NCBI RefSeq assembly: GCF_000245735.1
Contig: NZ_AHTH01000005.1
Location: 434,001 to 498,000, forward strand
Direction of reading: 5' to 3'
Length of the DNA: 64,000 nucleotides
Source: Alishewanella jeotgali KCTC 22429
GTDB lineage: Bacteria; Pseudomonadota; Gammaproteobacteria; Enterobacterales; Alteromonadaceae
Position numbers and translations under genes: made by a program. A model generated the notes under the pieces. The model did no database searches, was not told where the DNA came from, and saw only the letters and a list, made by a program, of their open reading frames with translations. Below, piece after piece: positions 1 through 64,000 of the stretch; the first letter of the stretch is position 1; every line of letters begins with the position of its first letter.

Positions 1-853
1 GTCGTTCACGTGCTTTCTCAATGAGTCGAGAACACGAAAAATGCATAGGAGACTGTGGACCGAGTGTTGATGTGAATAACAGGTCACCTGGCAGCAACCG
101 GTTCCGATCAAAATCGGGGAGATTTACAGAGCTAATACAGTGATTATTCAAGAACTTTTGGACGATCATTAAATGATGAAAAGCGAAATTACTATTATTC
201 ACGATGACCTTGACAGCTTTACTACCCCAGCGGGATACCAGGCCCCTTAAAAATACAAGGTCCTGAAAAAAGTGTACTAAATAGTAAATAGCGAAGCTGC
301 CCGCCGGTTGGGCGGAGTCTGATGAGTAGCCAACAATATGACGATCGTTAGATAACACAGGAAAGACCGAGGTAGCCTTGGTAACTTCCACAGCGTATAT
401 GTTGGGCGATAAAATATCGGATCCGTCTTTATAAGGGCAATATTTACTCCAATGCGCAGCTATTAGATTGAAACGATTATCATCAAACATTATATGCGCG
501 GCAAGACGCGCAGTTTTAAGAACAGTAAGGCCTAATGATCGGATAATACTCAACCATTGATCTTTCGGGGCAGTAGTTTCAAAACGAGATGAAAATGACG
601 GGCCAATTTGAAATACTAATACCTGTGAATCCTGGTTATTAAACGACGAAGAAATAAAGTGTCGCATATTTTGTAAACTGAACTGATTGAGTAGGAGGCA
701 GTTTGGAGCATCAAGCCACCGTTGAAACAATAAGTATCCTTCCGTACCAAGGTGAACAACCTCCACAGTTGCAGCGCCTGCGTACAAGTCAGACAGACGA
801 TATATCAACCTTGTGTAGGTGTCTGAATGGGAAGACTGCGGCAATTCAGACAT
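1..853 (-). CDS. Unrecognised protein of the glycosylation block, 3' end cut by window
   Basis: Reading leftward from an ATG at 851-853, 284 codons stay open to the window edge without a stop, so the C-terminus lies outside. The start overlaps the stop of the upstream gene as TAATG, which argues for translational coupling and a real gene. The protein begins MSELPQSSHS. It has no signal peptide, and a short hydrophobic stretch near residues 193-205 (AIYYLVHFFQDLVFL). I do not recognise a family. Its place at the end of a run of glycosyltransferase, methyltransferase and HAD genes suggests a role in making or attaching the surface or flagellin glycan, which is inference from context only. The frame was checked codon by codon for TTA, CTA and TCA on the plus strand and none were found. 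Confidence 0.75.
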   Translation of the reverse strand, partial: MSELPQSSHSDTYTRLIYRLSDLYAGAATVEVVHLGTEGYLLFQRWLDAPNCLLLNQFSLQNMRHFISSSFNNQDSQVLVFQIGPSFSSRFETTAPKDQWLSIIRSLGLTVLKTARLAAHIMFDDNRFNLIAAHWSKYCPYKDGSDILSPNIYAVEVTKATSVFPVLSNDRHIVGYSSDSAQPAGSFAIYYLVHFFQDLVFLRGLVSRWGSKAVKVIVNNSNFAFHHLMIVQKFLNNHCISSVNLPDFDRNRLLPGDLLFTSTLGPQSPMHFSCSRLIEKARER

Positions 854-2064
854 TACAGACCTAATAGACGGGCAATAAATTTAGAGAAAAACAACGTCTT
901 AACCCGCACGGTGTAGTACCTAAACCCATTGTATACAAACCCCAGCCACCCATAGCTCAACACTATCTGCCCCTCATGCCACAAAGAACGTCTGATAATC
1001 CCGTAATTTACCCTACGTAATGCGTCCGACTTTCTTATTGATAACTCAAGGCTGCGGGGGATCAGAATCCTCCTCGTCTCACCACTGGCATCGTCCCGTC
1101 TTTCAGATGAGTAAATTATTTCAAGTTCACTCGGAGACGGATGGCTTAAAACTCTGTTTATCACGTTTAACACACTGTTGATGTCGTAGGGTAGCGGAGA
1201 CCTGAAAAACTCTGCAATTGAAGATTGCTCGTTATTTAAGACGAGATTGACGTTTGGCTGAAAAGAAGAAAAATCGGACATTGAGGAAATATTATCCGGC
1301 TCCAAAAGCTTCTCAATAAAGTGCCAATGGCGTAAGACCGCCGTATGGTTTAATTCCAAACTTGCCGCCGCAGAGGAACCCATTAATCCATATATGAAGT
1401 CTTGATGTGATACCGGGTTTACCTTTTTGTAATTTGAAAAGTAAACAAAGCCACTAATACACCGAACATCGGGGAAAAGACCGCTTAAAACTTCTGACAC
1501 TGTGCCATACAGCCCGGAGTCGACAATGACGGCATTGTCACCTGGTCTCGAAGGGAAGTTAGCTAACAACAGTTCACGTTGATAAAGCAGGTAAGAGGAT
1601 ATTGAATCCATATTGCCGTCAATAAGCGCGTCAACAGCAAGCCATTTACTAACAGAACCCGGAGTAATAGTAGAATTTAAGATATTTTCCTCAAAGAACG
1701 CAGTATATTTAATCGGGCAAATCACTTCCTGGCTTTCCAACAGCTTTGCGATAAGATAGCGGATAGTCTTTTGAGGGAACATTACAGAACACATATGCCC
1801 ACCCCATAAACTGCTTTCTGCTAAAGCTGCCTTAACTACCACTAATCGCGATACGGGAAAATCACGCATTTCGTACCCAGGAGAAATTCTGTTGGCAGCA
1901 AGAAACATTTTATAAAATTCGTATAAAACAATACCAGAGCGCCGGCAGAAATAGAGCGTGGTGTTTCCAACTGCAGAGTACATCGTTGCCAAAGCGTGAA
2001 GCCGCTGGCAGAACTCAAAGAAATAGGGCCCCATCGTCTGACGATACAGCTGATCAAAATTCAT
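853..2064 (-). CDS. Stand-alone homologue of the central domain of HAD-type glycan-cluster proteins
   Basis: This 403-residue protein of unknown function resembles residues 260-440 of the 762-residue HAD fusion encoded at 4996-7284. Both have an F-x-F helix, then a (R/L)R(E/S)G loop (CRRSG at 40-44 here, LREGDL there), a following S-R motif, and a hydrophobic strand ending in D-x-G (VIVDSGLYG at 179-187 here, ILDWGCGG there). The HAD part is missing and sits two genes upstream as a separate protein. I chose the ATG at 2064 because GGGAG lies 11 bases before it. An earlier in-frame ATG at 2082 has no Shine-Dalgarno sequence and lies deeper in the upstream gene. The start overlaps the methyltransferase stop. 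Function is unknown; a role in glycan assembly is inferred. Confidence 0.75.
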   Translation of the reverse strand: MNFDQLYRQTMGPYFFEFCQRLHALATMYSAVGNTTLYFCRRSGIVLYEFYKMFLAANRISPGYEMRDFPVSRLVVVKAALAESSLWGGHMCSVMFPQKTIRYLIAKLLESQEVICPIKYTAFFEENILNSTITPGSVSKWLAVDALIDGNMDSISSYLLYQRELLLANFPSRPGDNAVIVDSGLYGTVSEVLSGLFPDVRCISGFVYFSNYKKVNPVSHQDFIYGLMGSSAAASLELNHTAVLRHWHFIEKLLEPDNISSMSDFSSFQPNVNLVLNNEQSSIAEFFRSPLPYDINSVLNVINRVLSHPSPSELEIIYSSERRDDASGETRRILIPRSLELSIRKSDALRRVNYGIIRRSLWHEGQIVLSYGWLGFVYNGFRYYTVRVKTLFFSKFIARLLGL

Positions 2065-2845
2065 TATTAAACTTACTCCCATACTCAGGTACAGAAATAA
2101 ATGCGGTGTCCTTCCCGTCTTTTAGATCGAAATAATATTTTCTATCAAAATGATATTGCTGTTCCGTTAACTCTTCGCTACGCCTCAAAGACCATAAATA
2201 CATTTCGGGGTGGACAAGCGCCAGCGGATTTTGAGTGCGTTGTGCGTCGACGAGGCCCAGTGAAGCAGCCGTTTCCGACTTAATAAATAAAAATATGTTT
2301 TGTTTATACCAAAACTCGATACCTGGGAGATCCCATATAAGCGGCCTAATTACATCGTAACAGTCGTATCCAAACGAAGAAAACAATTTACACCAGTAAG
2401 CAGGCCAGTTTTCGGTGCGGTGCCCTGTCCCCCCCTGATAAGGAATGGCTGCGGAAAATAAAACGACATCACCATGAGCACTCAAATTTTGAATGAATGA
2501 CGTGTGAGACTCAACGTTAAGATGTTCTGCAACTTCCAATGAAATAATTAAATCATATTTTTTACTCAGGGTAAAAGACTTGCAAACGTCTAACTCGCGA
2601 AAGCAGGAGGGGGGGATCATCAACATATCTTTCGCAGAAGACCCACCGTCGACACCGAAGATATCTCCGACTCCGTGATTATGAGCTGCTGCGAGCCACG
2701 ACCCTGTTCCGCATCCCACATCTAATACTGATTTAGGTTTCCCTATTAAGTCGAAAAGAATCGATAACGTCGCCACACCTGACCTTAGTGAGTAAGATGC
2801 TTGATTTATATAGAAATTTTCATTGTAAATGTCAGAATCACTCAT
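2054..2845 (-). CDS. Class I SAM-dependent methyltransferase
   Basis: The 263-residue protein carries a clear SAM-binding motif I, VLDVGCGTG, at about residues 40-48, followed by an acidic strand (FGVDGG) and a post-motif strand with E-V-A-E-H-L, as in small-molecule and sugar methyltransferases. There is no signal or membrane segment, so it is cytoplasmic. It overlaps the upstream HAD gene by 8 bases and the downstream gene by about 11, so the three are probably translationally coupled. In this setting it most likely methylates a sugar or a sugar substituent of the flagellin or surface glycan. The substrate cannot be read from sequence. Confidence 0.85.
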   Translation of the reverse strand: MSDSDIYNENFYINQASYSLRSGVATLSILFDLIGKPKSVLDVGCGTGSWLAAAHNHGVGDIFGVDGGSSAKDMLMIPPSCFRELDVCKSFTLSKKYDLIISLEVAEHLNVESHTSFIQNLSAHGDVVLFSAAIPYQGGTGHRTENWPAYWCKLFSSFGYDCYDVIRPLIWDLPGIEFWYKQNIFLFIKSETAASLGLVDAQRTQNPLALVHPEMYLWSLRRSEELTEQQYHFDRKYYFDLKDGKDTAFISVPEYGSKFNNEF

Positions 2846-3566
2846 TTAATATTCCTCTAAGTGTCAAATCCGTCAATAACCCCAATATCCGCTCTTTATA
2901 ATAGAAATATTTGTTTCTAGGCATAAATGTTGCTGACACCTTATTTGCTAGCGGTATAAGGTAATCACTGGCATAATTGTCTCCAATATGGTGAATTTTG
3001 TCCGGCGCAACAGAGTATTTTTCAATTATCCACGTAAATGCATTCCCACGATGTTTTGAAACGCCAATTTCGTTACTCATGTAAATTTCACAATGTAGTT
3101 CAGCATTATTCTGTGTCAAAATTTTTCTAATAAATTCAGACGATAAATACATATCACTGAGTAGTATCACCTTTTTTCCAGACTTTTCCATCGTAACCAG
3201 AAACTTCACTAGTGGAGAATTCAGTTTCAATGATGAAAATTCAAAATTATATTCTGCTTCTTCTAACACAGATATCGTTATTTTTTCGTCAGATAGCATC
3301 TCACACTGTATTTTATGAATTTCTCTAAGTGATGGCTCTGCGATCAGTCTTTTCTCATATAAATTGTATAGCCATCGATGCGCTGTAAGTCGTGCCAGGA
3401 AAATGTGTTCAATGCTAGATTTCTTGCTTTGACTAAGCTTGTTAACTTCCCGGGCGGTAGCATAAAACCTGGCTTTTTCTGAGCAACCGTCGCGGAGCAA
3501 TAACGTATCGAAAATATCCACACAAACCACGGTGACACCAACAGGTAACACTATTTTCAATGCCAT
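2838..3566 (-). CDS. HAD-superfamily hydrolase, stand-alone
   Basis: This 242-residue protein has HAD motif I as VDIFDTLLL (nucleophile Asp at about residue 17 and the +2-type partner at 20), motif II as LLSDMYL near 136-141, and motif IV as HHIGDNYASD near 190-200. The same three motifs, with near-identical wording, occur in the first 210 residues of the 762-residue fusion encoded at 4996-7284 (CDVFDTLIF, LVSDMYL, LHIGDDNIAD). Here the protein ends soon after motif IV, so it is only the HAD half. Family knowledge suggests a phosphatase or phosphotransfer activity on a sugar phosphate. The true substrate is unknown. It sits 26 bases after the GT2 gene. Confidence 0.85.
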   Translation of the reverse strand: MALKIVLPVGVTVVCVDIFDTLLLRDGCSEKARFYATAREVNKLSQSKKSSIEHIFLARLTAHRWLYNLYEKRLIAEPSLREIHKIQCEMLSDEKITISVLEEAEYNFEFSSLKLNSPLVKFLVTMEKSGKKVILLSDMYLSSEFIRKILTQNNAELHCEIYMSNEIGVSKHRGNAFTWIIEKYSVAPDKIHHIGDNYASDYLIPLANKVSATFMPRNKYFYYKERILGLLTDLTLRGILNE

Positions 3567-3592
3567 TTAAATTACTACCCTCGATGAACTTA

Positions 3593-4915
3593 TCATATAA
3601 ATCCCACTTCCGGCGCTTCGCGCTTTATGAAATAAGCTATTTCCTGATAATAAGCAAAAGACGCTATGATAATGAAATTAATGCCAGAACCCGCTAACTC
3701 TCCCGGGTCCCGCACCGGACAGCCATTTAATTCTAAAATTCCGCCCCACCCTCTATCATATATAACCACTGGCTTAAGCCCCGCAGAAAGCAATATTTTT
3801 AGAATTCTCTGACCTGCCTCACCCGCCCCATAAACTGCAAAGTTATTTTTGTGAGCAATAGCGCACTGTAATAACTGAACCAGGTAGCGATCAGGAAAAG
3901 TATTCTCGTAAAACTTTAAATTTAACCGATAATCTATAATTTCTTGAGCGTGCCAGGGAACTGAGATGATATCTGAGGCATTCAGCACTGAAGATAGACG
4001 TTTGGCAATCGCTTCGGTACCTTCCAAATTTCCAAAAATACTTAACAGATTTCTGTCATTATATGATGTTGAACTGAAGTTCACTGATGACAGACGTTCC
4101 TCAAAAATACCGATGAGTTGATACAGATTTTCGTGATACTTGGGGGGAGTTATTTTAAGTAAGTGCGCAAAACTCGTCAGTAAAGACAACATCATGTTAG
4201 CTGAGATAACTTTTTCTTTTAAAAAATACTGCGCAACATTGTAACTCCAAACCGCAGCACGAGTCTTGTCCATTCTATCTCTTACCGTCGACATGGTCCC
4301 TTCCCGACGATAGTAGATAACACCAACAGAATGGTGAGTAACCAAGTTAACCCCGTCAACCACCATTCTTAAAATCAGATCATAATCTTCATGACCGCCC
4401 TGCACTCTTTCTTCCTGAGAAAACCCTTTATAACGTCGTAAATCTTCCGCCCAGTATAAGTAAATGTGGGGGGGGCCTATATTAACCATCAGTAATGCTG
4501 ATAAAGGCGCACCGAATGCCGGGATGACATCAGTCAGATTATCAGAGTCTTCATTTATCTCTCGGAACCCTATGCAACTTACAGTATTTTTCGCCCCTAA
4601 CATATACACTTGGTCTGATATACAATCTGGTAACAGCTCATCGTCTGCGTCAAGAAATTTTATGTAGGTGCCTGATGCAAGTCGTAAGCCGGTATTTCGT
4701 GCTGCAGATAAACCTCTATTTTCTTGTCTAATTAATTTTACCGGGACGCTGTAACAATGTGTGATTTCTACCGGCGGATTACTACCGTCATCTATCACAA
4801 GCACCTCAAGGTCTTTATATGTCTGCCGCTGAATAGAATCTAAAGCACGAGGTAGCAAATGTCCCTGCTGAAAACAGGGAATCACTACTGTTACTGTTCT
4901 GTTTTCTTTATTCAT
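3593..4915 (-). CDS. GT2 glycosyltransferase with C-terminal Rossmann domain
   Basis: The N-terminal 250 residues are a GT-A glycosyltransferase of family 2, with VVIPCFQQGHLLPRALDS near residues 10-27, VLVIDDGS, and the metal-binding D-x-D as LDADDELL near 92-99. The last 85 residues form a different unit: FAVYGAGEAGQRIL at about 359-372, a glycine-rich nucleotide-binding start, and IIIASFAYYQEI near the end. This resembles the NAD- or nucleotide-sugar-binding domains fused to sugar-modifying enzymes. The same tail ends the upstream HAD fusion. The start is supported by AAGGA upstream. It probably transfers a sugar during glycan assembly; donor and acceptor are unknown. Confidence 0.85.
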   Translation of the reverse strand: MNKENRTVTVVIPCFQQGHLLPRALDSIQRQTYKDLEVLVIDDGSNPPVEITHCYSVPVKLIRQENRGLSAARNTGLRLASGTYIKFLDADDELLPDCISDQVYMLGAKNTVSCIGFREINEDSDNLTDVIPAFGAPLSALLMVNIGPPHIYLYWAEDLRRYKGFSQEERVQGGHEDYDLILRMVVDGVNLVTHHSVGVIYYRREGTMSTVRDRMDKTRAAVWSYNVAQYFLKEKVISANMMLSLLTSFAHLLKITPPKYHENLYQLIGIFEERLSSVNFSSTSYNDRNLLSIFGNLEGTEAIAKRLSSVLNASDIISVPWHAQEIIDYRLNLKFYENTFPDRYLVQLLQCAIAHKNNFAVYGAGEAGQRILKILLSAGLKPVVIYDRGWGGILELNGCPVRDPGELAGSGINFIIIASFAYYQEIAYFIKREAPEVGFI

Positions 4916-4995
4916 TATGATAATGTCCTTCTCTCAAAATACGTGCCTCTGCCAGCTGGCAACGCAATGATCCCGGTGAAATCTGCACAGGTAAC

Positions 4996-7284
4996 TTAGA
5001 TTATTCCACGGTAAGTAATAATTTTTATCTCCACGCCGGTAGTCAAATAAACTGATCTTATTGACTGTACAATCTCGCTGCAAAATGCCCTGGAGGCGAC
5101 GCTATACGTATTAAGTCCTAATTTAAACGCTTCGTCTAATGTAATAACTTTTCTGTCTCCTATATAAAAGGGTCCAGACTTTGCTCGCTGGTCAATAATA
5201 TATGTCACTGCTATGCCGTGGTATGTCAATAAATCAATGACTTTTGTCCCTAGATTACCTGCTCCATAAACCGCAGTTTCTAAGATATTATGGCTTTTTA
5301 ATATGTGTAATAACGCGGGTGGGACTTTATCGTCATCTTGATAAACAGCCAACTCTCCGCAAAGTTGCAGTTCACCTGGGAATGCTAAGGTTAGTAAGCC
5401 AGGGTACCAGAAACCCTGTTGTTTTTGATCAGTCGCGCCATCCCTTAGTAACCGGTACGCTTCACAAGCTGAGTTAACGCTCTGCCTAACTTTTAAAATA
5501 TCTGCCTCTGGCAGCAATCGAATGCTTTGACCACAAGCCAGTGGAACTGGTAGGTCTGCCACCGCAGCAGCCTCTTGCCATGTGGGATACATTACAAAAC
5601 GGTATAACACAGCAATGAAATAACGACGTTCGGATAAGTTAACCCCCTGATCAAGCCAATTGGACTTCGCAGCGTTTTTGCTCCACACCATAACTGCGTG
5701 GTAAAAAGTATCTAGTTTTTTATCTAGTGTCGTTGAAACAGCAAGACGGGACACCGTTATAGGTTCAATGGTCCCCGCATTATCGGTATAGGCGCGGGTG
5801 GAGCAAAGTGTCCCATTGAGTAGGATCTCACTTATCTCTGGGCTCGCAGCCATTTGCTCTGACCAATCTTTGCATGCAACTGTTTGAAAGACATGTAACT
5901 TTTGCGTTAACGCGATTGGGATGGCTCTCTGACTAGCATAAAACATGAAATAATGTACGGTATCTAAATCTGCCACTCGATTAACGTTATGCAGCAGGCT
6001 TCCGCCACATCCCCAGTCCAGAATGGCCACCTCAGCTGAATTAATCACACCCTGCTGAGCAAGATATTCAGCTAATAATTCCTGTTGATTACTCAGGTGG
6101 TTCTTTATCTTATCGCGCTGTTCTTCTAACCAAATAACTAAGTCTTTCCAATTATCACTATGAACAATGTCGCTTAGAAATAAGGTTTGGTGTTCACTCC
6201 ACATCTTTGGGCATTCCAAACCAATATCTTCAAAAAACTCAGCAAGAGTGTAGGCGCGTCGCTGGCAAAGCTGGTAGATAAGATCCACAGACCATTCTCT
6301 GGCAGGCAAGAAACTAGAACGTCGGGAAATGCTAAGTGTGCGGACCTCGATGCAGTGTCCCGGGATTAGTTTAATCAAGCGCGAGATTAGATCGCCTTCC
6401 CGCAAAATACAGAATAGAGTTTGCACCAGGTATTTTTTGCATTCCTGAATGACCCATTTAGCAAATGAGAACAGTACCGGAGCATATACCTGACCGGCTA
6501 AATACGAAATCGGTTTACCGTCGCTATACCAGCGCCATTGTTTACGAAGCGGCTCCAGCCCCGCAACTGCTAATGGCATCAAACGCCGCTCGTACTTTAA
6601 CTGCGCCAGATAATCATCACCTAATGGTAAATGACAACACTTTAGTCCGGCTAATGTAGCCATCTGAAAATCTGCTATGTTATCATCGCCAATGTGAAGA
6701 ACTCTCCCGGGTTCCAAGTCAAACTCTTGCAACGGAAGTCGGAACAACCCCCCGTCATGCTTGCTCGCTTTATGCTCACACGAGACGTAAAGTTTAACTG
6801 GCTTGAGGTTAGGAGTCCTGACTTCAAAAAATCGTGACATCAACCTAGAAGGCAGATACATATCCGACACTAAAACGAGAACAATCCCATTATTTCTCTG
6901 ATTAGTAAGCCATTCAGCCAACACTTGGTTAAGACGCCAGTTGTTGTATTCTATTTCTAATTCTAATTCTGCTAACTTTTCACCGGATTCGCTTGGCCAA
7001 AAAGAATATATCTGATCAATTTCTACCTCACGATGCCCTTCTTTTTGATACATATTGCGTCGTGCTGTTTCCTCCGCTTCTTTACGACACAAAACAAACC
7101 AGTCTGGGTCATCATTACTTATGATTCCACGTTCATGTGCGCATATAGCTAGTTTTCGCCATAATTCGTCGATAGTTCCATCTTCACGGAAAATCAAAGT
7201 ATCAAAAACATCGCAAAAAATAGCAGTAAGAGGCTGGGAAAGTACAGCTTGCTCCAACTTATTCAAACTAGAAATATCTTTCAT
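4996..7284 (-). CDS. Large HAD / central-domain / Rossmann fusion protein
   Basis: Three units are visible in 762 residues. Residues 20-215 are a HAD hydrolase (CDVFDTLIF at 24-32, LVSDMYLPS at 138-146, LHIGDDNIAD at 196-205). Residues about 255-640 are a domain marked by LREGDLISRL at 294-303 and ILDWGCGG at 421-428. Residues 667-762 are a Rossmann-like tail starting ETAVYGAGNLG. Proteins of this kind are annotated as predicted HAD hydrolases in bacterial surface-polysaccharide clusters, without a settled biochemical role. The first and middle units also occur as separate genes downstream, and the tail occurs on the adjacent GT2. The gene lies 7 bases after glf and 80 bases before the GT2. 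Confidence 0.85.
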   Translation of the reverse strand: MKDISSLNKLEQAVLSQPLTAIFCDVFDTLIFREDGTIDELWRKLAICAHERGIISNDDPDWFVLCRKEAEETARRNMYQKEGHREVEIDQIYSFWPSESGEKLAELELEIEYNNWRLNQVLAEWLTNQRNNGIVLVLVSDMYLPSRLMSRFFEVRTPNLKPVKLYVSCEHKASKHDGGLFRLPLQEFDLEPGRVLHIGDDNIADFQMATLAGLKCCHLPLGDDYLAQLKYERRLMPLAVAGLEPLRKQWRWYSDGKPISYLAGQVYAPVLFSFAKWVIQECKKYLVQTLFCILREGDLISRLIKLIPGHCIEVRTLSISRRSSFLPAREWSVDLIYQLCQRRAYTLAEFFEDIGLECPKMWSEHQTLFLSDIVHSDNWKDLVIWLEEQRDKIKNHLSNQQELLAEYLAQQGVINSAEVAILDWGCGGSLLHNVNRVADLDTVHYFMFYASQRAIPIALTQKLHVFQTVACKDWSEQMAASPEISEILLNGTLCSTRAYTDNAGTIEPITVSRLAVSTTLDKKLDTFYHAVMVWSKNAAKSNWLDQGVNLSERRYFIAVLYRFVMYPTWQEAAAVADLPVPLACGQSIRLLPEADILKVRQSVNSACEAYRLLRDGATDQKQQGFWYPGLLTLAFPGELQLCGELAVYQDDDKVPPALLHILKSHNILETAVYGAGNLGTKVIDLLTYHGIAVTYIIDQRAKSGPFYIGDRKVITLDEAFKLGLNTYSVASRAFCSEIVQSIRSVYLTTGVEIKIITYRGII

Positions 7285-7291
7285 AAGCTTC

Positions 7292-8449
7292 CTACTTTAA
7301 TATGGTATTGAACCGAATTAATGCATTATCAACTGCATCATCCATATTAAAGTATTTATACTCTGCCAGCCTGCCAAGAGGAATTAGCTGAGGATATTGT
7401 GCCGACAGTATTTTGTATTTTTCGAACCGCTGCTGGTTATCCGCAGTAAATACCGGGTAATAAGGAATATTTCTTTCAGGATCGTTTTTATCGTAATCCT
7501 GAGGGTATTCAGTAACGATGGTGGTGCTATCTGACGGTTCAGCAAGAATATGTTTAAACTCGGTAATACGGGTAAAGTCAGGCGCATTAGGGTAGTTAAC
7601 GGTGGTTGCCGTCTGAAAATAAGGGCAATCAAGCTGCCGGAATACAAACTGTAACGATCGGTAAGGCAATTCACCAAACTGATAAACAAATAGCTGATCA
7701 AGCATGCCGGTGTATATCAGTTTGCCATTAAAAGGTTTTCCATCCAGCCATACTTGTCCGTTTTCAAGTTTGATTCTATCTAACGCATTCTGCTTAAGCT
7801 GAACTTCAATATTTTGATGTGCTAATAAACGGCTTATAAGTACAGTATAACCTTCAGCTGGAATCGCCTGAAATGTATCATGAAAGTAGCGATCATCTCG
7901 GCTTAAAACTACTGGTACTCTGGCTAGCACTTCTGGTGCAATTTCTTCTGCCTTAATACCCCATTGCCGCATGGTGTAGTTAACAAAAATATTGTAGTAA
8001 ATCCAGTCTGCGAGTTCAGCCAACTCTGGATCATCTGTTTCACGCAACTTAGTAATAGAAACCTTGTTACCTGCACCGTATAAAGCTAATAACTTTGCTT
8101 CAAGAGCAATAGCTTGTTCCGCAGGGTAGACTAAGTGAAGAGAGTTTAAATTAAAAGGTAATGGAATTAACTTACCAGCAACTTCAGCTAAGACTTTGTG
8201 CTGATAGGGATGCCAGTCAGTAAAGCGTGACAAATATTCCCAAACTTCTGGCTTAGATGTATGAAAAAGATGTGGGCCATATTGATGTACTGTGATCCCT
8301 TGTTCGTTCTTCTGATCAAAGCAATTTCCCGCAATATGAGAGCGCTGCTCCAGCACTAAAACTTTCCAACCCAATACGCTGGCAAATCTCTCTGCCATCA
8401 CAGCACCTGAAAGCCCCGCTCCTACCACTATAGCTTGATAAATACTCAT
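7292..8449 (-). CDS. glf: UDP-galactopyranose mutase
   Basis: This flavoenzyme converts UDP-galactopyranose to UDP-galactofuranose in the cytoplasm. The protein shows the FAD-binding start AIVVGAGLSGAVMAERFA, then VLEQRSHIAGNCFD, the HQYGPHLFHT histidine-loop motif, and NFTMRQWG-like NYTMRQWG. The C-terminal EYKYFNMDDA motif is also typical. I place the start at the ATG at 8449, which overlaps the GT2 stop as ATGA and gives 385 residues. An ATG at 8458 would add three residues inside the upstream gene. Its presence predicts galactofuranose in a local glycan, either on flagellin or on another surface polymer. Confidence 0.95.
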   Translation of the reverse strand: MSIYQAIVVGAGLSGAVMAERFASVLGWKVLVLEQRSHIAGNCFDQKNEQGITVHQYGPHLFHTSKPEVWEYLSRFTDWHPYQHKVLAEVAGKLIPLPFNLNSLHLVYPAEQAIALEAKLLALYGAGNKVSITKLRETDDPELAELADWIYYNIFVNYTMRQWGIKAEEIAPEVLARVPVVLSRDDRYFHDTFQAIPAEGYTVLISRLLAHQNIEVQLKQNALDRIKLENGQVWLDGKPFNGKLIYTGMLDQLFVYQFGELPYRSLQFVFRQLDCPYFQTATTVNYPNAPDFTRITEFKHILAEPSDSTTIVTEYPQDYDKNDPERNIPYYPVFTADNQQRFEKYKILSAQYPQLIPLGRLAEYKYFNMDDAVDNALIRFNTILK

Positions 8450-9396
8450 TCTGTCCATCCCAGTATTTCAGATACTTTTTCGGGTGCAGACCGATGTTGA
8501 TACACTAATCGGTGCCGCTCGTCGAAATAAAAGTTATCGCTAACTGAAAGCTCAATCATCTGACGAAACAAATCAAATTCGTCTTGGCGAAGAAAAAATA
8601 ACGCAGCTGAAAAATAAACGTGGTTCACTCCCTGCTTAATAGTGTCCTCATCTACACCGAAGCGATTACCTAGCCTGCAAGAATTTACTAATTCTTCAGT
8701 TACCCTTATACGACGCTGAACATTTCTCTGGGTTTGGCCGCCAAAGCTATCCTGGTGGATCCGATAACGGCCCAAAACACTATCGATTCGGTCAACTGTA
8801 CCGCCAGCTAACCCTAGATTCATAATATGCCAGGGAAAGTCGCAAATAATACTATTACCATGTTCAAGCGCTGCAGTCATATTTTCATATCGCCGAACCA
8901 TTACACTACTTGCTTGTAAAAAAACAGTATATTTAATCAGGTGTTTGATATCGGCTTGCTTTGGGATGTATCTATAGTTATAGAAGTCGCGTGAGAAAAA
9001 TTTAATTGTCTCTCCAGTTTTGCTATCAAACATATCTGACTCATGGTAGACAATGCGACATTCCGGATGAGCATCCAGATAATCTACCTGTTGCTGAAGT
9101 TTACCAGGCAAAGCGATGTCATCGCCATCGAGATAAGCTATATACTGACCTGATGCTTCTGATAATAGATTCTTCATTGTTGATACGAGGCCCGAGTTTA
9201 TGGAATTCTCGATAACGACAAGATTGTCAAAACTTGAAGAAAGATATTCAATTATTCTTAAAGATTGATCAGTCGATTTGTCGTCACAAACAACAACCTC
9301 GTATTTAAAGTTTGTTCTCTGAGTAAGCAGACTAAGTAAGCACTCATATATATATGGTGCTTGGTTGTAGCATGGAACAATAACTGATAATTTCAC
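8446..9396 (-). CDS. GT2 glycosyltransferase
   Basis: The 316-residue protein is a family 2 glycosyltransferase with a GT-A fold: LSVIVPCYNQAPYIYECL at the N-terminus, VVVCDDKSTD, and the metal-binding LDGDD near residue 92. No membrane segment is seen. The start codon is GTG at 9394-9396, preceded by AAAGGTG at a good distance. It follows maf by 13 bases and overlaps glf by 4 (ATGA), so it is tightly coupled to both. A galactofuranosyl donor supplied by Glf would be a natural substrate, but this is inference from adjacency. Confidence 0.88.
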   Translation of the reverse strand: MKLSVIVPCYNQAPYIYECLLSLLTQRTNFKYEVVVCDDKSTDQSLRIIEYLSSSFDNLVVIENSINSGLVSTMKNLLSEASGQYIAYLDGDDIALPGKLQQQVDYLDAHPECRIVYHESDMFDSKTGETIKFFSRDFYNYRYIPKQADIKHLIKYTVFLQASSVMVRRYENMTAALEHGNSIICDFPWHIMNLGLAGGTVDRIDSVLGRYRIHQDSFGGQTQRNVQRRIRVTEELVNSCRLGNRFGVDEDTIKQGVNHVYFSAALFFLRQDEFDLFRQMIELSVSDNFYFDERHRLVYQHRSAPEKVSEILGWTE

Positions 9397-9409
9397 TGAG
9401 ACACCTTTA

Positions 9410-12160
9410 TCATATCATATGAACGAAAGAGCCTGCTCGACACTTAAAATTATCAGCGCTTCCTGTCATTTCAATGCTTTTCATAGTAAAGGACTCTATT
9501 TCAGCCAATAGCTCTCTAAAAATTCTTAACTTAAGATCTTCATCAGCCTCAAATGACAAAATTCTTCTTAAGCTTCCATAAAACATGCTAAAACTATTAA
9601 AGTATAGCAGGTCGAGAAGAGGCTCACTGGTAAAAACGCTTTCAACAAGGTCACGCCAAGTTTCTTCTAAAAATGTCTCAGCATAAGCGATTGATTTTAT
9701 ATTTGCATCAAGCTTCTTGCACCACAACACCAAAGAACGAAATAAGTCTTTTATATTTAAAAATGAAATATCATCTAATTTTAACAACCGAAATTTACTT
9801 TCAAGCTCGCTTAAAACTTCTTGTTTATCTAATTTAAAATTAGAAAGCAATACATTATCTGGAGACAACGAAATAGCGTTAATTACTTTCGCTCCGTCAC
9901 TACAGTTATAAACATTCATACCTGTGTAATTAGAAATCAAATGGCTTAATGTCCGCCTTGCCATATCAAACTCTGGCTTTGTTTTCACGTACGCTCTGAA
10001 ATTCCCTGGAACCAACTGGTTATGAGGATCAAACTGTTCAAAGTCATGTAATTCAGTTCCGTCGTCTTTAAAGTAAATAGATTTTATAGAGTGATGTTTC
10101 CCATGCTCAGCTTGACCAAAGTCCACTCCAAACAAATAAATATTTTTAAACCCTAATTCAGAAATAAAGCTCAAAGCTAAATTAGTCACCGTTGGGTAAG
10201 CATACTTAATTTCGACAAGATTTTTACGTTCATCGTCTGGAAAGAAACTTTTTAAAAATCTAGTTGCGGCCTCCCCCTCTTTAAAAGCCAAGTAAACTTT
10301 TTTAAATAAATCAGCTGTATCAGGATGTACGGCAGAAAAAGAAATTAAGTTTATTTCTTTTAACCTACCGTGATTTTTTACATTATTTACAAGTGAGTAT
10401 GTTGATCTATTTTGTTCTGCTTCGGCATGGAAATCTGGAATAATATCGTAAGCTAATAGCGCGCTTAATGCCGTGCCACAAGAAACAATTATTGATCTTT
10501 CACTGTAATTTTTTATACAAGAAATAACACCATCTAAACTCGGACCATTACCAACGATAAAAAGCGGAAACTCATAAAACTCTTCAAAAGAGATAGATTT
10601 ACTAAGGAACTTCGCTCCAGCTTGCACATTAATAACTGATTGATTTATTCCGTACCAAACATGATCAAAATAATCACCAACTGCATGAAAAGTTTTTATA
10701 TCTGATTTTAGCTCTGTGAGTTCACCTATATTTTGTTCGGAGTAGCTTAAATTTAAAAATACAGTACTACTAAGATCTGGATGACCTGTTTGCTGAATTA
10801 AACGGAAAAATGCTGTAGAAAATTGATTTTCAACCCCAACATTTAGAGATAAACTTTTCTTTTCATTTAAGAAATATTTAAAAATAGATTCCCAATTAAC
10901 CAGAAATAAACTTGCATAAAAATAATCAGGCTCCCGCTCAAAAAACACCAGATTATCAGGCTCGCAAGTTGATATAAATTTACTGTCAAACAGAGTGGAG
11001 CAACCAAGTACAACCATGTTTCTAACTTGTTGTTGCTTAACAACCGGTATGTTTTTGTATTTAGCTTCTATATCACGTATTTTTTGTAATGTCTGAAAAT
11101 GTAGATAGTGTCGTAGCTTCCATGGGATAGCCTGGCCAAGTAACGACAACCCAGTCTGACCTTCTGTTTTAAAGCACTCTACCAGGGCATTAACTTCTTG
11201 CTCCCTGTTACGGAATAAAAAGCACTTTCTTAATCTATGATATAGGTTTAGTTGGCCACTATTGTCATAAGCAGGCAACCAACGCTGGGGTTGATAACTG
11301 TTAAACACCTCTGCCAAACCGGGATAATAAGTTATCAGCGCCGCAATATTCTGCTGAAAAATTTCGTTTTTATCTTTAACAAGTGCAGGTTCCAGGTTAA
11401 GAAGCGTTGAGCCAGCCCGAAGTGATACTGCATCACTTTCTGCCTGATAACCGAGAAATTGCACTCCCGACTTCGTCAACTTTTCTGGTCTACCAGACGC
11501 CTCTAACAGATAATTGAGCACTTCATCATAAATTGGGTCACAAATATGTCGATAAAGATATACCTTGTCCAGGCCAGGTAAAAACGAGCTTAGCTCTCTT
11601 AAATTATCCAGTATTTCACTACCAGGCTTAGCAATTTGAATGCTTACAGCCGTACCCACTGCAGTGGCTTGATTCAGAAACTCTTGCCAATTCAGAGCGA
11701 AAGTGGAACAGCGCAAAATACTGCTACTGCTTTCATAAATCAGTAAGTACTTAACTTTTACCCGGCGCAGCAATGCAGGTAGATGCAAACCTAAACCTAC
11801 GCCAAACAAAAGTAATACATCGATTTCTTCAATCTCGGTATCGCTACCAGCCGGTTGCGAAAAAGAGATAAAAGGTGCACTTTGGATAAACTGTGCTATC
11901 TCTGTTTCAACTTCTATGGTGGGTTCAGCCGAGTAAAGAGCTAACTGACTGTGGGTATCACAGATATTCAGCTGCTGATTGTGATTAAAAAAGACGTCGA
12001 AAAGTTGATCATGCTGTTTGACAAGCTTAACCAACTCAGGAGCATAATAACTAAAAGCTTGAATGCTTTGCTGTTGGTTTTGCTGAATACGGGAAAGGAT
12101 TTCTGGATGATCGGTTAAATTAAAGTTTTCGTTATACAGTAATTTGAAAGAGTTATGCAT
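9410..12160 (-). CDS. Maf-family motility accessory factor (DUF115), flagellin glycosylation
   Basis: At 916 residues this is a long member of the Maf/DUF115 family, which is required to put nonulosonic-acid-type or other sugars on flagellin. The family signature is in the middle: FIVGNGPSLDGVISCI, followed by IIVSCGTALSALLAYDIIPDFHAEAEQN-type sequence and, later, LFGVDFGQ. The N-terminal third contains a second Rossmann-like segment (VLLLFGVGLGLHLPALL). The C-terminus is rich in long helices. No signal or membrane segment is seen, so it should act in the cytoplasm before export. The gene is visibly A/T-rich compared with the flagellar genes beside it, and it starts 17 bases after fliT, which ties glycosylation to the flagellin chaperones. 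Confidence 0.9.
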   Translation of the reverse strand: MHNSFKLLYNENFNLTDHPEILSRIQQNQQQSIQAFSYYAPELVKLVKQHDQLFDVFFNHNQQLNICDTHSQLALYSAEPTIEVETEIAQFIQSAPFISFSQPAGSDTEIEEIDVLLLFGVGLGLHLPALLRRVKVKYLLIYESSSSILRCSTFALNWQEFLNQATAVGTAVSIQIAKPGSEILDNLRELSSFLPGLDKVYLYRHICDPIYDEVLNYLLEASGRPEKLTKSGVQFLGYQAESDAVSLRAGSTLLNLEPALVKDKNEIFQQNIAALITYYPGLAEVFNSYQPQRWLPAYDNSGQLNLYHRLRKCFLFRNREQEVNALVECFKTEGQTGLSLLGQAIPWKLRHYLHFQTLQKIRDIEAKYKNIPVVKQQQVRNMVVLGCSTLFDSKFISTCEPDNLVFFEREPDYFYASLFLVNWESIFKYFLNEKKSLSLNVGVENQFSTAFFRLIQQTGHPDLSSTVFLNLSYSEQNIGELTELKSDIKTFHAVGDYFDHVWYGINQSVINVQAGAKFLSKSISFEEFYEFPLFIVGNGPSLDGVISCIKNYSERSIIVSCGTALSALLAYDIIPDFHAEAEQNRSTYSLVNNVKNHGRLKEINLISFSAVHPDTADLFKKVYLAFKEGEAATRFLKSFFPDDERKNLVEIKYAYPTVTNLALSFISELGFKNIYLFGVDFGQAEHGKHHSIKSIYFKDDGTELHDFEQFDPHNQLVPGNFRAYVKTKPEFDMARRTLSHLISNYTGMNVYNCSDGAKVINAISLSPDNVLLSNFKLDKQEVLSELESKFRLLKLDDISFLNIKDLFRSLVLWCKKLDANIKSIAYAETFLEETWRDLVESVFTSEPLLDLLYFNSFSMFYGSLRRILSFEADEDLKLRIFRELLAEIESFTMKSIEMTGSADNFKCRAGSFVHMI

Positions 12161-12177
12161 AGACGCATCACAAAGTC

Positions 12178-12483
12178 TTAGGGCTGTTGCATATCATGGT
12201 ATCTTGCAGAGCCCTTCTTAGCTAGTTGTAGTTTTTCCAGTTCGTTAAAGACTTGCTTCTTTTCCAGTGCCAACAGCTCATTTAATTGCGATAGATAAGC
12301 GTCATAACGCTGAAAAAGATTTGATTGAAGCTGTAAATCAGGCTCACTCTTAATTAAGGTAATGAGTGTCTCACCAGTAAAGGCAACGGTGAGTGGCTCT
12401 ATATCTAGCAACTCACCCTCAGCGACATTAAGCGCATTATCAAAAATCGAAAAGTAATGCGCTATTTCCTCAGCTCTATTCAC
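12178..12483 (-). CDS. fliT: FliT-like flagellar chaperone
   Basis: This is a 101-residue, mostly helical acidic protein directly after fliS, where FliT is expected. FliT-type proteins chaperone the cap protein FliD and feed back on class II transcription. Sequence conservation is weak in this family, so the call rests on size, helix content and position. The start is a GTG overlapping the fliS stop (TAGTG), giving MNRAEEIAHYF. It could also be a divergent, uncharacterised fliS-linked protein, but the chaperone role is the most economical reading. Confidence 0.65.
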   Translation of the reverse strand: MNRAEEIAHYFSIFDNALNVAEGELLDIEPLTVAFTGETLITLIKSEPDLQLQSNLFQRYDAYLSQLNELLALEKKQVFNELEKLQLAKKGSARYHDMQQP

Positions 12484-12920
12484 TAAGCACCTACTGCCAT
12501 TTGTTGTGAGGCACTGGCTCGTTGCTGATAGCCTTTTTCACGATCGGCAACCGGAATTTGATCCCAAGCAGATTTAATCGTTAACATTAAGTCCATCACA
12601 TCCTGGATCTTATCTAAGCTTTGCTCACGACTGGCTAAGGTCAGATGATTAATCATAAACTCATATAAAGCGTCTAAATTCTGTGAAATCTCGCCACCGA
12701 GTTCCATATCTAATGAGCTTTTTAAGGCACTAATGATAGCGATGGCTTTACCAAGTGTTTGACCTTTTGTAGCAAAGTCCTTGCGTTCAATTGCGCCTTT
12801 CGCCTTAGCCATATTTTCCAGTGAGCCCTGCATCAGTAACTGAATAACACGATGCGGATCTGCTACTGCCAAGTCATCTTTAATACCGACGGATTTATAG
12901 GCTTTAATACCATAACTCAT
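12483..12920 (-). CDS. fliS: Flagellin export chaperone FliS
   Basis: FliS binds the C-terminus of newly made flagellin and keeps it unpolymerised until export. The 145-residue protein starts MSYGIKAYKSVGIKDDLAVADPHRVIQLLM, matching the family pattern of an N-terminal Y-x-x-Y region and a P-(H/Y)-x-(V/L)-I-x-(L/M)-L motif, followed by a four-helix bundle with ASREQSLDKIQDVMDLM. The C-terminal 15 residues are low-complexity. It lies 11 bases after fliD and touches fliT. Confidence 0.95.
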   Translation of the reverse strand: MSYGIKAYKSVGIKDDLAVADPHRVIQLLMQGSLENMAKAKGAIERKDFATKGQTLGKAIAIISALKSSLDMELGGEISQNLDALYEFMINHLTLASREQSLDKIQDVMDLMLTIKSAWDQIPVADREKGYQQRASASQQMAVGA

Positions 12921-12931
12921 GTTAAAACTCC

Positions 12932-14392
12932 TTAGCTTGATTTTTTAGTATTCAGGCTTGGAAGACTTGAAAGTGCCGCGGTAACACTTGCTTGTTGCCG
13001 TTGCATTTGCCCTAGCAAACTATCTAGAGCAGCGTACCGTTTACGCAAAGAATCTTCGTAGCTAGCTATATATCGGCTAGCGGCTTCAGAAGCTTTAGTA
13101 TTTTCTCTTAATCTTAATTGCAGATTTTCCTGACGGTTCGCGATTAAACCACCAGATTTAGTATATTCAGTTATTAAGCTATCAAGCTGCTTAACTAAGC
13201 CGTTGTCGCCACCAAACAATTTGGCCAGATCATCATAATTTTCGGTTAACGCCTTATCAAAACGCATCTTACCCGTTTCACTGCTAAACTCCGTGCTGGT
13301 AGAAATCTCCAACTTGCCACTTTTATTCAGCGTAATACCCAACGCGAACAGGCTGTTCAGTTGATCTGGTGCGCCGACAACCTCAGCACCCAAAATTCCC
13401 CTAACTTGGTTTAAAATATTCCTGGGTAATGAATCTCCAGCTAAGGCACCACTGTCTAGCGTTACAGAGCCATCAGCACCCATGATCCGGTTTCTGGTTA
13501 AAGTTCCGATCTGATCAACCAAAGCATTGTAACTTCGGATAAAAGCCTGAATATTATCTTCGGCGGCTTTCTTGTCAGTAGCAACTTGCAAGCGCGCGTT
13601 CTTGCCGCTTGGCGTTTCATTCACAACCGTAATAGAGATATCTTGTACAGCATCTTCAAACGTATTAGTAGCGCTACTAATGGCTATACCATCAAGCTCA
13701 ATGATGGCATCTTGTGCTGCAGCAGCCAGAGCCAGGCCAGGTGTTGCTCCCGTAGGCTCCGTGGAAACATTATCTAGTTCAGTATTATTGTTACGGATGA
13801 CTAAATCATTCCCCTGACCGGTAACGTTTGACGTTAACACCAGTTTAGTGCCAGTGGTGCCGCCTGCGTTGAGAATATTGGCATTTACCCCAAAGTTCTC
13901 GCCTGACTCATTAATACGCAAACGCAACTGATTTAGCGTCATACCTGCTGTTACCGCAACAGTAAAACTCTTATCACCGGCTTCAAATGTCAGTTCACCG
14001 TCAGTGGTAGACACCACCGCATCGGCACTGGAAAAAAGATTGTCGGCTGACTCTATGCGGCTACCTTTAGCTAGTTGGTTGACCTTGACATCAAAGGACG
14101 CGGCAGAAGCGGTATTTTTTGCAGTGGCCTGAATAAAGGTTTTACCCTCTTCGGGTTGGGTAATACTTATCGTGCGAGCTTTTAAGCTCTCACCGCTAAG
14201 TTTTTTTGCTGCATCCAGAAAACCAGAAAGTGCAGACCTCAACTGGCCAACACCGGACAAAGAGGCATTTAAAGTTGATTTTGTCTTCTCGATGCGCGCC
14301 ATTTTAGTTTTGCGCTCGACATCAACAAAGGTGCTAACAAGCTGATCTAGCGGTAAACCAGACGCTGCACCCAGAAAATTGATTGAAGACAT
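12932..14392 (-). CDS. fliD: Flagellar filament cap protein FliD (HAP2)
   Basis: FliD forms the cap under which flagellin subunits polymerise. The 486-residue protein begins MSSINFLGAASGLPLDQLVSTFVDVERKTKMARI, the standard N-terminal D0 helix, and ends in long helices (SEAASRYIASYEDSLRKRYAALDSLLGQMQRQQASV) matching the C-terminal D0 coiled coil. The variable middle carries beta-rich domains. It lies 21 bases after flaG and starts the fliD-fliS-fliT-maf series. No separate promoter is evident in the short gap. Confidence 0.96.
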   Translation of the reverse strand: MSSINFLGAASGLPLDQLVSTFVDVERKTKMARIEKTKSTLNASLSGVGQLRSALSGFLDAAKKLSGESLKARTISITQPEEGKTFIQATAKNTASAASFDVKVNQLAKGSRIESADNLFSSADAVVSTTDGELTFEAGDKSFTVAVTAGMTLNQLRLRINESGENFGVNANILNAGGTTGTKLVLTSNVTGQGNDLVIRNNNTELDNVSTEPTGATPGLALAAAAQDAIIELDGIAISSATNTFEDAVQDISITVVNETPSGKNARLQVATDKKAAEDNIQAFIRSYNALVDQIGTLTRNRIMGADGSVTLDSGALAGDSLPRNILNQVRGILGAEVVGAPDQLNSLFALGITLNKSGKLEISTSTEFSSETGKMRFDKALTENYDDLAKLFGGDNGLVKQLDSLITEYTKSGGLIANRQENLQLRLRENTKASEAASRYIASYEDSLRKRYAALDSLLGQMQRQQASVTAALSSLPSLNTKKSS

Positions 14393-14413
14393 AATCCACC
14401 TCTTGTTTTGCTA

Positions 14414-14806
14414 CTATACCTGACGGTCAATCAGAAAGCCCAATGATTGCCCCATTTCATTCTGTAGCCGTTTAATATCTTGTGCAACCTTTAGCAATTC
14501 CTCTGACGGAATCTGCCGGATCAATTGCTCAGTATTTTTATCCATCACTTTAATTATAGACTTACCTGAAGCTTCATCTACCATAAAACTTAGGGAACGC
14601 TGTTCGAACACCGCAGCTCTATTCACAACTTCTAACGCCTCATCAACTTGTACGGCACTAGGTTTAGCAACCAGAGCCTTTTCCGACGGTTGATTTGTTG
14701 CGCCAGCTTTAACGAAAGCAGCCTGGTTTTCGACATTTGCTGTTACTTTATAGTCAGCTGTTGGTGGCAAAACCGCTGTGATACTGTTGCCGGGCATCGT
14801 ATTCAT
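14414..14806 (-). CDS. flaG: FlaG family protein
   Basis: The 130-residue protein has a variable N-terminus and a conserved C-terminal half: VDEALEVVNRAAVFEQRSLSFMVDEASGKSIIKVMDKNTEQLIRQIPSEELL, the FlaG pattern. FlaG is found between flagellin and fliD in polarly flagellated bacteria and affects filament length; its mechanism is not firmly known. The gene is separated from the flagellin upstream by a strong hairpin with only a weak T-run, so read-through from the flagellin promoter may contribute to its expression. Confidence 0.9.
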   Translation of the reverse strand: MNTMPGNSITAVLPPTADYKVTANVENQAAFVKAGATNQPSEKALVAKPSAVQVDEALEVVNRAAVFEQRSLSFMVDEASGKSIIKVMDKNTEQLIRQIPSEELLKVAQDIKRLQNEMGQSLGFLIDRQV

Positions 14807-14832
14807 ATGTTACCCCTTAATAAACCGTAAAG

Positions 14833-14860
14833 GCCAGATAAAGGCTCGCCTTTATCTGGC
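14833..14860 (-). terminator. Hairpin between flagellin and flaG
   Basis: A perfect 12-base-pair stem (GCCAGATAAAGG with its complement) closes a 4-base loop, 15 bases after the flagellin stop. The following minus-strand sequence, CTTTACGGTTTATT, is only moderately T-rich. It may act as a partial terminator or 3'-end stabiliser that lowers flaG-fliD transcription relative to flagellin. Confidence 0.7.
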
Positions 14861-14874
14861 GCTTATCTACTAAC

Positions 14875-15774
14875 TTAGCCTAACAGTGATAATGCTGCCT
14901 GTGGCCGCTGGTTAGCCTGGGCTAATACAGTCTGGCTAGTTTGCTGCAGGATCTGCGCACGAGTTAACTCGGCAGTCTCTTTGGCAAAGTCAGTATCACG
15001 GATCCGAGCACGCGCACCAGCGACGTTTTCTGATACGTTGGTTAAGTTACGAATCGTTGCCTGGAAACGGTTTTGCACAGCACCAAGATCAGCGCGTTTC
15101 TCGTCAACAATCTTAATTGCTTCATCTATCGCATTTAGACGTGATTGACCGTCCACGTTAGTATCTGTATCAGTGATATTTAGATTTAGGGTATGAATTC
15201 CTAATCCTTCGGCAGTGAAGCCTTTTGCAGATCCAGCACCACGACCTAAACTCACAGTGATATATTCTTCGCCCGCAGTGCCAGTTGTGCCGTTGGCACC
15301 AACTAAAAACTTGAACTGCCCCCCCTGATCTTCCAAGGCATTATTCGAACTATCTCTGTTTAACAGCTTGATATCACCAAACTTTGTAGTCTCAGCGATC
15401 CGCGTCACTTCTACTTTTAAGGCTGAGATTTCTTTTTGTAACGCTTCTTTTTCTTTAGTGCCATTAACCGCATTCTCGGACTGAACAACAAGTGTCCGCA
15501 TACGCTGCAGTGAAGTCGTAATCTCCTCCATAGCGCCTTCAGCAACCTGTGCCATAGAAATACCGTCGTTGGCATTACGGGCCGCCTGATCTAAACCGTT
15601 AATTTGGCTAGTTAAACGGTTAGAAATTTGTAAGCCGGCAGCGTCATCAGCCGCACTGTTAATCCGGAAGCCTGATGATAAACGTTTAAACGCTACATCC
15701 AGTGCTCCACCTGAATTCATTAACTGCCGCTGCGCATTTAATGACGATGTATTGGTATTGACAAATAAAGCCAT
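14875..15774 (-). CDS. Flagellin (downstream copy)
   Basis: This 299-residue filament protein has the conserved D0/D1 ends: MALFVNTNTSSLNAQRQL at the N-terminus, FKRLSSGFRINSAADDAAGLQISNRL, and a C-terminus ending AQANQRPQAALSLLG. The central 100 residues are short and variable, as in polar flagellins lacking large outer domains, with several Ser/Thr and Asn residues that could take glycans. It is a paralogue of the flagellin 290 bases upstream, nearly identical over both ends and different in the centre. It has its own sigma-28 promoter. Confidence 0.97.
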   Translation of the reverse strand: MALFVNTNTSSLNAQRQLMNSGGALDVAFKRLSSGFRINSAADDAAGLQISNRLTSQINGLDQAARNANDGISMAQVAEGAMEEITTSLQRMRTLVVQSENAVNGTKEKEALQKEISALKVEVTRIAETTKFGDIKLLNRDSSNNALEDQGGQFKFLVGANGTTGTAGEEYITVSLGRGAGSAKGFTAEGLGIHTLNLNITDTDTNVDGQSRLNAIDEAIKIVDEKRADLGAVQNRFQATIRNLTNVSENVAGARARIRDTDFAKETAELTRAQILQQTSQTVLAQANQRPQAALSLLG

Positions 15775-15877
15775 GAGTCACTCCTTAGTTCTTAGCCATC
15801 TAATTTAGGCCGCAAACTGTTGTTAAAAATACGGTTTTTCCGTTTAGCTGGCCAAGCTGCAACTTGGCTTACCTTCT

Positions 15878-15905
15878 GTATCGGCGGCTTTAACAAGAAC
15901 TTTAG
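15878..15905 (-). promoter_or_regulatory. Sigma-28 (FliA) promoter of downstream flagellin
   Basis: On the minus strand CTAAAG is followed, after exactly 15 bases from TAAA, by GCCGATAC, one base off the FliA -10 consensus GCCGATAA. It lies about 100 bases before the flagellin start, leaving a long 5' leader. Confidence 0.88.
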
Positions 15906-15963
15906 AAATTTTTTTAATTATTTTTTGCAAATTTTAGTAAGAGGATTGGCGGGTATTTAGAAG

Positions 15964-15987
15964 AAAGGCTGCCAATCGGCAGCCTTT
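15964..15987 (-). terminator. Terminator after upstream flagellin
   Basis: A 10-base-pair perfect stem (AAAGGCTGCC with GGCAGCCTTT) and a 4-base loop lie about 80 bases after the stop of the upstream flagellin. The minus-strand continuation is TTCTTCTAAAT. It separates the two flagellin transcripts. Confidence 0.85.
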
Positions 15988-16067
15988 TAAAAGCGAGTCA
16001 CTCCGCTGAAGCGTTTCCGGCAAGAAGCAAGGTTACTGCAATAACCCTGATGCTTCAGCTGAAATTA

Positions 16068-16952
16068 TTAACCTTGCAGTAAGCTCAGTGCCGCTTGCGG
16101 CCGTTGGTTAGCCTGGGCTAAAACCGTCTGGCTAGTTTGCTGCAGGATCTGAGCACGGGTCAGCTCAGCAGTTTCTTTCGCGAAATCAGTATCACGAATT
16201 CGGGCACGGGCGCCAGATACGTTTTCAGAAACGTTAGTTAAGTTACGAATTGTCGCCTGGAACCGATTCTGTACCGCACCTAAATCCGCCCTTTTTGCAT
16301 CAACCGCCTCAATCGCATTGTTGATTGCAGTTAAACGTGATTCACCGTCAGTATTCACCGCACCCGTGGCCGTATTTCTGACATCAATAAGGTCGATACC
16401 TAAGCCGGCCGCACCGAAACCTGCAGTTGCTCCCGTGCCGCGTCCCAAACTGATAGTGATGTACTCATTATCAGGGCCATTAGCACCTACCAGGAATCTG
16501 AACTGGTCTGGACGATTGGCACCATCAGTACCTTTGTCTAGTAATGTCATATCACCGAATTTAGTGGTTTGTGCAATCCGGGTAATCTCAGTTTTTAACG
16601 CCGAAATTTCCTTCTGAATTGCAATTTTATCACCATCTGCGTTAATGCCGTTTTCTGACTGCACGATTAACGTACGGATACGTTGTAGCGAGTTGGTAAT
16701 TTCATCCATCGCGCCTTCAGCAACCTGAGCTAGCGAAATACCATCGTTAGCATTACGGGACGCTTGGTCAAGACCATTAATCTGGCTGGTTAAACGGTTT
16801 GAAATCTGTAAACCTGCTGCATCATCAGCTGCACTGTTAATGCGGAAGCCTGATGATAAACGTTTGAATGCAACGTCAAGGGCGTTGCCAGAGTTCATCA
16901 TCTGACGTTGAGCATTCAGTGATGAAGTATTGGTATTTACGAATAAAGCCAT
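16068..16952 (-). CDS. Flagellin (upstream copy)
   Basis: This 294-residue flagellin has N-terminal MALFVNTNTSSLNAQRQMMNSGNALDVAF and C-terminal AQANQRPQAALSLLQG. The first 100 and last 90 residues match the second copy almost residue for residue, while the middle (about 115-205) differs in sequence and length. Tandem flagellins of this kind arise by duplication and may form different parts of one filament. It has its own consensus sigma-28 promoter and its own terminator. Confidence 0.97.
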   Translation of the reverse strand: MALFVNTNTSSLNAQRQMMNSGNALDVAFKRLSSGFRINSAADDAAGLQISNRLTSQINGLDQASRNANDGISLAQVAEGAMDEITNSLQRIRTLIVQSENGINADGDKIAIQKEISALKTEITRIAQTTKFGDMTLLDKGTDGANRPDQFRFLVGANGPDNEYITISLGRGTGATAGFGAAGLGIDLIDVRNTATGAVNTDGESRLTAINNAIEAVDAKRADLGAVQNRFQATIRNLTNVSENVSGARARIRDTDFAKETAELTRAQILQQTSQTVLAQANQRPQAALSLLQG

Positions 16953-17026
16953 GATGTTTTCCTCGCTTTTTAACCTGTTGAGGCAATTTAGACTGCGTAT
17001 TGCCTGTTTCTTGCCGTGTTAATTAT

Positions 17027-17054
17027 TTATCGGCGCAGTGCGGGGAAACTTTAG
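17027..17054 (-). promoter_or_regulatory. Sigma-28 (FliA) promoter of upstream flagellin
   Basis: The minus strand reads CTAAAG, then 15 bases between TAAA and a perfect GCCGATAA. This matches the FliA consensus at both boxes and in spacing, about 75 bases before the flagellin start. Confidence 0.93.
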
Positions 17055-17096
17055 AATTTTTTTAGTATGTTATTTAATCTTACTATTCAAATGGTT

Positions 17097-17121
17097 AAAA
17101 GCAGGCTTTGCGCCTGCTTTT
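17097..17121 (-). terminator. Terminator after flgL
   Basis: A 10-base-pair stem AAAAGCAGGC/GCCTGCTTTT with a 5-base loop starts 5 bases after the flgL stop, with T-rich ends in both orientations. It ends the flgF-flgL transcript before the flagellin promoter. Confidence 0.88.
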
Positions 17122-17126
17122 AGTTA

Positions 17127-18350
17127 TTAACGGATATAATCAAATAAGGTTGTGGCATTCACTTTTGAGAAAGTCTGCGAGGCAGCCTGCAGCGCCACTT
17201 CCTGGCGCTTAATTTCAGTTAGTGCGGCAGCCAAATCAACTTCAGAGATATCGGCTTTATACTGCTGATTAGTAATCAGCAAATCGGCGTTAGTGTTAAA
17301 GACACTATCAACCACGTTCAAACGCCCGCCAAGATTGGCCAGCGCACTGTCTACATTATTTGCTGTATCTGTGACTTGCTTAAGGGTATCTGCCAGCTTA
17401 GTCGTTAGCTCTTCAGCGCTAGCATTAGGGTTATTTAAAGCGTCGATGTAACTTTGCAAAGTATTAAGGATATTAGTCTGTTGCGGTGCTGGTAAGCTAA
17501 AGTCAAGTTGGGTTGGCAAGGTTGTTGCGCTATCAAACTTAAACTCCATGCCGTTAATATTAATAGGTTGGCCAGCACTGTAACTGCCGCTTATCGCTGG
17601 GTTTAACGCAGAACCATTTTGCAGTAACTGGTAAGTGCCCGCGGCATCTATCTCTAAACTGTATTGGTTGTTTAACGGATTTAAATTGTCGAAATTAGCC
17701 CGATAAAAATTATCAAACGCATTCTGATTACTAACTTGCAAGCTTGCTCCGGCCGGTAATGTAACGCCTTCTGGTTTAAAGCGGGTAAAAACACTGTCGA
17801 AAATCGCTTTACCGCTATCATTACTAGGCAAACTGATTGACTGCGAGATTTGCATTGCCCGGTTTCCATCGTCGCCTTTAAACTCAAACACCCCGGTTAC
17901 CGGGTTACGCTCATAGGCAGGCGTTTTATCCTGAAAACCGGCAAAAATATAGCTACCATCAGCTGCTCGGGTATTCATCAAATCGAAGAGTTCGGTTTGG
18001 ATGTTCTGCAGCTCAAAGGCAACGGCACGACGCTGTTCCAGCGAGTAAGTCCCATTACCTGATGCAATGGCCAGCGTTGAGATTCGGTCATAGGATGTCC
18101 GCATACTTGTCAGCACGGTTTCCTGCAACGCCAAGTTATTCTTTAGCAAGATACTGTTAGTTTGATATTGTTCGATTTGCGCTTTATTTTGATCTAGGCT
18201 CAGCACCTTGGCAGCGCCTGCCGGATCATCGGCAGGCGATAAAATGCGGGTTTGCTTACTCAGCTGCGTTTCTGCGTTCGACATCCGCTTTTGGGCGTTT
18301 AAGATCCCATTCAGGCTTTGATTAAACTGCATATTAAAGGTTAAACGCAT
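17127..18350 (-). CDS. flgL: Hook-filament junction protein FlgL (HAP3)
   Basis: FlgL is the second junction protein between hook and filament. The 407-residue product has a flagellin-like N-terminal helix (QFNQSLNGILNAQKRMSNAETQLSKQTRILSPADDPAGAAKVLSLDQ) and a C-terminal helix (ADISEVDLAAALTEIKRQEVALQAASQTFSKVNATTLFDYIR). The middle is longer than in the enteric protein of about 317 residues. It follows flgK by 4 bases and is the last gene of the flgF-flgL series. Confidence 0.95.
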   Translation of the reverse strand: MRLTFNMQFNQSLNGILNAQKRMSNAETQLSKQTRILSPADDPAGAAKVLSLDQNKAQIEQYQTNSILLKNNLALQETVLTSMRTSYDRISTLAIASGNGTYSLEQRRAVAFELQNIQTELFDLMNTRAADGSYIFAGFQDKTPAYERNPVTGVFEFKGDDGNRAMQISQSISLPSNDSGKAIFDSVFTRFKPEGVTLPAGASLQVSNQNAFDNFYRANFDNLNPLNNQYSLEIDAAGTYQLLQNGSALNPAISGSYSAGQPININGMEFKFDSATTLPTQLDFSLPAPQQTNILNTLQSYIDALNNPNASAEELTTKLADTLKQVTDTANNVDSALANLGGRLNVVDSVFNTNADLLITNQQYKADISEVDLAAALTEIKRQEVALQAASQTFSKVNATTLFDYIR

Positions 18351-18354
18351 GATA

Positions 18355-20400
18355 TTACCTCACGGCCTGTAACAAGGTATCGAAAATGGTTTGTGACGTC
18401 GCCAGTATTTTGGCGGCTGCGGCATAGCTTTGCTGAAAACGCACTAAATCAGCAGCCTCTTCGTCCAGGTTTACGCCTGATAACGACTCGTACCACAGGG
18501 TACTTTGTTCCAGAATGGCATTATTTGCCTCATCCGCTGTTCGCGCCTGGCGAGTGCGCTCACCAATATTGCCCACCATAGTAGCGTAACTTTGGTTAAA
18601 ACTATACTGATTCACTGCAGTACCAAAGGGTGCCGGGCTGCGCCGCACTAATGCAGCATTTTGCAGCGCAGCGATATCCAGCCCATTACGGTTATCGTTA
18701 AATCCATTGCTGTTAAAGGCGATGGTAAAAGTATCGCCCGGCCGTGGTACGCCGGTTAAATTGAAATCAAAGCCCAAGCTTTCTTTCAGCGTTGGTGGTC
18801 CTGCAGTATTATCTAATACATTATTGAAATTATTGGTATTAAACCTTGCTTCACCTAAAAGTGTATTGCTGGCATCAGTTATACGAAATACAAACTCGTT
18901 ACTGATACTATCCTGCCCCTGATAGGTAACGGTATAAGGGCCGTTTATTAATGATGAACTGGTAAAAGCAGAGCTCGCCGGATCGGTTGAAAGTACCTTT
19001 AAGCCCTCGACCCGACCATTGCCCAGGTTAGTTGACATAAACTCGCCACGTAAAGGGCCGGCCAGCGCGACATCCTCCGCGCGATTACTGGCCATTTGCA
19101 TTGAGCGAGCTGCCGCATTTAACGGCTTCAATACAAATTTATCCGCGGGCAACACACTACCGACTTGCAATTTCAAGCCGAACAAATCGCTATCTGCGGT
19201 ATCTGCCGCACTAAAGGTGGCAGGAAACCCAGTGGCACTGACTAAGGTTTTACTGTTTGATGTTGGCCGGCCGAATTCATCCAGTGCAGTGACAGTAATG
19301 GTGTTGGCATCAATAACTTCAAGTAAAAAGTCATTCGGCGGCAACTGATTGGCCCGGCCGGCTTCAATCTCGACGTTAACCCTGCCATTACTTGGGTTAC
19401 TTGCAAATGCCAGGCCCTGCGCGACCGGGAGGCGGAATAGATCCTGCCCCAAGGTTCCATTTAAGGTTAAACCTAACTTGTTTTGTGTGTTCATGCTGTC
19501 AGCCAGCGACAATGCTAGTTGACCTAGTTGGTTCTGTACCGGTTTGACCACCTGCAACCGGTAGTCCGTTAAGGCACCAATTTTTCCGCCAACACCTTGG
19601 GCACTTAGCTCCACCGTGACGGCGGCATTACTATTTAGGGTGAGCCGTAAATTACGATCAATCGGATCTGGCTCACCACGCAGTGAGAGTAAATTAAACT
19701 CGCCTCGCTCGACGACCAGCGCCTGGCCGCTTCCCATAAAGACCAGTTTTTCACCACTAGCCGAGTCAAGAGTTTGTATCTCCAGATATTCAGAGAGCTT
19801 TAAAATTGCCCCATCACGACGGTCCAGTAAATCAAGGGGGACAGGCCGGCTACTGGTACTACCGTATGACACTATGTCGTTATTGTAAGAGGATATCTGA
19901 CTTATCAGATCGTTCACTTCACTGACATAGACGTCCATTTGCTGATTTAAAAACTGCTCCTGATCGGCAATTAGCGTCGACATACTATTGAACTGGTCGA
20001 GTAGCGATTGGCTGGTGCCTATAACCAATTGCCGGTTAGATAGCTGGGTGGGATCATTATTTGCGGTCTGAATTTGCTGAAATAGGTTATTCATACCAGT
20101 GGCAATACTATTCGCCGCATTGGAGAACAATGCATCTAAACGATTAGCTTCTGCCAGGTATTGTGAGCTGTAGGCTGCATTGGTGGTATCGCGCCTTAGC
20201 TGCTTTTGTGCAAACTCATTCACCAAACGCTCTGTGGTACCCTGCCCTACGCCCAAACCAAACTGTTCAGCGACAAAGGTGGTACGTTGGCGCACATAGC
20301 CCGGTGTATTAATATTGGCAATGTTATTCCCTGTTGTATTCAACAACCGGCTATTAGCTAATACCGCTGATTTACCAATATTTAATAAACTGTCTGCCAT
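18355..20400 (-). CDS. flgK: Hook-filament junction protein FlgK (HAP1)
   Basis: FlgK is the first junction protein on the hook tip. The 681-residue product starts with the rod/hook-type motif LNIGKSAVLANSRLLNTTGNNIANINTPGYVRQRT and ends with the helix LDEEAADLVRFQQSYAAAAKILATSQTIFDTLLQAVR, both diagnostic. It is longer than the enteric protein (about 547), with the extra length in the variable middle. It lies 29 bases after flgJ. Confidence 0.96.
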   Translation of the reverse strand: MADSLLNIGKSAVLANSRLLNTTGNNIANINTPGYVRQRTTFVAEQFGLGVGQGTTERLVNEFAQKQLRRDTTNAAYSSQYLAEANRLDALFSNAANSIATGMNNLFQQIQTANNDPTQLSNRQLVIGTSQSLLDQFNSMSTLIADQEQFLNQQMDVYVSEVNDLISQISSYNNDIVSYGSTSSRPVPLDLLDRRDGAILKLSEYLEIQTLDSASGEKLVFMGSGQALVVERGEFNLLSLRGEPDPIDRNLRLTLNSNAAVTVELSAQGVGGKIGALTDYRLQVVKPVQNQLGQLALSLADSMNTQNKLGLTLNGTLGQDLFRLPVAQGLAFASNPSNGRVNVEIEAGRANQLPPNDFLLEVIDANTITVTALDEFGRPTSNSKTLVSATGFPATFSAADTADSDLFGLKLQVGSVLPADKFVLKPLNAAARSMQMASNRAEDVALAGPLRGEFMSTNLGNGRVEGLKVLSTDPASSAFTSSSLINGPYTVTYQGQDSISNEFVFRITDASNTLLGEARFNTNNFNNVLDNTAGPPTLKESLGFDFNLTGVPRPGDTFTIAFNSNGFNDNRNGLDIAALQNAALVRRSPAPFGTAVNQYSFNQSYATMVGNIGERTRQARTADEANNAILEQSTLWYESLSGVNLDEEAADLVRFQQSYAAAAKILATSQTIFDTLLQAVR

Positions 20401-20429
20401 CTAATGCTCCGCCCACCACTGGGTATTGG

Positions 20430-21551
20430 CTATTCATCGGCCGCAGCCGCGAACTCTTGAGAACTTTCTAACTCGGCCCGCACTTGCTCGAAGGCTGAAC
20501 TGCGGAATACCGACATAATTTTTTGCGCATAATTAGGATCTGTTGCATAACCAGCGGCTTGCAGTTCACTGAAATAAGCAGCAGGCTCCGCCGCCGAAGC
20601 GACCGCTTGTTGGTAGCGTACACTGTTACCGATAAATTCAGTATAGTCCCTCAGGCTTTCCTCAGGCGAGCGATAAGCACGAAATTTAGCCTGCTCTTTG
20701 CGCGCAACACCTTGCCGGTATTCCAGCGTATCAACTACCGCGGTGTCGCCTTGCCAATTCCGGCTGGCCTTAATGCCAAACAAGTTAAAGCTATTATCGC
20801 CACTGGCCGTTTTGATCATGCGTTTACCCCAGCCTGTTTCAAGCGCAGCCTGAGCAATCAGTGCCAAGGGGTCCAATCCCAAAGCACTGGCTGCTTTACG
20901 CGCCGCAGGTAACAAACTTCGAATAAAAGCAACAGGTGACTCAACTTGCCATTCACCCTCAGCTGTAGAGAGTGACGCGGCCTCAGTAGCTTTACTTTGC
21001 TCCCGCGCCGCTTCAGCTTGCGCTCGTTGTTGCTGTAATTTCTCAAGCAGTGGGCTCAATATTGACTCTTCCCTACGGCCTGGTTGTAACACACCAGCTT
21101 GTAATAATTGGTTCGCGGCTTGAGCCTGTAGCAAAGATAATTCTGGCTGTACTGTGAGTTGTTGCACATCAGGCAAGGCAAGCTCACGCTGATGTTCGCC
21201 CGGCATCGTCAGCGCAGTAGTCCCTTGGCGGCCCTTGCCCGCAGCGCTAGGATCTAACTGCTGCACTAACAGATCGGCTAAACCTAAACTGCCTTTTTGT
21301 GCTAAATCGGTGGCTAACTGGCTATCGTGCATGTCGCGATAGAACTCCGTGGTCTGACTATTCATCAACCCCTCGGCTTCAAAGGCTTTATTCGCCTGGC
21401 GCATGCTCTTTAGCAGCATATTGAAGAAAATGGCCTCAAACTGCTCCGCCGCCTGACGTAAGGCGCCCTGCTCGTCCTTCTTTGAGGCCGAGCGGATCTG
21501 CTGCAAGCTTTGCAAATCATGATAGGAGTGCTGCAGTTTGGTGCCATTCAT
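20430..21551 (-). CDS. flgJ: FlgJ, rod-cap protein with peptidoglycan hydrolase domain
   Basis: The 373-residue protein has the two-part structure of FlgJ. Residues about 1-100 are the rod-binding domain (LRQAAEQFEAIFFNMLLKSMRQANKAFEAEGLMNSQTTEFYRDMHDSQLATDLAQ). Residues about 215-360 are a glucosaminidase domain (SALGLDPLALIAQAALETGWGKRMI, catalytic Glu in the ALETGWG motif) that opens the peptidoglycan for the rod. A Gln/Ala-rich linker joins them. It acts in the periplasm after export through the flagellar apparatus, so no signal peptide is expected. It is 1 base from flgI. Confidence 0.96.
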   Translation of the reverse strand: MNGTKLQHSYHDLQSLQQIRSASKKDEQGALRQAAEQFEAIFFNMLLKSMRQANKAFEAEGLMNSQTTEFYRDMHDSQLATDLAQKGSLGLADLLVQQLDPSAAGKGRQGTTALTMPGEHQRELALPDVQQLTVQPELSLLQAQAANQLLQAGVLQPGRREESILSPLLEKLQQQRAQAEAAREQSKATEAASLSTAEGEWQVESPVAFIRSLLPAARKAASALGLDPLALIAQAALETGWGKRMIKTASGDNSFNLFGIKASRNWQGDTAVVDTLEYRQGVARKEQAKFRAYRSPEESLRDYTEFIGNSVRYQQAVASAAEPAAYFSELQAAGYATDPNYAQKIMSVFRSSAFEQVRAELESSQEFAAAADE

Positions 21552-21552
21552 T

Positions 21553-22644
21553 TTAGATCACCACCAGCTCGCCATGGATAGCACCCGCTTCTTTTAGTGC
21601 CTCCAAAATTGCCATCAAATCGCCAGGTGCGGCACCTACTGCATTCACAGTACGCACTAAATCATCTAAGGTGACACCGGGATCGAACTTAAACATTCGC
21701 GAGTTTTCCGGACTAACGTTGATAATACTGTCCTGCACTATGGCTGTATCACCGCCCGCAAATGGGTTCGGCTGCACCACCTGTGGATTCTCTGCAATGG
21801 TCACCGTTAATCCACCGTGCGTAACAGCGGCTGGGAATAACCGAACATCTTTGCCAATAACAATGGTCCCGGTGCGCGAGTTAATAATAATTTTTGCCGA
21901 TTGATCTGCCGGTTGAAAGGTAAGATTTTCTAAGGTCGCTAAATAGGACACGCGTTGGCTAATATCACGAGGCGCACGTACCTGAACTGAAGAGGCATCA
22001 AGCGAATAAGCGGTCTCTGGCCCCATAAAGCCGTTAATTGTTTCAGCCAAACGTTTAGCCGTAGTGAAATCTGGCCGCTTCAAATTAAAGGTAATAAAAT
22101 CACCCTGACCGAAAGGTGACTCAACTTCACGCTCAACAACAGCACCGTTTGGGATCCGCCCAACGGTAGGCGTATTGACCAGGATCCTTGAACCATCCAA
22201 ACCTTCAGCGCCCAGGCCGCTAACAATCAGGCTACCTTGCGCCACCGCATAAACATTGCCATCCAAGCCGGTTAAGAAAGTTTGCAATAGGGTACCACCA
22301 CGTAAACTTTTCGCACTCCCCACAGAAGAGACTGTAATATCAATAGTTTGCCCTGGCTTAGCAAATGCAGGTAACTCTGCGTGAATGGCTACCGCCGCGA
22401 CATTTTTTATTTGCGTACGGGTGCCTGCTGGCAAATTTATACCAAAATTTGCCAGCATGGTGCGAAAGCTCTGTTCGGTAAAGGGACTTTGTTCACCGGT
22501 ACCGGGTAACCCAACCACTAAACCATAACCTACCAACTGGTTTGAACGCACACCTTCAATATCAGCAACATCTTTAATGCGAGCCGCTTCTACCGTGAAA
22601 CTTAATACAACCGCCAAACACAGGGCTATCGACAGATAACGCAT
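21553..22644 (-). CDS. flgI: Flagellar P-ring protein FlgI
   Basis: FlgI forms the periplasmic P ring. A signal peptide ([20 protein letters not shown]) precedes the mature start [30 protein letters not shown], the family hallmark. The C-terminus [27 protein letters not shown] is also conserved. I chose the ATG at 22644 because AGGAG lies 6 bases before it. A TTG two codons earlier is also open. The length of 363 matches the family. Confidence 0.97.
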
Positions 22645-22653
22645 GGTCAACTC

Positions 22654-23325
22654 CTAGAATGGCCACAAGGGGCCATTGAAAAACCGGCTTAACCATCCTG
22701 GTGACTGGCCATGATGATGGGCGCCGGTGCCACTATATTCGATACGAGCATTCGCAATTTTGGTCGACTCTACCGTATTATTGACATCCACATCCTGGGG
22801 CCGGATCACACCCGTCAGACGGATATATTCCTTTCCGGTATTAAGTGTTAGCCATTTTTCTCCACGAATTACTAAGTTCCCATTTGATAGCACTTGCAAC
22901 ACGTTTACTGAAATATCGCCTACCAAACTGTTACTTTGATCTGCCTTAGCATCGCCTTTAAAATCCTGGCTGCTACTGGAACCAAACTGCAGAACATTCC
23001 CTCCCACTGAGGCATTGCGCCCGGCGATATTAAGTGGGTTAACCGCGACGTTACTGTCTTTCTGAGATTCGGTTTTGGCCTTTTTTGACGCCTGGGTTTT
23101 TTCACGCAACACTACGGTGATAATATCGCCCTCATGGCGCGCTTTGTTATCAGAGTACAAACTATTAGAATGGCTCTGGGTGAACAAGGAACCGTTCTTC
23201 AACACTGGTCTTGGCGCCGGCTCAGGCGGTAGAGGCGCAAAATAAGGATCATCAGGCTTGGCTTCGTAAGTCGAGGCGCAGGCAGTTAACATACCCAAGA
23301 CAATAATTAGCGACAGTCTACGCAT
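22654..23325 (-). CDS. flgH: Flagellar L-ring lipoprotein FlgH
   Basis: FlgH forms the outer-membrane L ring. It is a lipoprotein: MRRLSLIIVLGMLTACAS gives a lipobox L-T-A-C with Cys at 16. Family features include NGSLF, a GDIITVVLREKTQASKKAKTE stretch, and LVIRGEKWLTLNTGKEYIRLTGVIRPQDV. At 223 residues it matches the usual length. It starts 10 bases after flgG. Confidence 0.97.
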   Translation of the reverse strand: MRRLSLIIVLGMLTACASTYEAKPDDPYFAPLPPEPAPRPVLKNGSLFTQSHSNSLYSDNKARHEGDIITVVLREKTQASKKAKTESQKDSNVAVNPLNIAGRNASVGGNVLQFGSSSSQDFKGDAKADQSNSLVGDISVNVLQVLSNGNLVIRGEKWLTLNTGKEYIRLTGVIRPQDVDVNNTVESTKIANARIEYSGTGAHHHGQSPGWLSRFFNGPLWPF

Positions 23326-23335
23326 CAGAGCCTCC

Positions 23336-24124
23336 TTATAACTGTTGAATCACATAACCCAGCATTTGATCGACGGTTGAGATAACCTTCGAGTTCATCT
23401 CATACACCCTTTGGCTCTCAATCAGGCTGACCAGCTCTTCTGTTACATTGACATTAGATGTCTCTAATGCTCCTTGTACGATAATTCCCAAGCCTTCCAA
23501 GCCCGGAATACCTTGTACTGGGTCACCGCTGGCCGGCGTTTCTTTAAATAAATTCTGGCCAATAGGTTCTAAACCGGCTGGGTTAATAAAATTGGTTACT
23601 GTCAGCTGTCCCAGCACCGCATTCTCAACCTGCCCAGCCAGCCGGACGGACACTTCACCGTCCTGTGATACCATAATGGCTGTTGCATCTGGCGGGATCA
23701 CGATGTTTGGCTGCACCTGATAACCCGCGCCTGACGTAACCATGTTACCGTCACCATCAACGGTAAACTGGCCATTTCGGGTGTAGGAAATGGTACCATC
23801 CGGCATTAGCACCTCATAAAACCCATGGCCCTGGATCATCAGATCCAAGCTGTTTTCCGTGGTAATCATATTGCCTTGGGTAAAACTTTTTTGCGTCGCT
23901 ACGACTTTGGTACCGGCACCAATCATTAAGCCATTTGGTAGTTCAGAGTTTTGCGAAGAACGTCCGCCAGGCTGATTAATGTTTTGATACAGTAAATCTT
24001 CAAATATTGCGCGGCTTTTCTTAAAACCGACGGTACTGGCGTTTGCCAGGTTATTAGAGATCACCGAAATATCACGTTGCTTGGCGTCTAAACCTGTTTT
24101 ACTGATCCATAAAGCCGGATGCAT
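23336..24124 (-). CDS. flgG: Distal rod protein FlgG
   Basis: FlgG is the distal rod subunit. The 262-residue product has MHPALWISKTGLDAKQRDISVISNNLANASTVGFKKSRAIFEDLLYQ at the N-terminus, the flagellar rod motif, and ESQRVYEMNSKVISTVDQMLGYVIQQL at the C-terminus. Length equals the family standard. It follows flgF by 70 bases. Confidence 0.97.
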   Translation of the reverse strand: MHPALWISKTGLDAKQRDISVISNNLANASTVGFKKSRAIFEDLLYQNINQPGGRSSQNSELPNGLMIGAGTKVVATQKSFTQGNMITTENSLDLMIQGHGFYEVLMPDGTISYTRNGQFTVDGDGNMVTSGAGYQVQPNIVIPPDATAIMVSQDGEVSVRLAGQVENAVLGQLTVTNFINPAGLEPIGQNLFKETPASGDPVQGIPGLEGLGIIVQGALETSNVNVTEELVSLIESQRVYEMNSKVISTVDQMLGYVIQQL

Positions 24125-24194
24125 TTGACCCTCCCGGGCTTTCGCCCTTTGAACCTGATGGTTGATACTGCATCATCAACCGTTTAATTAATCG

Positions 24195-24941
24195 TTAGCC
24201 GATAATACGCAACAGCTGGTTTTGCTGTTGGTCCATCTGTTCAGCCTGTTTCATCATTTTTACCTGCAGTTCAAACTGACGCTGCAGACTAATCATGCTG
24301 GTCATTTCTCCGACAGCATTAACATTGCTGCCCTCGTAGGCACCATGCAGCAAACTCACCTCGGCACTAGGCTCGGCAAGCTGACCATCCTTACGTCTGA
24401 ATAAACCATCGCTGCCTTTTTCAATTTCTGCGTATGGAGGCTTAACCAATTTGATCCGACCAACATCCTCAAGTACATTGGCTGGCGCGCCCTGTACCCT
24501 GGCGCTAACGGTTCCATCCTGACCAATCTCCATCTTGGCTAACGGCACTGGTAACTGAATTGGACCATCATCTCCGAGCACAGGTCTACCACTGGCTGTG
24601 AGCAACATACCTGTTGGACTGAGTTGTAAGTTACCCGCTCTGGTGTAGGCCTCATTGCCATCTTTATCCTGTACAGCAAACCAGCCATCGCCCTGAATAG
24701 CGACATCCAGTTCGCGCTCAGTAATAATTAAAGCACCACTGTCAAAGTTTTGACCTGGGCGCTCCGTCATCGAAAATACCCGGGTTGGTAAGCCAGCACC
24801 AAAAGCTTGCATGGCGCGAGCTTGCTCAAAATCTGCTTTAAAGCCGACAGTGCCGGTATTTGCCAGATTATTGGCCCGCACACTGATACCATGCATATTT
24901 TCTTTGGCACCGCTCATGGCGATATATAACAAACGATCCAT
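24195..24941 (-). CDS. flgF: Proximal rod protein FlgF
   Basis: FlgF is a rod subunit. The protein from the ATG at 24941 starts MDRLLYIAMSGAKENMHGISVRANNLANTGTVGFKADFEQ and ends VGEMTSMISLQRQFELQVKMMKQAEQMDQQQNQLLRIIG, giving 248 residues, the family length. GAGG lies at a good distance upstream. The open frame extends 39 codons further, but that stretch overlaps the sigma-54 promoter and has no family similarity. It is the first gene of the flgFGHIJKL transcript. Confidence 0.96.
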   Translation of the reverse strand: MDRLLYIAMSGAKENMHGISVRANNLANTGTVGFKADFEQARAMQAFGAGLPTRVFSMTERPGQNFDSGALIITERELDVAIQGDGWFAVQDKDGNEAYTRAGNLQLSPTGMLLTASGRPVLGDDGPIQLPVPLAKMEIGQDGTVSARVQGAPANVLEDVGRIKLVKPPYAEIEKGSDGLFRRKDGQLAEPSAEVSLLHGAYEGSNVNAVGEMTSMISLQRQFELQVKMMKQAEQMDQQQNQLLRIIG

Positions 24942-24983
24942 CACCAACCTCACATAAATAAATTGACTCTTGGTTAATAACGC

Positions 24984-24999
24984 TGCAAGGAAAGTGCCA
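24984..24999 (-). promoter_or_regulatory. Sigma-54 promoter of flgFGHIJKL
   Basis: The minus strand reads TGGCACTTTCCTTGCA, an essentially perfect -24/-12 element (TGGCAC-N5-TTGCA), 43 bases before the flgF start and inside the gap bounded by the flgE terminator. Confidence 0.93.
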
Positions 25000-25051
25000 G
25001 AATATTCAAGGTAAGCTAAAATGCGGCTAAGGGGAGTAAGCAAGAAAACAA

Positions 25052-25076
25052 AAGCCACGCTTTTACAGCGTGGCTT
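25052..25076 (-). terminator. Terminator after flgE
   Basis: A 10-base-pair stem (AAGCCACGCT with AGCGTGGCTT) and a 5-base loop lie 20 bases after the flgE stop, followed on the minus strand by TTGTTTTCTT. It separates flgBCDE from flgFGHIJKL. Confidence 0.92.
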
Positions 25077-25095
25077 ATAAAAGATCTCGGGGAGA

Positions 25096-26430
25096 TTATC
25101 GGATCTGTAGGATCGTTTGCTGTAATGAACTGTTCACTTCTAAAGCCCTGGAGTTAGCCTGGAAATTGCGTTGTGCACTAATCAGATCAACCAGTTCAGT
25201 CGTCAGGTTAACGTTAGATTGCTCTAGTGCTGAACTTTGTACGCTACCAAAGGTACCGGTATTGGGTTCGCCGGCCAGTGGCTCGCCAGAAGCCAGGCTG
25301 GCTTTCCAGGATGTATTACCAATTTGGCTAAGACCTTGCGGGTTAGCAAACCGTACCATTGATACCTGCGATAAGTATTGCTGATCACCATTGGAATAAG
25401 TGGCCATAATTTTACCGCTGGCATCGATATCCAAACCAGTTAAGCGCCCTACTGTAGTACCATTTTGACTTAAGGTTCCCACTTCAAAGTTTGAGGCATA
25501 TTGGGTGGGCCGGCGGGTACCGGCTTCATCGCGGAATCGCACACCAAAGGTATTCGCTGGATCACCAAAGCTCGCGCCATTATTCAATAGTGCTGTCAGG
25601 GTAGAAGTTGGGAACTCAATATCATCAAATAAGCCAGAGCCATCATTGTGCGACCCTGCAGGGATACCCGCTGAAGTAAACTGCAAGGTTCTTAATGGTA
25701 GCGCTTGCGTATTGGCACCATTTGGCAATGGCAAACCATCGAAAGCCGCATAAACCTGCCAGGAGTTATCAGGGAAGGCTGGCGTTTGTTGCTTCACAAA
25801 GTACACGCTTAAAATATGCGCCTGACCTAAACTGTCGTAGATTGTTGTCGAAGTGGTACTGTTGTAACTTGCCCGATCTTGCAAATCAAAAGGGCTTACT
25901 GTCGGAGGTAATGCCCGTGAATCCAGGTTCATGCTCAGGAATACATCCCGGGTTGCACTCGGCGCCCCGGCAGTGGTTGGAATTTGGATCGGATTAGTGG
26001 TACTTAAACTGACAGATGTAGTTGAACCTGTAGCACTATCGACCGGGTAACCTTGTAAAAAGTTACCATTGTTATCCACAATAAAGTTATTGTTATCGAG
26101 TTTAAAAGCGCCGGCCCGGGTATAGGCGTAATCGCGAGAACCAATTTCTGACGCCGTTACAAAAAAGCCATCGCCGGTAATGGCTAAATCTAATGAATTG
26201 TTTGTAAATTGCAGCGCGCCTTGTTGAAATTGCTGTGCAACCGCGGCAGTGCGTACACCATCACCGACTTTCGTTTTCGCCGACTGGAAAACCGACGAAG
26301 CATATACATCAGCAAATTCCGCACGTGATTCTTTAAAGCCCGTGGTATTAACGTTAGCAATGTTATTCGCCGTTGTGTCCAAATCTTTCTGCGCAGCAGC
26401 AATGCCGCTTAATGCAATTTGAAAACTCAT
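25096..26430 (-). CDS. flgE: Flagellar hook protein FlgE
   Basis: FlgE polymerises into the hook. The 444-residue protein begins MSFQIALSGIAAAQKDLDTTANNIANVNTTGFKESRAEFADVY and ends ELVDLISAQRNFQANSRALEVNSSLQQTILQIR, the conserved D0 helices. The middle is moderately longer than the enteric 402 residues. It follows flgD by 25 bases and is last in flgBCDE. Confidence 0.97.
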   Translation of the reverse strand: MSFQIALSGIAAAQKDLDTTANNIANVNTTGFKESRAEFADVYASSVFQSAKTKVGDGVRTAAVAQQFQQGALQFTNNSLDLAITGDGFFVTASEIGSRDYAYTRAGAFKLDNNNFIVDNNGNFLQGYPVDSATGSTTSVSLSTTNPIQIPTTAGAPSATRDVFLSMNLDSRALPPTVSPFDLQDRASYNSTTSTTIYDSLGQAHILSVYFVKQQTPAFPDNSWQVYAAFDGLPLPNGANTQALPLRTLQFTSAGIPAGSHNDGSGLFDDIEFPTSTLTALLNNGASFGDPANTFGVRFRDEAGTRRPTQYASNFEVGTLSQNGTTVGRLTGLDIDASGKIMATYSNGDQQYLSQVSMVRFANPQGLSQIGNTSWKASLASGEPLAGEPNTGTFGSVQSSALEQSNVNLTTELVDLISAQRNFQANSRALEVNSSLQQTILQIR

Positions 26431-26455
26431 ATGTCACCTCACCTTAAGCGGTTAT

Positions 26456-27139
26456 TTAACTGTAAGAAACTTCTAACACATCAGCCAATTTGACTGATCC
26501 CAAACCAATCAGATTAAGCATAATGCCATTACCATTGTTGCCCATGCTGACGCTGGAAACCGGGGTGTAGACCTGCACGGGCACGGTTTCGGTTTTACCG
26601 TTGGCACTAACTTCCACCTTGATATTGTAAAGTCCGGGTGGCATTGCTTCACCATCACCATCGGTACCATCCCAAACAAACTCGTTCTTACCCAGTTGTG
26701 GATTATCCACACTAAAGGTATTCACTAATTCGCCATTGGGTTTGGTAATAATGACTTTCATATTGTCGGCCACGGTATCGACGTTAATCTGACCACGCGA
26801 TAAGGATTCACCGGTAAACACCAGTTTGTCAGACTGTGTCAGCACACTGCGTCCCACCAGTGACGACGCCTGCAGCGCCTGATTCGAACTCATACTCTGC
26901 GCCAGACTGGTAAAGTTTTCATTTAACTTTGAAATACCATCGGCCATGGTGAAGTTAGTCATCTGCGCAATCATCTGATCATTCTCAACCGGCTTGGTTG
27001 GATCCTGAAATGCCAACTGCTGGGTTAACAAGGCAAAAAAATCAGATTGGGTTAAGGCACCATTATTCTTGTCTGGCACCTTGTTTTTGTTATCCCAGTA
27101 CATCCCGTCCAGGGCAGAGTTGTTATTAACGGTCGTCAT
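26456..27139 (-). CDS. flgD: Hook scaffolding protein FlgD
   Basis: FlgD caps the growing hook. The 227-residue protein shows LTQSDFFALLTQQLAFQDPTKPVENDQMIAQMTNFTMADGISKLN near residues 28-72, the family motif, and an Ig-like FlgD domain in the second half (GELVNTFSVDNPQLGKNEFVWDGTDGDGEAMPPGLYNIKVE). It lies 10 bases after flgC. Confidence 0.96.
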   Translation of the reverse strand: MTTVNNNSALDGMYWDNKNKVPDKNNGALTQSDFFALLTQQLAFQDPTKPVENDQMIAQMTNFTMADGISKLNENFTSLAQSMSSNQALQASSLVGRSVLTQSDKLVFTGESLSRGQINVDTVADNMKVIITKPNGELVNTFSVDNPQLGKNEFVWDGTDGDGEAMPPGLYNIKVEVSANGKTETVPVQVYTPVSSVSMGNNGNGIMLNLIGLGSVKLADVLEVSYS

Positions 27140-27149
27140 CAGTTAGTCC

Positions 27150-27572
27150 TTAAGAGCTCTGCCCTAAGCGTAGAGTGCGCATTAACATTTGCTTGGCAGC
27201 ATCGGCAGTTTGCACATTAGTTTCATAAGAGCGTGATGCCGAGATCATGTTGGCCATCTCTTCCATAATGTTGACGTTAGGCTTGTAGACATAGCCGTTT
27301 TCATCTGCCAGCGGATGATTAGGTGCATACTCCACCACCGGTGGCGCCTCTGACTCGACAATACCCAGCACTTTTACGCCGCTACCGGCATCTTGTTGCC
27401 GCTTTGCCTCGGACAGTTCTGCCGCAAATACCGGATGCCGGCCTTTATAAACCTGATCAATACTACTACTGACGCTATTAGCATTCGCAATATTACTGGC
27501 GGTGGTATTCATTCGTACCGACTGCGCAGTCATGCCTGAGCCGGCAATATCAAACACTTTAAATAAGCTCAT
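27150..27572 (-). CDS. flgC: Proximal rod protein FlgC
   Basis: FlgC is a rod subunit. The 140-residue protein starts MSLFKVFDIAGSGMTAQSVRMNTTASNIANANSVSSS and has the conserved VNIMEEMANMISASRSYETNVQTADAAKQMLMRTLRLGQ end. It is 2 bases after flgB. Confidence 0.97.
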   Translation of the reverse strand: MSLFKVFDIAGSGMTAQSVRMNTTASNIANANSVSSSIDQVYKGRHPVFAAELSEAKRQQDAGSGVKVLGIVESEAPPVVEYAPNHPLADENGYVYKPNVNIMEEMANMISASRSYETNVQTADAAKQMLMRTLRLGQSS

Positions 27573-27574
27573 AA

Positions 27575-27976
27575 TTATTGTCCTGTACCTGTGATAGCTT
27601 TTTTCAGGCCACTGATTCGGCTATTCAGAAACTGTAAACTGGTTTGATACTCAATGGCATTTTGCATCATGGCATTACGCTCGCGATGCATATCGACGCT
27701 GTTGCCGTCGCCAGTATCGGGTTGATCCGGGTTACGAAACTTCACTTCCTGCCGCACTTCAGTAGAAATATGAAAATGCCCTTCATGGGTTCGGCTTACC
27801 GGCCGCGCCTGACGGGACTGCGCATTATTCAGTGCTTGTTGAAAATCGAGCTCTTTGGCTTTGTAGCCGGGGGTATCGGCATTGGCGATATTCTCAGACA
27901 GAACCTGGGCACGGCGATCACGGATCAGCAGTGCTTGCTGGTGCATGCCAAATGCTTTGTCAAAACTGATAGCCAT
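27575..27976 (-). CDS. flgB: Proximal rod protein FlgB
   Basis: FlgB is the rod subunit nearest the MS ring. The 133-residue protein has MAISFDKAFGMHQQALLIRDRRAQVLSENIANADTPGYKAKELDFQQAL and a C-terminus with ERNAMMQNAIEYQTSLQFLNSRISGLKKAITG. It is the first gene of flgBCDE, with a sigma-54 promoter 38 bases upstream. Confidence 0.97.
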   Translation of the reverse strand: MAISFDKAFGMHQQALLIRDRRAQVLSENIANADTPGYKAKELDFQQALNNAQSRQARPVSRTHEGHFHISTEVRQEVKFRNPDQPDTGDGNSVDMHRERNAMMQNAIEYQTSLQFLNSRISGLKKAITGTGQ

Positions 27977-28013
27977 TTTTTTGCCACCTTAAGTTGAACA
28001 CTCAACCAGGTAA

Positions 28014-28029
28014 TGCAAAGAGCAGGCCA
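28014..28029 (-). promoter_or_regulatory. Sigma-54 promoter of flgBCDE
   Basis: The minus strand reads TGGCCTGCTCTTTGCA: GG and GC exactly 10 bases apart, TTGCA at -12. It lies in the 76-base gap between cheR and flgB. Confidence 0.87.
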
Positions 28030-28052
28030 AAAATTAGTGAAGTGTTATCAGG

Positions 28053-28886
28053 CTAGGTTTTCTTGCGGTAGATAATGCCGGGATTACAGCGCTGCATCTC
28101 AAAGTCTTCATTCAGACTAGACAGTGACTCGGAAGCGCCCAGAATTAAATAGCCCCGGCTGTTTAAAGCCTGCGCAAACTGGCGGATGATCTTGGTTTTT
28201 ACTTCGGGAGAGAAGTAAATCAACACGTTACGACAAAAGATAATATCGAACTTACCTAACAAGGTATAAGAGTCGAGTAGGTTTAGGTGGCGAAAACTGA
28301 CGTTTTTACGAACCTGCTCTTTTACCCGCATCATCCCCTTGCCACTGTCTTCAAAAAAGCGGCTACGCCGCTCTGGCGACAAGCCCCGGGCTAAGGCTAA
28401 ACCGTCATACTCAGCACGCTGGCAATGCTCAAGCATGGTATTAGAGATGTCGGTTCCCAGGATATTAACTCCTCCAGGGAAGGCTCCTGGCCGGCTTTGT
28501 TGGTATTCCAGTACGGTCATCGAGATCGAATAAGGCTCCTGGCCGGAAGAACTGGCTGCTGACCAAATTTTGACACTGCGGCAAGTTTTTTCCAGATCCG
28601 GAAAAATTTGACTCTTTAATAGCTCATAAGGATAGGTGTCACGAAACCATAAAGTTTCGTTAGTTGTCATTGCATCTATTACGGCAGAGCGTAACTGTCG
28701 CTCAAAAGGGTTCATCGTTTTAGTCAGCAGTTCGGAAAGCGTAGCTATACTAAAACGTTGCATCAGGGGGGCCAGCCGGCTTTTTACCAGATATTGCTTA
28801 TTGTCACCCAGAACGATGCCACATTGCTGCTCCAGAAAATCCCGGAACTGCCGGTACTCAGCGTCTTGTAATTGCTTATCTGTCAC
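28053..28886 (-). CDS. cheR: Chemotaxis receptor methyltransferase CheR
   Basis: CheR methylates glutamates on chemoreceptors using SAM. The 277-residue protein has the CheR N-terminal helical domain and a SAM-binding core (VKIWSAASSSGQEPYSISMTVLEY), then FDIIFCRNVLIYFSPEVKTKIIRQFAQAL and the conserved LILGASESLSSL. The start is a GTG preceded by GAGGG. It lies 16 bases after cheV, the usual order beside flgB in polarly flagellated gammaproteobacteria. Confidence 0.96.
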   Translation of the reverse strand: MTDKQLQDAEYRQFRDFLEQQCGIVLGDNKQYLVKSRLAPLMQRFSIATLSELLTKTMNPFERQLRSAVIDAMTTNETLWFRDTYPYELLKSQIFPDLEKTCRSVKIWSAASSSGQEPYSISMTVLEYQQSRPGAFPGGVNILGTDISNTMLEHCQRAEYDGLALARGLSPERRSRFFEDSGKGMMRVKEQVRKNVSFRHLNLLDSYTLLGKFDIIFCRNVLIYFSPEVKTKIIRQFAQALNSRGYLILGASESLSSLNEDFEMQRCNPGIIYRKKT

Positions 28887-28902
28887 GCAAAGCCCTCAGC
28901 CA

Positions 28903-29832
28903 TTAATCGGTATGTAACCACTTTTGTACGGATTGTGCGAGCTCGTCCGGATTAAACTTAGCGATAAAGTCTTCAGCACCGACCTTTTGCACCATTTGCT
29001 GATTAAAAACGCCGCTTAATGAAGTATGCAAAATAACATGCAGCCGGCGAAGCTTTGGATCGGCTTTTACTTCGGCAGTCAGGGTGTAGCCATCCATTTC
29101 CGGCATTTCTATGTCAGAGATCAGCAAGCCAACCTTTTCTGTAATTGACTCCTGACACTCCTTTGCCTGCTGCTGTAAATAAGTCAAAGCTTCACGACCG
29201 TTATTCACCAGGTGCATTCTGACGCCAAGGGGTTCTAGTGAACGTTTTACCTGATTACGGGCGACCGCCGAATCATCGGCAATTAAAATAATCCTGCCGC
29301 CAAGATCAGTGGTAATACTCTGAGTGACACTCTCGTCGCGGATCATGGTTGGCGACGGCGAGATCTCTTCAAGGATTTTTTCAACGTCCAGGATCTCAAC
29401 TAATTCTTTATCTATTTCAGTAACTGCCGTCAGATAGCTTTGCTTACCGCTGGTCCCTTTGGGTGGCGGCATAATCGATTCCCAATTCGTATTAACAATA
29501 CGTTCGACGCCACTAACCAGAAAGCCCTGCACAGAACGGTTATACTCGGAGATGATTATAAAGGCAGTAGACAAGTCCGGGATCGCTTTGCCACCTGTTG
29601 CCAGACTTAAATCAATCACTGAAATTGTTTGCCCGCGGATGTGCGCAATACCGCGCACGTAGGGGTTGCGCTTCGGCATTGCCGTCAACCTAGGGCACTG
29701 TAACACTTCACGAACTTTAAACACATTAATGCCGTACCGCTGACGGCCATTGAGCTTAAAAAGTAAGAGCTCCAGGCGGTTCTGCCCAACCAGCTGCGTA
29801 CGTTGGTTAACGGAATCGAGAATACTGGACAT
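28903..29832 (-). CDS. cheV: Chemotaxis coupling protein CheV (CheW-REC)
   Basis: CheV couples receptors to CheA and can itself be phosphorylated. Residues about 15-160 are a CheW-like domain (LLLFKLNGRQRYGINVFKVREVLQCP). Residues about 175-305 are a response-regulator receiver (IILIADDSAVARNQVKRSLEPLG, phospho-acceptor in LLISDIEMPEMDGYTL, conserved LHTSLSG and K in FIAKFNP). I chose the ATG at 29832 with GAGGA 8 bases upstream. A TTG one codon earlier is also open. Confidence 0.96.
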   Translation of the reverse strand: MSSILDSVNQRTQLVGQNRLELLLFKLNGRQRYGINVFKVREVLQCPRLTAMPKRNPYVRGIAHIRGQTISVIDLSLATGGKAIPDLSTAFIIISEYNRSVQGFLVSGVERIVNTNWESIMPPPKGTSGKQSYLTAVTEIDKELVEILDVEKILEEISPSPTMIRDESVTQSITTDLGGRIILIADDSAVARNQVKRSLEPLGVRMHLVNNGREALTYLQQQAKECQESITEKVGLLISDIEMPEMDGYTLTAEVKADPKLRRLHVILHTSLSGVFNQQMVQKVGAEDFIAKFNPDELAQSVQKWLHTD

Positions 29833-29855
29833 CAATTGTTCCTCACTCAGCTAAT

Positions 29856-29871
29856 GGGCGTGGTACTTGCA
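29856..29871 (+). promoter_or_regulatory. Possible sigma-54 promoter of flgA
   Basis: GGGCGTGGTACTTGCA has GG and GC 10 bases apart and a good TTGCA -12 element, but the -24 box departs from TGGCAC. It lies about 96 bases before flgA in the cheV-flgA divergent gap. Confidence 0.4.
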
Positions 29872-29967
29872 TAACTCGCCTAACAGCTGGTCAATGTCAG
29901 AAATCTGACCATGATTGGCGTTGACAGCATGTTATAACCCTTTACCAGTAAAGCATAGCCAAACCAT

Positions 29968-30678
29968 ATGAAAAAGTACGAAAATTTTATCCGGTGCCTT
30001 GTGTTGAGTTGTGGTATTAGCTTAGCTCTTGCCACGCCTGCACTTTCCGAATCCACTGCGCAATATACACCAGAACAGCTGACTGATCTGGCGGCAGCCT
30101 GGCTAGAGCAGACCTTAGATGTGCAAGCTACCGATCTCGAAATACAACTCAGTGCCCTAGATTCTCGCATTGGCAGTAAAGACTGTGCACATCAGCCCAC
30201 TTTTAACTTACCTAACAACTATAATCCAAGACAAACGACAGTGCAGATCAGCTGCTCAGCACCTCTTAGCTGGCAACTTTTTATTCCCGTACGCTTGACT
30301 GAGTGGTTAGAGGTGGTCGTCAGCAGACAAAATATTACTCCAGGAACCATGCTTACTGCCGATATGCTAGAATTACAACGCCGGGAGAGACGGCTGGTAC
30401 GCGGGCTAATCGTACAGGATCCAACACAGATTATTGGCAGCAAAAATAAACGTAGTTTGAGTGTGGGCCAAGTGATAAGCTTACAAGAACTTTGTCTTGT
30501 CTGCCGTGGTGATGTTGTTACAATACAAATTAATCAGCAAGGGTTGGCTGTAAGTACTACCGGCATAGCCCAACACGACGGAAGTTTGGGTGACACAGTT
30601 CAGGTAAGAAATCAGCAATCAGGGCGTTCGATTAGCACTGAGGTGGTTGGCGTTAATCAGGTGCGGGTAAAATTTTAA
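29968..30678 (+). CDS. flgA: P-ring assembly chaperone FlgA
   Basis: FlgA is a periplasmic chaperone for P-ring assembly. The 236-residue protein has a signal peptide (LVLSCGISLALATPALS), a middle region with QISCSAPLSWQLFIPVRLTEWLEVVVSRQNITPGTMLTADMLELQ, and a C-terminal SAF-type domain ending VQVRNQQSGRSISTEVVGVNQVRVKF, as in the family. It is divergent from cheV and leads toward flgMN. Confidence 0.95.
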   Translation: MKKYENFIRCLVLSCGISLALATPALSESTAQYTPEQLTDLAAAWLEQTLDVQATDLEIQLSALDSRIGSKDCAHQPTFNLPNNYNPRQTTVQISCSAPLSWQLFIPVRLTEWLEVVVSRQNITPGTMLTADMLELQRRERRLVRGLIVQDPTQIIGSKNKRSLSVGQVISLQELCLVCRGDVVTIQINQQGLAVSTTGIAQHDGSLGDTVQVRNQQSGRSISTEVVGVNQVRVKF

Positions 30679-30686
30679 AAAAATAG

Positions 30687-30714
30687 CTAAAGTTTTATCC
30701 GCGACGGCCGTTAA
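30687..30714 (+). promoter_or_regulatory. Sigma-28 (FliA) promoter of flgMN
   Basis: CTAAAG is followed by 15 bases between TAAA and GCCGTTAA, one base off the consensus -10. It lies about 40 bases before flgM. A FliA-driven flgM is the expected autoregulatory arrangement. Confidence 0.88.
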
Positions 30715-30755
30715 CCTAAACATAAGGACTGTGTTTAAGGTGATGAGGTTCTATT

Positions 30756-31076
30756 ATGGCAATTAATATCAATAACTTGCAGAATTCTCCGCAAGTAAAA
30801 GCAGACAAGGCTGATCAGTTGGTACAGCGGCAACAAACTGCTGTGCAACAGAATGCCGCGGGTCAGGCTGCCCAGAAACAAGACTCTGTATCTATTACAC
30901 CCCAGGCGCAGCAGTTTAGCAAGCTACAGGAAAAAGCCGCTAACAGTAGCGGTATTGATCAGGAGCGGGTAGATAAGATCAAGCAAGCGATTGCGGAAGG
31001 CAAATACAAAATCAATGTTGAGATGTTAGCTAAACGCATTATGCAATTTGAAGGTGATTTATTTAACCGGAAATGA
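30756..31076 (+). CDS. flgM: Anti-sigma-28 factor FlgM
   Basis: FlgM binds FliA until it is secreted through the finished hook. The 106-residue protein has a low-complexity Gln/Ala N-terminus (INNLQNSPQVKADKADQL) and the conserved C-terminal helices with DQERVDKIKQAIAEGKYKINVEMLAKRIMQFE, the sigma-binding part. A sigma-28 promoter stands upstream, and flgN overlaps its stop as ATGA. Confidence 0.95.
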   Translation: MAININNLQNSPQVKADKADQLVQRQQTAVQQNAAGQAAQKQDSVSITPQAQQFSKLQEKAANSSGIDQERVDKIKQAIAEGKYKINVEMLAKRIMQFEGDLFNRK

Positions 31077-31507
31077 AAACTCAGCAGCCAGAACTCATCA
31101 CACTTTTGAAGCAACAACAAGCGCAGCTGGATGCGCTTTTGTTGTTACTCGAAGCCGAGCTGGATGCTCTGGTTGGCCGCGATACTGTTCGGCTAGACCA
31201 ACTCGTTACCGAAAAATCGGTGTTATTGGCAAATATCTCTCATCTTGATCAACAACTCGCTCAAGCTCCTGAGTTACCTCAGGCGACCCAAGCAACCTGG
31301 TTTCGAACCTGCGTCTCGGAAATTGAACAAAAGCTAGCCGCCTGCAAAACACAAACGGCTGTAAACCAAAAAGTACTTGAACAAAGTCAACTCACCCTTC
31401 AGCGGTTCAAAAACGAAATTCTGGGAGCCCAAGGTAAGTCAGGTTTAACCTATACCAGCAAAGGTCAACCGGCTGTCGAAAATAAAGGCCTTGGTATAAA
31501 AGCATAA
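31073..31507 (+). CDS. flgN: Export chaperone FlgN
   Basis: FlgN chaperones FlgK and FlgL. This 144-residue, fully helical protein (LITLLKQQQAQLDALLLLLEAELDALVGRDTVRLDQLVTEKSVLLANISHLDQQL) fits the family's coiled-coil pattern and overlaps the flgM stop by four bases. Sequence conservation in FlgN is low, but size and position are diagnostic. No clear terminator follows. Confidence 0.92.
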   Translation: MKTQQPELITLLKQQQAQLDALLLLLEAELDALVGRDTVRLDQLVTEKSVLLANISHLDQQLAQAPELPQATQATWFRTCVSEIEQKLAACKTQTAVNQKVLEQSQLTLQRFKNEILGAQGKSGLTYTSKGQPAVENKGLGIKA

Positions 31508-31546
31508 TCGCGGTCAACTCGTGGTCTGAATCATTCAGCAAACATA

Positions 31547-32011
31547 TCACCACAGATAACGCACACTACGGATATTTTGTCTTGGTTGCGTATGTTGAAG
31601 TGTCGCAAAAACTTCAGCGAAATTCAGCTCAAGTTCTGTTACGTAAGTGTCGTCTACCGCGTAACTTTTAACGACTCTGGCACCACGGATTACGCCCTGA
31701 ACCGACGCCTCCAAAACATCATTTTGCGCAATCATCGCACTGACTGTATTTTTGCTGTCAATTCTTTGACCATACACACGCTCAGCCAACTCACGATAGG
31801 CCTCTAGCTTTGAAGCCCGCATCGCCAACAACATGCGTTGGGTTGGATCCGTAGCTTGTTGCGCGGAAATGGGCGCGGCCCCCAGGGCTGTCAGCACTGG
31901 AAAACTTACTGGTGTTTCCTGTTGATATTCAATATGCCGGTCCGCAAACTGACTACAGCCAGTCAGTACGCCACACAGTGTTACTACCAAGCTTATGTTT
32001 CTCATCATCAT
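31547..32011 (-). CDS. flgP: FlgP-like outer-membrane lipoprotein
   Basis: This 154-residue lipoprotein has the lipobox L-T-G-C in NISLVVTLCGVLTGCSQ and an LPP20/FlgP-type body: MRASKLEAYRELAERVYGQRIDSKNTVSAMIAQNDVLEASVQGVIRGARVV. In Vibrio, FlgP is needed for polar-flagellum motility and outer-membrane integrity at the basal body. The start could be any of three consecutive ATGs, with CAGGG upstream favouring the later ones. It is divergent from flgT and has a perfect sigma-54 promoter, which supports a flagellar role. Confidence 0.88.
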   Translation of the reverse strand: MMMRNISLVVTLCGVLTGCSQFADRHIEYQQETPVSFPVLTALGAAPISAQQATDPTQRMLLAMRASKLEAYRELAERVYGQRIDSKNTVSAMIAQNDVLEASVQGVIRGARVVKSYAVDDTYVTELELNFAEVFATLQHTQPRQNIRSVRYLW

Positions 32012-32081
32012 ACCCTGTTTACCTAGCTGAATGCGTTATACAACGGCAACCACTGTCGTTCGCCTTGAGTCACAGTACGCA

Positions 32082-32097
32082 AGCAAAATAAGTGCCA
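32082..32097 (-). promoter_or_regulatory. Sigma-54 promoter of flgP-like gene
   Basis: The minus strand reads TGGCACTTATTTTGCT, a near-perfect -24/-12 element, about 70 bases before the start. Confidence 0.92.
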
Positions 32098-32126
32098 TAA
32101 AACCTATATTATGAACAGTCCAATGA

Positions 32127-32142
32127 CGGCATAGTCTTTGCT
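32127..32142 (+). promoter_or_regulatory. Sigma-54 promoter of flgT
   Basis: CGGCATAGTCTTTGCT has GG and GC 10 bases apart and TTGCT at -12, about 40 bases before the flgT start. It faces the flgP promoter in the same 171-base gap. Confidence 0.82.
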
Positions 32143-32182
32143 TGGTTTATCAAAGTAGATCTTGAGTTTTGGGGTGCTGTGA

Positions 32183-33313
32183 ATGATAAAGAGCTTAGCG
32201 ACAGTGTTGCTTTCTAGTCTAATGCTGTGTTGGACTCAGCAGGTTAATGCCGGATGGTACGAGGCGACAGGTCAGGCACCTATTGAAAAGGGTAACCTGA
32301 ATGCTGCTCGTCACGCAGCAATTGAAGATGCCCTACAAAGAGCCAGTTTATTTGCCGGTGCCAGACTGCAAAGTGAACAACAGGTTATTCAGGGAATTTT
32401 ACAGCATAGCCAAATTACCCTAAGTAGTGCGGCAGAGTTAAAACAAGTTCAACTGCTGTCGGAGAGTCATAGTCAACATCAAGTAACGGTTACACTGCGT
32501 GCTCATATCATTGCAGAGGCCTCTAATTGCCGCAACGACTTACGTAATCCGCTGCACCTAAGCACTATCCATCTTGAAGCCCGACGTGATGCAATCTATG
32601 GCCAGCTATTTCAATTGGGTGAACACAGTACCCGCCAGCTTAACCGTCACTTGCGTGATTTCGCACCCGGGTTGTTGCTTAGTCCTGAGGTACAACAATT
32701 GCAGCCACAGCAGCTTACCATCGAAGTGGCAGATGCACTTTTCGGCCAAGGACAACAGTTTATCGTTCTGGCCAGTATTACTGACTTATCCTTGGGCCAG
32801 AAACTTAGTAAATTCTGGCAGAGCGAGGCATTTGAGCGCTTCTTTGCACTCGAACTCTGGCTATATGATACCTTTGAGCGAAGATTCCGCTTTCAGCAGG
32901 AGTATCGAACAGCCAGTCACTGGACAGAATCCCGCCCCTCACCGGCTAGTCATAGTATGGCTTTCTGGCAATTGCCATATGGTCAGAAAATCGATCAGGT
33001 TTTAAAAGCAGCTGCACTGGACATTCAACAACAACTACAATGCCAACCCTTACTTACACAAATAAGGCAAGTACGACAACAACAAATACAGCTCGGCTTA
33101 GGTGCGGTACATGGCTTAAAAGTAGGTGACAAGGTAAAATTGATACAAGTCCAGCGCGACCAGCATGACAGCCGGATCCGCCGGCTAGTACACAGCCCAA
33201 TTGAGTTAACTATTACAGAAACAACCGCCGATGGCGCCTGGGCTGCCTCAGCATCCCAACAACTGCTTAATCATATTCAGGTCGGTGATATCGTCAGTCT
33301 AGCAGCAAACTAA
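32183..33313 (+). CDS. flgT: Flagellar H-ring protein FlgT
   Basis: FlgT forms the H ring around the LP ring in Vibrio and stabilises the stator. The 376-residue protein has a signal peptide (TVLLSSLMLCWTQQVNA), then GWYEATGQAPIEKGNLNAARHAAIEDALQRASLFAGARL, the FlgT N-terminal pattern, and a C-terminal beta-rich domain (LGLGAVHGLKVGDKVKLIQ). Position between flgP-type and flgO-type genes supports the call. Confidence 0.92.
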   Translation: MIKSLATVLLSSLMLCWTQQVNAGWYEATGQAPIEKGNLNAARHAAIEDALQRASLFAGARLQSEQQVIQGILQHSQITLSSAAELKQVQLLSESHSQHQVTVTLRAHIIAEASNCRNDLRNPLHLSTIHLEARRDAIYGQLFQLGEHSTRQLNRHLRDFAPGLLLSPEVQQLQPQQLTIEVADALFGQGQQFIVLASITDLSLGQKLSKFWQSEAFERFFALELWLYDTFERRFRFQQEYRTASHWTESRPSPASHSMAFWQLPYGQKIDQVLKAAALDIQQQLQCQPLLTQIRQVRQQQIQLGLGAVHGLKVGDKVKLIQVQRDQHDSRIRRLVHSPIELTITETTADGAWAASASQQLLNHIQVGDIVSLAAN

Positions 33314-33317
33314 CCAC

Positions 33318-33350
33318 AGACTGAAAAGATTCACATAATCTTTTCAGTCT
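33318..33350 (+). terminator. Hairpin after flgT
   Basis: A perfect 14-base-pair stem with a 5-base loop (CACAT) starts 4 bases after the flgT stop. It lacks a T-run (next bases GTTAGACTCT), so it may be an intrinsic terminator of weak type or a processing and stability hairpin before the tRNA. Confidence 0.6.
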
Positions 33351-33368
33351 GTTAGACTCTGTGCCGCC

Positions 33369-33443
33369 CGCCCCATAGTTAAATGGATATAACGGCCCCC
33401 TCCTAAGGGGCAGTTACAGGTTCGATTCCTGTTGGGGCGGCCA
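33369..33443 (+). tRNA. tRNA-Arg (anticodon CCT)
   Basis: The 75-base sequence folds as a cloverleaf: acceptor CGCCCCA/TGGGGCG, discriminator G and encoded CCA; D-arm GTTAAATGGATATAAC; anticodon stem GCCCC/GGGGC with loop CTCCTAA, so the anticodon is CCT; T-arm ACAGG-TTCGATT-CCTGT. It reads the rare AGG codon. It is a single tRNA between flagellar genes, with no integrase or repeat at its 3' end in the window. Confidence 0.97.
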
Positions 33444-33447
33444 TGTC

Positions 33448-34131
33448 CTAGCGCAGTATTTGCGGATACAGCGAGCTAACCACAAAATGTGGGATCAACT
33501 GCTGTGAACTGGCGGCAACCACCTTGGTGCGAAAGTTAATCACTCTGGCATTCACCATAATACCTCTTGGGGTAAATACCATAGTTCCTGATAACACATA
33601 ATCAATTTGCTGCATCATATCGAGCTGGTTGTGCTGCCGGCTAAAGACAAAATCACCGCTCGGTGTCACCTGAATATCGCGGGTGGTTTTAAAATCGACA
33701 ACCTGGATACCGAACTGCTGGAACTGATGAATAAAGGCTTCTGCCAGCTGGTTACCAATAATATTGGTGCGGTTTAACTCACTGTCTAAATCAACAAAGG
33801 ATGCCACGGCCACGCGGGATTCGACCGGGAAATAATGAAAGGTTTCAACCAGCTGCATCGCCATCTGCGCCACATAGTCATTAAGCTGCTTATTAGCATT
33901 TAAACTGGTGACATACTGGTGTGGCACCATCCAGCCATTCTGCCGCAGCGGGCTGGCGGCCTGACCAGAAGATACCGGCATAACCCGGTCGGCAGGCGCC
34001 TGGTCCTGTACCTGGCGGCGGACCTCAGTCCGGCAATTGCCTTTGCTATCACACTCCGTTCTTTGGTAACTGTAACAGCCGCTTAGCAAGACGGCACCGG
34101 CAAGCAATGCCAGATAGTTGCTTTTCATCAT
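33448..34131 (-). CDS. FlgO-family outer-membrane lipoprotein (third copy)
   Basis: This 227-residue lipoprotein has lipobox L-S-G-C in LLAGAVLLSGCYSY and a FlgO-type domain with RVAVASFVDLDSELNRTNIIGNQLAEAFIHQFQQFGIQVVDFKTTRDIQVTPSGDFVFSR and YVLSGTMVFTPRGIMVNARVINF. FlgO in Vibrio is an outer-membrane protein needed for normal motility. It has its own sigma-28 promoter, unlike the two copies upstream. It ends 5 bases from the tRNA on the opposite strand. Confidence 0.88.
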   Translation of the reverse strand: MMKSNYLALLAGAVLLSGCYSYQRTECDSKGNCRTEVRRQVQDQAPADRVMPVSSGQAASPLRQNGWMVPHQYVTSLNANKQLNDYVAQMAMQLVETFHYFPVESRVAVASFVDLDSELNRTNIIGNQLAEAFIHQFQQFGIQVVDFKTTRDIQVTPSGDFVFSRQHNQLDMMQQIDYVLSGTMVFTPRGIMVNARVINFRTKVVAASSQQLIPHFVVSSLYPQILR

Positions 34132-34165
34132 ACGCTCCTGACCCCAGATTTAGGCTAACCTCTAC

Positions 34166-34193
34166 TTGTCGGCGGCCTTGGCTTAAACTTTAG
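34166..34193 (-). promoter_or_regulatory. Sigma-28 promoter of third FlgO-like gene
   Basis: The minus strand reads CTAAAG, 15 bases, then GCCGACAA, one base off the FliA -10 consensus, about 35 bases before the gene. Confidence 0.87.
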
Positions 34194-34257
34194 CAAAGCC
34201 TCAGAAAAATAACGAGGTTTGTACGGAGCATATTGATGTTAACCGCTAAGATTGTGT

Positions 34258-34281
34258 ATTGCCGGGTACAACACCGGCAAT
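34258..34281 (-). terminator. Hairpin after second FlgO-like gene
   Basis: An 8-base-pair stem (ATTGCCGG/CCGGCAAT) with an 8-base loop overlaps the last base of the stop codon. The T-run is weak, so read-through toward the third copy is possible. Confidence 0.5.
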
Positions 34282-34940
34282 CAACCCTGTTTCAGTTTTA
34301 GACTGTTGTCCTGGCGTTGTTGCAGAATAGCGTTATAAACCGCCGCCGGCACAAAGGTACGAGCCGCCGATACCACCCTTTTATTGTCGATCTGGATTAA
34401 TCTGGCGTTTAACATCACTCCAGCCTGATGCCGCGTTACAGTACCGGTAACCACGTATTTGATCGGTAACTCTGCCGATAACTCGCTAAAATCACGACTC
34501 AGTACAAAGTCACCTTGCTCCGTCACCCGGATATAATCGGTGACTTTAAAATCCAGTACCGGCACGCCAAACAGATGCAAGTCATAGATAATGGCTTCGC
34601 TCAGGTGATTGGTAAATACCGAGCCGTGCTGCAGATCTGAGTCCAGAAATGCCAGATCCGTCACCGCAACCATGGCTTGCTCTTCTACCCGGTGATGATT
34701 TGCCATCAAATCATGCACCAGATTACGAGCATAATGGTCCAGCGTGATAACTGGGGTTTGTCGCTGCTGCGTCGGGGCCGACTCAACCGCGAACGCCTGC
34801 TGCTGTAAAATACGCTCTTGCCGTGCCAGGTCGCCGCGCATCGACACCGCGTTTTCTGGCACTACCTTGGGTTGTGCCGCTTGCTGGGCACAGCCGGATA
34901 ACGCCAATAAGATGGCTACACTGACCGCCGATTTATTCAT
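34281..34940 (-). CDS. FlgO-family outer-membrane lipoprotein (second copy)
   Basis: This 219-residue lipoprotein has lipobox L-S-G-C in SVAILLALSGCAQQ, and the same FlgO-type core as its neighbours: LVHDLMANHHRVEEQAMVAVTDLAFLDSDL, then NHLSEAIIYDLHLFGVPVLDFKVTDYIRVTEQGDFVLSRD, and YVVTGTVTRHQAGVMLNARLIQI. It overlaps the first copy by four bases (ATGA), so the two are translated together from the sigma-54 promoter upstream. Confidence 0.88.
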   Translation of the reverse strand: MNKSAVSVAILLALSGCAQQAAQPKVVPENAVSMRGDLARQERILQQQAFAVESAPTQQRQTPVITLDHYARNLVHDLMANHHRVEEQAMVAVTDLAFLDSDLQHGSVFTNHLSEAIIYDLHLFGVPVLDFKVTDYIRVTEQGDFVLSRDFSELSAELPIKYVVTGTVTRHQAGVMLNARLIQIDNKRVVSAARTFVPAAVYNAILQQRQDNSLKLKQG

Positions 34941-35560
34941 GGCCGTTCTCCAATTCGATCACTCCGATATAAAAAATTGCCTCTTTTCAGCATCTTCTCC
35001 GCACTCCACAACACATTATCCGGCACATAGTCGGTGGCCGCAGCCAGCACCTGCTGACTTTGGATATCAATCAGTCTGGCATTGACAATCCAGCCATCCT
35101 CCTGCGGTACAAAGGTACCACTGAGTAATACCCGGGCTTGCTGTTGTTGCTGTAGCTCGTGCAATAAGCGGGAAAAGGCTTGTTCATGATCCTGTTGCAG
35201 TAGTACTGCAGCACGTAACCGGATATCGACGACTTCATAGCCGCGCTGTACCGCTTCGGTGAGTAAGCTTTCCGCCAGCTGATTGGCTAAATCCGTTTGC
35301 TCCGTACCAGCATTGACCAGTGACAATTGCCGCACCGGTACAAAACTACTGATGGCAATTTTATGCCGCAACTGCGGTTGTTGTCCGGCAGGCGTTTGAA
35401 AAAGCTGTTCCGCCAGACGCTGAGTATAAAATCCCAGTGGCTGTGGGCTTAAGCCAACGGCAGAGACCTGACGAACCGGCATCGACACTGTCGGTTCAGG
35501 TTGCTGATGCGCGCAGCTGGCAAGCAATGCCACTAGCGGCAGGCCAAGACACTTGTTCAT
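34937..35560 (-). CDS. FlgO-family outer-membrane lipoprotein (first copy)
   Basis: From the ATG at 35560 this is a 207-residue lipoprotein with lipobox L-A-S-C (CLGLPLVALLASCAHQ). The FlgO-type core is present but most divergent of the three: KIAISSFVPVRQLSLVNAGTEQTDLANQLAESLLTEAVQRGYEVVDIRL and RVLLSGTFVPQEDGWIVNARLIDI. The start has AGAGGTG 5 bases upstream; the frame is open 18 codons further but that part overlaps the sigma-54 promoter. It is the leading gene of a two-gene unit. Confidence 0.87.
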   Translation of the reverse strand: MNKCLGLPLVALLASCAHQQPEPTVSMPVRQVSAVGLSPQPLGFYTQRLAEQLFQTPAGQQPQLRHKIAISSFVPVRQLSLVNAGTEQTDLANQLAESLLTEAVQRGYEVVDIRLRAAVLLQQDHEQAFSRLLHELQQQQQARVLLSGTFVPQEDGWIVNARLIDIQSQQVLAAATDYVPDNVLWSAEKMLKRGNFLYRSDRIGERP

Positions 35561-35592
35561 AATCACCTCTTGCTGGTTATCAACTTGCTTCA

Positions 35593-35608
35593 AGCAAAAA
35601 GCAGGCCA
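35593..35608 (-). promoter_or_regulatory. Sigma-54 promoter of the first two FlgO-like genes
   Basis: The minus strand reads TGGCCTGCTTTTTGCT: GG and GC 10 bases apart, TTGCT at -12. It closely matches the flgB promoter (TGGCCTGCTCTTTGCA). It lies 33 bases before the start, in the gap after thyA. Confidence 0.87.
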
Positions 35609-35629
35609 CAACAAGAGATGATTTTTTGA

Positions 35630-36478
35630 CTAGACGCTAAAAGGGTATTTAATCGGCGGGTGGCACTGATAATCGTGTAGCACAAAATCATCCGGTGTTA
35701 CCCAGGTTTCCAGATCGGCTAAGCTTCGGATCTGTGGGTTGACGGTCAACCGCGGTGAAGGGTAAGGCTCACGCTGCAGCTGCATTTTCATCAGCTCCAG
35801 TTGATTCTCATAAATATGCGCATTAACGATCTTATGATACACCTTGCCCGGCTTAAGACCTGTGATCTGTGCCATCAACGCCAGCAATACAAAGCATTGC
35901 ACCTGATTAAAATTCAGGCCAAGCGGCACATCACAGCTGCGCTGGTAGGACGTCAGATACAGGGTATCGCCAAGCAGGCTGAAGGTATGGGTGTGCATAC
36001 AAGGCCGCAGACAACCCAGCTCGAACTCTCCCGGATTATAAAAGGTCAGGATTTCCGCCCGGTCATCAATGCCCTGACTAAGATTAGTCACCACCTTTTG
36101 TAGCTGATCCAGGGTGGTACCATCTGGTTTCTGCCAACGCCGGCCCTGCACACCGTACACCCGCCCCATATCATCCTCACCTTTACGATGCGGATTAGCC
36201 AGCCAGGCGCGATTTTCGTTCGCATTGGCATTCCAGGTATTGCAACCTAGGGCGCGAAACTGTGCCGCACTGTCGTAGCCGCGTAAATAACCCAGCAACT
36301 CGGCAATCGCCGCCTTGTAATAGCTTTTGCGGGTCGTCAGCAGTGGAAACTGATTATTTGCCACATCATATTCCAGATCGGCATTAACGACGGTTAAGCA
36401 GCGGGTACCAGTGCGGGCATTCTCCACCCAAGTGCCATGCTCAATAATACGCTGACATAATTGAAGATACTGCTTCAT
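35630..36478 (-). CDS. thyA: Thymidylate synthase
   Basis: ThyA makes dTMP from dUMP with methylene-tetrahydrofolate. The 282-residue protein has [11 protein letters not shown], the catalytic Cys region [22 protein letters not shown], then [16 protein letters not shown] and [15 protein letters not shown]. It is slightly longer than the E. coli enzyme (264). It overlaps lgt by four bases (ATGA), keeping the widespread lgt-thyA pair. Confidence 0.97.
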
Positions 36479-37284
36479 GCTTTAGCTCCGGCAGTTGCGG
36501 CACGGGAGCGGGCGAAAACAATAATCGCCAGGCCGGCAATTATCATCGGCAAGCATAGCCACTGCCCCATCGTCATGCCCAAGGATAAAACGCCAAGATG
36601 TGCATCCGGCTCACGGAAAAACTCGACGCTAAAGCGCGCCATGCCATAACCGGCCAGAAAGACGCCGCCCAGGGTGCCGGTTGCCGGTTTAGCACGGCGC
36701 ACCAGCATAATGATCGCAAACAGCAACAGTCCTTCCAGCGCAACATGATAGAGTTGTGACGGGTGGCGGCCAATGTCGCCACCGGTCGGGAACACCATTG
36801 CCCAGGACACATCAGTCGGCCGGCCCCATAATTCACCATTAATAAAATTACCGATCCGCCCTGCAGCCAGCCCAAGCGGGATCAATGGTGCAACAAAATC
36901 GCCCAGAGCCAGGTAAGACTTGCGATACTTGCGGGTAAACAGCGCCATTGCCGCCAATACCCCAAGTAAGCCACCATGGAACGACATGCCCCCTTCCCAG
37001 ATCCGCACCAGATAAAGCGGGTCCTGCAGCACATAGTTAAACTGGTAGAACAGAATATAACCCAGGCGGCCACCCAGCAGCACCCCCAGAAAGCCGTAGA
37101 ACAACAGATCGCTGACTTGCTCCTTGTCCCAGCCGGAACCGGGTTCCGCCGCCTGACGATTCGCCAGCCACCAGGCGATAGCAAAGGCCACCAGATACAT
37201 CACACCATACCAGTGAATTTTCAAAAACCCGAGGTCCAGTGCCACCGGATTAATTGCATGGGTGTAAAAAACTTCAGTTGTCAT
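36475..37284 (-). CDS. lgt: Prolipoprotein diacylglyceryl transferase
   Basis: Lgt adds diacylglycerol to the lipobox Cys of prolipoproteins in the inner membrane. The 269-residue protein has seven or so membrane segments, the catalytic-region motif [13 protein letters not shown], and the signature [17 protein letters not shown]. It is translationally coupled to thyA. Many lipoproteins in this window (FlgH, FlgP, FlgO-like, the Ig-like and lipase proteins) depend on it. Confidence 0.97.
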
Positions 37285-37314
37285 AATGTCCCTACTTTAA
37301 TACGGTTGACGATC

Positions 37315-38109
37315 TCAGCTCAGAATCATCCGCGCCGCCACCAGTAACAAAAATACGCCAAATACCCGCTTAATGGTCAACACCGGCAACCGCTGCGTCA
37401 GGGTGGCTCCGATAGAGGTGGTAAACACCGAAGTACTGATTACCCCCAGTAATGCAGGTAAATAGATATAACCAATAAAGCCCTGCTGCAAGCTATAATG
37501 CTGCCAGCCTGCGCTGACGTAGCCGAGGGTACCAAATACTGCTATCGCAATACCGCTGGCCGCCGCACAACCGATAGCCCGGCGCATGTCGACACTAAAA
37601 TAGTTCAGCATAGGCACAATCAGCGCACCACCGCCAATCCCCAGTAAGGCGGCGAAACTGCCCAGTAATGCCGACAGTACGGCCAACAGCGGCCTTGCCG
37701 GCAGTGGTAGCTTGCCGGTGGCACTTTGCGCACTTAACATTCTAAGCGCCAATAAACCGACAGCGACACCAAAAATAAGTTGCAGCGTCTTGCCACTTAA
37801 ATTGTGCGCCAGATAGCCGACCAATAAGGCGCCGCTCCCTGCCCCCAGCATCACCGGCACGGCGATATGCCAGCTGACGTTATTCCGTTTGTGATGCGCC
37901 CGCACTGACGAGAGGGAGGTAATAATGATCGAAGCGAGCGAGGTTGCAATGGCCACCAACATCGCATGTTCAGCCGGCACTACTGCAAAAGCCGGCAGCA
38001 TCACCACCAGCACCGGCACTATGACCAAACCGCCACCGATACCCAGCAAACCGGCCAATAACCCGACCAGTGCGCCCAACAAGGCGGTTAACAGGAAAAT
38101 GGATAGCAA
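37315..38109 (-). CDS. TSUP-family (TauE/SafE) membrane permease
   Basis: The 264-residue protein has about eight membrane segments in two repeats, each with a G-x-G-G-(G/A) loop: GLLGIGGGLVIVPVLVVMLP near the N-terminus and LLGIGGGALIVPMLNYF in the middle, the TSUP signature. Members export sulfite or other sulfur compounds, but the substrate here is unknown. No ATG is available near the start; a stop lies four codons upstream of the TTG at 38109, so TTG is the likely start. It sits between ptsP and lgt. Confidence 0.88.
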   Translation of the reverse strand: MLSIFLLTALLGALVGLLAGLLGIGGGLVIVPVLVVMLPAFAVVPAEHAMLVAIATSLASIIITSLSSVRAHHKRNNVSWHIAVPVMLGAGSGALLVGYLAHNLSGKTLQLIFGVAVGLLALRMLSAQSATGKLPLPARPLLAVLSALLGSFAALLGIGGGALIVPMLNYFSVDMRRAIGCAAASGIAIAVFGTLGYVSAGWQHYSLQQGFIGYIYLPALLGVISTSVFTTSIGATLTQRLPVLTIKRVFGVFLLLVAARMILS

Positions 38110-38257
38110 AATGACAACTCAGTTAGAAAAGTGCGCCCAGTGTAGCAGAGGCAACAGCGCTTGTTGAGCCTTGCTGCGGTCTTTGTCGGTATTCCTGGCG
38201 TGGGAAACTGTGAACTGGTCTGGGCTATCAGCGCCTGGGCCATTAGCGCCTGACCTG

Positions 38258-40516
38258 TCAGGTTCTGACCTGGGTTAGCAACTGCTTATGCTCAAGGAAA
38301 CGCTGAACCTGCAACCGCACCTGTTTTGGCGAATGGCAACACAGCACTTCAGGCAACAACAAGGCCAGTTCAGACAGCTCTACCCGGCGCAGTAACCATT
38401 TGATCCGCGCCAGGTTGCTGCTGTTCATACTAAAGCGCCGGAACCCCATCGCCGCCAAGAGTAAGACCCCAGCCGGTTCACCGCCAAGTTCACCACAAAT
38501 ACTGATTGGAAACTGCAGTGCCTGCGCCTGTTGCCCTAATTGGTGCAAGGCTCGTAATACTGCCGGATGCAGCGCATCATACAGGTTTGCCACCCGGGCG
38601 TTATTGCGGTCAACGGCTAACAAGTATTGGGTTAAATCGTTGGTACCCACGGAGCAAAAATCGACCCGGGCTGCCAACTCAGGCAACAGATAAAGTACCG
38701 ACGGTACTTCAATCATCACCCCCACTTTCGGCCGGGGTACCGCAATGCCTAACTCGTCACCAACCTCGAAGCAGGCTTGGCGGATCAGCCGGATGGCTTC
38801 ATCAACTTCCGCCAGATCCGACACCATCGGCAATAAAATATGTAGATTATCCTGTCCGACATTGGCTTTTACCATCGCCCGGATCTGCACCAGGAAAATT
38901 TCCGGATGATCCAGCGTCAAACGGATCCCCCGCCAACCCAGAAACGGATTTTCCTCAATGATACTGAAATAAGGTAACGCTTTGTCGCCCCCAACATCCA
39001 GAGTACGCATCACTACCGTTTTCTGCGGGTAGCTGCTTAACACCTTGGCATAGAGTTCGATTTGCTCTTGCTCAGTCGGGAAGCGGCTGCGGATAATAAA
39101 AGGAAATTCGGTTCGATACAGGCCAACGCCATCGGTGTACTGCGCATGCTGATTCTCCAGCTCAACCGCCAGACCAGAGTTGACCATTAACTTAAAACGT
39201 TCGCCACATTGTGATTGTGACGGCAGCGCGATTTCTTGCTGATAGCGGGCATGCATGGCCTGATCTTCACTGATCAGGCGTAAATATTCATTGCTCAACG
39301 CCTCAGTTGGCGACAACAGGATCAGCCCCTGATAACCATCGACAATCAGTTTCTGCTCATGCCAATGCAACAGCGGCAGCTCACTGACGCCCATTACCGC
39401 CGGGATCCCGAGGGCTCTGGCCATAATAGCAGCATGTGAGTTAACCGAACCACGCAAAGACACTACTGCAACCAGTTGTTCACGCGGGATTTCTGCCAGC
39501 ATGGTTGCGGTGACTTCATCAGCGACCAGCACCACCTGCTCGGGTAGTTTCGCACGCCGCTGTTCCGTATCCAGTAAATTATTCAGTACCCGCTGCCCCA
39601 GATCGCGGATATCCAGGCCACGCTCGCGCAGATAGGGATCTTCCATATCATCAAACTGGCGGGCAAAGCGCTCTACCACGCGTTTTAACGCGCTTTTTGC
39701 ACACCAGCCTTCTGCGATCTGCGCTTCAATTTCCCGCCCCAGGCTGGCAGCATCAAGCAACTGATGATACACATCAAAAATGGCCAGTGCATCTTCAGGT
39801 AAATGCTGCGACATGCGTTCGGCCAGCCGGTTAAATTCCGCTTTAGTGATTTTGACAGCACGGTAAAAGTGCGCCAGCTCTTTTTCCGGGTCCTCGGCTT
39901 TTTTCAGCGAGATCGCCGCAAAATCACTGGCTGGTTGCAACACATAGGCCTGACCAATTGCCATACCGGGCGCGCCGGGTAAGCCAGCTAGCTGAGAAAC
40001 CTGTTGCTGATAACCGGAACTGCGACTGGCCGCGTCGCGCATCTCGGCGTTAGCCAGCACCGACGCCAGCTGTACCCCCAGGGTAACCAGAAAAGACTCT
40101 TCATCTTCGCTAAATACCCGCTCGGCTGATTGCTGAATTGTTAGTACGCCTAATACTTTGCGGTGGTGGATAATCGGACACCCAAGAAAAGCTGAAAAGC
40201 GATCCTCGCTGACCTCGGGGGTGACTTTAAAACGCGGATGCAGGTGAGCCTGCGCCAGGTTGATCGGCTCTTCACGCTGGCCAACCCAGCCAATCAAGCC
40301 TTCAGAAAAACCAATGGAGACTTTGCCGACCGCATCCTGATTCAAACCATCGGTTGCCATCAGCATAAAGTGCTGTTGCTGATAATCAGCCAGATAAACC
40401 GAACAACATTCGGTTGCCAATGCATGCTTGACACTACTTACCAAGCCAGCGAGCGCCTTGTTAAGTATCGGCTCCTGTGCCACATCCTGAACAATTCGCC
40501 GCAACTGGCCTAGCAT
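38258..40516 (-). CDS. ptsP: PEP-protein phosphotransferase with GAF domain (EI-Ntr)
   Basis: PtsP starts the nitrogen-type PTS relay by taking phosphate from PEP. The 752-residue protein has an N-terminal GAF domain (about 1-160), the EI N-terminal domain, the swivelling His domain (VVSLRGSVNSHAAIMARALGIPAVMG, active His), and the PEP-binding barrel (GVGLYRTEFPFI, GWRGIRLTLDHPEIF, ISICGELGGEPAG). The GAF domain distinguishes it from sugar EI. It follows rppH as in E. coli. Confidence 0.97.
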   Translation of the reverse strand: MLGQLRRIVQDVAQEPILNKALAGLVSSVKHALATECCSVYLADYQQQHFMLMATDGLNQDAVGKVSIGFSEGLIGWVGQREEPINLAQAHLHPRFKVTPEVSEDRFSAFLGCPIIHHRKVLGVLTIQQSAERVFSEDEESFLVTLGVQLASVLANAEMRDAASRSSGYQQQVSQLAGLPGAPGMAIGQAYVLQPASDFAAISLKKAEDPEKELAHFYRAVKITKAEFNRLAERMSQHLPEDALAIFDVYHQLLDAASLGREIEAQIAEGWCAKSALKRVVERFARQFDDMEDPYLRERGLDIRDLGQRVLNNLLDTEQRRAKLPEQVVLVADEVTATMLAEIPREQLVAVVSLRGSVNSHAAIMARALGIPAVMGVSELPLLHWHEQKLIVDGYQGLILLSPTEALSNEYLRLISEDQAMHARYQQEIALPSQSQCGERFKLMVNSGLAVELENQHAQYTDGVGLYRTEFPFIIRSRFPTEQEQIELYAKVLSSYPQKTVVMRTLDVGGDKALPYFSIIEENPFLGWRGIRLTLDHPEIFLVQIRAMVKANVGQDNLHILLPMVSDLAEVDEAIRLIRQACFEVGDELGIAVPRPKVGVMIEVPSVLYLLPELAARVDFCSVGTNDLTQYLLAVDRNNARVANLYDALHPAVLRALHQLGQQAQALQFPISICGELGGEPAGVLLLAAMGFRRFSMNSSNLARIKWLLRRVELSELALLLPEVLCCHSPKQVRLQVQRFLEHKQLLTQVRT

Positions 40517-40542
40517 GCTAACCTCTTCACATTAAAGGTTGT

Positions 40543-41049
40543 TTATACTTTACGTTTACTGCTGTCCCGACGAACAAAAGGCAAAGCGACCGGAGCGAAT
40601 TCTTTCATAACCTTGCGATAGACTTCCCGTTTAAAGGAAACCACCTGTCTAACCGGATACCAGTAACTGACCCAACGCCAGCTATCGAACTCCGGGTGAC
40701 TGGTTTTCGCCAGATTGACGTCTTCTTCCCGACAGGTCAGCCGCAGTAAAAACCACTTCTGCTTCTGCCCGATACACACAGGGTTACTATCTTTACGAAT
40801 CAGTCGTTTGGGTAACTTATAGCGTAGCCAGTGTTTGGTTGTCGCTATAATTTCCACATCTTCAGGCCTGAGCCCAACTTCTTCGTGCAGTTCGCGGTAC
40901 ATGGCCTGTTCCGGCGTTTCGCCATCATCAATGCCACCCTGTGGATATTGCCAGGAATTCTGACCGTATCGTTTCGCCCAAAACACCTGTCCAAAGGTGT
41001 TACAAATCACTATGCCGACATTGGGCCGGAAACCCTCGGCATCGATCAC
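40543..41049 (-). CDS. rppH: RNA 5'-pyrophosphohydrolase RppH
   Basis: RppH removes pyrophosphate from mRNA 5' ends and so triggers decay. The Nudix box is [23 protein letters not shown]. The GTG at 41049 gives an N-terminus ([17 protein letters not shown]) that aligns with the E. coli start, and GAGG sits 5 bases before it. An ATG at 41064 would add five residues that include this Shine-Dalgarno. I prefer the GTG, giving 168 residues. It precedes ptsP by 26 bases. Confidence 0.95.
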
Positions 41050-41429
41050 ACAAACCTCAAGCATCTAAATTTCTGCTATACAAGGATTCTTTCATAAAGT
41101 TGTCGTGGCGGCAAACGGTATTTTCAGCCAAACATCACACAACTTATCCACAATGAGCAGAAGATAAGCAAGGGTACTGTGAGTTTTTTCACAGCTGCTG
41201 TGCATAACACTCTGGATAAGCCTAAGTTAATCACTGAATAACTTTAGGAACTTTAACAACCCGCATCAAAATAAATGCTTTTTTACCATTAAATTCATAA
41301 CATTAAGTGAATCAATCAAGGTGTGATTATAAATTCTGACTGTGCATAAGTTAGTTTGTTGGCTTTTTAAGCAGCCGACAACATAAAAAAATGCTAGGGT
41401 AATCATTCATTAAGTCAAAGAATTGTCAT
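41050..41429. promoter_or_regulatory. Divergent rppH-mutH gap with DnaA-box-like sites
   Basis: This gap must carry the promoters of both genes. It holds a perfect DnaA box TTATCCACA at 41144-41152 (plus strand), TTATGCACA at 41199-41207 and at 41341-41349 (both minus strand), and a one-mismatch TTATCCAGA at 41211-41219 (minus). No ORF, hairpin terminator or RNA gene was seen. Confidence 0.55.
41178..41193. promoter_or_regulatory. CRP-type palindrome
   Basis: TGTGA and TCACA are separated by exactly 6 bases (GTTTTT), the CRP half-site arrangement without mismatch in the core. It lies midway between the DnaA-box-like sites and about 130 bases from the rppH start. Whether it controls rppH or mutH cannot be told. 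Confidence 0.5.
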
Positions 41430-43166
<1,737 letters not shown>

Positions 43167-43193
43167 TTAGGCGAAAGTCTTAAGCCACTGAAG

Positions 43194-43222
43194 AAAAACC
43201 ACTGAATTCTGGTGTGGTTTTT
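43194..43222. terminator. Hairpin upstream of cysB
   Basis: A 9-base-pair stem (AAAAACCAC/GTGGTTTTT) with an 11-base loop lies between cysB and the gene at 43337. On the minus strand it ends in TTTTTCTTC, like a small terminator, but no gene is seen that would need it. Confidence 0.4.
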
Positions 43223-43336
43223 GCTAGGCTAACTCGTGTCTAATGACATTAGCCAATAGCAAGGTATCAGCGCCGACTGTTATTTGCTGTTTTTTCGGAT
43301 TAAGATGTTGCTCTAGTATAAAAAACAGAGGTGTAA

Positions 43337-44101
43337 ATGGTCTTACCCCTGATCATCACGCTAATCATCGCGCTGATGATTATCGCGATCACCGTTAACG
43401 TAGTGCAGCAACACCGGGAGCGTATTCGTGCGCTGAAACGGGCTGAATTCACTAAGTTACGCCATGGTTTGGAAGAGACAGAAGAAATTTTGTTTAATGC
43501 TGCCAATGTGCCCCTGTCCGCCGGTATTTCACAAATGCTACTGCGTCGTATTGCTTACTTATTACGAGCAATGGTCGAACTTGAGCCTGAGGTCAAAGAT
43601 CTTAAGCAACGTTTACAAGACACAGAGCAACGACTAAGTGAGTTGGCTAAAAATGCGCCCACCGCCATGGACGCAGCCGGTTTACCTGATAATGACCAAC
43701 AACTGCTCGCGATGGTGAAAGGCATCAAAAAATTAAGAACAATGCTCAGAGCAGAGCATGCTCGTGGCAATGTTGAGACGCAGCTAGTCATTGATGAAGA
43801 TCGACGGTTAGATTTGCTTCAGTTAAGAATCAATGTCGAGAGCCAGTTAAAGCGGGGCAGAGATGCCAGAGCAAATAAAATGCTAGGGTCTGCCAGACAA
43901 TATTTTGAGAAGGCGCTAACTTTCTTGCGTACCACCAGCCATCAGCATGAATACATTGTTAACCGGATCTCAGAAGCGCAGATGGCATTAGAAGAAATCA
44001 CGATGGAACTCAAACAAGGCAATGCCCGCGATATCGAGAAGCGTGGCGAAAAGGACAATAAAGATATTGACGAGTTATTTGCGCCGAAGCGTAAATGGTA
44101 A
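43337..44101 (+). CDS. Unknown membrane-anchored coiled-coil protein
   Basis: I do not recognise this 254-residue protein. Residues 1-23 form one membrane segment (VLPLIITLIIALMIIAITVNVV). The rest is charged and helical, with coiled-coil character around residues 75-100 and 135-220, and a Lys/Asp-rich end (EKRGEKDNKDIDELFAPKRKW). It therefore looks like an inner-membrane protein with a cytoplasmic helical body. The start has AGAGG 6 bases upstream. It is convergent with topA across a shared terminator. No enzyme motif was found. Confidence 0.85.
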   Translation: MVLPLIITLIIALMIIAITVNVVQQHRERIRALKRAEFTKLRHGLEETEEILFNAANVPLSAGISQMLLRRIAYLLRAMVELEPEVKDLKQRLQDTEQRLSELAKNAPTAMDAAGLPDNDQQLLAMVKGIKKLRTMLRAEHARGNVETQLVIDEDRRLDLLQLRINVESQLKRGRDARANKMLGSARQYFEKALTFLRTTSHQHEYIVNRISEAQMALEEITMELKQGNARDIEKRGEKDNKDIDELFAPKRKW

Positions 44102-44121
44102 CAGGGGCCTAAGCCCCTGTT
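44100..44121. terminator. Shared terminator between unknown gene and topA
   Basis: A 9-base-pair G/C-rich stem (AACAGGGGC/GCCCCTGTT) with loop CTAA lies between the two convergent stops. T-runs are weak on both sides. Confidence 0.65.
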
Positions 44122-44135
44122 GATATTAGCTAGTC

Positions 44136-46721
44136 TTACTTACTGCTGACCACCCAACGCCCATTTTCATACCAGGCCGACCAGGCTGTGGCTTTACCAT
44201 TCTGCTCCGTCATCACATATTGCTGTTTGGTCTTGCGACTATAACGCACAATCGCAGGGTTACCCTGTGGATCCTGCTCCGGCGCTTCGGCCAGATAGTG
44301 GAACTTCGGCGATAGCCGGTCTTTAAAGCGTTTTAACTCGCTGACCAGAGGTGCCCGGGTTTCGCGGGATTTCGGAAAATTCGCCGCCGCCAGAAACACC
44401 CCCGAGGCGCCATCACGCAACACAAAGTAGGTATCTGACTTTTCACATTTCAGTTCCGGCAGATGCACCGGATCTTCTTTTGGCGGTGCCGCTTCGCCGC
44501 TACGTAACAGCTTACGGGTATTTTTACATTCACTGTTGGTGCAACCAAAATACTTACCAAAGCGGCCGGATTTCAGCTGCATCTGAGCACCGCATTTATC
44601 ACACTCGATCTCTGGCCCTTCATAACCTTTCAGTTTAAAGGCCCCTTGTTCGACCTGATAACCATCACACTGCGGGTTATTACCACAGACGTGTAGCTTC
44701 CGGTGCTCATCCAGCAGATAAGAATCCATTGCCGTGCCACATTTTTGACAACGTTTTTTCTGCCGCAGCGCTTCGGTTTCCAGCTCGTCATCAGCCACTA
44801 ACACCGCCTCTTCACCCGACACCAGGTTCATGGTGGTGGTACAGCGCTCTTTTGGCGGTAAGTTATAGCCTGAGCAACCGAGAAATACCCCGGTAGAGGC
44901 GGTACGGATCCCCATCTGCCTGCCACAGGTTGGACAGGCGATATCGGTTAATACAAACTGATTCACCCGCATACCACCGAGCTCCGGCTCCTGCTCAGCG
45001 GTCTTTAATTTTGCGTTAAAGCCCTGATAGAACTGGTCCAGTTCTTTACGCCAATCTAATTGCCCTTTTGCAATATCATCGAGCTTCAGCTCCATATTGG
45101 CGGTAAAATCATAATTCATCAGATCATCAAAGTTTTCTACCAGACGGTCGGTAACGATTTCTCCCATTTTCTCGGCGTAGAAACGCTTGTTGTCAACCCG
45201 CACATAGCCGCGCTCCTGAATGGTAGAGATGATAGCAGCATAGGTCGACGGCCGGCCGATGCCCCGTTTCTCTAACTCTTTAACAAGACTGGCTTCGCTA
45301 AAACGGGCCGGCGGCTTGGTAAAATGTTGTGCCGCATGCAAATCAACCAGCGCCAGACTCTCTCCGGCTTTAACATCCGGCAATTCCAGCTCTTCTTCGC
45401 CTTTGCGCTTTACCGCCGGTTGTACCCGGGTCCAACCGTCGAAGCGCAATACCCGGCCTTTGGCTTTTAACTCAAAATCCGCGGCTGCGACAGTGATATT
45501 GGTTACATCGTACTGCGCTGCTGGCATCTGACAGGCAACAAATTGACGCCAAATCAGCTCATAGAGCTTTTTCGCATCGGCTTCCATATCGCCAAGTGCT
45601 GAAGCCAGAACAGACACATCTGATGGCCTTACGGCTTCGTGCGCTTCCTGGGCATTGGCTTTGCTACCGTAACTTACCGGCTCTGCCGGCAGATAGGCGG
45701 CGCCAAATTGTTTTGCAATATAATCACGGCAGCTGGATACCGCTTCCGCACTTAAATTGGTGGAGTCAGTACGCATATAGGTAATGTGGCCAGCTTCATA
45801 TAAACGCTGCGCCAACATCATGGTTTTCTTCACGCCATAACCCAAACGGGTACTGGCTGCCTGCTGTAGCGTCGAGGTAATAAAGGGCGCCTGCGGTTTG
45901 CTGCTACTGGGCTTATCTTCCCGTTCCAGCACCTGATAGCTGGCCTGCCGTAATATCCCAAGTGCGGCATCGGCCTGGGCTTTATTAACCGGATTAAAAG
46001 CTTTGCCGCCTTGTTTGACTACTTCCAGCGGCAGTGCCTGCCTTGCCTGGGTCAGTGTATCGGCATCAATACTCCAATACTCTTCGGGCACAAAGGCTTT
46101 AATTTCCCGCTCCCGCTCGACTACCAGGCGTACCGCTACAGACTGCACCCGCCCCGCAGACAGGCCACGGGCGACTTTTTTCCACAGCAGCGGCGACACC
46201 ATAAAGCCAACCACCCGGTCCAGAAAACGTCGCGCTTGCTGCGCATCAACCTGATCCAGGTTCAACTCACCCGGCTGTTCAAACGCCTGGGTAATAGCAT
46301 TTTTGGTGATTTCGTTAAATACCACCCGCTTAAATTTTTCAGGCGTACCGCCGATCACTTCGCGCAAATGCCAGGCAATGGCTTCTCCTTCACGGTCTAA
46401 GTCGGTTGCCAGATAAACGGTATCCGCCTTTTCTGCCAGCGCCTTGAGCTCTTTAACGACTTTTTCTTTGCCCGCGAGAATTTCATAACGCGCTTTCCAA
46501 CCGTGCTCGGGATCAATGCCCATCCGATCAACCAGCGCCTGATATTCTTTCTCGGCTTTACTTAAGCTTTTATCGGCGCTTTTGGCCTTGTCTTTACTGC
46601 TGCTACTGGGTAAATCCCGGATATGCCCGACACTGGATTTCACGACAAAGTCGTTACCCAGATACTTATTTATCGTTTTTGCCTTAGCCGGTGATTCAAC
46701 TATTACCAGTGATTTTGCCAT
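44136..46721 (-). CDS. topA: DNA topoisomerase I
   Basis: TopA relaxes negative supercoils. From [22 protein letters not shown] the protein is 861 residues, close to E. coli (865). It has the Toprim motif with [16 protein letters not shown], the active-site Tyr in [13 protein letters not shown], and three C-terminal zinc ribbons starting [18 protein letters not shown] and CDKCGAQMQ. The frame is open 102 codons further upstream, but that stretch has no family similarity and lies in the astB divergent gap, so I reject it. Confidence 0.97.
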
Positions 46722-46942
46722 TTTTAATCCAAAGATCCTTAGCATTTGGCCGTAAACGGCGCCCCTTTTTAAACGTATATCCGCAAACCGCTGTTGTGAC
46801 AAGTGCTCAAACTGATTATTATGCCTGTTGGCTGGTTTTTTCGCTGAATCGACCAGTCTCTGACCATAACAAAATGAAGCACATGATCCCGCGACCGTAA
46901 AAAAAACAAAAACAGCGTCGCCACAAATAAGGATAAAACTTA

Positions 46943-48283
46943 ATGCAAGCTTATGAAGCCAATTTCGACGGCCTGGTTGGGCCGACGCACAACTATGCCG
47001 GTTTATCAGTAGGCAATGTTGCCTCACTAAACAATGCCCGTAATACCTCCAGCCCGAAACAAGCCGCCAAACAAGGACTGCAGAAAATGAAAGCCCTGCA
47101 TGACCTTGGCATGGTACAAGGCGTGTTAGCGCCGCAGGAGCGGCCTGACATTGCCGCGCTGCGCCGGCTGGGTTTTACTGGCTCTGATAACGAGGTTATT
47201 ACCCAGGCGGCCAAACAGGCGCCGGAAGTTTACCGGGCGGTCTGCTCGGCGTCCAGTATGTGGACCGCCAATGCAGCGACAGTCTCACCCAGTGCCGATA
47301 CCGCTGACGGTAAAGTACACTTTACTCCGGCTAACCTGACCAATAAATTTCACCGCTCGTTAGAGCCTGAGACAACAGGCCGGATTTTGCGCGCCATGTT
47401 CAGTGATCAGCGCCACTTCGCCCATCACCAACACTTACCAGATAACGATCACTTTGGCGATGAAGGCGCTGCTAACCATACCCGCCTGTGCAGTGATTAC
47501 GCCAAAGCCGGCGTCGAAATCTTTGTTTATGGCCGTCACGCCTTTGATAGCAGTAAGCCGGCACCGTCGAAATATCCAGCGCGGCAACCCCTGGAAGCCT
47601 GTCAGGCCGTCGCCCGCTTACATGGTTTAAGTGAGCATGGCACCGTCTATTTACAACAAAATCCAGCGGTAATTGATCAGGGCGTGTTCCACAACGATGT
47701 TATCGCTGTGGGCAACCGCAACGTGCTGTTTTACCATCAACAGGCCTTTTTGGATACGACACAAAAACTGTCTGAGATCCGGCGTAAATTTGGCGACGAC
47801 AGCAGCCTGCACTTTATTGAAGTGCCGGATCAGCAAGTGTCGGTTGCCGATGCGGTTAATACCTACTTATTTAATACCCAGCTGATCAATTTACCCAACG
47901 GCGAGATGGTGATTATCGCGCCAACCGAATGTCAGGAACATGCCGGTGTACACCGTTATCTGACCGAGTTATGCCAACAGGATACCCCCATTCGCCAGGT
48001 AAAATACTTTGATGTTAAACAAAGCATGCGTAATGGCGGTGGTCCAGCCTGTCTGCGGTTAAGAGTGGTCCTGAACGAGCAGGAGCGCCAGGCCGTTAAC
48101 CCTGCTGTGCTGATGAATGAGCAGCTATTTGCCACGCTAAATAGCTGGGTTGATAAGCATTATCGCGACCAGTTAAGCGAAGCGGATTTGGCGGACCCAC
48201 AGTTAATGATTGAGTCCCGCACCGCTTTAGATGAGCTGACGCAAATTCTGAAACTGGGGTCGGTATATAGCTTCCAGCGTTAA
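46943..48283 (+). CDS. astB: N-succinylarginine dihydrolase
   Basis: AstB is the second enzyme of the arginine succinyltransferase pathway and turns N2-succinylarginine into succinylornithine, ammonia and CO2. The 446-residue protein begins [28 protein letters not shown], then [21 protein letters not shown]-like [25 protein letters not shown], and near the end [16 protein letters not shown] with the catalytic Cys. The rest of the ast pathway is not in the window. Confidence 0.97.
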
Positions 48284-48326
48284 GCATAATTACCGCCGAC
48301 ATTAACTCGTCGGTGTATTGATACAA

Positions 48327-48350
48327 AAAAGGAGCCAAACGGCTCCTTTT
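48327..48350. terminator. Bidirectional terminator between astB and Ig-like lipoprotein gene
   Basis: A 10-base-pair stem AAAAGGAGCC/GGCTCCTTTT with loop AAAC is followed by GTTTTG on the plus strand and preceded by A-runs, so it can serve both convergent genes. Confidence 0.9.
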
Positions 48351-48364
48351 GTTTTGCTGGGCTA

Positions 48365-50605
48365 TTAACCAGGGTTGGCACAGTTGGCGGCTACACCGAA
48401 CGGATTGCTTGGTGGGGCCACGTTTTCTTGGGAAATATCAGCCGCCGCAACAGGCAGCTCAAACTCGCGGAAACTGATATTCTCTGTGCCAGAAGCAAAG
48501 CCCGATACCTGCAGTCTAACATCTAACCAGGGCGCAACATCACGTGGGTAGGTTACGTGGAATACGGCAATACCTTCGTTATTTGACGTCACTGTGCGCG
48601 GTACTGTGGCCAGATTGCCCGGTGTTAGCTGACCGTCGTTATTAAAGTCTTCTCCGGCATCCAGAATACCATTGAAATTAACATCTTCAGTTACGCAGTT
48701 CGCAGTCACCTGCGGCGCCCAAATCTTAAAGCTTTCTGGTGGCGGAGGTGATTTAACCCAGAAACCTTTGCGATAGCGCAGCGATACCGCAGCAATATTT
48801 AATTGCTGGTTAATCACCGGATTGCCAGAAGCGTCAGTTACCACAACTGAAAACTCTTTCCGATACAGGCTGGCACTGGGGGATTCCACCACATTACCGG
48901 TGCCAAAGCGGAAGAATAAGGTACGGCCACCAACACTGATATCTGTCGAGTCAGACACTGCGTTATTATTCGCCAAGGAAGCTTTTACCACCAGGTTACG
49001 CTGTTGTACGCCAGCACCAGTACTCTGATCAGCGGTAAAAGACGTGGTCGCCACCCCCTGTGAGTTGGTTACTGCCGTACCCGCAGTGATAGAGCCACCG
49101 GCACTGTTATCCAGTGAGAATGCGACTTGCTGATTCTTAACCGGGTTATTGTTGGCATCGCGCACAATAGCGCGGATCGCACTACTATCACCAGGAACCA
49201 CTTGTGCCGGAAACGCCTGCACTTCGATCTTGGTGGGGTTAGTCGCGACAAATTCAATCACTCGCTGGGTATTAACCTCGTTATCGCCACCGCGCGCTGA
49301 AATAGTCGCTAAACCGGCGAATGCCGATTGAACAAAGACCTCCGCCTGACCATTTACTCCTGTCGTATTCTCGGCAACGACCTGATTAGTAGCCAAGCCG
49401 GCAGCAGTGTTGGCAATAAAACCGCGCGTGGTAGAGAACAGCACATTGCGATTGGCATTAGGGACGTTATCAGTTAACCATTCCAGAATCATCGAGGTTG
49501 GTGTATTCAGAGGAAACTCGAGGATTTCCGGCTGCCCCGTCTGCGGTAAAAACACAAAGCTGTCAGCTTTAACGCTGATGGCAAACTGCTGGTTAATACC
49601 CAGCGCCGACACAGTTAAAGTATCATTACCGCTGGTAGCCGCATCATACTGCACAGTCACCTGACCATTAGCTCCCGTCACCGGGTTGGTTACACTCAGC
49701 GGATTACCCAGCGCCGAGCTCACCGCTAATTGTTGATTGGGGATCCCCAGCCCTGCGGCATCCTGCAACGAGAAGTTAAGCGCAACTTTGTCTCCTAACA
49801 CCACAGCTGATGGAGCTAGAACTTCCAAAGTGGTACCCACAACTCTAACCGAGACACGATCTTCAATGGTACCGACCCGGGCGGTAAGATTAATATCACG
49901 TAAAGATTTATCGATCTGACTGGTTAATCGGGCTTTCGCGACGCCATCCTGTTCTGTTTCTGCCGCAACAACGATCAGCTCACCGGAGTCAGCAGAGAAG
50001 GTGACAGGAATGCCGGCTAGCAGCACATTATTACGGTCACGTACCAAAGCAGATAACTGGATACCATCGGCAGCACCAGAGCCTAACTGAGTGCGATCAA
50101 CCAGCAAACGGACACTGGCAATGTTAACGACGGTTTCACCACCACCATCACCGGCAGAAGTAAATCCAACAGAGCGAGTGGCTCGCGGTGTAGCGTCGGT
50201 CGCAGTACCCTCAGAATAAGTGGCCACAAGATTTCCAGCACCACTGACAGTACCAACGTTTAGAGTGATGGTAGCAACCCCATTAGCGTCAGTTAAAGCC
50301 GTACCTGTTGAGGTGGACAGAGTTGCTAATCCGCTTGGAGTAATGTTAAAAGCTATTACCTTGCCTGCAACTACTGCATTTTGCGTGGCGCTTAAAGTCG
50401 CCCGGACAGTAAGGGGTTGACTGGCTGATAGACTAGTACTGGCAGCGCCGCTACTATTTAGTAACTCCACTTGCAGTTGATATATCGGCGCAGTGCCAGT
50501 ACCACCGCCTCCGCTACCACCGCCACCATCTAAGGTTCCCCCACCACCGCAGGCGGTAAGGGCAAACATAACAAACACAACCCAGAGTTGCCGGATCTTC
50601 AGCAT
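48365..50605 (-). CDS. Lipoprotein with repeated Ig-like (Big) domains
   Basis: This 746-residue protein has a lipoprotein signal with lipobox L-T-A-C and a Gly-rich spacer just after the Cys. The body consists of about five bacterial Ig-like (Big_1/invasin type) domains, seen as repeats of a V-x-L-x-V start and G-x-A-(T/E)-(V/T)-x-(F/V) strand (DANGVATITLNVG, NGQVTVQYDA, NGQAEVFVQ, SQGVATTSF). The last 150 residues contain DVNFNGILDAGEDFNNDG, a calcium-binding D-x-N-x-(D/N)-G loop pair. It is probably exposed on the surface or in the periplasm; role unknown. The ATG at 50605 with AGGGAG upstream is preferred over a GTG six codons earlier. Confidence 0.85.
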   Translation of the reverse strand: MLKIRQLWVVFVMFALTACGGGGTLDGGGGSGGGGTGTAPIYQLQVELLNSSGAASTSLSASQPLTVRATLSATQNAVVAGKVIAFNITPSGLATLSTSTGTALTDANGVATITLNVGTVSGAGNLVATYSEGTATDATPRATRSVGFTSAGDGGGETVVNIASVRLLVDRTQLGSGAADGIQLSALVRDRNNVLLAGIPVTFSADSGELIVVAAETEQDGVAKARLTSQIDKSLRDINLTARVGTIEDRVSVRVVGTTLEVLAPSAVVLGDKVALNFSLQDAAGLGIPNQQLAVSSALGNPLSVTNPVTGANGQVTVQYDAATSGNDTLTVSALGINQQFAISVKADSFVFLPQTGQPEILEFPLNTPTSMILEWLTDNVPNANRNVLFSTTRGFIANTAAGLATNQVVAENTTGVNGQAEVFVQSAFAGLATISARGGDNEVNTQRVIEFVATNPTKIEVQAFPAQVVPGDSSAIRAIVRDANNNPVKNQQVAFSLDNSAGGSITAGTAVTNSQGVATTSFTADQSTGAGVQQRNLVVKASLANNNAVSDSTDISVGGRTLFFRFGTGNVVESPSASLYRKEFSVVVTDASGNPVINQQLNIAAVSLRYRKGFWVKSPPPPESFKIWAPQVTANCVTEDVNFNGILDAGEDFNNDGQLTPGNLATVPRTVTSNNEGIAVFHVTYPRDVAPWLDVRLQVSGFASGTENISFREFELPVAAADISQENVAPPSNPFGVAANCANPG

Positions 50606-50771
50606 GAAAACTCTCCCTAGCACTTTCTTATATAGTTTTGTTAATTCTGTATCTTAAACTAATAAATATCCAGCCGGCAGCGATATTTAAAAAAAATTAT
50701 TCACCGGCTGCAAAGCTGCCTGACAACCTGCTACCCTAGGAACCTTTGCGAACAAATTGATTTTCAGCCTT

Positions 50772-52112
50772 ATGACAACCAAAAAAAAACTTAGTCTCAC
50801 CAGCCGCATCGTAATAGGTATGCTTGCCGGTATCGCTGTCGGTATCTTCTTTCAGTTTATTCTGGCCGGTGCTGAAGAGCGTCAGCTATCATTGTTGGGG
50901 CTATCGATACCGCTGCGCGCTTTCTTTGTCGACGGTATCTTTCACATTGGTGGTGAGATCTTTATCGCCAGCTTACGGATGCTGGTAGTGCCGCTGGTGT
51001 TTGTATCCTTGGTCTGCGGTACCTGTTCTTTATCCGATACCAGTAAACTGGGGCGGCTTGGCGGTAAATCGATTGGGCTTTATCTGATCACGACCGCGCT
51101 GGCAATCAGCTTGGCGATGGCCTTAGCACTGCTTACCGGGCCTGGTGTGGGGGTTGAGCTGCAGGCTGAGTCGACCTTTGATGTCAGTGCCGCACCGTCA
51201 CTGGCGCAGGTGTTTATAAATATCTTCCCAACCAACCCTATCCAGTCAATGGCCTCTGGCAATATGTTACAGATTATTGTCTTTGCACTACTTTTCGGTA
51301 TTGCCATGGCGCTTACCGGTAAAGCGGGAGAGCGTCTGGCGGGGATCTTTAATGATTTAAATGAAGTGATACTGCGTCTGGTCACCATATTGATGAATCT
51401 GGCACCCTATGGTGTGTTTTTCCTGTTAGCCAAACTCTTTACCTTTATCCGCTACGAGACCATCCTCAACCTTTTTATGTATTTTATGGTGGTTTTAACG
51501 GTGCTGCTGGTGCATGGCTTATTGGTTTATCCGGTCATTTTAAAAGCGCTGACCGGCTTAAACCCGATTATCTTTTTAAAGAAAATGCGCGAAGCCGCAC
51601 TTTTTGGTTTTAGCACTTCCAGCAGCAGCGCCACCTTACCCATCACGATGGAAACCGTGACCAAAAAGCTCGGTGTCAAAAATACCATCAGCTCTTTTAC
51701 TGTGCCTCTTGGTGCCACCATCAATATGGACGGCACGGCCATTATGCAGGGTGTTGCCACCGTCTTTATTGCACAGCTATTCGGCGTCGACCTTAGCTTT
51801 TCTGACTTTTTAATGGTGATCCTCACTGCAACACTGGCGTCAATTGGCACCGCCGGAGTACCGGGCGCGGGTTTAATTATGTTAGCCATGGTCCTGCAAC
51901 AGGTGGGGCTGCCGGTTGAGGGTATTGCGCTGATTATCGGTGTAGATCGCCTGCTCGATATGACGCGCACCGCGGTCAATATTACCGGCGATGCCATGGT
52001 GTCAGTCGTCGTCGGTAAAAGCGAGGGCGAGTTTGATGAAAGCGTCTTTAACGATCCGCGCGCTGGCTTAAAAGAAGAAAGTATCGACTTTCATCACCTG
52101 CGGGATTCCTAA
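50772..52112 (+). CDS. Dicarboxylate/amino acid:cation symporter (DAACS family)
   Basis: This 446-residue inner-membrane carrier has about eight membrane segments plus re-entrant hairpins. The family motifs are FGFSTSSSSATLPITMETV (serine-rich hairpin), GATINMDGTAIMQGVATVFIAQ (NMDGT motif) and GTAGVPGAGLIMLAMVL. Members carry glutamate, aspartate or C4-dicarboxylates with Na+ or H+; specificity cannot be read here. I chose the ATG at 50772; a TTG at 50757 is open but less likely. Confidence 0.93.
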   Translation: MTTKKKLSLTSRIVIGMLAGIAVGIFFQFILAGAEERQLSLLGLSIPLRAFFVDGIFHIGGEIFIASLRMLVVPLVFVSLVCGTCSLSDTSKLGRLGGKSIGLYLITTALAISLAMALALLTGPGVGVELQAESTFDVSAAPSLAQVFINIFPTNPIQSMASGNMLQIIVFALLFGIAMALTGKAGERLAGIFNDLNEVILRLVTILMNLAPYGVFFLLAKLFTFIRYETILNLFMYFMVVLTVLLVHGLLVYPVILKALTGLNPIIFLKKMREAALFGFSTSSSSATLPITMETVTKKLGVKNTISSFTVPLGATINMDGTAIMQGVATVFIAQLFGVDLSFSDFLMVILTATLASIGTAGVPGAGLIMLAMVLQQVGLPVEGIALIIGVDRLLDMTRTAVNITGDAMVSVVVGKSEGEFDESVFNDPRAGLKEESIDFHHLRDS

Positions 52113-52153
52113 GCGTAACTAAGCAGGAATAGTAATGGCAGCTAGCCATTGCC

Positions 52154-52181
52154 AGGGCGTGTTGACACGTCAACACGCCCT
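52154..52181. terminator. Terminator between symporter gene and tpm
   Basis: A 13-base-pair perfect stem (AGGGCGTGTTGAC/GTCAACACGCCCT) with a 2-base spacer lies between convergent stops. It touches the tpm stop. Confidence 0.75.
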
Positions 52182-52845
52182 ATTCAATTAACCAAATTTT
52201 TTCCCACAGTTGACTGGTCGCCAAACGTCGGCGGCCAAATTCCTGACCGGTAATATCCAGGCTTTGCAGCAACGTGAGCTGATAGCCTGAAAATATTTGC
52301 GCTAATTCATCCGGCAATACCGCAAAAGGTGGTCCCTGACGCTCTGCCTCGGGATATTCAAGGCTAATCAACAACACCGAAGCGCCCAGCGCCAACCACT
52401 GCTTTAATTTATCTGCATAGGCCCGGCGCATCGGTGCGGGCAAGGCAATCAATGCGGCACGATCGTACAACAGCACCGAGCGTTGGATTAATGCCGCAGG
52501 TACCTGAAAGAAGTCACCCTGCCAAAGCACTATGTCTGAGCTTTGATACTGCACAAAGTCCGGCGCAGCAGCGGGTGACCTATCTACTGTAACGCTAAGC
52601 CCCTGTTCGCTAAAGAAATCATGGCAGGCAATAGGTGATAGCTCAAAACCTGTTACCGGCAAAAACTGGCGACAAAACATCAGATCCGGGCTTTTACCGC
52701 ATAATGGCAGCACTATGCTGTTTAGCGCACCCGCTTTGCTGGCAAGCACGTCAGCCAGATGTGCCTGTAATAACGGATGAGGTTCAGCGAGCTGAAAACC
52801 AAGCTGCTGCTGTTGCCAGCATTGATGCCAAAATGCCTGTTCCAT
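52180..52845 (-). CDS. tpm: Thiopurine S-methyltransferase
   Basis: The family methylates thiopurines and, in bacteria, selenium and tellurium oxyanions. The 221-residue protein has FWHQCWQQQQLGFQLAEPHPLL, then VLPLCGKSPDLMFCRQFLPVTGFELSPIACHDFF, the bacterial TPMT signature around the SAM site, and LYDRAALIALPAPMRRAYA. The ATG at 52845 comes 4 bases after the sohB stop. A longer frame runs back into sohB and is rejected. Confidence 0.93.
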   Translation of the reverse strand: MEQAFWHQCWQQQQLGFQLAEPHPLLQAHLADVLASKAGALNSIVLPLCGKSPDLMFCRQFLPVTGFELSPIACHDFFSEQGLSVTVDRSPAAAPDFVQYQSSDIVLWQGDFFQVPAALIQRSVLLYDRAALIALPAPMRRAYADKLKQWLALGASVLLISLEYPEAERQGPPFAVLPDELAQIFSGYQLTLLQSLDITGQEFGRRRLATSQLWEKIWLIE

Positions 52846-52849
52846 TAGC

Positions 52850-53848
52850 TTAATGCCAACGCCACTGCTGCAGCTTCTGCCACAAGGCGGCGCCAAAACT
52901 GGCCCCCGCTGTACCCAGTTTCTCTGACAGACGCTTTTTCTGGCTGTATTTAACCTGCAGTACCTGTCTCTGCTGACAAGCCTGACATAAATAATTATCA
53001 CTGGTACTGATTTCATCAATCAACCCCAGCTCCAGCGCCTGATAACCAAACCAGTGCTCACCGGTCGCCACTTTATCCAGCGCTAAGGCTGGCCGATGCC
53101 GGGCGACGAAGGCTTTAAATAGCTGGTGGGTCTCTTCTAATTCTTGCTGGAATTTTTGCCGGCCTTTATCGGTATTCTCGCCAAACAAGGTGACAGTACG
53201 TTTAAATTCACCAGCAGTAAATTCTTCAAAGTCGACATCATGTTTTTTCAGCAAGCGGTTAAAATTAGGTAACTGCGCAATGACGCCGATGGAGCCAATA
53301 ATCGCAAAGGGCGCCGCGAGGATCTTATCGGCAACACAAGCCATCATATAGCCGCCACTGGCGGCCACCTTGTCGACCGCCACAGTAAGCGGGATCTGTT
53401 GCTGTTTCAACCGGTCCAGCTGCGAAGCAGCAAGGCCATAGCCATGTACCACGCCGCCACCACTTTCCAACTTCAGTAAGACTTCATCCTCTGTGGTAGC
53501 AACCGACAGGATCGCTGAGACCTCTTCACGCAAGGCTTCAGCCTCATGCGCGTCGATACTGCCATTAAACTCCACCACAAACAGACGTTTGGGTTGCTCA
53601 GTTAACTGGTCATAGCTTTTCTGCGCATTCTTCTGCCATTTTTTAAAGGCTTTTTTTGGCAACAAATAGTGCTGTAACAACTCTTGTTGTTGCAAGTAGG
53701 CTTCATTCAGATCATGGATTTCAAGCTGGCCTTTGCGGGGGCGCTGTTTCAGTGCGACCCCTGCGATTAACGCAATGATAATGGCCACCGCAAGAACCAG
53801 AGTTGCCGCCTTAGCCAAAAACAAGCCATATTCATAGATAAATGCCAA
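52850..53848 (-). CDS. sohB: Probable inner-membrane serine protease SohB (S49)
   Basis: SohB is a signal-peptide-peptidase-like protease facing the periplasm. The 332-residue protein has an N-terminal membrane segment (AATLVLAVAIIIALIAGVAL), the S49 N-terminal domain, and the S49 core with catalytic Ser in VDKVAASGGYMMACVADKI and Lys downstream in GEFKRTVTLFG. The start is a TTG with AGGAG 6 bases upstream and no ATG nearby. Its stop nearly touches tpm. Confidence 0.94.
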   Translation of the reverse strand: MAFIYEYGLFLAKAATLVLAVAIIIALIAGVALKQRPRKGQLEIHDLNEAYLQQQELLQHYLLPKKAFKKWQKNAQKSYDQLTEQPKRLFVVEFNGSIDAHEAEALREEVSAILSVATTEDEVLLKLESGGGVVHGYGLAASQLDRLKQQQIPLTVAVDKVAASGGYMMACVADKILAAPFAIIGSIGVIAQLPNFNRLLKKHDVDFEEFTAGEFKRTVTLFGENTDKGRQKFQQELEETHQLFKAFVARHRPALALDKVATGEHWFGYQALELGLIDEISTSDNYLCQACQQRQVLQVKYSQKKRLSEKLGTAGASFGAALWQKLQQWRWH

Positions 53849-53941
53849 AGTATTCTCCTGCAGCTGCCGCTGATGCTATTCCAGCGCGACTTAACGATGG
53901 GGGTTGAGCATCTATTATGCTTAACTGCTAAATCATAAAGC

Positions 53942-53973
53942 AACAGCCCGGCGCATTCTGCAGCCGGGCTGTT
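53942..53973 (-). terminator. Terminator after lipase lipoprotein gene
   Basis: An 11-base-pair stem (AACAGCCCGGC/GCCGGGCTGTT) with a 10-base loop lies about 20 bases after the stop, followed on the minus strand by GCTTTATG. Confidence 0.75.
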
Positions 53974-53994
53974 AGGGGTAAGGTCACTCAGACC

Positions 53995-56373
53995 TTAATT
54001 ACCGGCAATAACCGCCGGATTCTGTACACCAATTTGCGTACCACGACTCAGGAAAAAGGTAACAGTTTGGTATTGCATTTCACCCGTAGCTGCAGCACTG
54101 GAAGCAGGATTCAGGATTGAACCATGATCGCCGGCATTAAAGCGAGTAATGGCATTACCCGTTAACACCACACCGGGTGCTTGCGCAGGTACTGATGCGG
54201 CATTTAATAAACGCGCCAGGGGTTCAGTACCAGCCAGTGCCATACGGCCTTGCGCCAGGGCTGTCAGAGGATTAAAGAAACCATTAGGTATCACTTGATC
54301 CGGTTTGTTTTCAGCACCATTGCCAACCACTTCAATTATGTAAGTCGGTGTATTACCAGCAACCAACATCTGTGCATAGTTATTCGGATCACCGCTGTCG
54401 GTTACGGTTTGCGCAGCAAAGGCAAACTGAGATAGCGTTGCCGTAATACGCGCTAACTGGGCAGTGTTACCCGTCTCCTGTAAACTGGTTAGATACTGAT
54501 TGACAACTGGCGCTGCGCAAGCCGGCCAAGTCGCCAGATTTGCCGCAGACGGCGTGCTACACCCCGTATTAGCGGCAACATAGGTTACAAACTGACTGGT
54601 TAGTTCACCACCGGCACCCAACATTACGCTGGCTTTAATCAGCGGACCAAAGGACGGCGAATCTAACAGGAAGTTCGCCACAGCACCACCTGGCATCGCT
54701 AACACAGCAGATTCAACCTTGAAAGCCGCGTCTAAGGCCGTGTTGCCAGTAGGCGCATTAGCCAATGCCACCATACTTGCGCCGGTAATACCACCTAACG
54801 AATGCCCTAAGAACTGAACTCTACTAGTATCAATAGTCACACCACTGATATTGTTCAATGCGAAGCGTAGTCCCATCATATCGGCAATACTCTGCCGCAG
54901 GTTGTCACGAGTGACCAGCAGGTTAGATAAGTTCATATAGTCCGTTGCAGCGTTCGTTGACGCGTTAAACGTCAAAGTACGGTCTGTAGTGGTAAAACTG
55001 AACCCCCGACTGCCGTGCAATGGATGATCGATTGCGACTGTTGCAAAACCTTGTGAAGCCAGAGTTCCTGTGATTGCTAACATGTCTTCTTTGCGAGATG
55101 TGATGCCATGCTGCAAGATCACTACCGGCCAGCCAGTTTCTGGCATTGGAATAACATTACTATCAGGTACGGTCATTTGTACCGCGACAGTCTGGTAACT
55201 ATTGATCTTTGGAATTAAATTAAATTTCGTTAAATGACGGGCGCTATCTAACGCTAAATCTCTTAACGCTCCGTTACTGACCGCACTACAAAAACCGTCG
55301 TTTTCTGAAACTGGCGCCGGAGGTTTCATACTGGGTGGAACAGCAGCAATAATGGCACCACTGTCGCAACGCGCCAACCAACGAGTATTCAAAGGTGCGG
55401 TAATATTTTCAGCAGAAGGTACCCCTAAGAAGTACGGAAGTGTCAAGCTACCTTGATAAAGTCGTGTGATCTGAAAGGCTGGAGAGCCCGCAAAGGCTGG
55501 ATTTACCTGTGCTACGGTAAGACCGGTATTTTGTACCACCAAGGCACCAGGGGCATAGCCAGTAGGTGTTGGAGCTGCCATCAACTGTTTTAAATTTGCC
55601 AACACGGCGCCTGTTGACTGTGTGGTGATAGCTGCAGAATAAATAATGTTCTCTTTAGGTAAGCCCTGGCCGCTAATCACCGTCTCAAAACTATTAATTA
55701 CCGCTTGTAAGCCGCGCTGTGCATCTGTTGCAAGGGGCTTGGTAGCTAAATCCTGTTTCACCAACTCATAGGTAGTGGAGGGTTTAATTGTCGCGCCAGT
55801 ACTGTCTTTCAGACCATTGGTCATGGCCAGCAAATAGGTTGTCGCGGCTTCCAGGGGTTTTAATGGCACGACAGCGACATTGTTACCACTGCCGGCGGTA
55901 ACGAAATCGACACCGTATTGCAATTCAGACACAATCTTACAGGCTAAGCCGCGTGGCACAGCCCGACAGGCTGTATCAGGCGAAGCAGGATCTCCCATTA
56001 GCGCTTTAAACAGCCGAACTGAGCCTGGCGCTCTGGCCGAATCCATATTTAAGGTAATTCCAGCAGGAAAACTCAAAGCAATACTGAATGGATTCTGCGT
56101 TGACCACCCATCAAGCGCGCCCAAGGCAACCTGAGGATTGGTATAATCAGGAGCAGCACCGGCATCAAGCGTAAGAGTGCCATCGGTAGTACCCTGAAAT
56201 AATAAATCGTTAGGCACTGAAACTTGCCCCGCAGTCGGGTCAAATACAACCCGAGCGCTCGGAATAACCACACCGCCTTGACTAACATCCTGTTTGATGT
56301 CGTCTAACGAATCACCACAGCCTACTAGACCGAGCGCCGCGGTGACCGCGATACTGATTGCCAGCTTCTTCAT
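53995..56373 (-). CDS. VolA/Pla-1-type lipase lipoprotein
   Basis: This 792-residue protein has a lipoprotein signal (lipobox V-G-C in AALGLVGCGDS), the N-terminal Ig-like region of the virulence-factor lipase family (RVVFDPTAGQVSVPNDLLFQGTTDGTL), and a C-terminal alpha/beta hydrolase with nucleophile Ser in VQFLGHSLGGITG and an oxyanion strand WPVVILQHGITSRKEDM. Vibrio VolA is a surface lysophospholipase; the same activity is plausible but unproven here. The ATG at 56373 with GGGGAG upstream is preferred over one seven codons earlier. Confidence 0.9.
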   Translation of the reverse strand: MKKLAISIAVTAALGLVGCGDSLDDIKQDVSQGGVVIPSARVVFDPTAGQVSVPNDLLFQGTTDGTLTLDAGAAPDYTNPQVALGALDGWSTQNPFSIALSFPAGITLNMDSARAPGSVRLFKALMGDPASPDTACRAVPRGLACKIVSELQYGVDFVTAGSGNNVAVVPLKPLEAATTYLLAMTNGLKDSTGATIKPSTTYELVKQDLATKPLATDAQRGLQAVINSFETVISGQGLPKENIIYSAAITTQSTGAVLANLKQLMAAPTPTGYAPGALVVQNTGLTVAQVNPAFAGSPAFQITRLYQGSLTLPYFLGVPSAENITAPLNTRWLARCDSGAIIAAVPPSMKPPAPVSENDGFCSAVSNGALRDLALDSARHLTKFNLIPKINSYQTVAVQMTVPDSNVIPMPETGWPVVILQHGITSRKEDMLAITGTLASQGFATVAIDHPLHGSRGFSFTTTDRTLTFNASTNAATDYMNLSNLLVTRDNLRQSIADMMGLRFALNNISGVTIDTSRVQFLGHSLGGITGASMVALANAPTGNTALDAAFKVESAVLAMPGGAVANFLLDSPSFGPLIKASVMLGAGGELTSQFVTYVAANTGCSTPSAANLATWPACAAPVVNQYLTSLQETGNTAQLARITATLSQFAFAAQTVTDSGDPNNYAQMLVAGNTPTYIIEVVGNGAENKPDQVIPNGFFNPLTALAQGRMALAGTEPLARLLNAASVPAQAPGVVLTGNAITRFNAGDHGSILNPASSAAATGEMQYQTVTFFLSRGTQIGVQNPAVIAGN

Positions 56374-56595
56374 ATTTTCTCCCCTGTCCATCACTGGTAT
56401 TTTTTATTGCAAAGCAAAACCTTACTCTGCTTATTTCTAAATTGGGCGGCTGTTAGTGGTAACAGCTACGACCAGTTAAAGTTAACTCAAAGTTTTCAAG
56501 ATCGCTAGAGCAAAAACACAGATATCGTGAAGAAAGGTGCAAAATTAGGGGTTTCGGCGTATCCTGTCGCCATTTTTTCAGCTCGGGAGTGTTAA

Positions 56596-57348
56596 ATGCA
56601 AGTTCCATCATCATACGAAGCACCAGCAGGCGTGCTGAAAGACAAAATCATTTTGATTACAGGTGCCGGCGACGGTATAGGGAAAACCGCAGCCCTCACC
56701 TTCGCACAATATGGTGCTAGTGTGATTCTACTGGGTAAAACTACTGCAAAACTGACGGCGGTTTATGACGAAATCGTCGCTGCAGGCGGGCCAGAACCAG
56801 CGATAGTGCCATTGGATTTAAAAGGTGCGACCAAAAAACACTATCAGGACCTCGCTGCGACTATTCAAGCTGAGTTTGGTAGATTAGATGGTCTTTTACA
56901 CAACGCAGGATTGCTTGGAGTGCTAACCCCCTTTGAGCATATTGATTTGCCGACTTGGCAAGATATCATGCAGGTCAATGTTACTGCACCAATGTTACTG
57001 ACCCAGGCGTTGTTACCGGTGCTAAAATTAAGCACAGCCCCCTCTATTGTATTTACTTCTTCAGGTGTCGGTCGTAAGGGTAGAGCGTTCTGGGGGCCTT
57101 ATGCGGTTTCTAAATTTGCGACGGAAGGCTTGATGCAAATTATCGCAGACGAATACGATAATAGTGCGATTAGAGCTAACTGTATCAATCCAGGTGCAAC
57201 TCGAACCAGCATGCGAGCTAAAGCCTACCCCGGAGAGGACGCACAAAAACTTAAAACACCTGCCGATTTGATGTGGTTGTATTTATACCTGATGAGTAAT
57301 GACAGTGTCGGCATCACAGGACAATCTCTGGATGCGCAACCCAAATAA
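56596..57348 (+). CDS. yciK: SDR-family oxidoreductase YciK
   Basis: This 250-residue short-chain dehydrogenase has the nucleotide motif ITGAGDGIGKTAALTFA, the NAG motif (LHNAGLLG), catalytic Ser in VFTSSGVGRKG and Y-x-x-x-K in YAVSKFATEG. YciK is conserved near sohB, topA and cysB in enterics; its substrate is not established. It is divergent from the lipase gene. Confidence 0.93.
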   Translation: MQVPSSYEAPAGVLKDKIILITGAGDGIGKTAALTFAQYGASVILLGKTTAKLTAVYDEIVAAGGPEPAIVPLDLKGATKKHYQDLAATIQAEFGRLDGLLHNAGLLGVLTPFEHIDLPTWQDIMQVNVTAPMLLTQALLPVLKLSTAPSIVFTSSGVGRKGRAFWGPYAVSKFATEGLMQIIADEYDNSAIRANCINPGATRTSMRAKAYPGEDAQKLKTPADLMWLYLYLMSNDSVGITGQSLDAQPK

Positions 57349-57353
57349 GCGAT

Positions 57354-57389
57354 TAATAATAAACCCGGCCAATGCCGGGTTTATTATTA
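57354..57389. terminator. Terminator after yciK
   Basis: A 16-base-pair perfect stem, with a G/C core ACCCGGC/GCCGGGT and A/T arms, closes the loop CAAT just after yciK. It can serve the convergent gene as well. Confidence 0.9.
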
Positions 57390-57421
57390 AAATGAGTTAA
57401 CCTTAATTATGACCGGTCAAC

Positions 57422-57949
57422 TTAACGCTGTTCGAGTAGCTCACCACCGTTAACTTTTGCCCAATCATTCCATACCAACACTTTTTGATTATAGTTGGCT
57501 ACGGCTTGTTCTGTGGCTTCAGCGATTAACCGTTCAATATCTTTAGCAAACTTTTTATCAACTTTTGCCGCAGGAACTACCTCAATACCACGTTCCTGTA
57601 AACCCTTTTTCATCGTGTGAGTACGTAATAACTGTAGTTTTCCATTCTCTACATAAAAGTACTGACTATCTTTATTAAGGGTCTTAAATTTTGGTTTAAT
57701 CGGCCGCTTTTCATCTGCGACAACACTGGCTTGTTCTGTCGCAACAACTTCAATAACTTGCTTATATCCCAGTTGCTCCAGTGTAAATCCTTTTTCACGG
57801 GCGAAGCGTTCAATTTCATTGATCGCATCCAGCTCGGATTGGCGTTCTGCCAATACAGCTTGCAACGTATCCAGAACATCATTTAACTTGGCCAGCGTTA
57901 ATTCTTTTGCGGCTTTTTTCAACTCACGTTTATCAAGTAATAAAGACAT
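57422..57949 (-). CDS. H-NS-like protein with non-standard C-terminus
   Basis: The first 45 residues (LLLDKRELKKAAKELTLAKLNDVLDTLQAVLAERQSE) follow the H-NS oligomerisation region, which reads LLNIRSLRAAARELTLEQLEEALEKL in the family. The C-terminal part (KFKTLNKDSQYFYVENGKLQLLRTHTMKKGLQERGIEVV) lacks the Q-G-R DNA-binding loop and is followed by another 50 helical residues not usual for H-NS. It may be an H-NS modulator or a divergent nucleoid protein. I chose the second of two ATGs (57949), with GGGAG 6 bases before it, giving 175 residues. Transcript ends against yciK. Confidence 0.7.
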   Translation of the reverse strand: MSLLLDKRELKKAAKELTLAKLNDVLDTLQAVLAERQSELDAINEIERFAREKGFTLEQLGYKQVIEVVATEQASVVADEKRPIKPKFKTLNKDSQYFYVENGKLQLLRTHTMKKGLQERGIEVVPAAKVDKKFAKDIERLIAEATEQAVANYNQKVLVWNDWAKVNGGELLEQR

Positions 57950-58202
57950 CATAGACTCCCGTTTAATAATCAGCACTATCATAACGGATATATTGTTCTA
58001 AAAAAAGTAAATTTCTAAAATCAGTATATTAAGCTAAAATAATACCGCTATAGATATAGCGATATCTTATCCGAAAGCTAATTCCTACCCCGGAGTCCAA
58101 CTTCCGCCATTGTTACACAACGGCTATTGCTATGCTGGTCAGTGTTGTACTTTCCGCTAAATCCGTTATTGTGTCGCGATTTTGTCTTCCATGGATCAGT
58201 AG

Positions 58203-58856
58203 ATGCCAGATTTTAACAACCTTTTTAGCAACAATAAAAACTGGGCCGACCGCATAGAGCGTGAACAGCCCGGTTTCTTTAAACAATTATCGGAACAACA
58301 AGCGCCGGAATATTTATGGATCGGTTGCTCTGATAGCCGGGTTCCGGCTAATGAAATTGTTGGGCTAATGCCAGGCGAACTCTTTGTGCATCGTAACGTG
58401 GCCAACCTGGTGGTGCACTCCGATATGAACTGCTTGTCAGTATTGCAGTACGCCATTGATATTCTTAAAGTAAAGCATATTCTGGTGGTCGGCCATTATG
58501 GCTGTGGTGGCGTGAAGGCTGCTTTGCTGAATCAGCGGGTCGGCTTTGTCGATAACTGGCTACGTAATGTCAAAGATGTGTATGCCCTGCACCGCCAGCA
58601 AATTGATTGCCTGGAAACCGAAGACCAACGTGTTAACCGCTTGATTGAGCTAAATGTGGTCGAGCAGGTTAAGAATCTTTGCCATACCAGTTTTGTGCAG
58701 GAAGCCTGGGAGCGGGGTCAGCAACTGTCGGTGCATGGCTGGGTCTATAGCTTACGCAATGGCCGGGTCAAAGATCTTAAAGTTAGCCACTCCAGTCTGG
58801 AACAAATCGATAAGATCTACGCCCTGGACCCGCAGGAGCTGCCTGATACATACTAA
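58203..58856 (+). CDS. can: Beta-class carbonic anhydrase
   Basis: The enzyme interconverts CO2 and bicarbonate. The 217-residue protein has the zinc and catalytic ligands in IGCSDSRVPANEI (Cys-x-Asp-x-Arg) and VGHYGCGGVKAA (His and Cys), with FVHRNVANLVVHSDMNCLSVLQYAI between. Length and the N-terminus MPDFNNLFSNNKNWADRIE match the E. coli Can type. Confidence 0.96.
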   Translation: MPDFNNLFSNNKNWADRIEREQPGFFKQLSEQQAPEYLWIGCSDSRVPANEIVGLMPGELFVHRNVANLVVHSDMNCLSVLQYAIDILKVKHILVVGHYGCGGVKAALLNQRVGFVDNWLRNVKDVYALHRQQIDCLETEDQRVNRLIELNVVEQVKNLCHTSFVQEAWERGQQLSVHGWVYSLRNGRVKDLKVSHSSLEQIDKIYALDPQELPDTY

Positions 58857-58921
58857 AACAATACCCGCGAGCCTGTACAGCTTAGCTCAGACATCGGCAC
58901 TGGCCCGGGGATGCATGCAGC

Positions 58922-59755
58922 TTACAGGATCACGGTTTTGTTACCGTGCACAAAGACACGATCTTCAGTAATAAAGGCTAAGGCTTCACTTAACGCCGCT
59001 TTCTCGACATCGCGACCAGCTTTCTCCATATCCTCTGCACTGTAACTGTGATCCACCGGTAACACTTTTTGCTGAATAATGGGCCCCTCATCCAAATGAT
59101 TATTCACAAAATGGGCGGTGGCACCAATAATTTTTACCCCACGTTCAAAAGCCTGCTGGTAGGGTTTAGCCCCGATAAAGGCCGGTAAAAAGCTGTGATG
59201 GATATTGATAATCCGGTTTGGGTAACGGGCAACAAAGGCCGGGGTCAGGATACGCATAAATTTGGCCAGGATCAGATATTGCGGCTGATAAGGCGTAATG
59301 ACTTCCAGCAGCGCCTGCTCGTGCGCCTCGCGACTCAATCCTTGGTGACTGACAAAATGATAGGGAATATCAAAACGCTTTGCTAACTGCGCCAACTCTG
59401 GATGATTGCCGACAATAGCGGCTATCTCCAGCTGCAGCGAGCCGTCGTAGACTTTCATCAGGATATCGCCCAGACAGTGCGCTTCCTTGGTAACCATGAT
59501 GACGACCCGCTTTGCCTGTCGGCTTAGCAAACTACGGCTGCTACCTGCTGGCAAAGCCCGATCCAGATCGGCCAGTAAGGTCGTTTCATTAAAGATGCCG
59601 TCCAGCTCGGTGCGCATATAAAACTGCCCGCTGACCGGATCAACGTACTCGGTATTACGGCTGATATTCAATTGGTGCTTGTAGCAAATATTGGTGATCT
59701 GCGCGATCAGCCCCTTGGAGTCGGGACATTCGGTTAATAGGATGCGCTGTTCCAT
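58922..59755 (-). CDS. purU: Formyltetrahydrofolate deformylase
   Basis: PurU hydrolyses 10-formyltetrahydrofolate to formate for purine synthesis. From the ATG at 59755 the protein is 277 residues: an ACT domain (ILLTECPDSKGLIAQITNICYKHQLNI) and a formyl-transferase domain with YLILAKFMRILTPAFVARYPNRIINIHHSFLPAFIG and GATAHFVNNHLDEGPII. The frame is open for 42 more codons but these do not resemble the family. E. coli PurU has 280 residues. Confidence 0.95.
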   Translation of the reverse strand: MEQRILLTECPDSKGLIAQITNICYKHQLNISRNTEYVDPVSGQFYMRTELDGIFNETTLLADLDRALPAGSSRSLLSRQAKRVVIMVTKEAHCLGDILMKVYDGSLQLEIAAIVGNHPELAQLAKRFDIPYHFVSHQGLSREAHEQALLEVITPYQPQYLILAKFMRILTPAFVARYPNRIINIHHSFLPAFIGAKPYQQAFERGVKIIGATAHFVNNHLDEGPIIQQKVLPVDHSYSAEDMEKAGRDVEKAALSEALAFITEDRVFVHGNKTVIL

Positions 59756-59924
59756 AAGGTCATTCCACTGCAGGTTTGGCTTATCATCATAGTCCGCATT
59801 CTGACAACATATCCATCTGGCGTCAAAACCATTTAGATGGCCAAACCAACTTTGCTTGTTGTTTGCCGCCCCGGCTTGCATAATAAAGTCTGAATAAAAA
59901 CGCTGACTTAACCAAGCGAGCAGG

Positions 59925-60653
59925 ATGACAGAGCAGTATCAGATGCAGGTGATCGGTTATATTGAATCACCTTATAAACAAAAGTTTGCGATCCCACGCC
60001 AGCCTGGCCTGATTGCGGCAGCGCATGGCAAACTGGTGTTGCGAGCTCCCTTTGCAGACGAAACCTTTGTCCGGGGTATTGAGGCCTTTAGCCATTTGTG
60101 GTTGCTGTTTGTGTTTCATGAAACCGCGGATAAGGGTTGGTCACCATTGGTACGCCCACCTCGCTTAGGCGGAAACGTCCGTAAAGGCGTCTTCGCCACC
60201 CGGGCGACATTTCGCCCCAACCCGATAGGTATGTCGGTGGTGAAGCTGGAAGGCGTGAGCCAGAAAAAGGGACAAATCGAGTTGCTAATCAGTGGGCTGG
60301 ACTTACTACACGGTACGCCCATCCTTGATATCAAGCCTTATCTGCCTTACTCAGACGCCTTGCCGCATGCCAGCGGCGGCTTTGCGGATGCGGCACCAGA
60401 AACCACTATGACCGTCAGTTTTTCAGAGGATGCGGCCGGCTTTTGTCAGCGCCAGCGTGCTTACCCTGATCTGCAGAATCTGATCGAACAAGTGTTAAAA
60501 CAGGATCCGCGGCCGTCTTATAAAAAGCAGCGCCAAAGTGAACAACATTACGGTATGACACTGTATAACTTTAATATTAAGTGGACTGTTAATGGAGAAC
60601 ATAACCATGTTACTGAAATCCTTCAGTTGCCTGAGCCTGATTGCCAGCAGTAG
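59925..60653 (+). CDS. trmO: tRNA (adenine-N6)-methyltransferase TrmO
   Basis: TrmO adds the N6-methyl group to t6A37 in tRNA-Thr. The 242-residue protein has the TsaA/YaeB domain with YIESPYKQKFAIPRQPGL, FSHLWLLFVFH, the signature GVFATRATFRPNPIGMSVVKLEGV, and a C-terminal domain with RPSYKKQRQSEQHYGMTLYNFNIKW. It is close to proS, as in E. coli. Confidence 0.95.
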   Translation: MTEQYQMQVIGYIESPYKQKFAIPRQPGLIAAAHGKLVLRAPFADETFVRGIEAFSHLWLLFVFHETADKGWSPLVRPPRLGGNVRKGVFATRATFRPNPIGMSVVKLEGVSQKKGQIELLISGLDLLHGTPILDIKPYLPYSDALPHASGGFADAAPETTMTVSFSEDAAGFCQRQRAYPDLQNLIEQVLKQDPRPSYKKQRQSEQHYGMTLYNFNIKWTVNGEHNHVTEILQLPEPDCQQ

Positions 60654-61665
60654 TCTGGCACTGGCGATCCCGGCGTTACCCGAACCGGTCAGTAACAATG
60701 CCGTTGCTGCAACCAGTATCCGGGATAAAACCTATATTTTATCGGTTGGCGGCCTGGGGCCCGGTAAACAAATCAGTGATCAGCACAATAAAGTCTGGCT
60801 GCATACGCTGGGAGAATTTAGCTGGAGCACTTTACCTGCCTTACCGAGCCAGCAGCGACTGGCTGGCCGTATCGGTAGCAGTGCGGTGGCACTGAATAAC
60901 AACTTCTTTATTTTCGGCGGCGCTTTTATGCAGTCCGATGGTAATGTGACCACCGCATCAGACAGTTACCGGCTGGACCCTGTCACCCGTCGCTTTACCC
61001 GCCTCAACGATATGCCGGTGCCGGTTGACCATGCCGCGGCAGTGCCACACCAGAACAGGTATATTTATCTGGTCAGCGGCTGGAGCGATCATGGCACCGT
61101 CAATCTGGTGCAGGTATTTGATAACTTTACCCAGCGCTGGGCGCAGGCCACACCTTTTCCCGGTGCGCCGGTCTTCGGCCATGCTGCCACCATCGCCGCC
61201 AATCAGTTAGTGGTTTGTGATGGAGTCACCCTGCATTACGCCCAAGACCAGGCGCCAGCGTTACAAAAATCGCCGGCTTGCTGGGCCGGTACTCTGGGTA
61301 GCGATCCGCTTAAAATCAGTTGGCGCCAGCTGCCACATCCCGATCAACAGGGCCGGTATCGTTTAGCCGCCAGCACAGTGCGCTTAAATGGTGAAGAATT
61401 CGCAGCCTTTATTGGCGGCAGTACTACCCCTTATCGCTTAAATGGTGTCGGCTATCAGGGCGAGGCCGCAGAACCCTCGGCTGCGGTGTGGCTATACTCA
61501 CCAAAGCAGCAACGCTGGTTTAAAGGCGAGGCCGCCACCGCAGTGATGGATCTGCGGGCTTTAGTAGAAATCAACGGCAGTTTTTACAGCCTGGGCGGGA
61601 TGCTCGCACAGCAGCAAGTGACCAATCAGGTAATTAATCAGCAGATTAAACTTCTGCCCGAGTAA
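60607..61665 (+). CDS. Kelch-repeat periplasmic protein (NanM-like)
   Basis: From the ATG at 60607 this is a 352-residue protein with a signal peptide (LLKSFSCLSLIASSSLALA) and kelch-type beta-propeller repeats, each with a G-G turn and a W or Y (YILSVGGLG, FFIFGGAF, YIYLVSGW, FAAFIGGS, FYSLGGML). The overall pattern is like NanM sialate mutarotase and related cyclases, but the substrate is unknown. GGAGA lies at a fair distance upstream. It overlaps the trmO end by 47 bases in another frame. Confidence 0.8.
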   Translation: MLLKSFSCLSLIASSSLALAIPALPEPVSNNAVAATSIRDKTYILSVGGLGPGKQISDQHNKVWLHTLGEFSWSTLPALPSQQRLAGRIGSSAVALNNNFFIFGGAFMQSDGNVTTASDSYRLDPVTRRFTRLNDMPVPVDHAAAVPHQNRYIYLVSGWSDHGTVNLVQVFDNFTQRWAQATPFPGAPVFGHAATIAANQLVVCDGVTLHYAQDQAPALQKSPACWAGTLGSDPLKISWRQLPHPDQQGRYRLAASTVRLNGEEFAAFIGGSTTPYRLNGVGYQGEAAEPSAAVWLYSPKQQRWFKGEAATAVMDLRALVEINGSFYSLGGMLAQQQVTNQVINQQIKLLPE

Positions 61666-61718
61666 AAGCGTTGCTAGAATAGCCGCCACTTAAGAATCAG
61701 CTTTTTGCAGAGAATCGC

Positions 61719-63446
61719 ATGCGCACCAGTCAGTATTTATTATCGACCATGAAAGAGACCCCGGCCGATGCCGAGGTGATCAGCCACAAACTTATGCTGC
61801 GCGCCGGAATGATCCGTCGTCTGGCCTCGGGGATGTACACCTATTTGCCGTCTGGTGTGCGGGTGCTGCGTAAAGTTGAGCAAATTGTCCGCGAAGAAAT
61901 GAATAAAGCCGGCGCCATTGAAGTATTAATGCCGCTGGTACAACCGGCTGAGCTGTGGCAGGAATCCGGGCGCTGGGAAAAAATGGACGCTGAGCTGCTG
62001 CGCTTTGTTGACCGCCACCAGCGCGACTTTGTGCTGGGGCCAACCCATGAAGAAGTGATTACCGATCTGGTACGCCGCGAAATCACCAGTTACAAACAGC
62101 TGCCACTGAATCTGTATCAGATCCAAACCAAATTCCGCGATGAGCGCCGGCCACGCTTTGGCGTAATGCGCGCCCGTGAATTCCTGATGAAAGACGCCTA
62201 CTCTTTCCACTTAAGTCAGGAATCGCTGCAGCAAACCTATGATGCGATGTATAGTGCCTACTGCAATATTTTCAACCGCTTAGGTCTGGACTACCGGCCG
62301 GTGCTGGCTGATACCGGCGCTATCGGCGGCAGCGTCTCGCACGAGTTCCACGTCTTAGCCGCCTCAGGTGAAGATGCGATTGCCTTTTCAGATACCAGCG
62401 ATTACGCCGCAAACATCGAAATGGCGGAAGCCAAGGCACCGGCAGGCCCCCGCCCTGCCCCGACGCAGCAGCTGACACAGGTAGCAACCCCTGGCGCGAA
62501 AACGGTCGCTGAAGTTGCCGCACTGTTACAGCAACCGGCCAGTCAAATCAGCAAAACGCTGATTGTCTATGCTGCCAAAGCCAGTGACGATGCGCCCCAG
62601 ACGTTGGTCGCCCTGGTACTGCGTGGCGATCACGAATTAAACGAAATTAAAGCCGAAAAGCTGCCACAAGTTGCCAGCCCGCTGGTGTTTGCTTCGGAAG
62701 AAGAAATCCGCGCCGTGATGGGTGCCGGCCCGGGTTCATTAGGCCCGGTAAAGTGTCCGTTGCCGCTGATTGTCGATCGTAGCGCGGCGCATCTGGCCGA
62801 TTTTAGCTGTGGTGCTAATCAGGATGGCTTCCATCTGACCGGTGTTAACTGGGACCGCGATGTCACCGATTATCAGGTTGCCGACCTGCGCAATGTGGTG
62901 GAAGGCGATGCCAGTCCCTGCGGCTTTGGTAAGCTGGTGATCAAGCGCGGTATTGAAGTGGGCCATATCTTCCAACTGGGTGACAAATACTCACAGGCGA
63001 TGAAAGCCGGCGTACTGAACGAAGAAGGTAAGCACCAGATCATGACCATGGGCTGCTATGGCGTTGGCGTGTCCCGTATCGTGGCTGCAGCCATCGAGCA
63101 AAACCATGACGAGCGCGGTATTATCTGGCCTGACGCGATAGCGCCATTTCAGGTGGTGTTAATTCCGATGAATATGCACAAATCAGTACGGATTGCCGAA
63201 GCCACTGAACTGCTGTACCAACAGCTTACTGCTGCCGGTATTGAAGTCCTGTTTGATGATCGTAAAGAGCGCCCAGGTGTGATGTTTGCCGATATGGAGC
63301 TGGTCGGTATTCCGCATCATATTGTCATCGGCGAGCGTAACTTGGATAACCGTCAGGTGGAATATAAAAACCGCCGCAGCGGTGCCACCGAGTTGCTGGC
63401 TATCGATGAGGTGCTGGCCTTTGTTAATCAGCAGCTCAAACGCTGA
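61719..63446 (+). CDS. proS: Prolyl-tRNA synthetase
   Basis: ProS charges tRNA-Pro. The 575-residue bacterial-type enzyme has the class II motifs (motif 2 in [26 protein letters not shown]; motif 3 in [20 protein letters not shown]), an editing insertion between about 225 and 400 ([39 protein letters not shown]), and the anticodon-binding C-terminus. Length matches E. coli (572). Confidence 0.97.
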
Positions 63447-63463
63447 GTGACCGCTTGATAGCA

Positions 63464-63487
63464 TAAAGGCAGCCGAGGCTGCCTTTA
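63464..63487 (+). terminator. Terminator after proS
   Basis: A stem of 10 base pairs (AAAGGCAGCC/GGCTGCCTTT, 2-base loop) is followed by ATTTTTTTT on the plus strand. It is a strong intrinsic terminator. Confidence 0.93.
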
Positions 63488-63507
63488 TTTTTTTACGCTT
63501 TGAGATG

Positions 63508-64000
63508 TCAGAGCGCACCTTTTAACGGGATCTTAATATAACGGCTGCCGTTCGCCTCCGCCTGCGGTAACTGCCCGCCGCGAATGTTCACCTGCACCGA
63601 CGGATAAATCAGCCGTGGCACCGCCAGGGTTCTATCGCGCGCTTCACGTCTGGCGACAAAATCTGCCTCAACCGTATCGGCTTTGACATGGATGTTGTGC
63701 TGTTTTTGCTCGGCGACGGTGGTTTTATATAACAGCTCGCGGCCATTCGGCTGATAATCGTGGCACATATAGATCACGGTTTCCTCCGGCAGCTGGTAGA
63801 TACGCTGGATCGAGCGATACAGAATATGGGCATCGCCGCCCGGGAAATCACAGCGCGCTGTGCCTGCGTCAGGCATAAACAAGGAGTCACCCACAAACAA
63901 ATTACCGGCTATCAGATAACTGACGCTGTCGTTGGTATGGCCAGGCGTATTGATCACCTTAGCCTTAATGCCACCAATCTGAAATTCTTCATTATCAGCG
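63508..64000 (-). CDS. Metallo-beta-lactamase-fold hydrolase, 5' end cut by window
   Basis: The frame is open from the window end to a stop at 63508; the last 163 residues are present. It contains VINTPGHTNDSVSYLIAGNLFVGDSLFMPDAGTARCDFPGGDAHILYRSIQRIYQLPEETVIYMCHDYQP, with the metal-binding His (GHT), Asp (GDSLF) and His (CHDY). It resembles the persulfide-dioxygenase/BLH-type subgroup. The first half with the H-x-H-x-D-H site lies outside the window. It is convergent with proS. A GTG at 63957 is internal, not the true start. Confidence 0.9.
   Translation of the reverse strand, partial: ADNEEFQIGGIKAKVINTPGHTNDSVSYLIAGNLFVGDSLFMPDAGTARCDFPGGDAHILYRSIQRIYQLPEETVIYMCHDYQPNGRELLYKTTVAEQKQHNIHVKADTVEADFVARREARDRTLAVPRLIYPSVQVNIRGGQLPQAEANGSRYIKIPLKGAL

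Follow-up and report, generated by a model that had tools for sequence, protein, structure and literature searches.

Three tandem FlgO-family lipoprotein genes with candidate sigma-54 and sigma-28 promoters in the flagellar cluster of Alishewanella jeotgali

In this article, I will ask why a flagellar gene cluster should carry three genes for FlgO-family lipoproteins in a row, and whether the promoter-like sites that precede them could bring the products into one outer-membrane structure at different times. The locus lies in Alishewanella jeotgali KCTC 22429, in a stretch of 64,000 nucleotides (positions 434,001 to 498,000 of contig NZ_AHTH01000005.1) that I call the window and whose numbering is used throughout. 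The features that the argument needs are these, A, B and C being the three FlgO copies.

31547..32011, minus strand: flgP (PF02169), the sole LPP20-family match in the genome, with solved FlgP relatives
32082..32097, minus strand: sigma-54-like site TGGCACTTATTTTGCT before flgP, 11 of 12 consensus letters
32183..33313, plus strand: flgT, with FlgT_N, FlgT_M and FlgT_C domains and solved FlgT relatives 8z5n and 3w1e
33369..33443: tRNA-Arg (CCT), inside the flagellar cluster with flgT on one side and C on the other
33448..34131, minus strand: FlgO copy C, predicted lipoprotein of 227 aa, PF17680 at 146.5 bits, with its own promoter-like site
34166..34192, minus strand: sigma-28-like site TAAAGTTT-N11-GCCGACAA before C, 15 of 16 consensus letters
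34259..34280, minus strand: short hairpin directly 3' of the B stop, without a T run, folding at -11.3 kcal/mol (z -1.7), no terminator call
34281..34940, minus strand: FlgO copy B, predicted lipoprotein of 219 aa, PF17680 at 138.9 bits
34937..35560, minus strand: FlgO copy A, first gene of the triple, predicted lipoprotein of 207 aa, PF17680 at 122.7 bits
35593..35608, minus strand: sigma-54-like site TGGCCTGCTTTTTGCT before A, 10 of 12 consensus letters

A first-pass annotation had described three tandem, divergent FlgO-family lipoproteins with the first two coupled by ATGA, and this description holds: coordinates and strand are correct, the PF17680 scores (122.7-146.5 bits) lie far above the Pfam cut-off of 22.6 bits, the copies are 26-34% identical in pairwise comparison, and the stop of A (34937) and the start of B (34940) overlap by 4 nt. 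Each protein has a lipobox-type N-terminus, with the cysteine at residue 16 (A), 17 (B) or 19 (C), from which lipidation is predicted, and this cysteine is kept in at least 80% of the rows in each of groups A, B and C and in the Colwellia/f21 set. Solved FlgO (9yfg/9yds) is matched in sequence by A (E 2e-14), by B (E 3e-25) and best of all by C (E 3e-30), and a PF17680 search of the organism's own 3.83 Mb draft genome gave no FlgO match beyond these three. Also, C has two more cysteines just after that of the lipobox (CDSKGNC, within residues 19-33, window 34033-34077), where a disulphide is possible.

The same annotation had placed FlgP and FlgT next door, and domain matches bear this out in what is a polar flagellar cluster, where the triple is also adjoined by tRNA-Arg, flgAMN and a pair of genes that I take to be thyA and lgt. 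In the window flgP stands alone and the three flgO genes lie beyond flgT, so the arrangement with one flgO directly before flgP (the Vibrio-type flgOP operon) is absent. The usual place of a single FlgO elsewhere is the interval between flgT and flgP; across 19 triple-bearing loci with both genes labelled (L079, L082 and L083 among them repeat L035, L051 and L045), no FlgO of at least 90 aa was found there. The interval between flgT and tRNA-Arg holds a 16-pair stem-loop (33316-33352) that is terminator-like on the minus strand. FlgP was not multiplied in parallel with FlgO in this genome, which has one FlgP-family match, and a second flagellar system as the source of the extra copies was rejected on the marker flgH, of which there is also one match. 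FlgP was matched in 43 of 60 relatives, mostly once, and these counts are unreliable given the misses in FlgO-bearing genomes and the weak scores.

Is the triplication then peculiar to this genome? It is not: among 31 genomes of the genus that were searched, 27 have three strong FlgO matches and four have two, and many relatives carry three copies as well. An order-wide draw of 394 genomes gave a FlgO match in 227, counted down to E 0.001 with some of them weak; the organism's own family, f1, has 32 matched genomes with at least three copies in 23, two in four and one in five (three listed f1 genomes lack a FlgO match), and of the matched genomes in other families 171/195 have one FlgO. The best 80 of 472 named loci found with a C-led alignment hold, within each retrieved stretch, three FlgO genes in 55 cases, four in one, two in one and one in 23, with triples in many Alteromonas and Pseudoalteromonas loci. 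A triple unique to this organism is thus ruled out by the genus, order-wide and named-locus counts alike. The nearest named genome by its A, B and C proteins is Alishewanella aestuarii (L079), with C 100% identical, and in genus genome G003 (L035) the identities to the window are 99.5% for A, 98.6% for B and 100% for C. Four of the genus genomes (G001, G008, G026, G028) show further weak FlgO-domain matches, which lie elsewhere than the FlgO cluster in ORFs about 270-750 aa long. The accompanying statement that Vibrio has one FlgO was checked on f21, which was treated as Vibrio-like since L077 resembles the FlgO chains of 9yfg; it is right for most of those genomes, although G132 and G409 have two matches.

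The annotation had proposed a phylogeny of the copies as a check, and this returns three orthologous groups in the fixed order A-B-C. In a tree of 71 rows, built from 16 chosen triple loci plus other families, the A clade (16 rows) has support 99/95 and the B clade (16 rows) 100/99, and the 16 C rows fall together on one side of a branch that is less well supported (78/97). The values of dN/dS are 0-0.14 in the pairs for which they could be computed, several pairs being saturated at synonymous sites, and the copies are under purifying selection where this is measurable. That A, B and C are anciently distinct, constrained copies is therefore supported by the sequences. A test of A+B+C as one clade neither established nor rejected that grouping (p-AU 0.174), and the triple may or may not have arisen by duplication within the clade. 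Multi-copy FlgO is itself old and common in the relatives, and what is newer here is that the three copies form orthologous groups and that they divide between sigma-54-like and sigma-28-like sites. The third copy may be accessory, as the four two-copy genus genomes (L050, L052, L057, L061) have A- and B-type genes only, according to a quick tree of 118 rows, and C diverges fast within the genus, with 35-40% identity to the window C in L033, L034, L040, L044 and L049. Two relatives have dispersed copies, yet keep all three types: in G032 (L064) A and B remain together, with C, a long branch in the tree, some 8 kb off, and in G034 (L066, L067) A is on a different contig from B and C, which are separated by 8.5 kb.

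Now considering the promoter-like sites, these were scored against sigma-54 and sigma-28 consensus strings that were not derived from these genomes and that I assume to apply. Sigma-54-like sites with at least 10 of 12 letters occurred at a mean of 6.9 in 20 shuffled windows, which makes TGGCCTGCTTTTTGCT weak by itself, and sigma-28-like sites with at least 15 of 16 letters occurred in none of them; by these counts the sigma-28 site stands out unaided, whereas the sigma-54 site needs cross-genome comparison. The other sigma-28-like sites in the window with at least 14 letters lie before two flagellins, before flgM and at 46331 on the plus strand, the last falling within an ORF (44136-47027) and probably being due to chance. 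Terminator prediction gave no T-rich candidate in the B-C interval of the window, which makes read-through from A-B into C possible, and the hairpin at 34259..34280 may or may not separate the two.

Across genomes, of the 27 triples in the genus 26 have a sigma-54-like site with at least 9 of 12 letters before gene 1, where 2.0 would be expected, and only one has such a site before gene 2; outside the genus it precedes gene 1 in 47 of 51 triples. When the 26 B-C intergenic regions of the genus that are at least 28 bp long are scanned with a spacer of 11 or 12, 23 have a sigma-28-like site with at least 12 of 16 letters before C, against an expectation of 0.26; spacer 11 alone gives 14 of 26 (0.17 expected), spacer 12 having been added after the misses were inspected, with the shuffles given equal freedom. 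The rows in all of these counts are related genomes and not independent events. Outside the genus, no sigma-28-like site was found before gene 3 in 51 triples, one hit among 52 having been dropped because that locus (L083) is the same DNA as genus locus L045. The B-C gap differs too: it measures 50-174 bp in all but one of the 27 genus triples and -8 to 20 bp in the 51 outside. Both sites that the annotation had named can be retained as candidate promoters, the one before the first two copies as kept in position in relatives and the one before the third as kept in position within the genus. A sigma-54-like site precedes the detached C gene in both L064 and L066, and loci whose retrieved stretch has only a C-type gene (L084-L090, L132, L145) have no clear site of either kind. 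In seven B-C regions of the genus (L033, L036, L040, L042, L054, L058, L060), a long inverted repeat pairs the -10 part of the sigma-28-like site (GCCGATAT) with the stretch just 5' of the C start; the repeat is absent from the window, the two regions that were folded gave -18.3 kcal/mol with z -5.4 (L036) and -12.5 with z -4.7 (L054), and such a repeat could act on the expression of C.

The timing of FlgO may differ well beyond this genus. In a survey of families, with thresholds of 9 of 12 letters for sigma-54 and 12 of 16 for sigma-28 and with loci picked from the listed matches and not at random, sigma-54-like sites were found in 7/7 loci of f2 and 9/12 of f21, and sigma-28-like sites in 11/11 of f11, 12/12 of f25 (L078 having both kinds), 2/2 of f10, 3/4 of f12 and 2/2 of f6 (L175 having both), with f15 mixed over three loci. 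In f20 the single copies are sigma-54-like (4/4) and the lone two-copy locus has one site of each kind; in f9, with nine loci of two copies and two of three, copy 1 is sigma-54-like in 10/11 and copy 2 sigma-28-like in 10/11, L167 having neither. Besides this genus, f9 and a single f20 locus thus divide their copies between the two kinds of site. Single loci of the Colwellia type have a sigma-54-like site with at least 9 letters in 5/15 and with at least 8 in 14/15 (0.7 expected). On this evidence single FlgO genes look dependent on sigma-54 in one set of families and on sigma-28 in another. The f11 loci (L178, L181-L190) and f25 loci (L078, L179, L191-L200) have a single FlgO with a sigma-28-like site of at least 13 of 16 letters in 23/23, and flgP lies behind FlgO in the three that were inspected (L078, L178, L179); the FlgO/FlgP pair may be late in both families.

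What structure could such proteins build? A and C were modelled with AlphaFold (pLDDT 79.7 and 75.5), and in a Foldseek comparison both models resemble LpoB, TolB, PelC and CsgG, a group of which some members form rings, the PelC dodecamer for instance; A also resembles FlgT (3w1e), HpaA is among the model matches too, and for both models one chain of 8z5n, the LPHT-ring entry, comes lower down. The TM-scores, which do not exceed 0.49 by query length, are modest, and 9yfg/9yds are absent from the best 50 rows for A or C, their presence in the searched library being uncertain. The solved FlgO chains (9yds, 9yfg, 9yh6, 9yh7) average 58 per entry, and FlgP chains average 58 in the same four entries, 52 in 9yec and 26 in 8z5n/8z60. 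These chain counts are consistent with a ring, and it is on them that this reading rests, since a literature search found no paper for 9yds/9yfg.

The explanation towards which I lean, though only gently, is that A, B and C serve as three specialised subunits in a single disc, the outer-membrane FlgO/FlgP disc (H-ring) that surrounds one polar-type flagellar motor, and that in this genus C is a late addition. A and B would be made with FlgP from sigma-54 promoters and enter the disc during assembly of the hook-basal body, and C would be made, like the flagellins, from a sigma-28 promoter and for that reason would join after hook completion and FlgM export, as an outer ring or by mixing in. I infer here that the candidate promoters are active, that all three proteins sit in one disc, in concentric or mixed placement, and that C arrives late. 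Of the enlarged structure with a late part that the annotation had suggested, an enlarged or differentiated FlgO disc is plausible because the copies are anciently distinct and constrained and because Arcobacter offers a precedent, and the two different promoter types are supported as well, each being kept in position; the late part does not extend to C as such. Judging from the sites, the late role of C is not general: outside the genus C follows B within -8 to +20 bp in triples that mostly have a sigma-54-like site before gene 1 and none of the sigma-28 kind before C, and the detached C genes are sigma-54-like.

Could three copies simply mean more of the same subunit, with the split promoters merely tuning its amount? 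A single FlgO suffices in many families, as the 171/195 matched genomes outside f1 illustrate, and 11 strongly conserved positions are common to A, B, C and the Colwellia/f21 set; however, identities of 26-34%, old orthologous groups kept apart in fixed order and group-specific residues (W185 and Y198 among those of A, H122 and H171 among those of B, with only two in C) argue against redundancy, and I regard this explanation as unlikely. It is quite improbable that C has left the motor disc to become, in this genus, a late envelope lipoprotein such as an LpoB-like factor or a surface ring part, its sigma-28 site reflecting use together with the filament. Such a departure would fit the resemblance to LpoB and HpaA, the fast change of C and its loss from four genus genomes, but the fold resemblance is common to A and so not specific to C, which keeps the FlgO core and is the best match of the three to solved FlgO.

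The site before C might also be unused, with C transcribed together with A-B from the sigma-54 promoter and its timing unchanged, and here the lack of a called T-rich terminator between B and C, and the tight A-B-C runs elsewhere, in which joint transcription is likely, weigh in favour. Set against these are the 15 of 16 letters in the window, the 23 of 26 genus regions and the widened B-C gap of the genus, and I would think this account very improbable.

Returning to specialised subunits of one disc, a bolder form can be put forward only tentatively and with more doubt than belief: an inner FlgO/FlgP disc made under sigma-54 would be followed after the hook by a distinct FlgO ring made under sigma-28, and FlgO would have shifted stage repeatedly in evolution, standing as a single late copy in whole families and being split across both stages in multi-copy lineages. 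Should the split be real, a disc whose ascribed H-ring role is to help the flagellum through the outer membrane (PMC7990780, in the part available) would be partly finished only after that crossing, and its early and late jobs could be separated by single deletions in one organism. The survey of promoters also suggests that the timing of Vibrio FlgO may not transfer to families with a sigma-28-like FlgO. Among the papers listed by a literature search that lacked most subscription journals, I saw neither several FlgO copies in Alteromonadales nor sigma-28 control of FlgO described; in the available parts of the Alteromonas and Pseudoalteromonas literature, one strain of A. macleodii is stated to encode flgT and flgO with no more said (PMC12838423), and FlgO appears in a reference only (PMC10634453).

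How, then, does this locus compare with known systems? The Vibrio FlgO of the flgOP operon and the H-ring, or basal disc, shares the Pfam family, the lipoprotein nature and the position beside flgP, flgT and flgAMN. From what is accessible of the source, it also shares a sigma-54 promoter, since V. cholerae flgO is a class III gene dependent on FlrBC/sigma-54 (PMC12607845), to which the sites with at least 9 of 12 letters in 9/12 f21 loci correspond; it differs in being a single gene between flgT and flgP, where the present locus has none, its three copies lying on the other side of flgT. Most cells of a V. fischeri flgO mutant are aflagellate, partly through polarity on flgP, in the accessible text of PMC3948606. 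The f9 loci, from another family of the order, share the sigma-54-like copy 1 and the sigma-28-like copy 2, and differ in the order flgO-flgP-flgO; their copy 2 is nearest B in the best tree, yet its placement with C, at a cost of 4.1 log units, is not excluded by the AU test (p-AU 0.3), and the f9 late copy may or may not have an independent origin. Nor do I equate f9 with Aeromonas, since flgAMN adjoin these genes in f9, whereas in Aeromonas hydrophila the polar flagellar regions do not include flgO, flgP or flgT, as the available part of PMC4960245 has it.

Arcobacter differs in having two copies, in that FlgP was not found and in the reported loss of RpoN and of FliA-FlgM (available parts of PMC9321776 and PMC5758724), for which reason a sigma-54/sigma-28 split is not to be expected there. 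It shares FlgO together with a potential paralogue, FlgO', in a likely operon, and an imaged motor with five to six concentric outer-membrane rings (same papers, same parts), and by analogy, drawn from the published descriptions, its FlgO/FlgO' pair is the nearest precedent for FlgO paralogues in a ringed motor.
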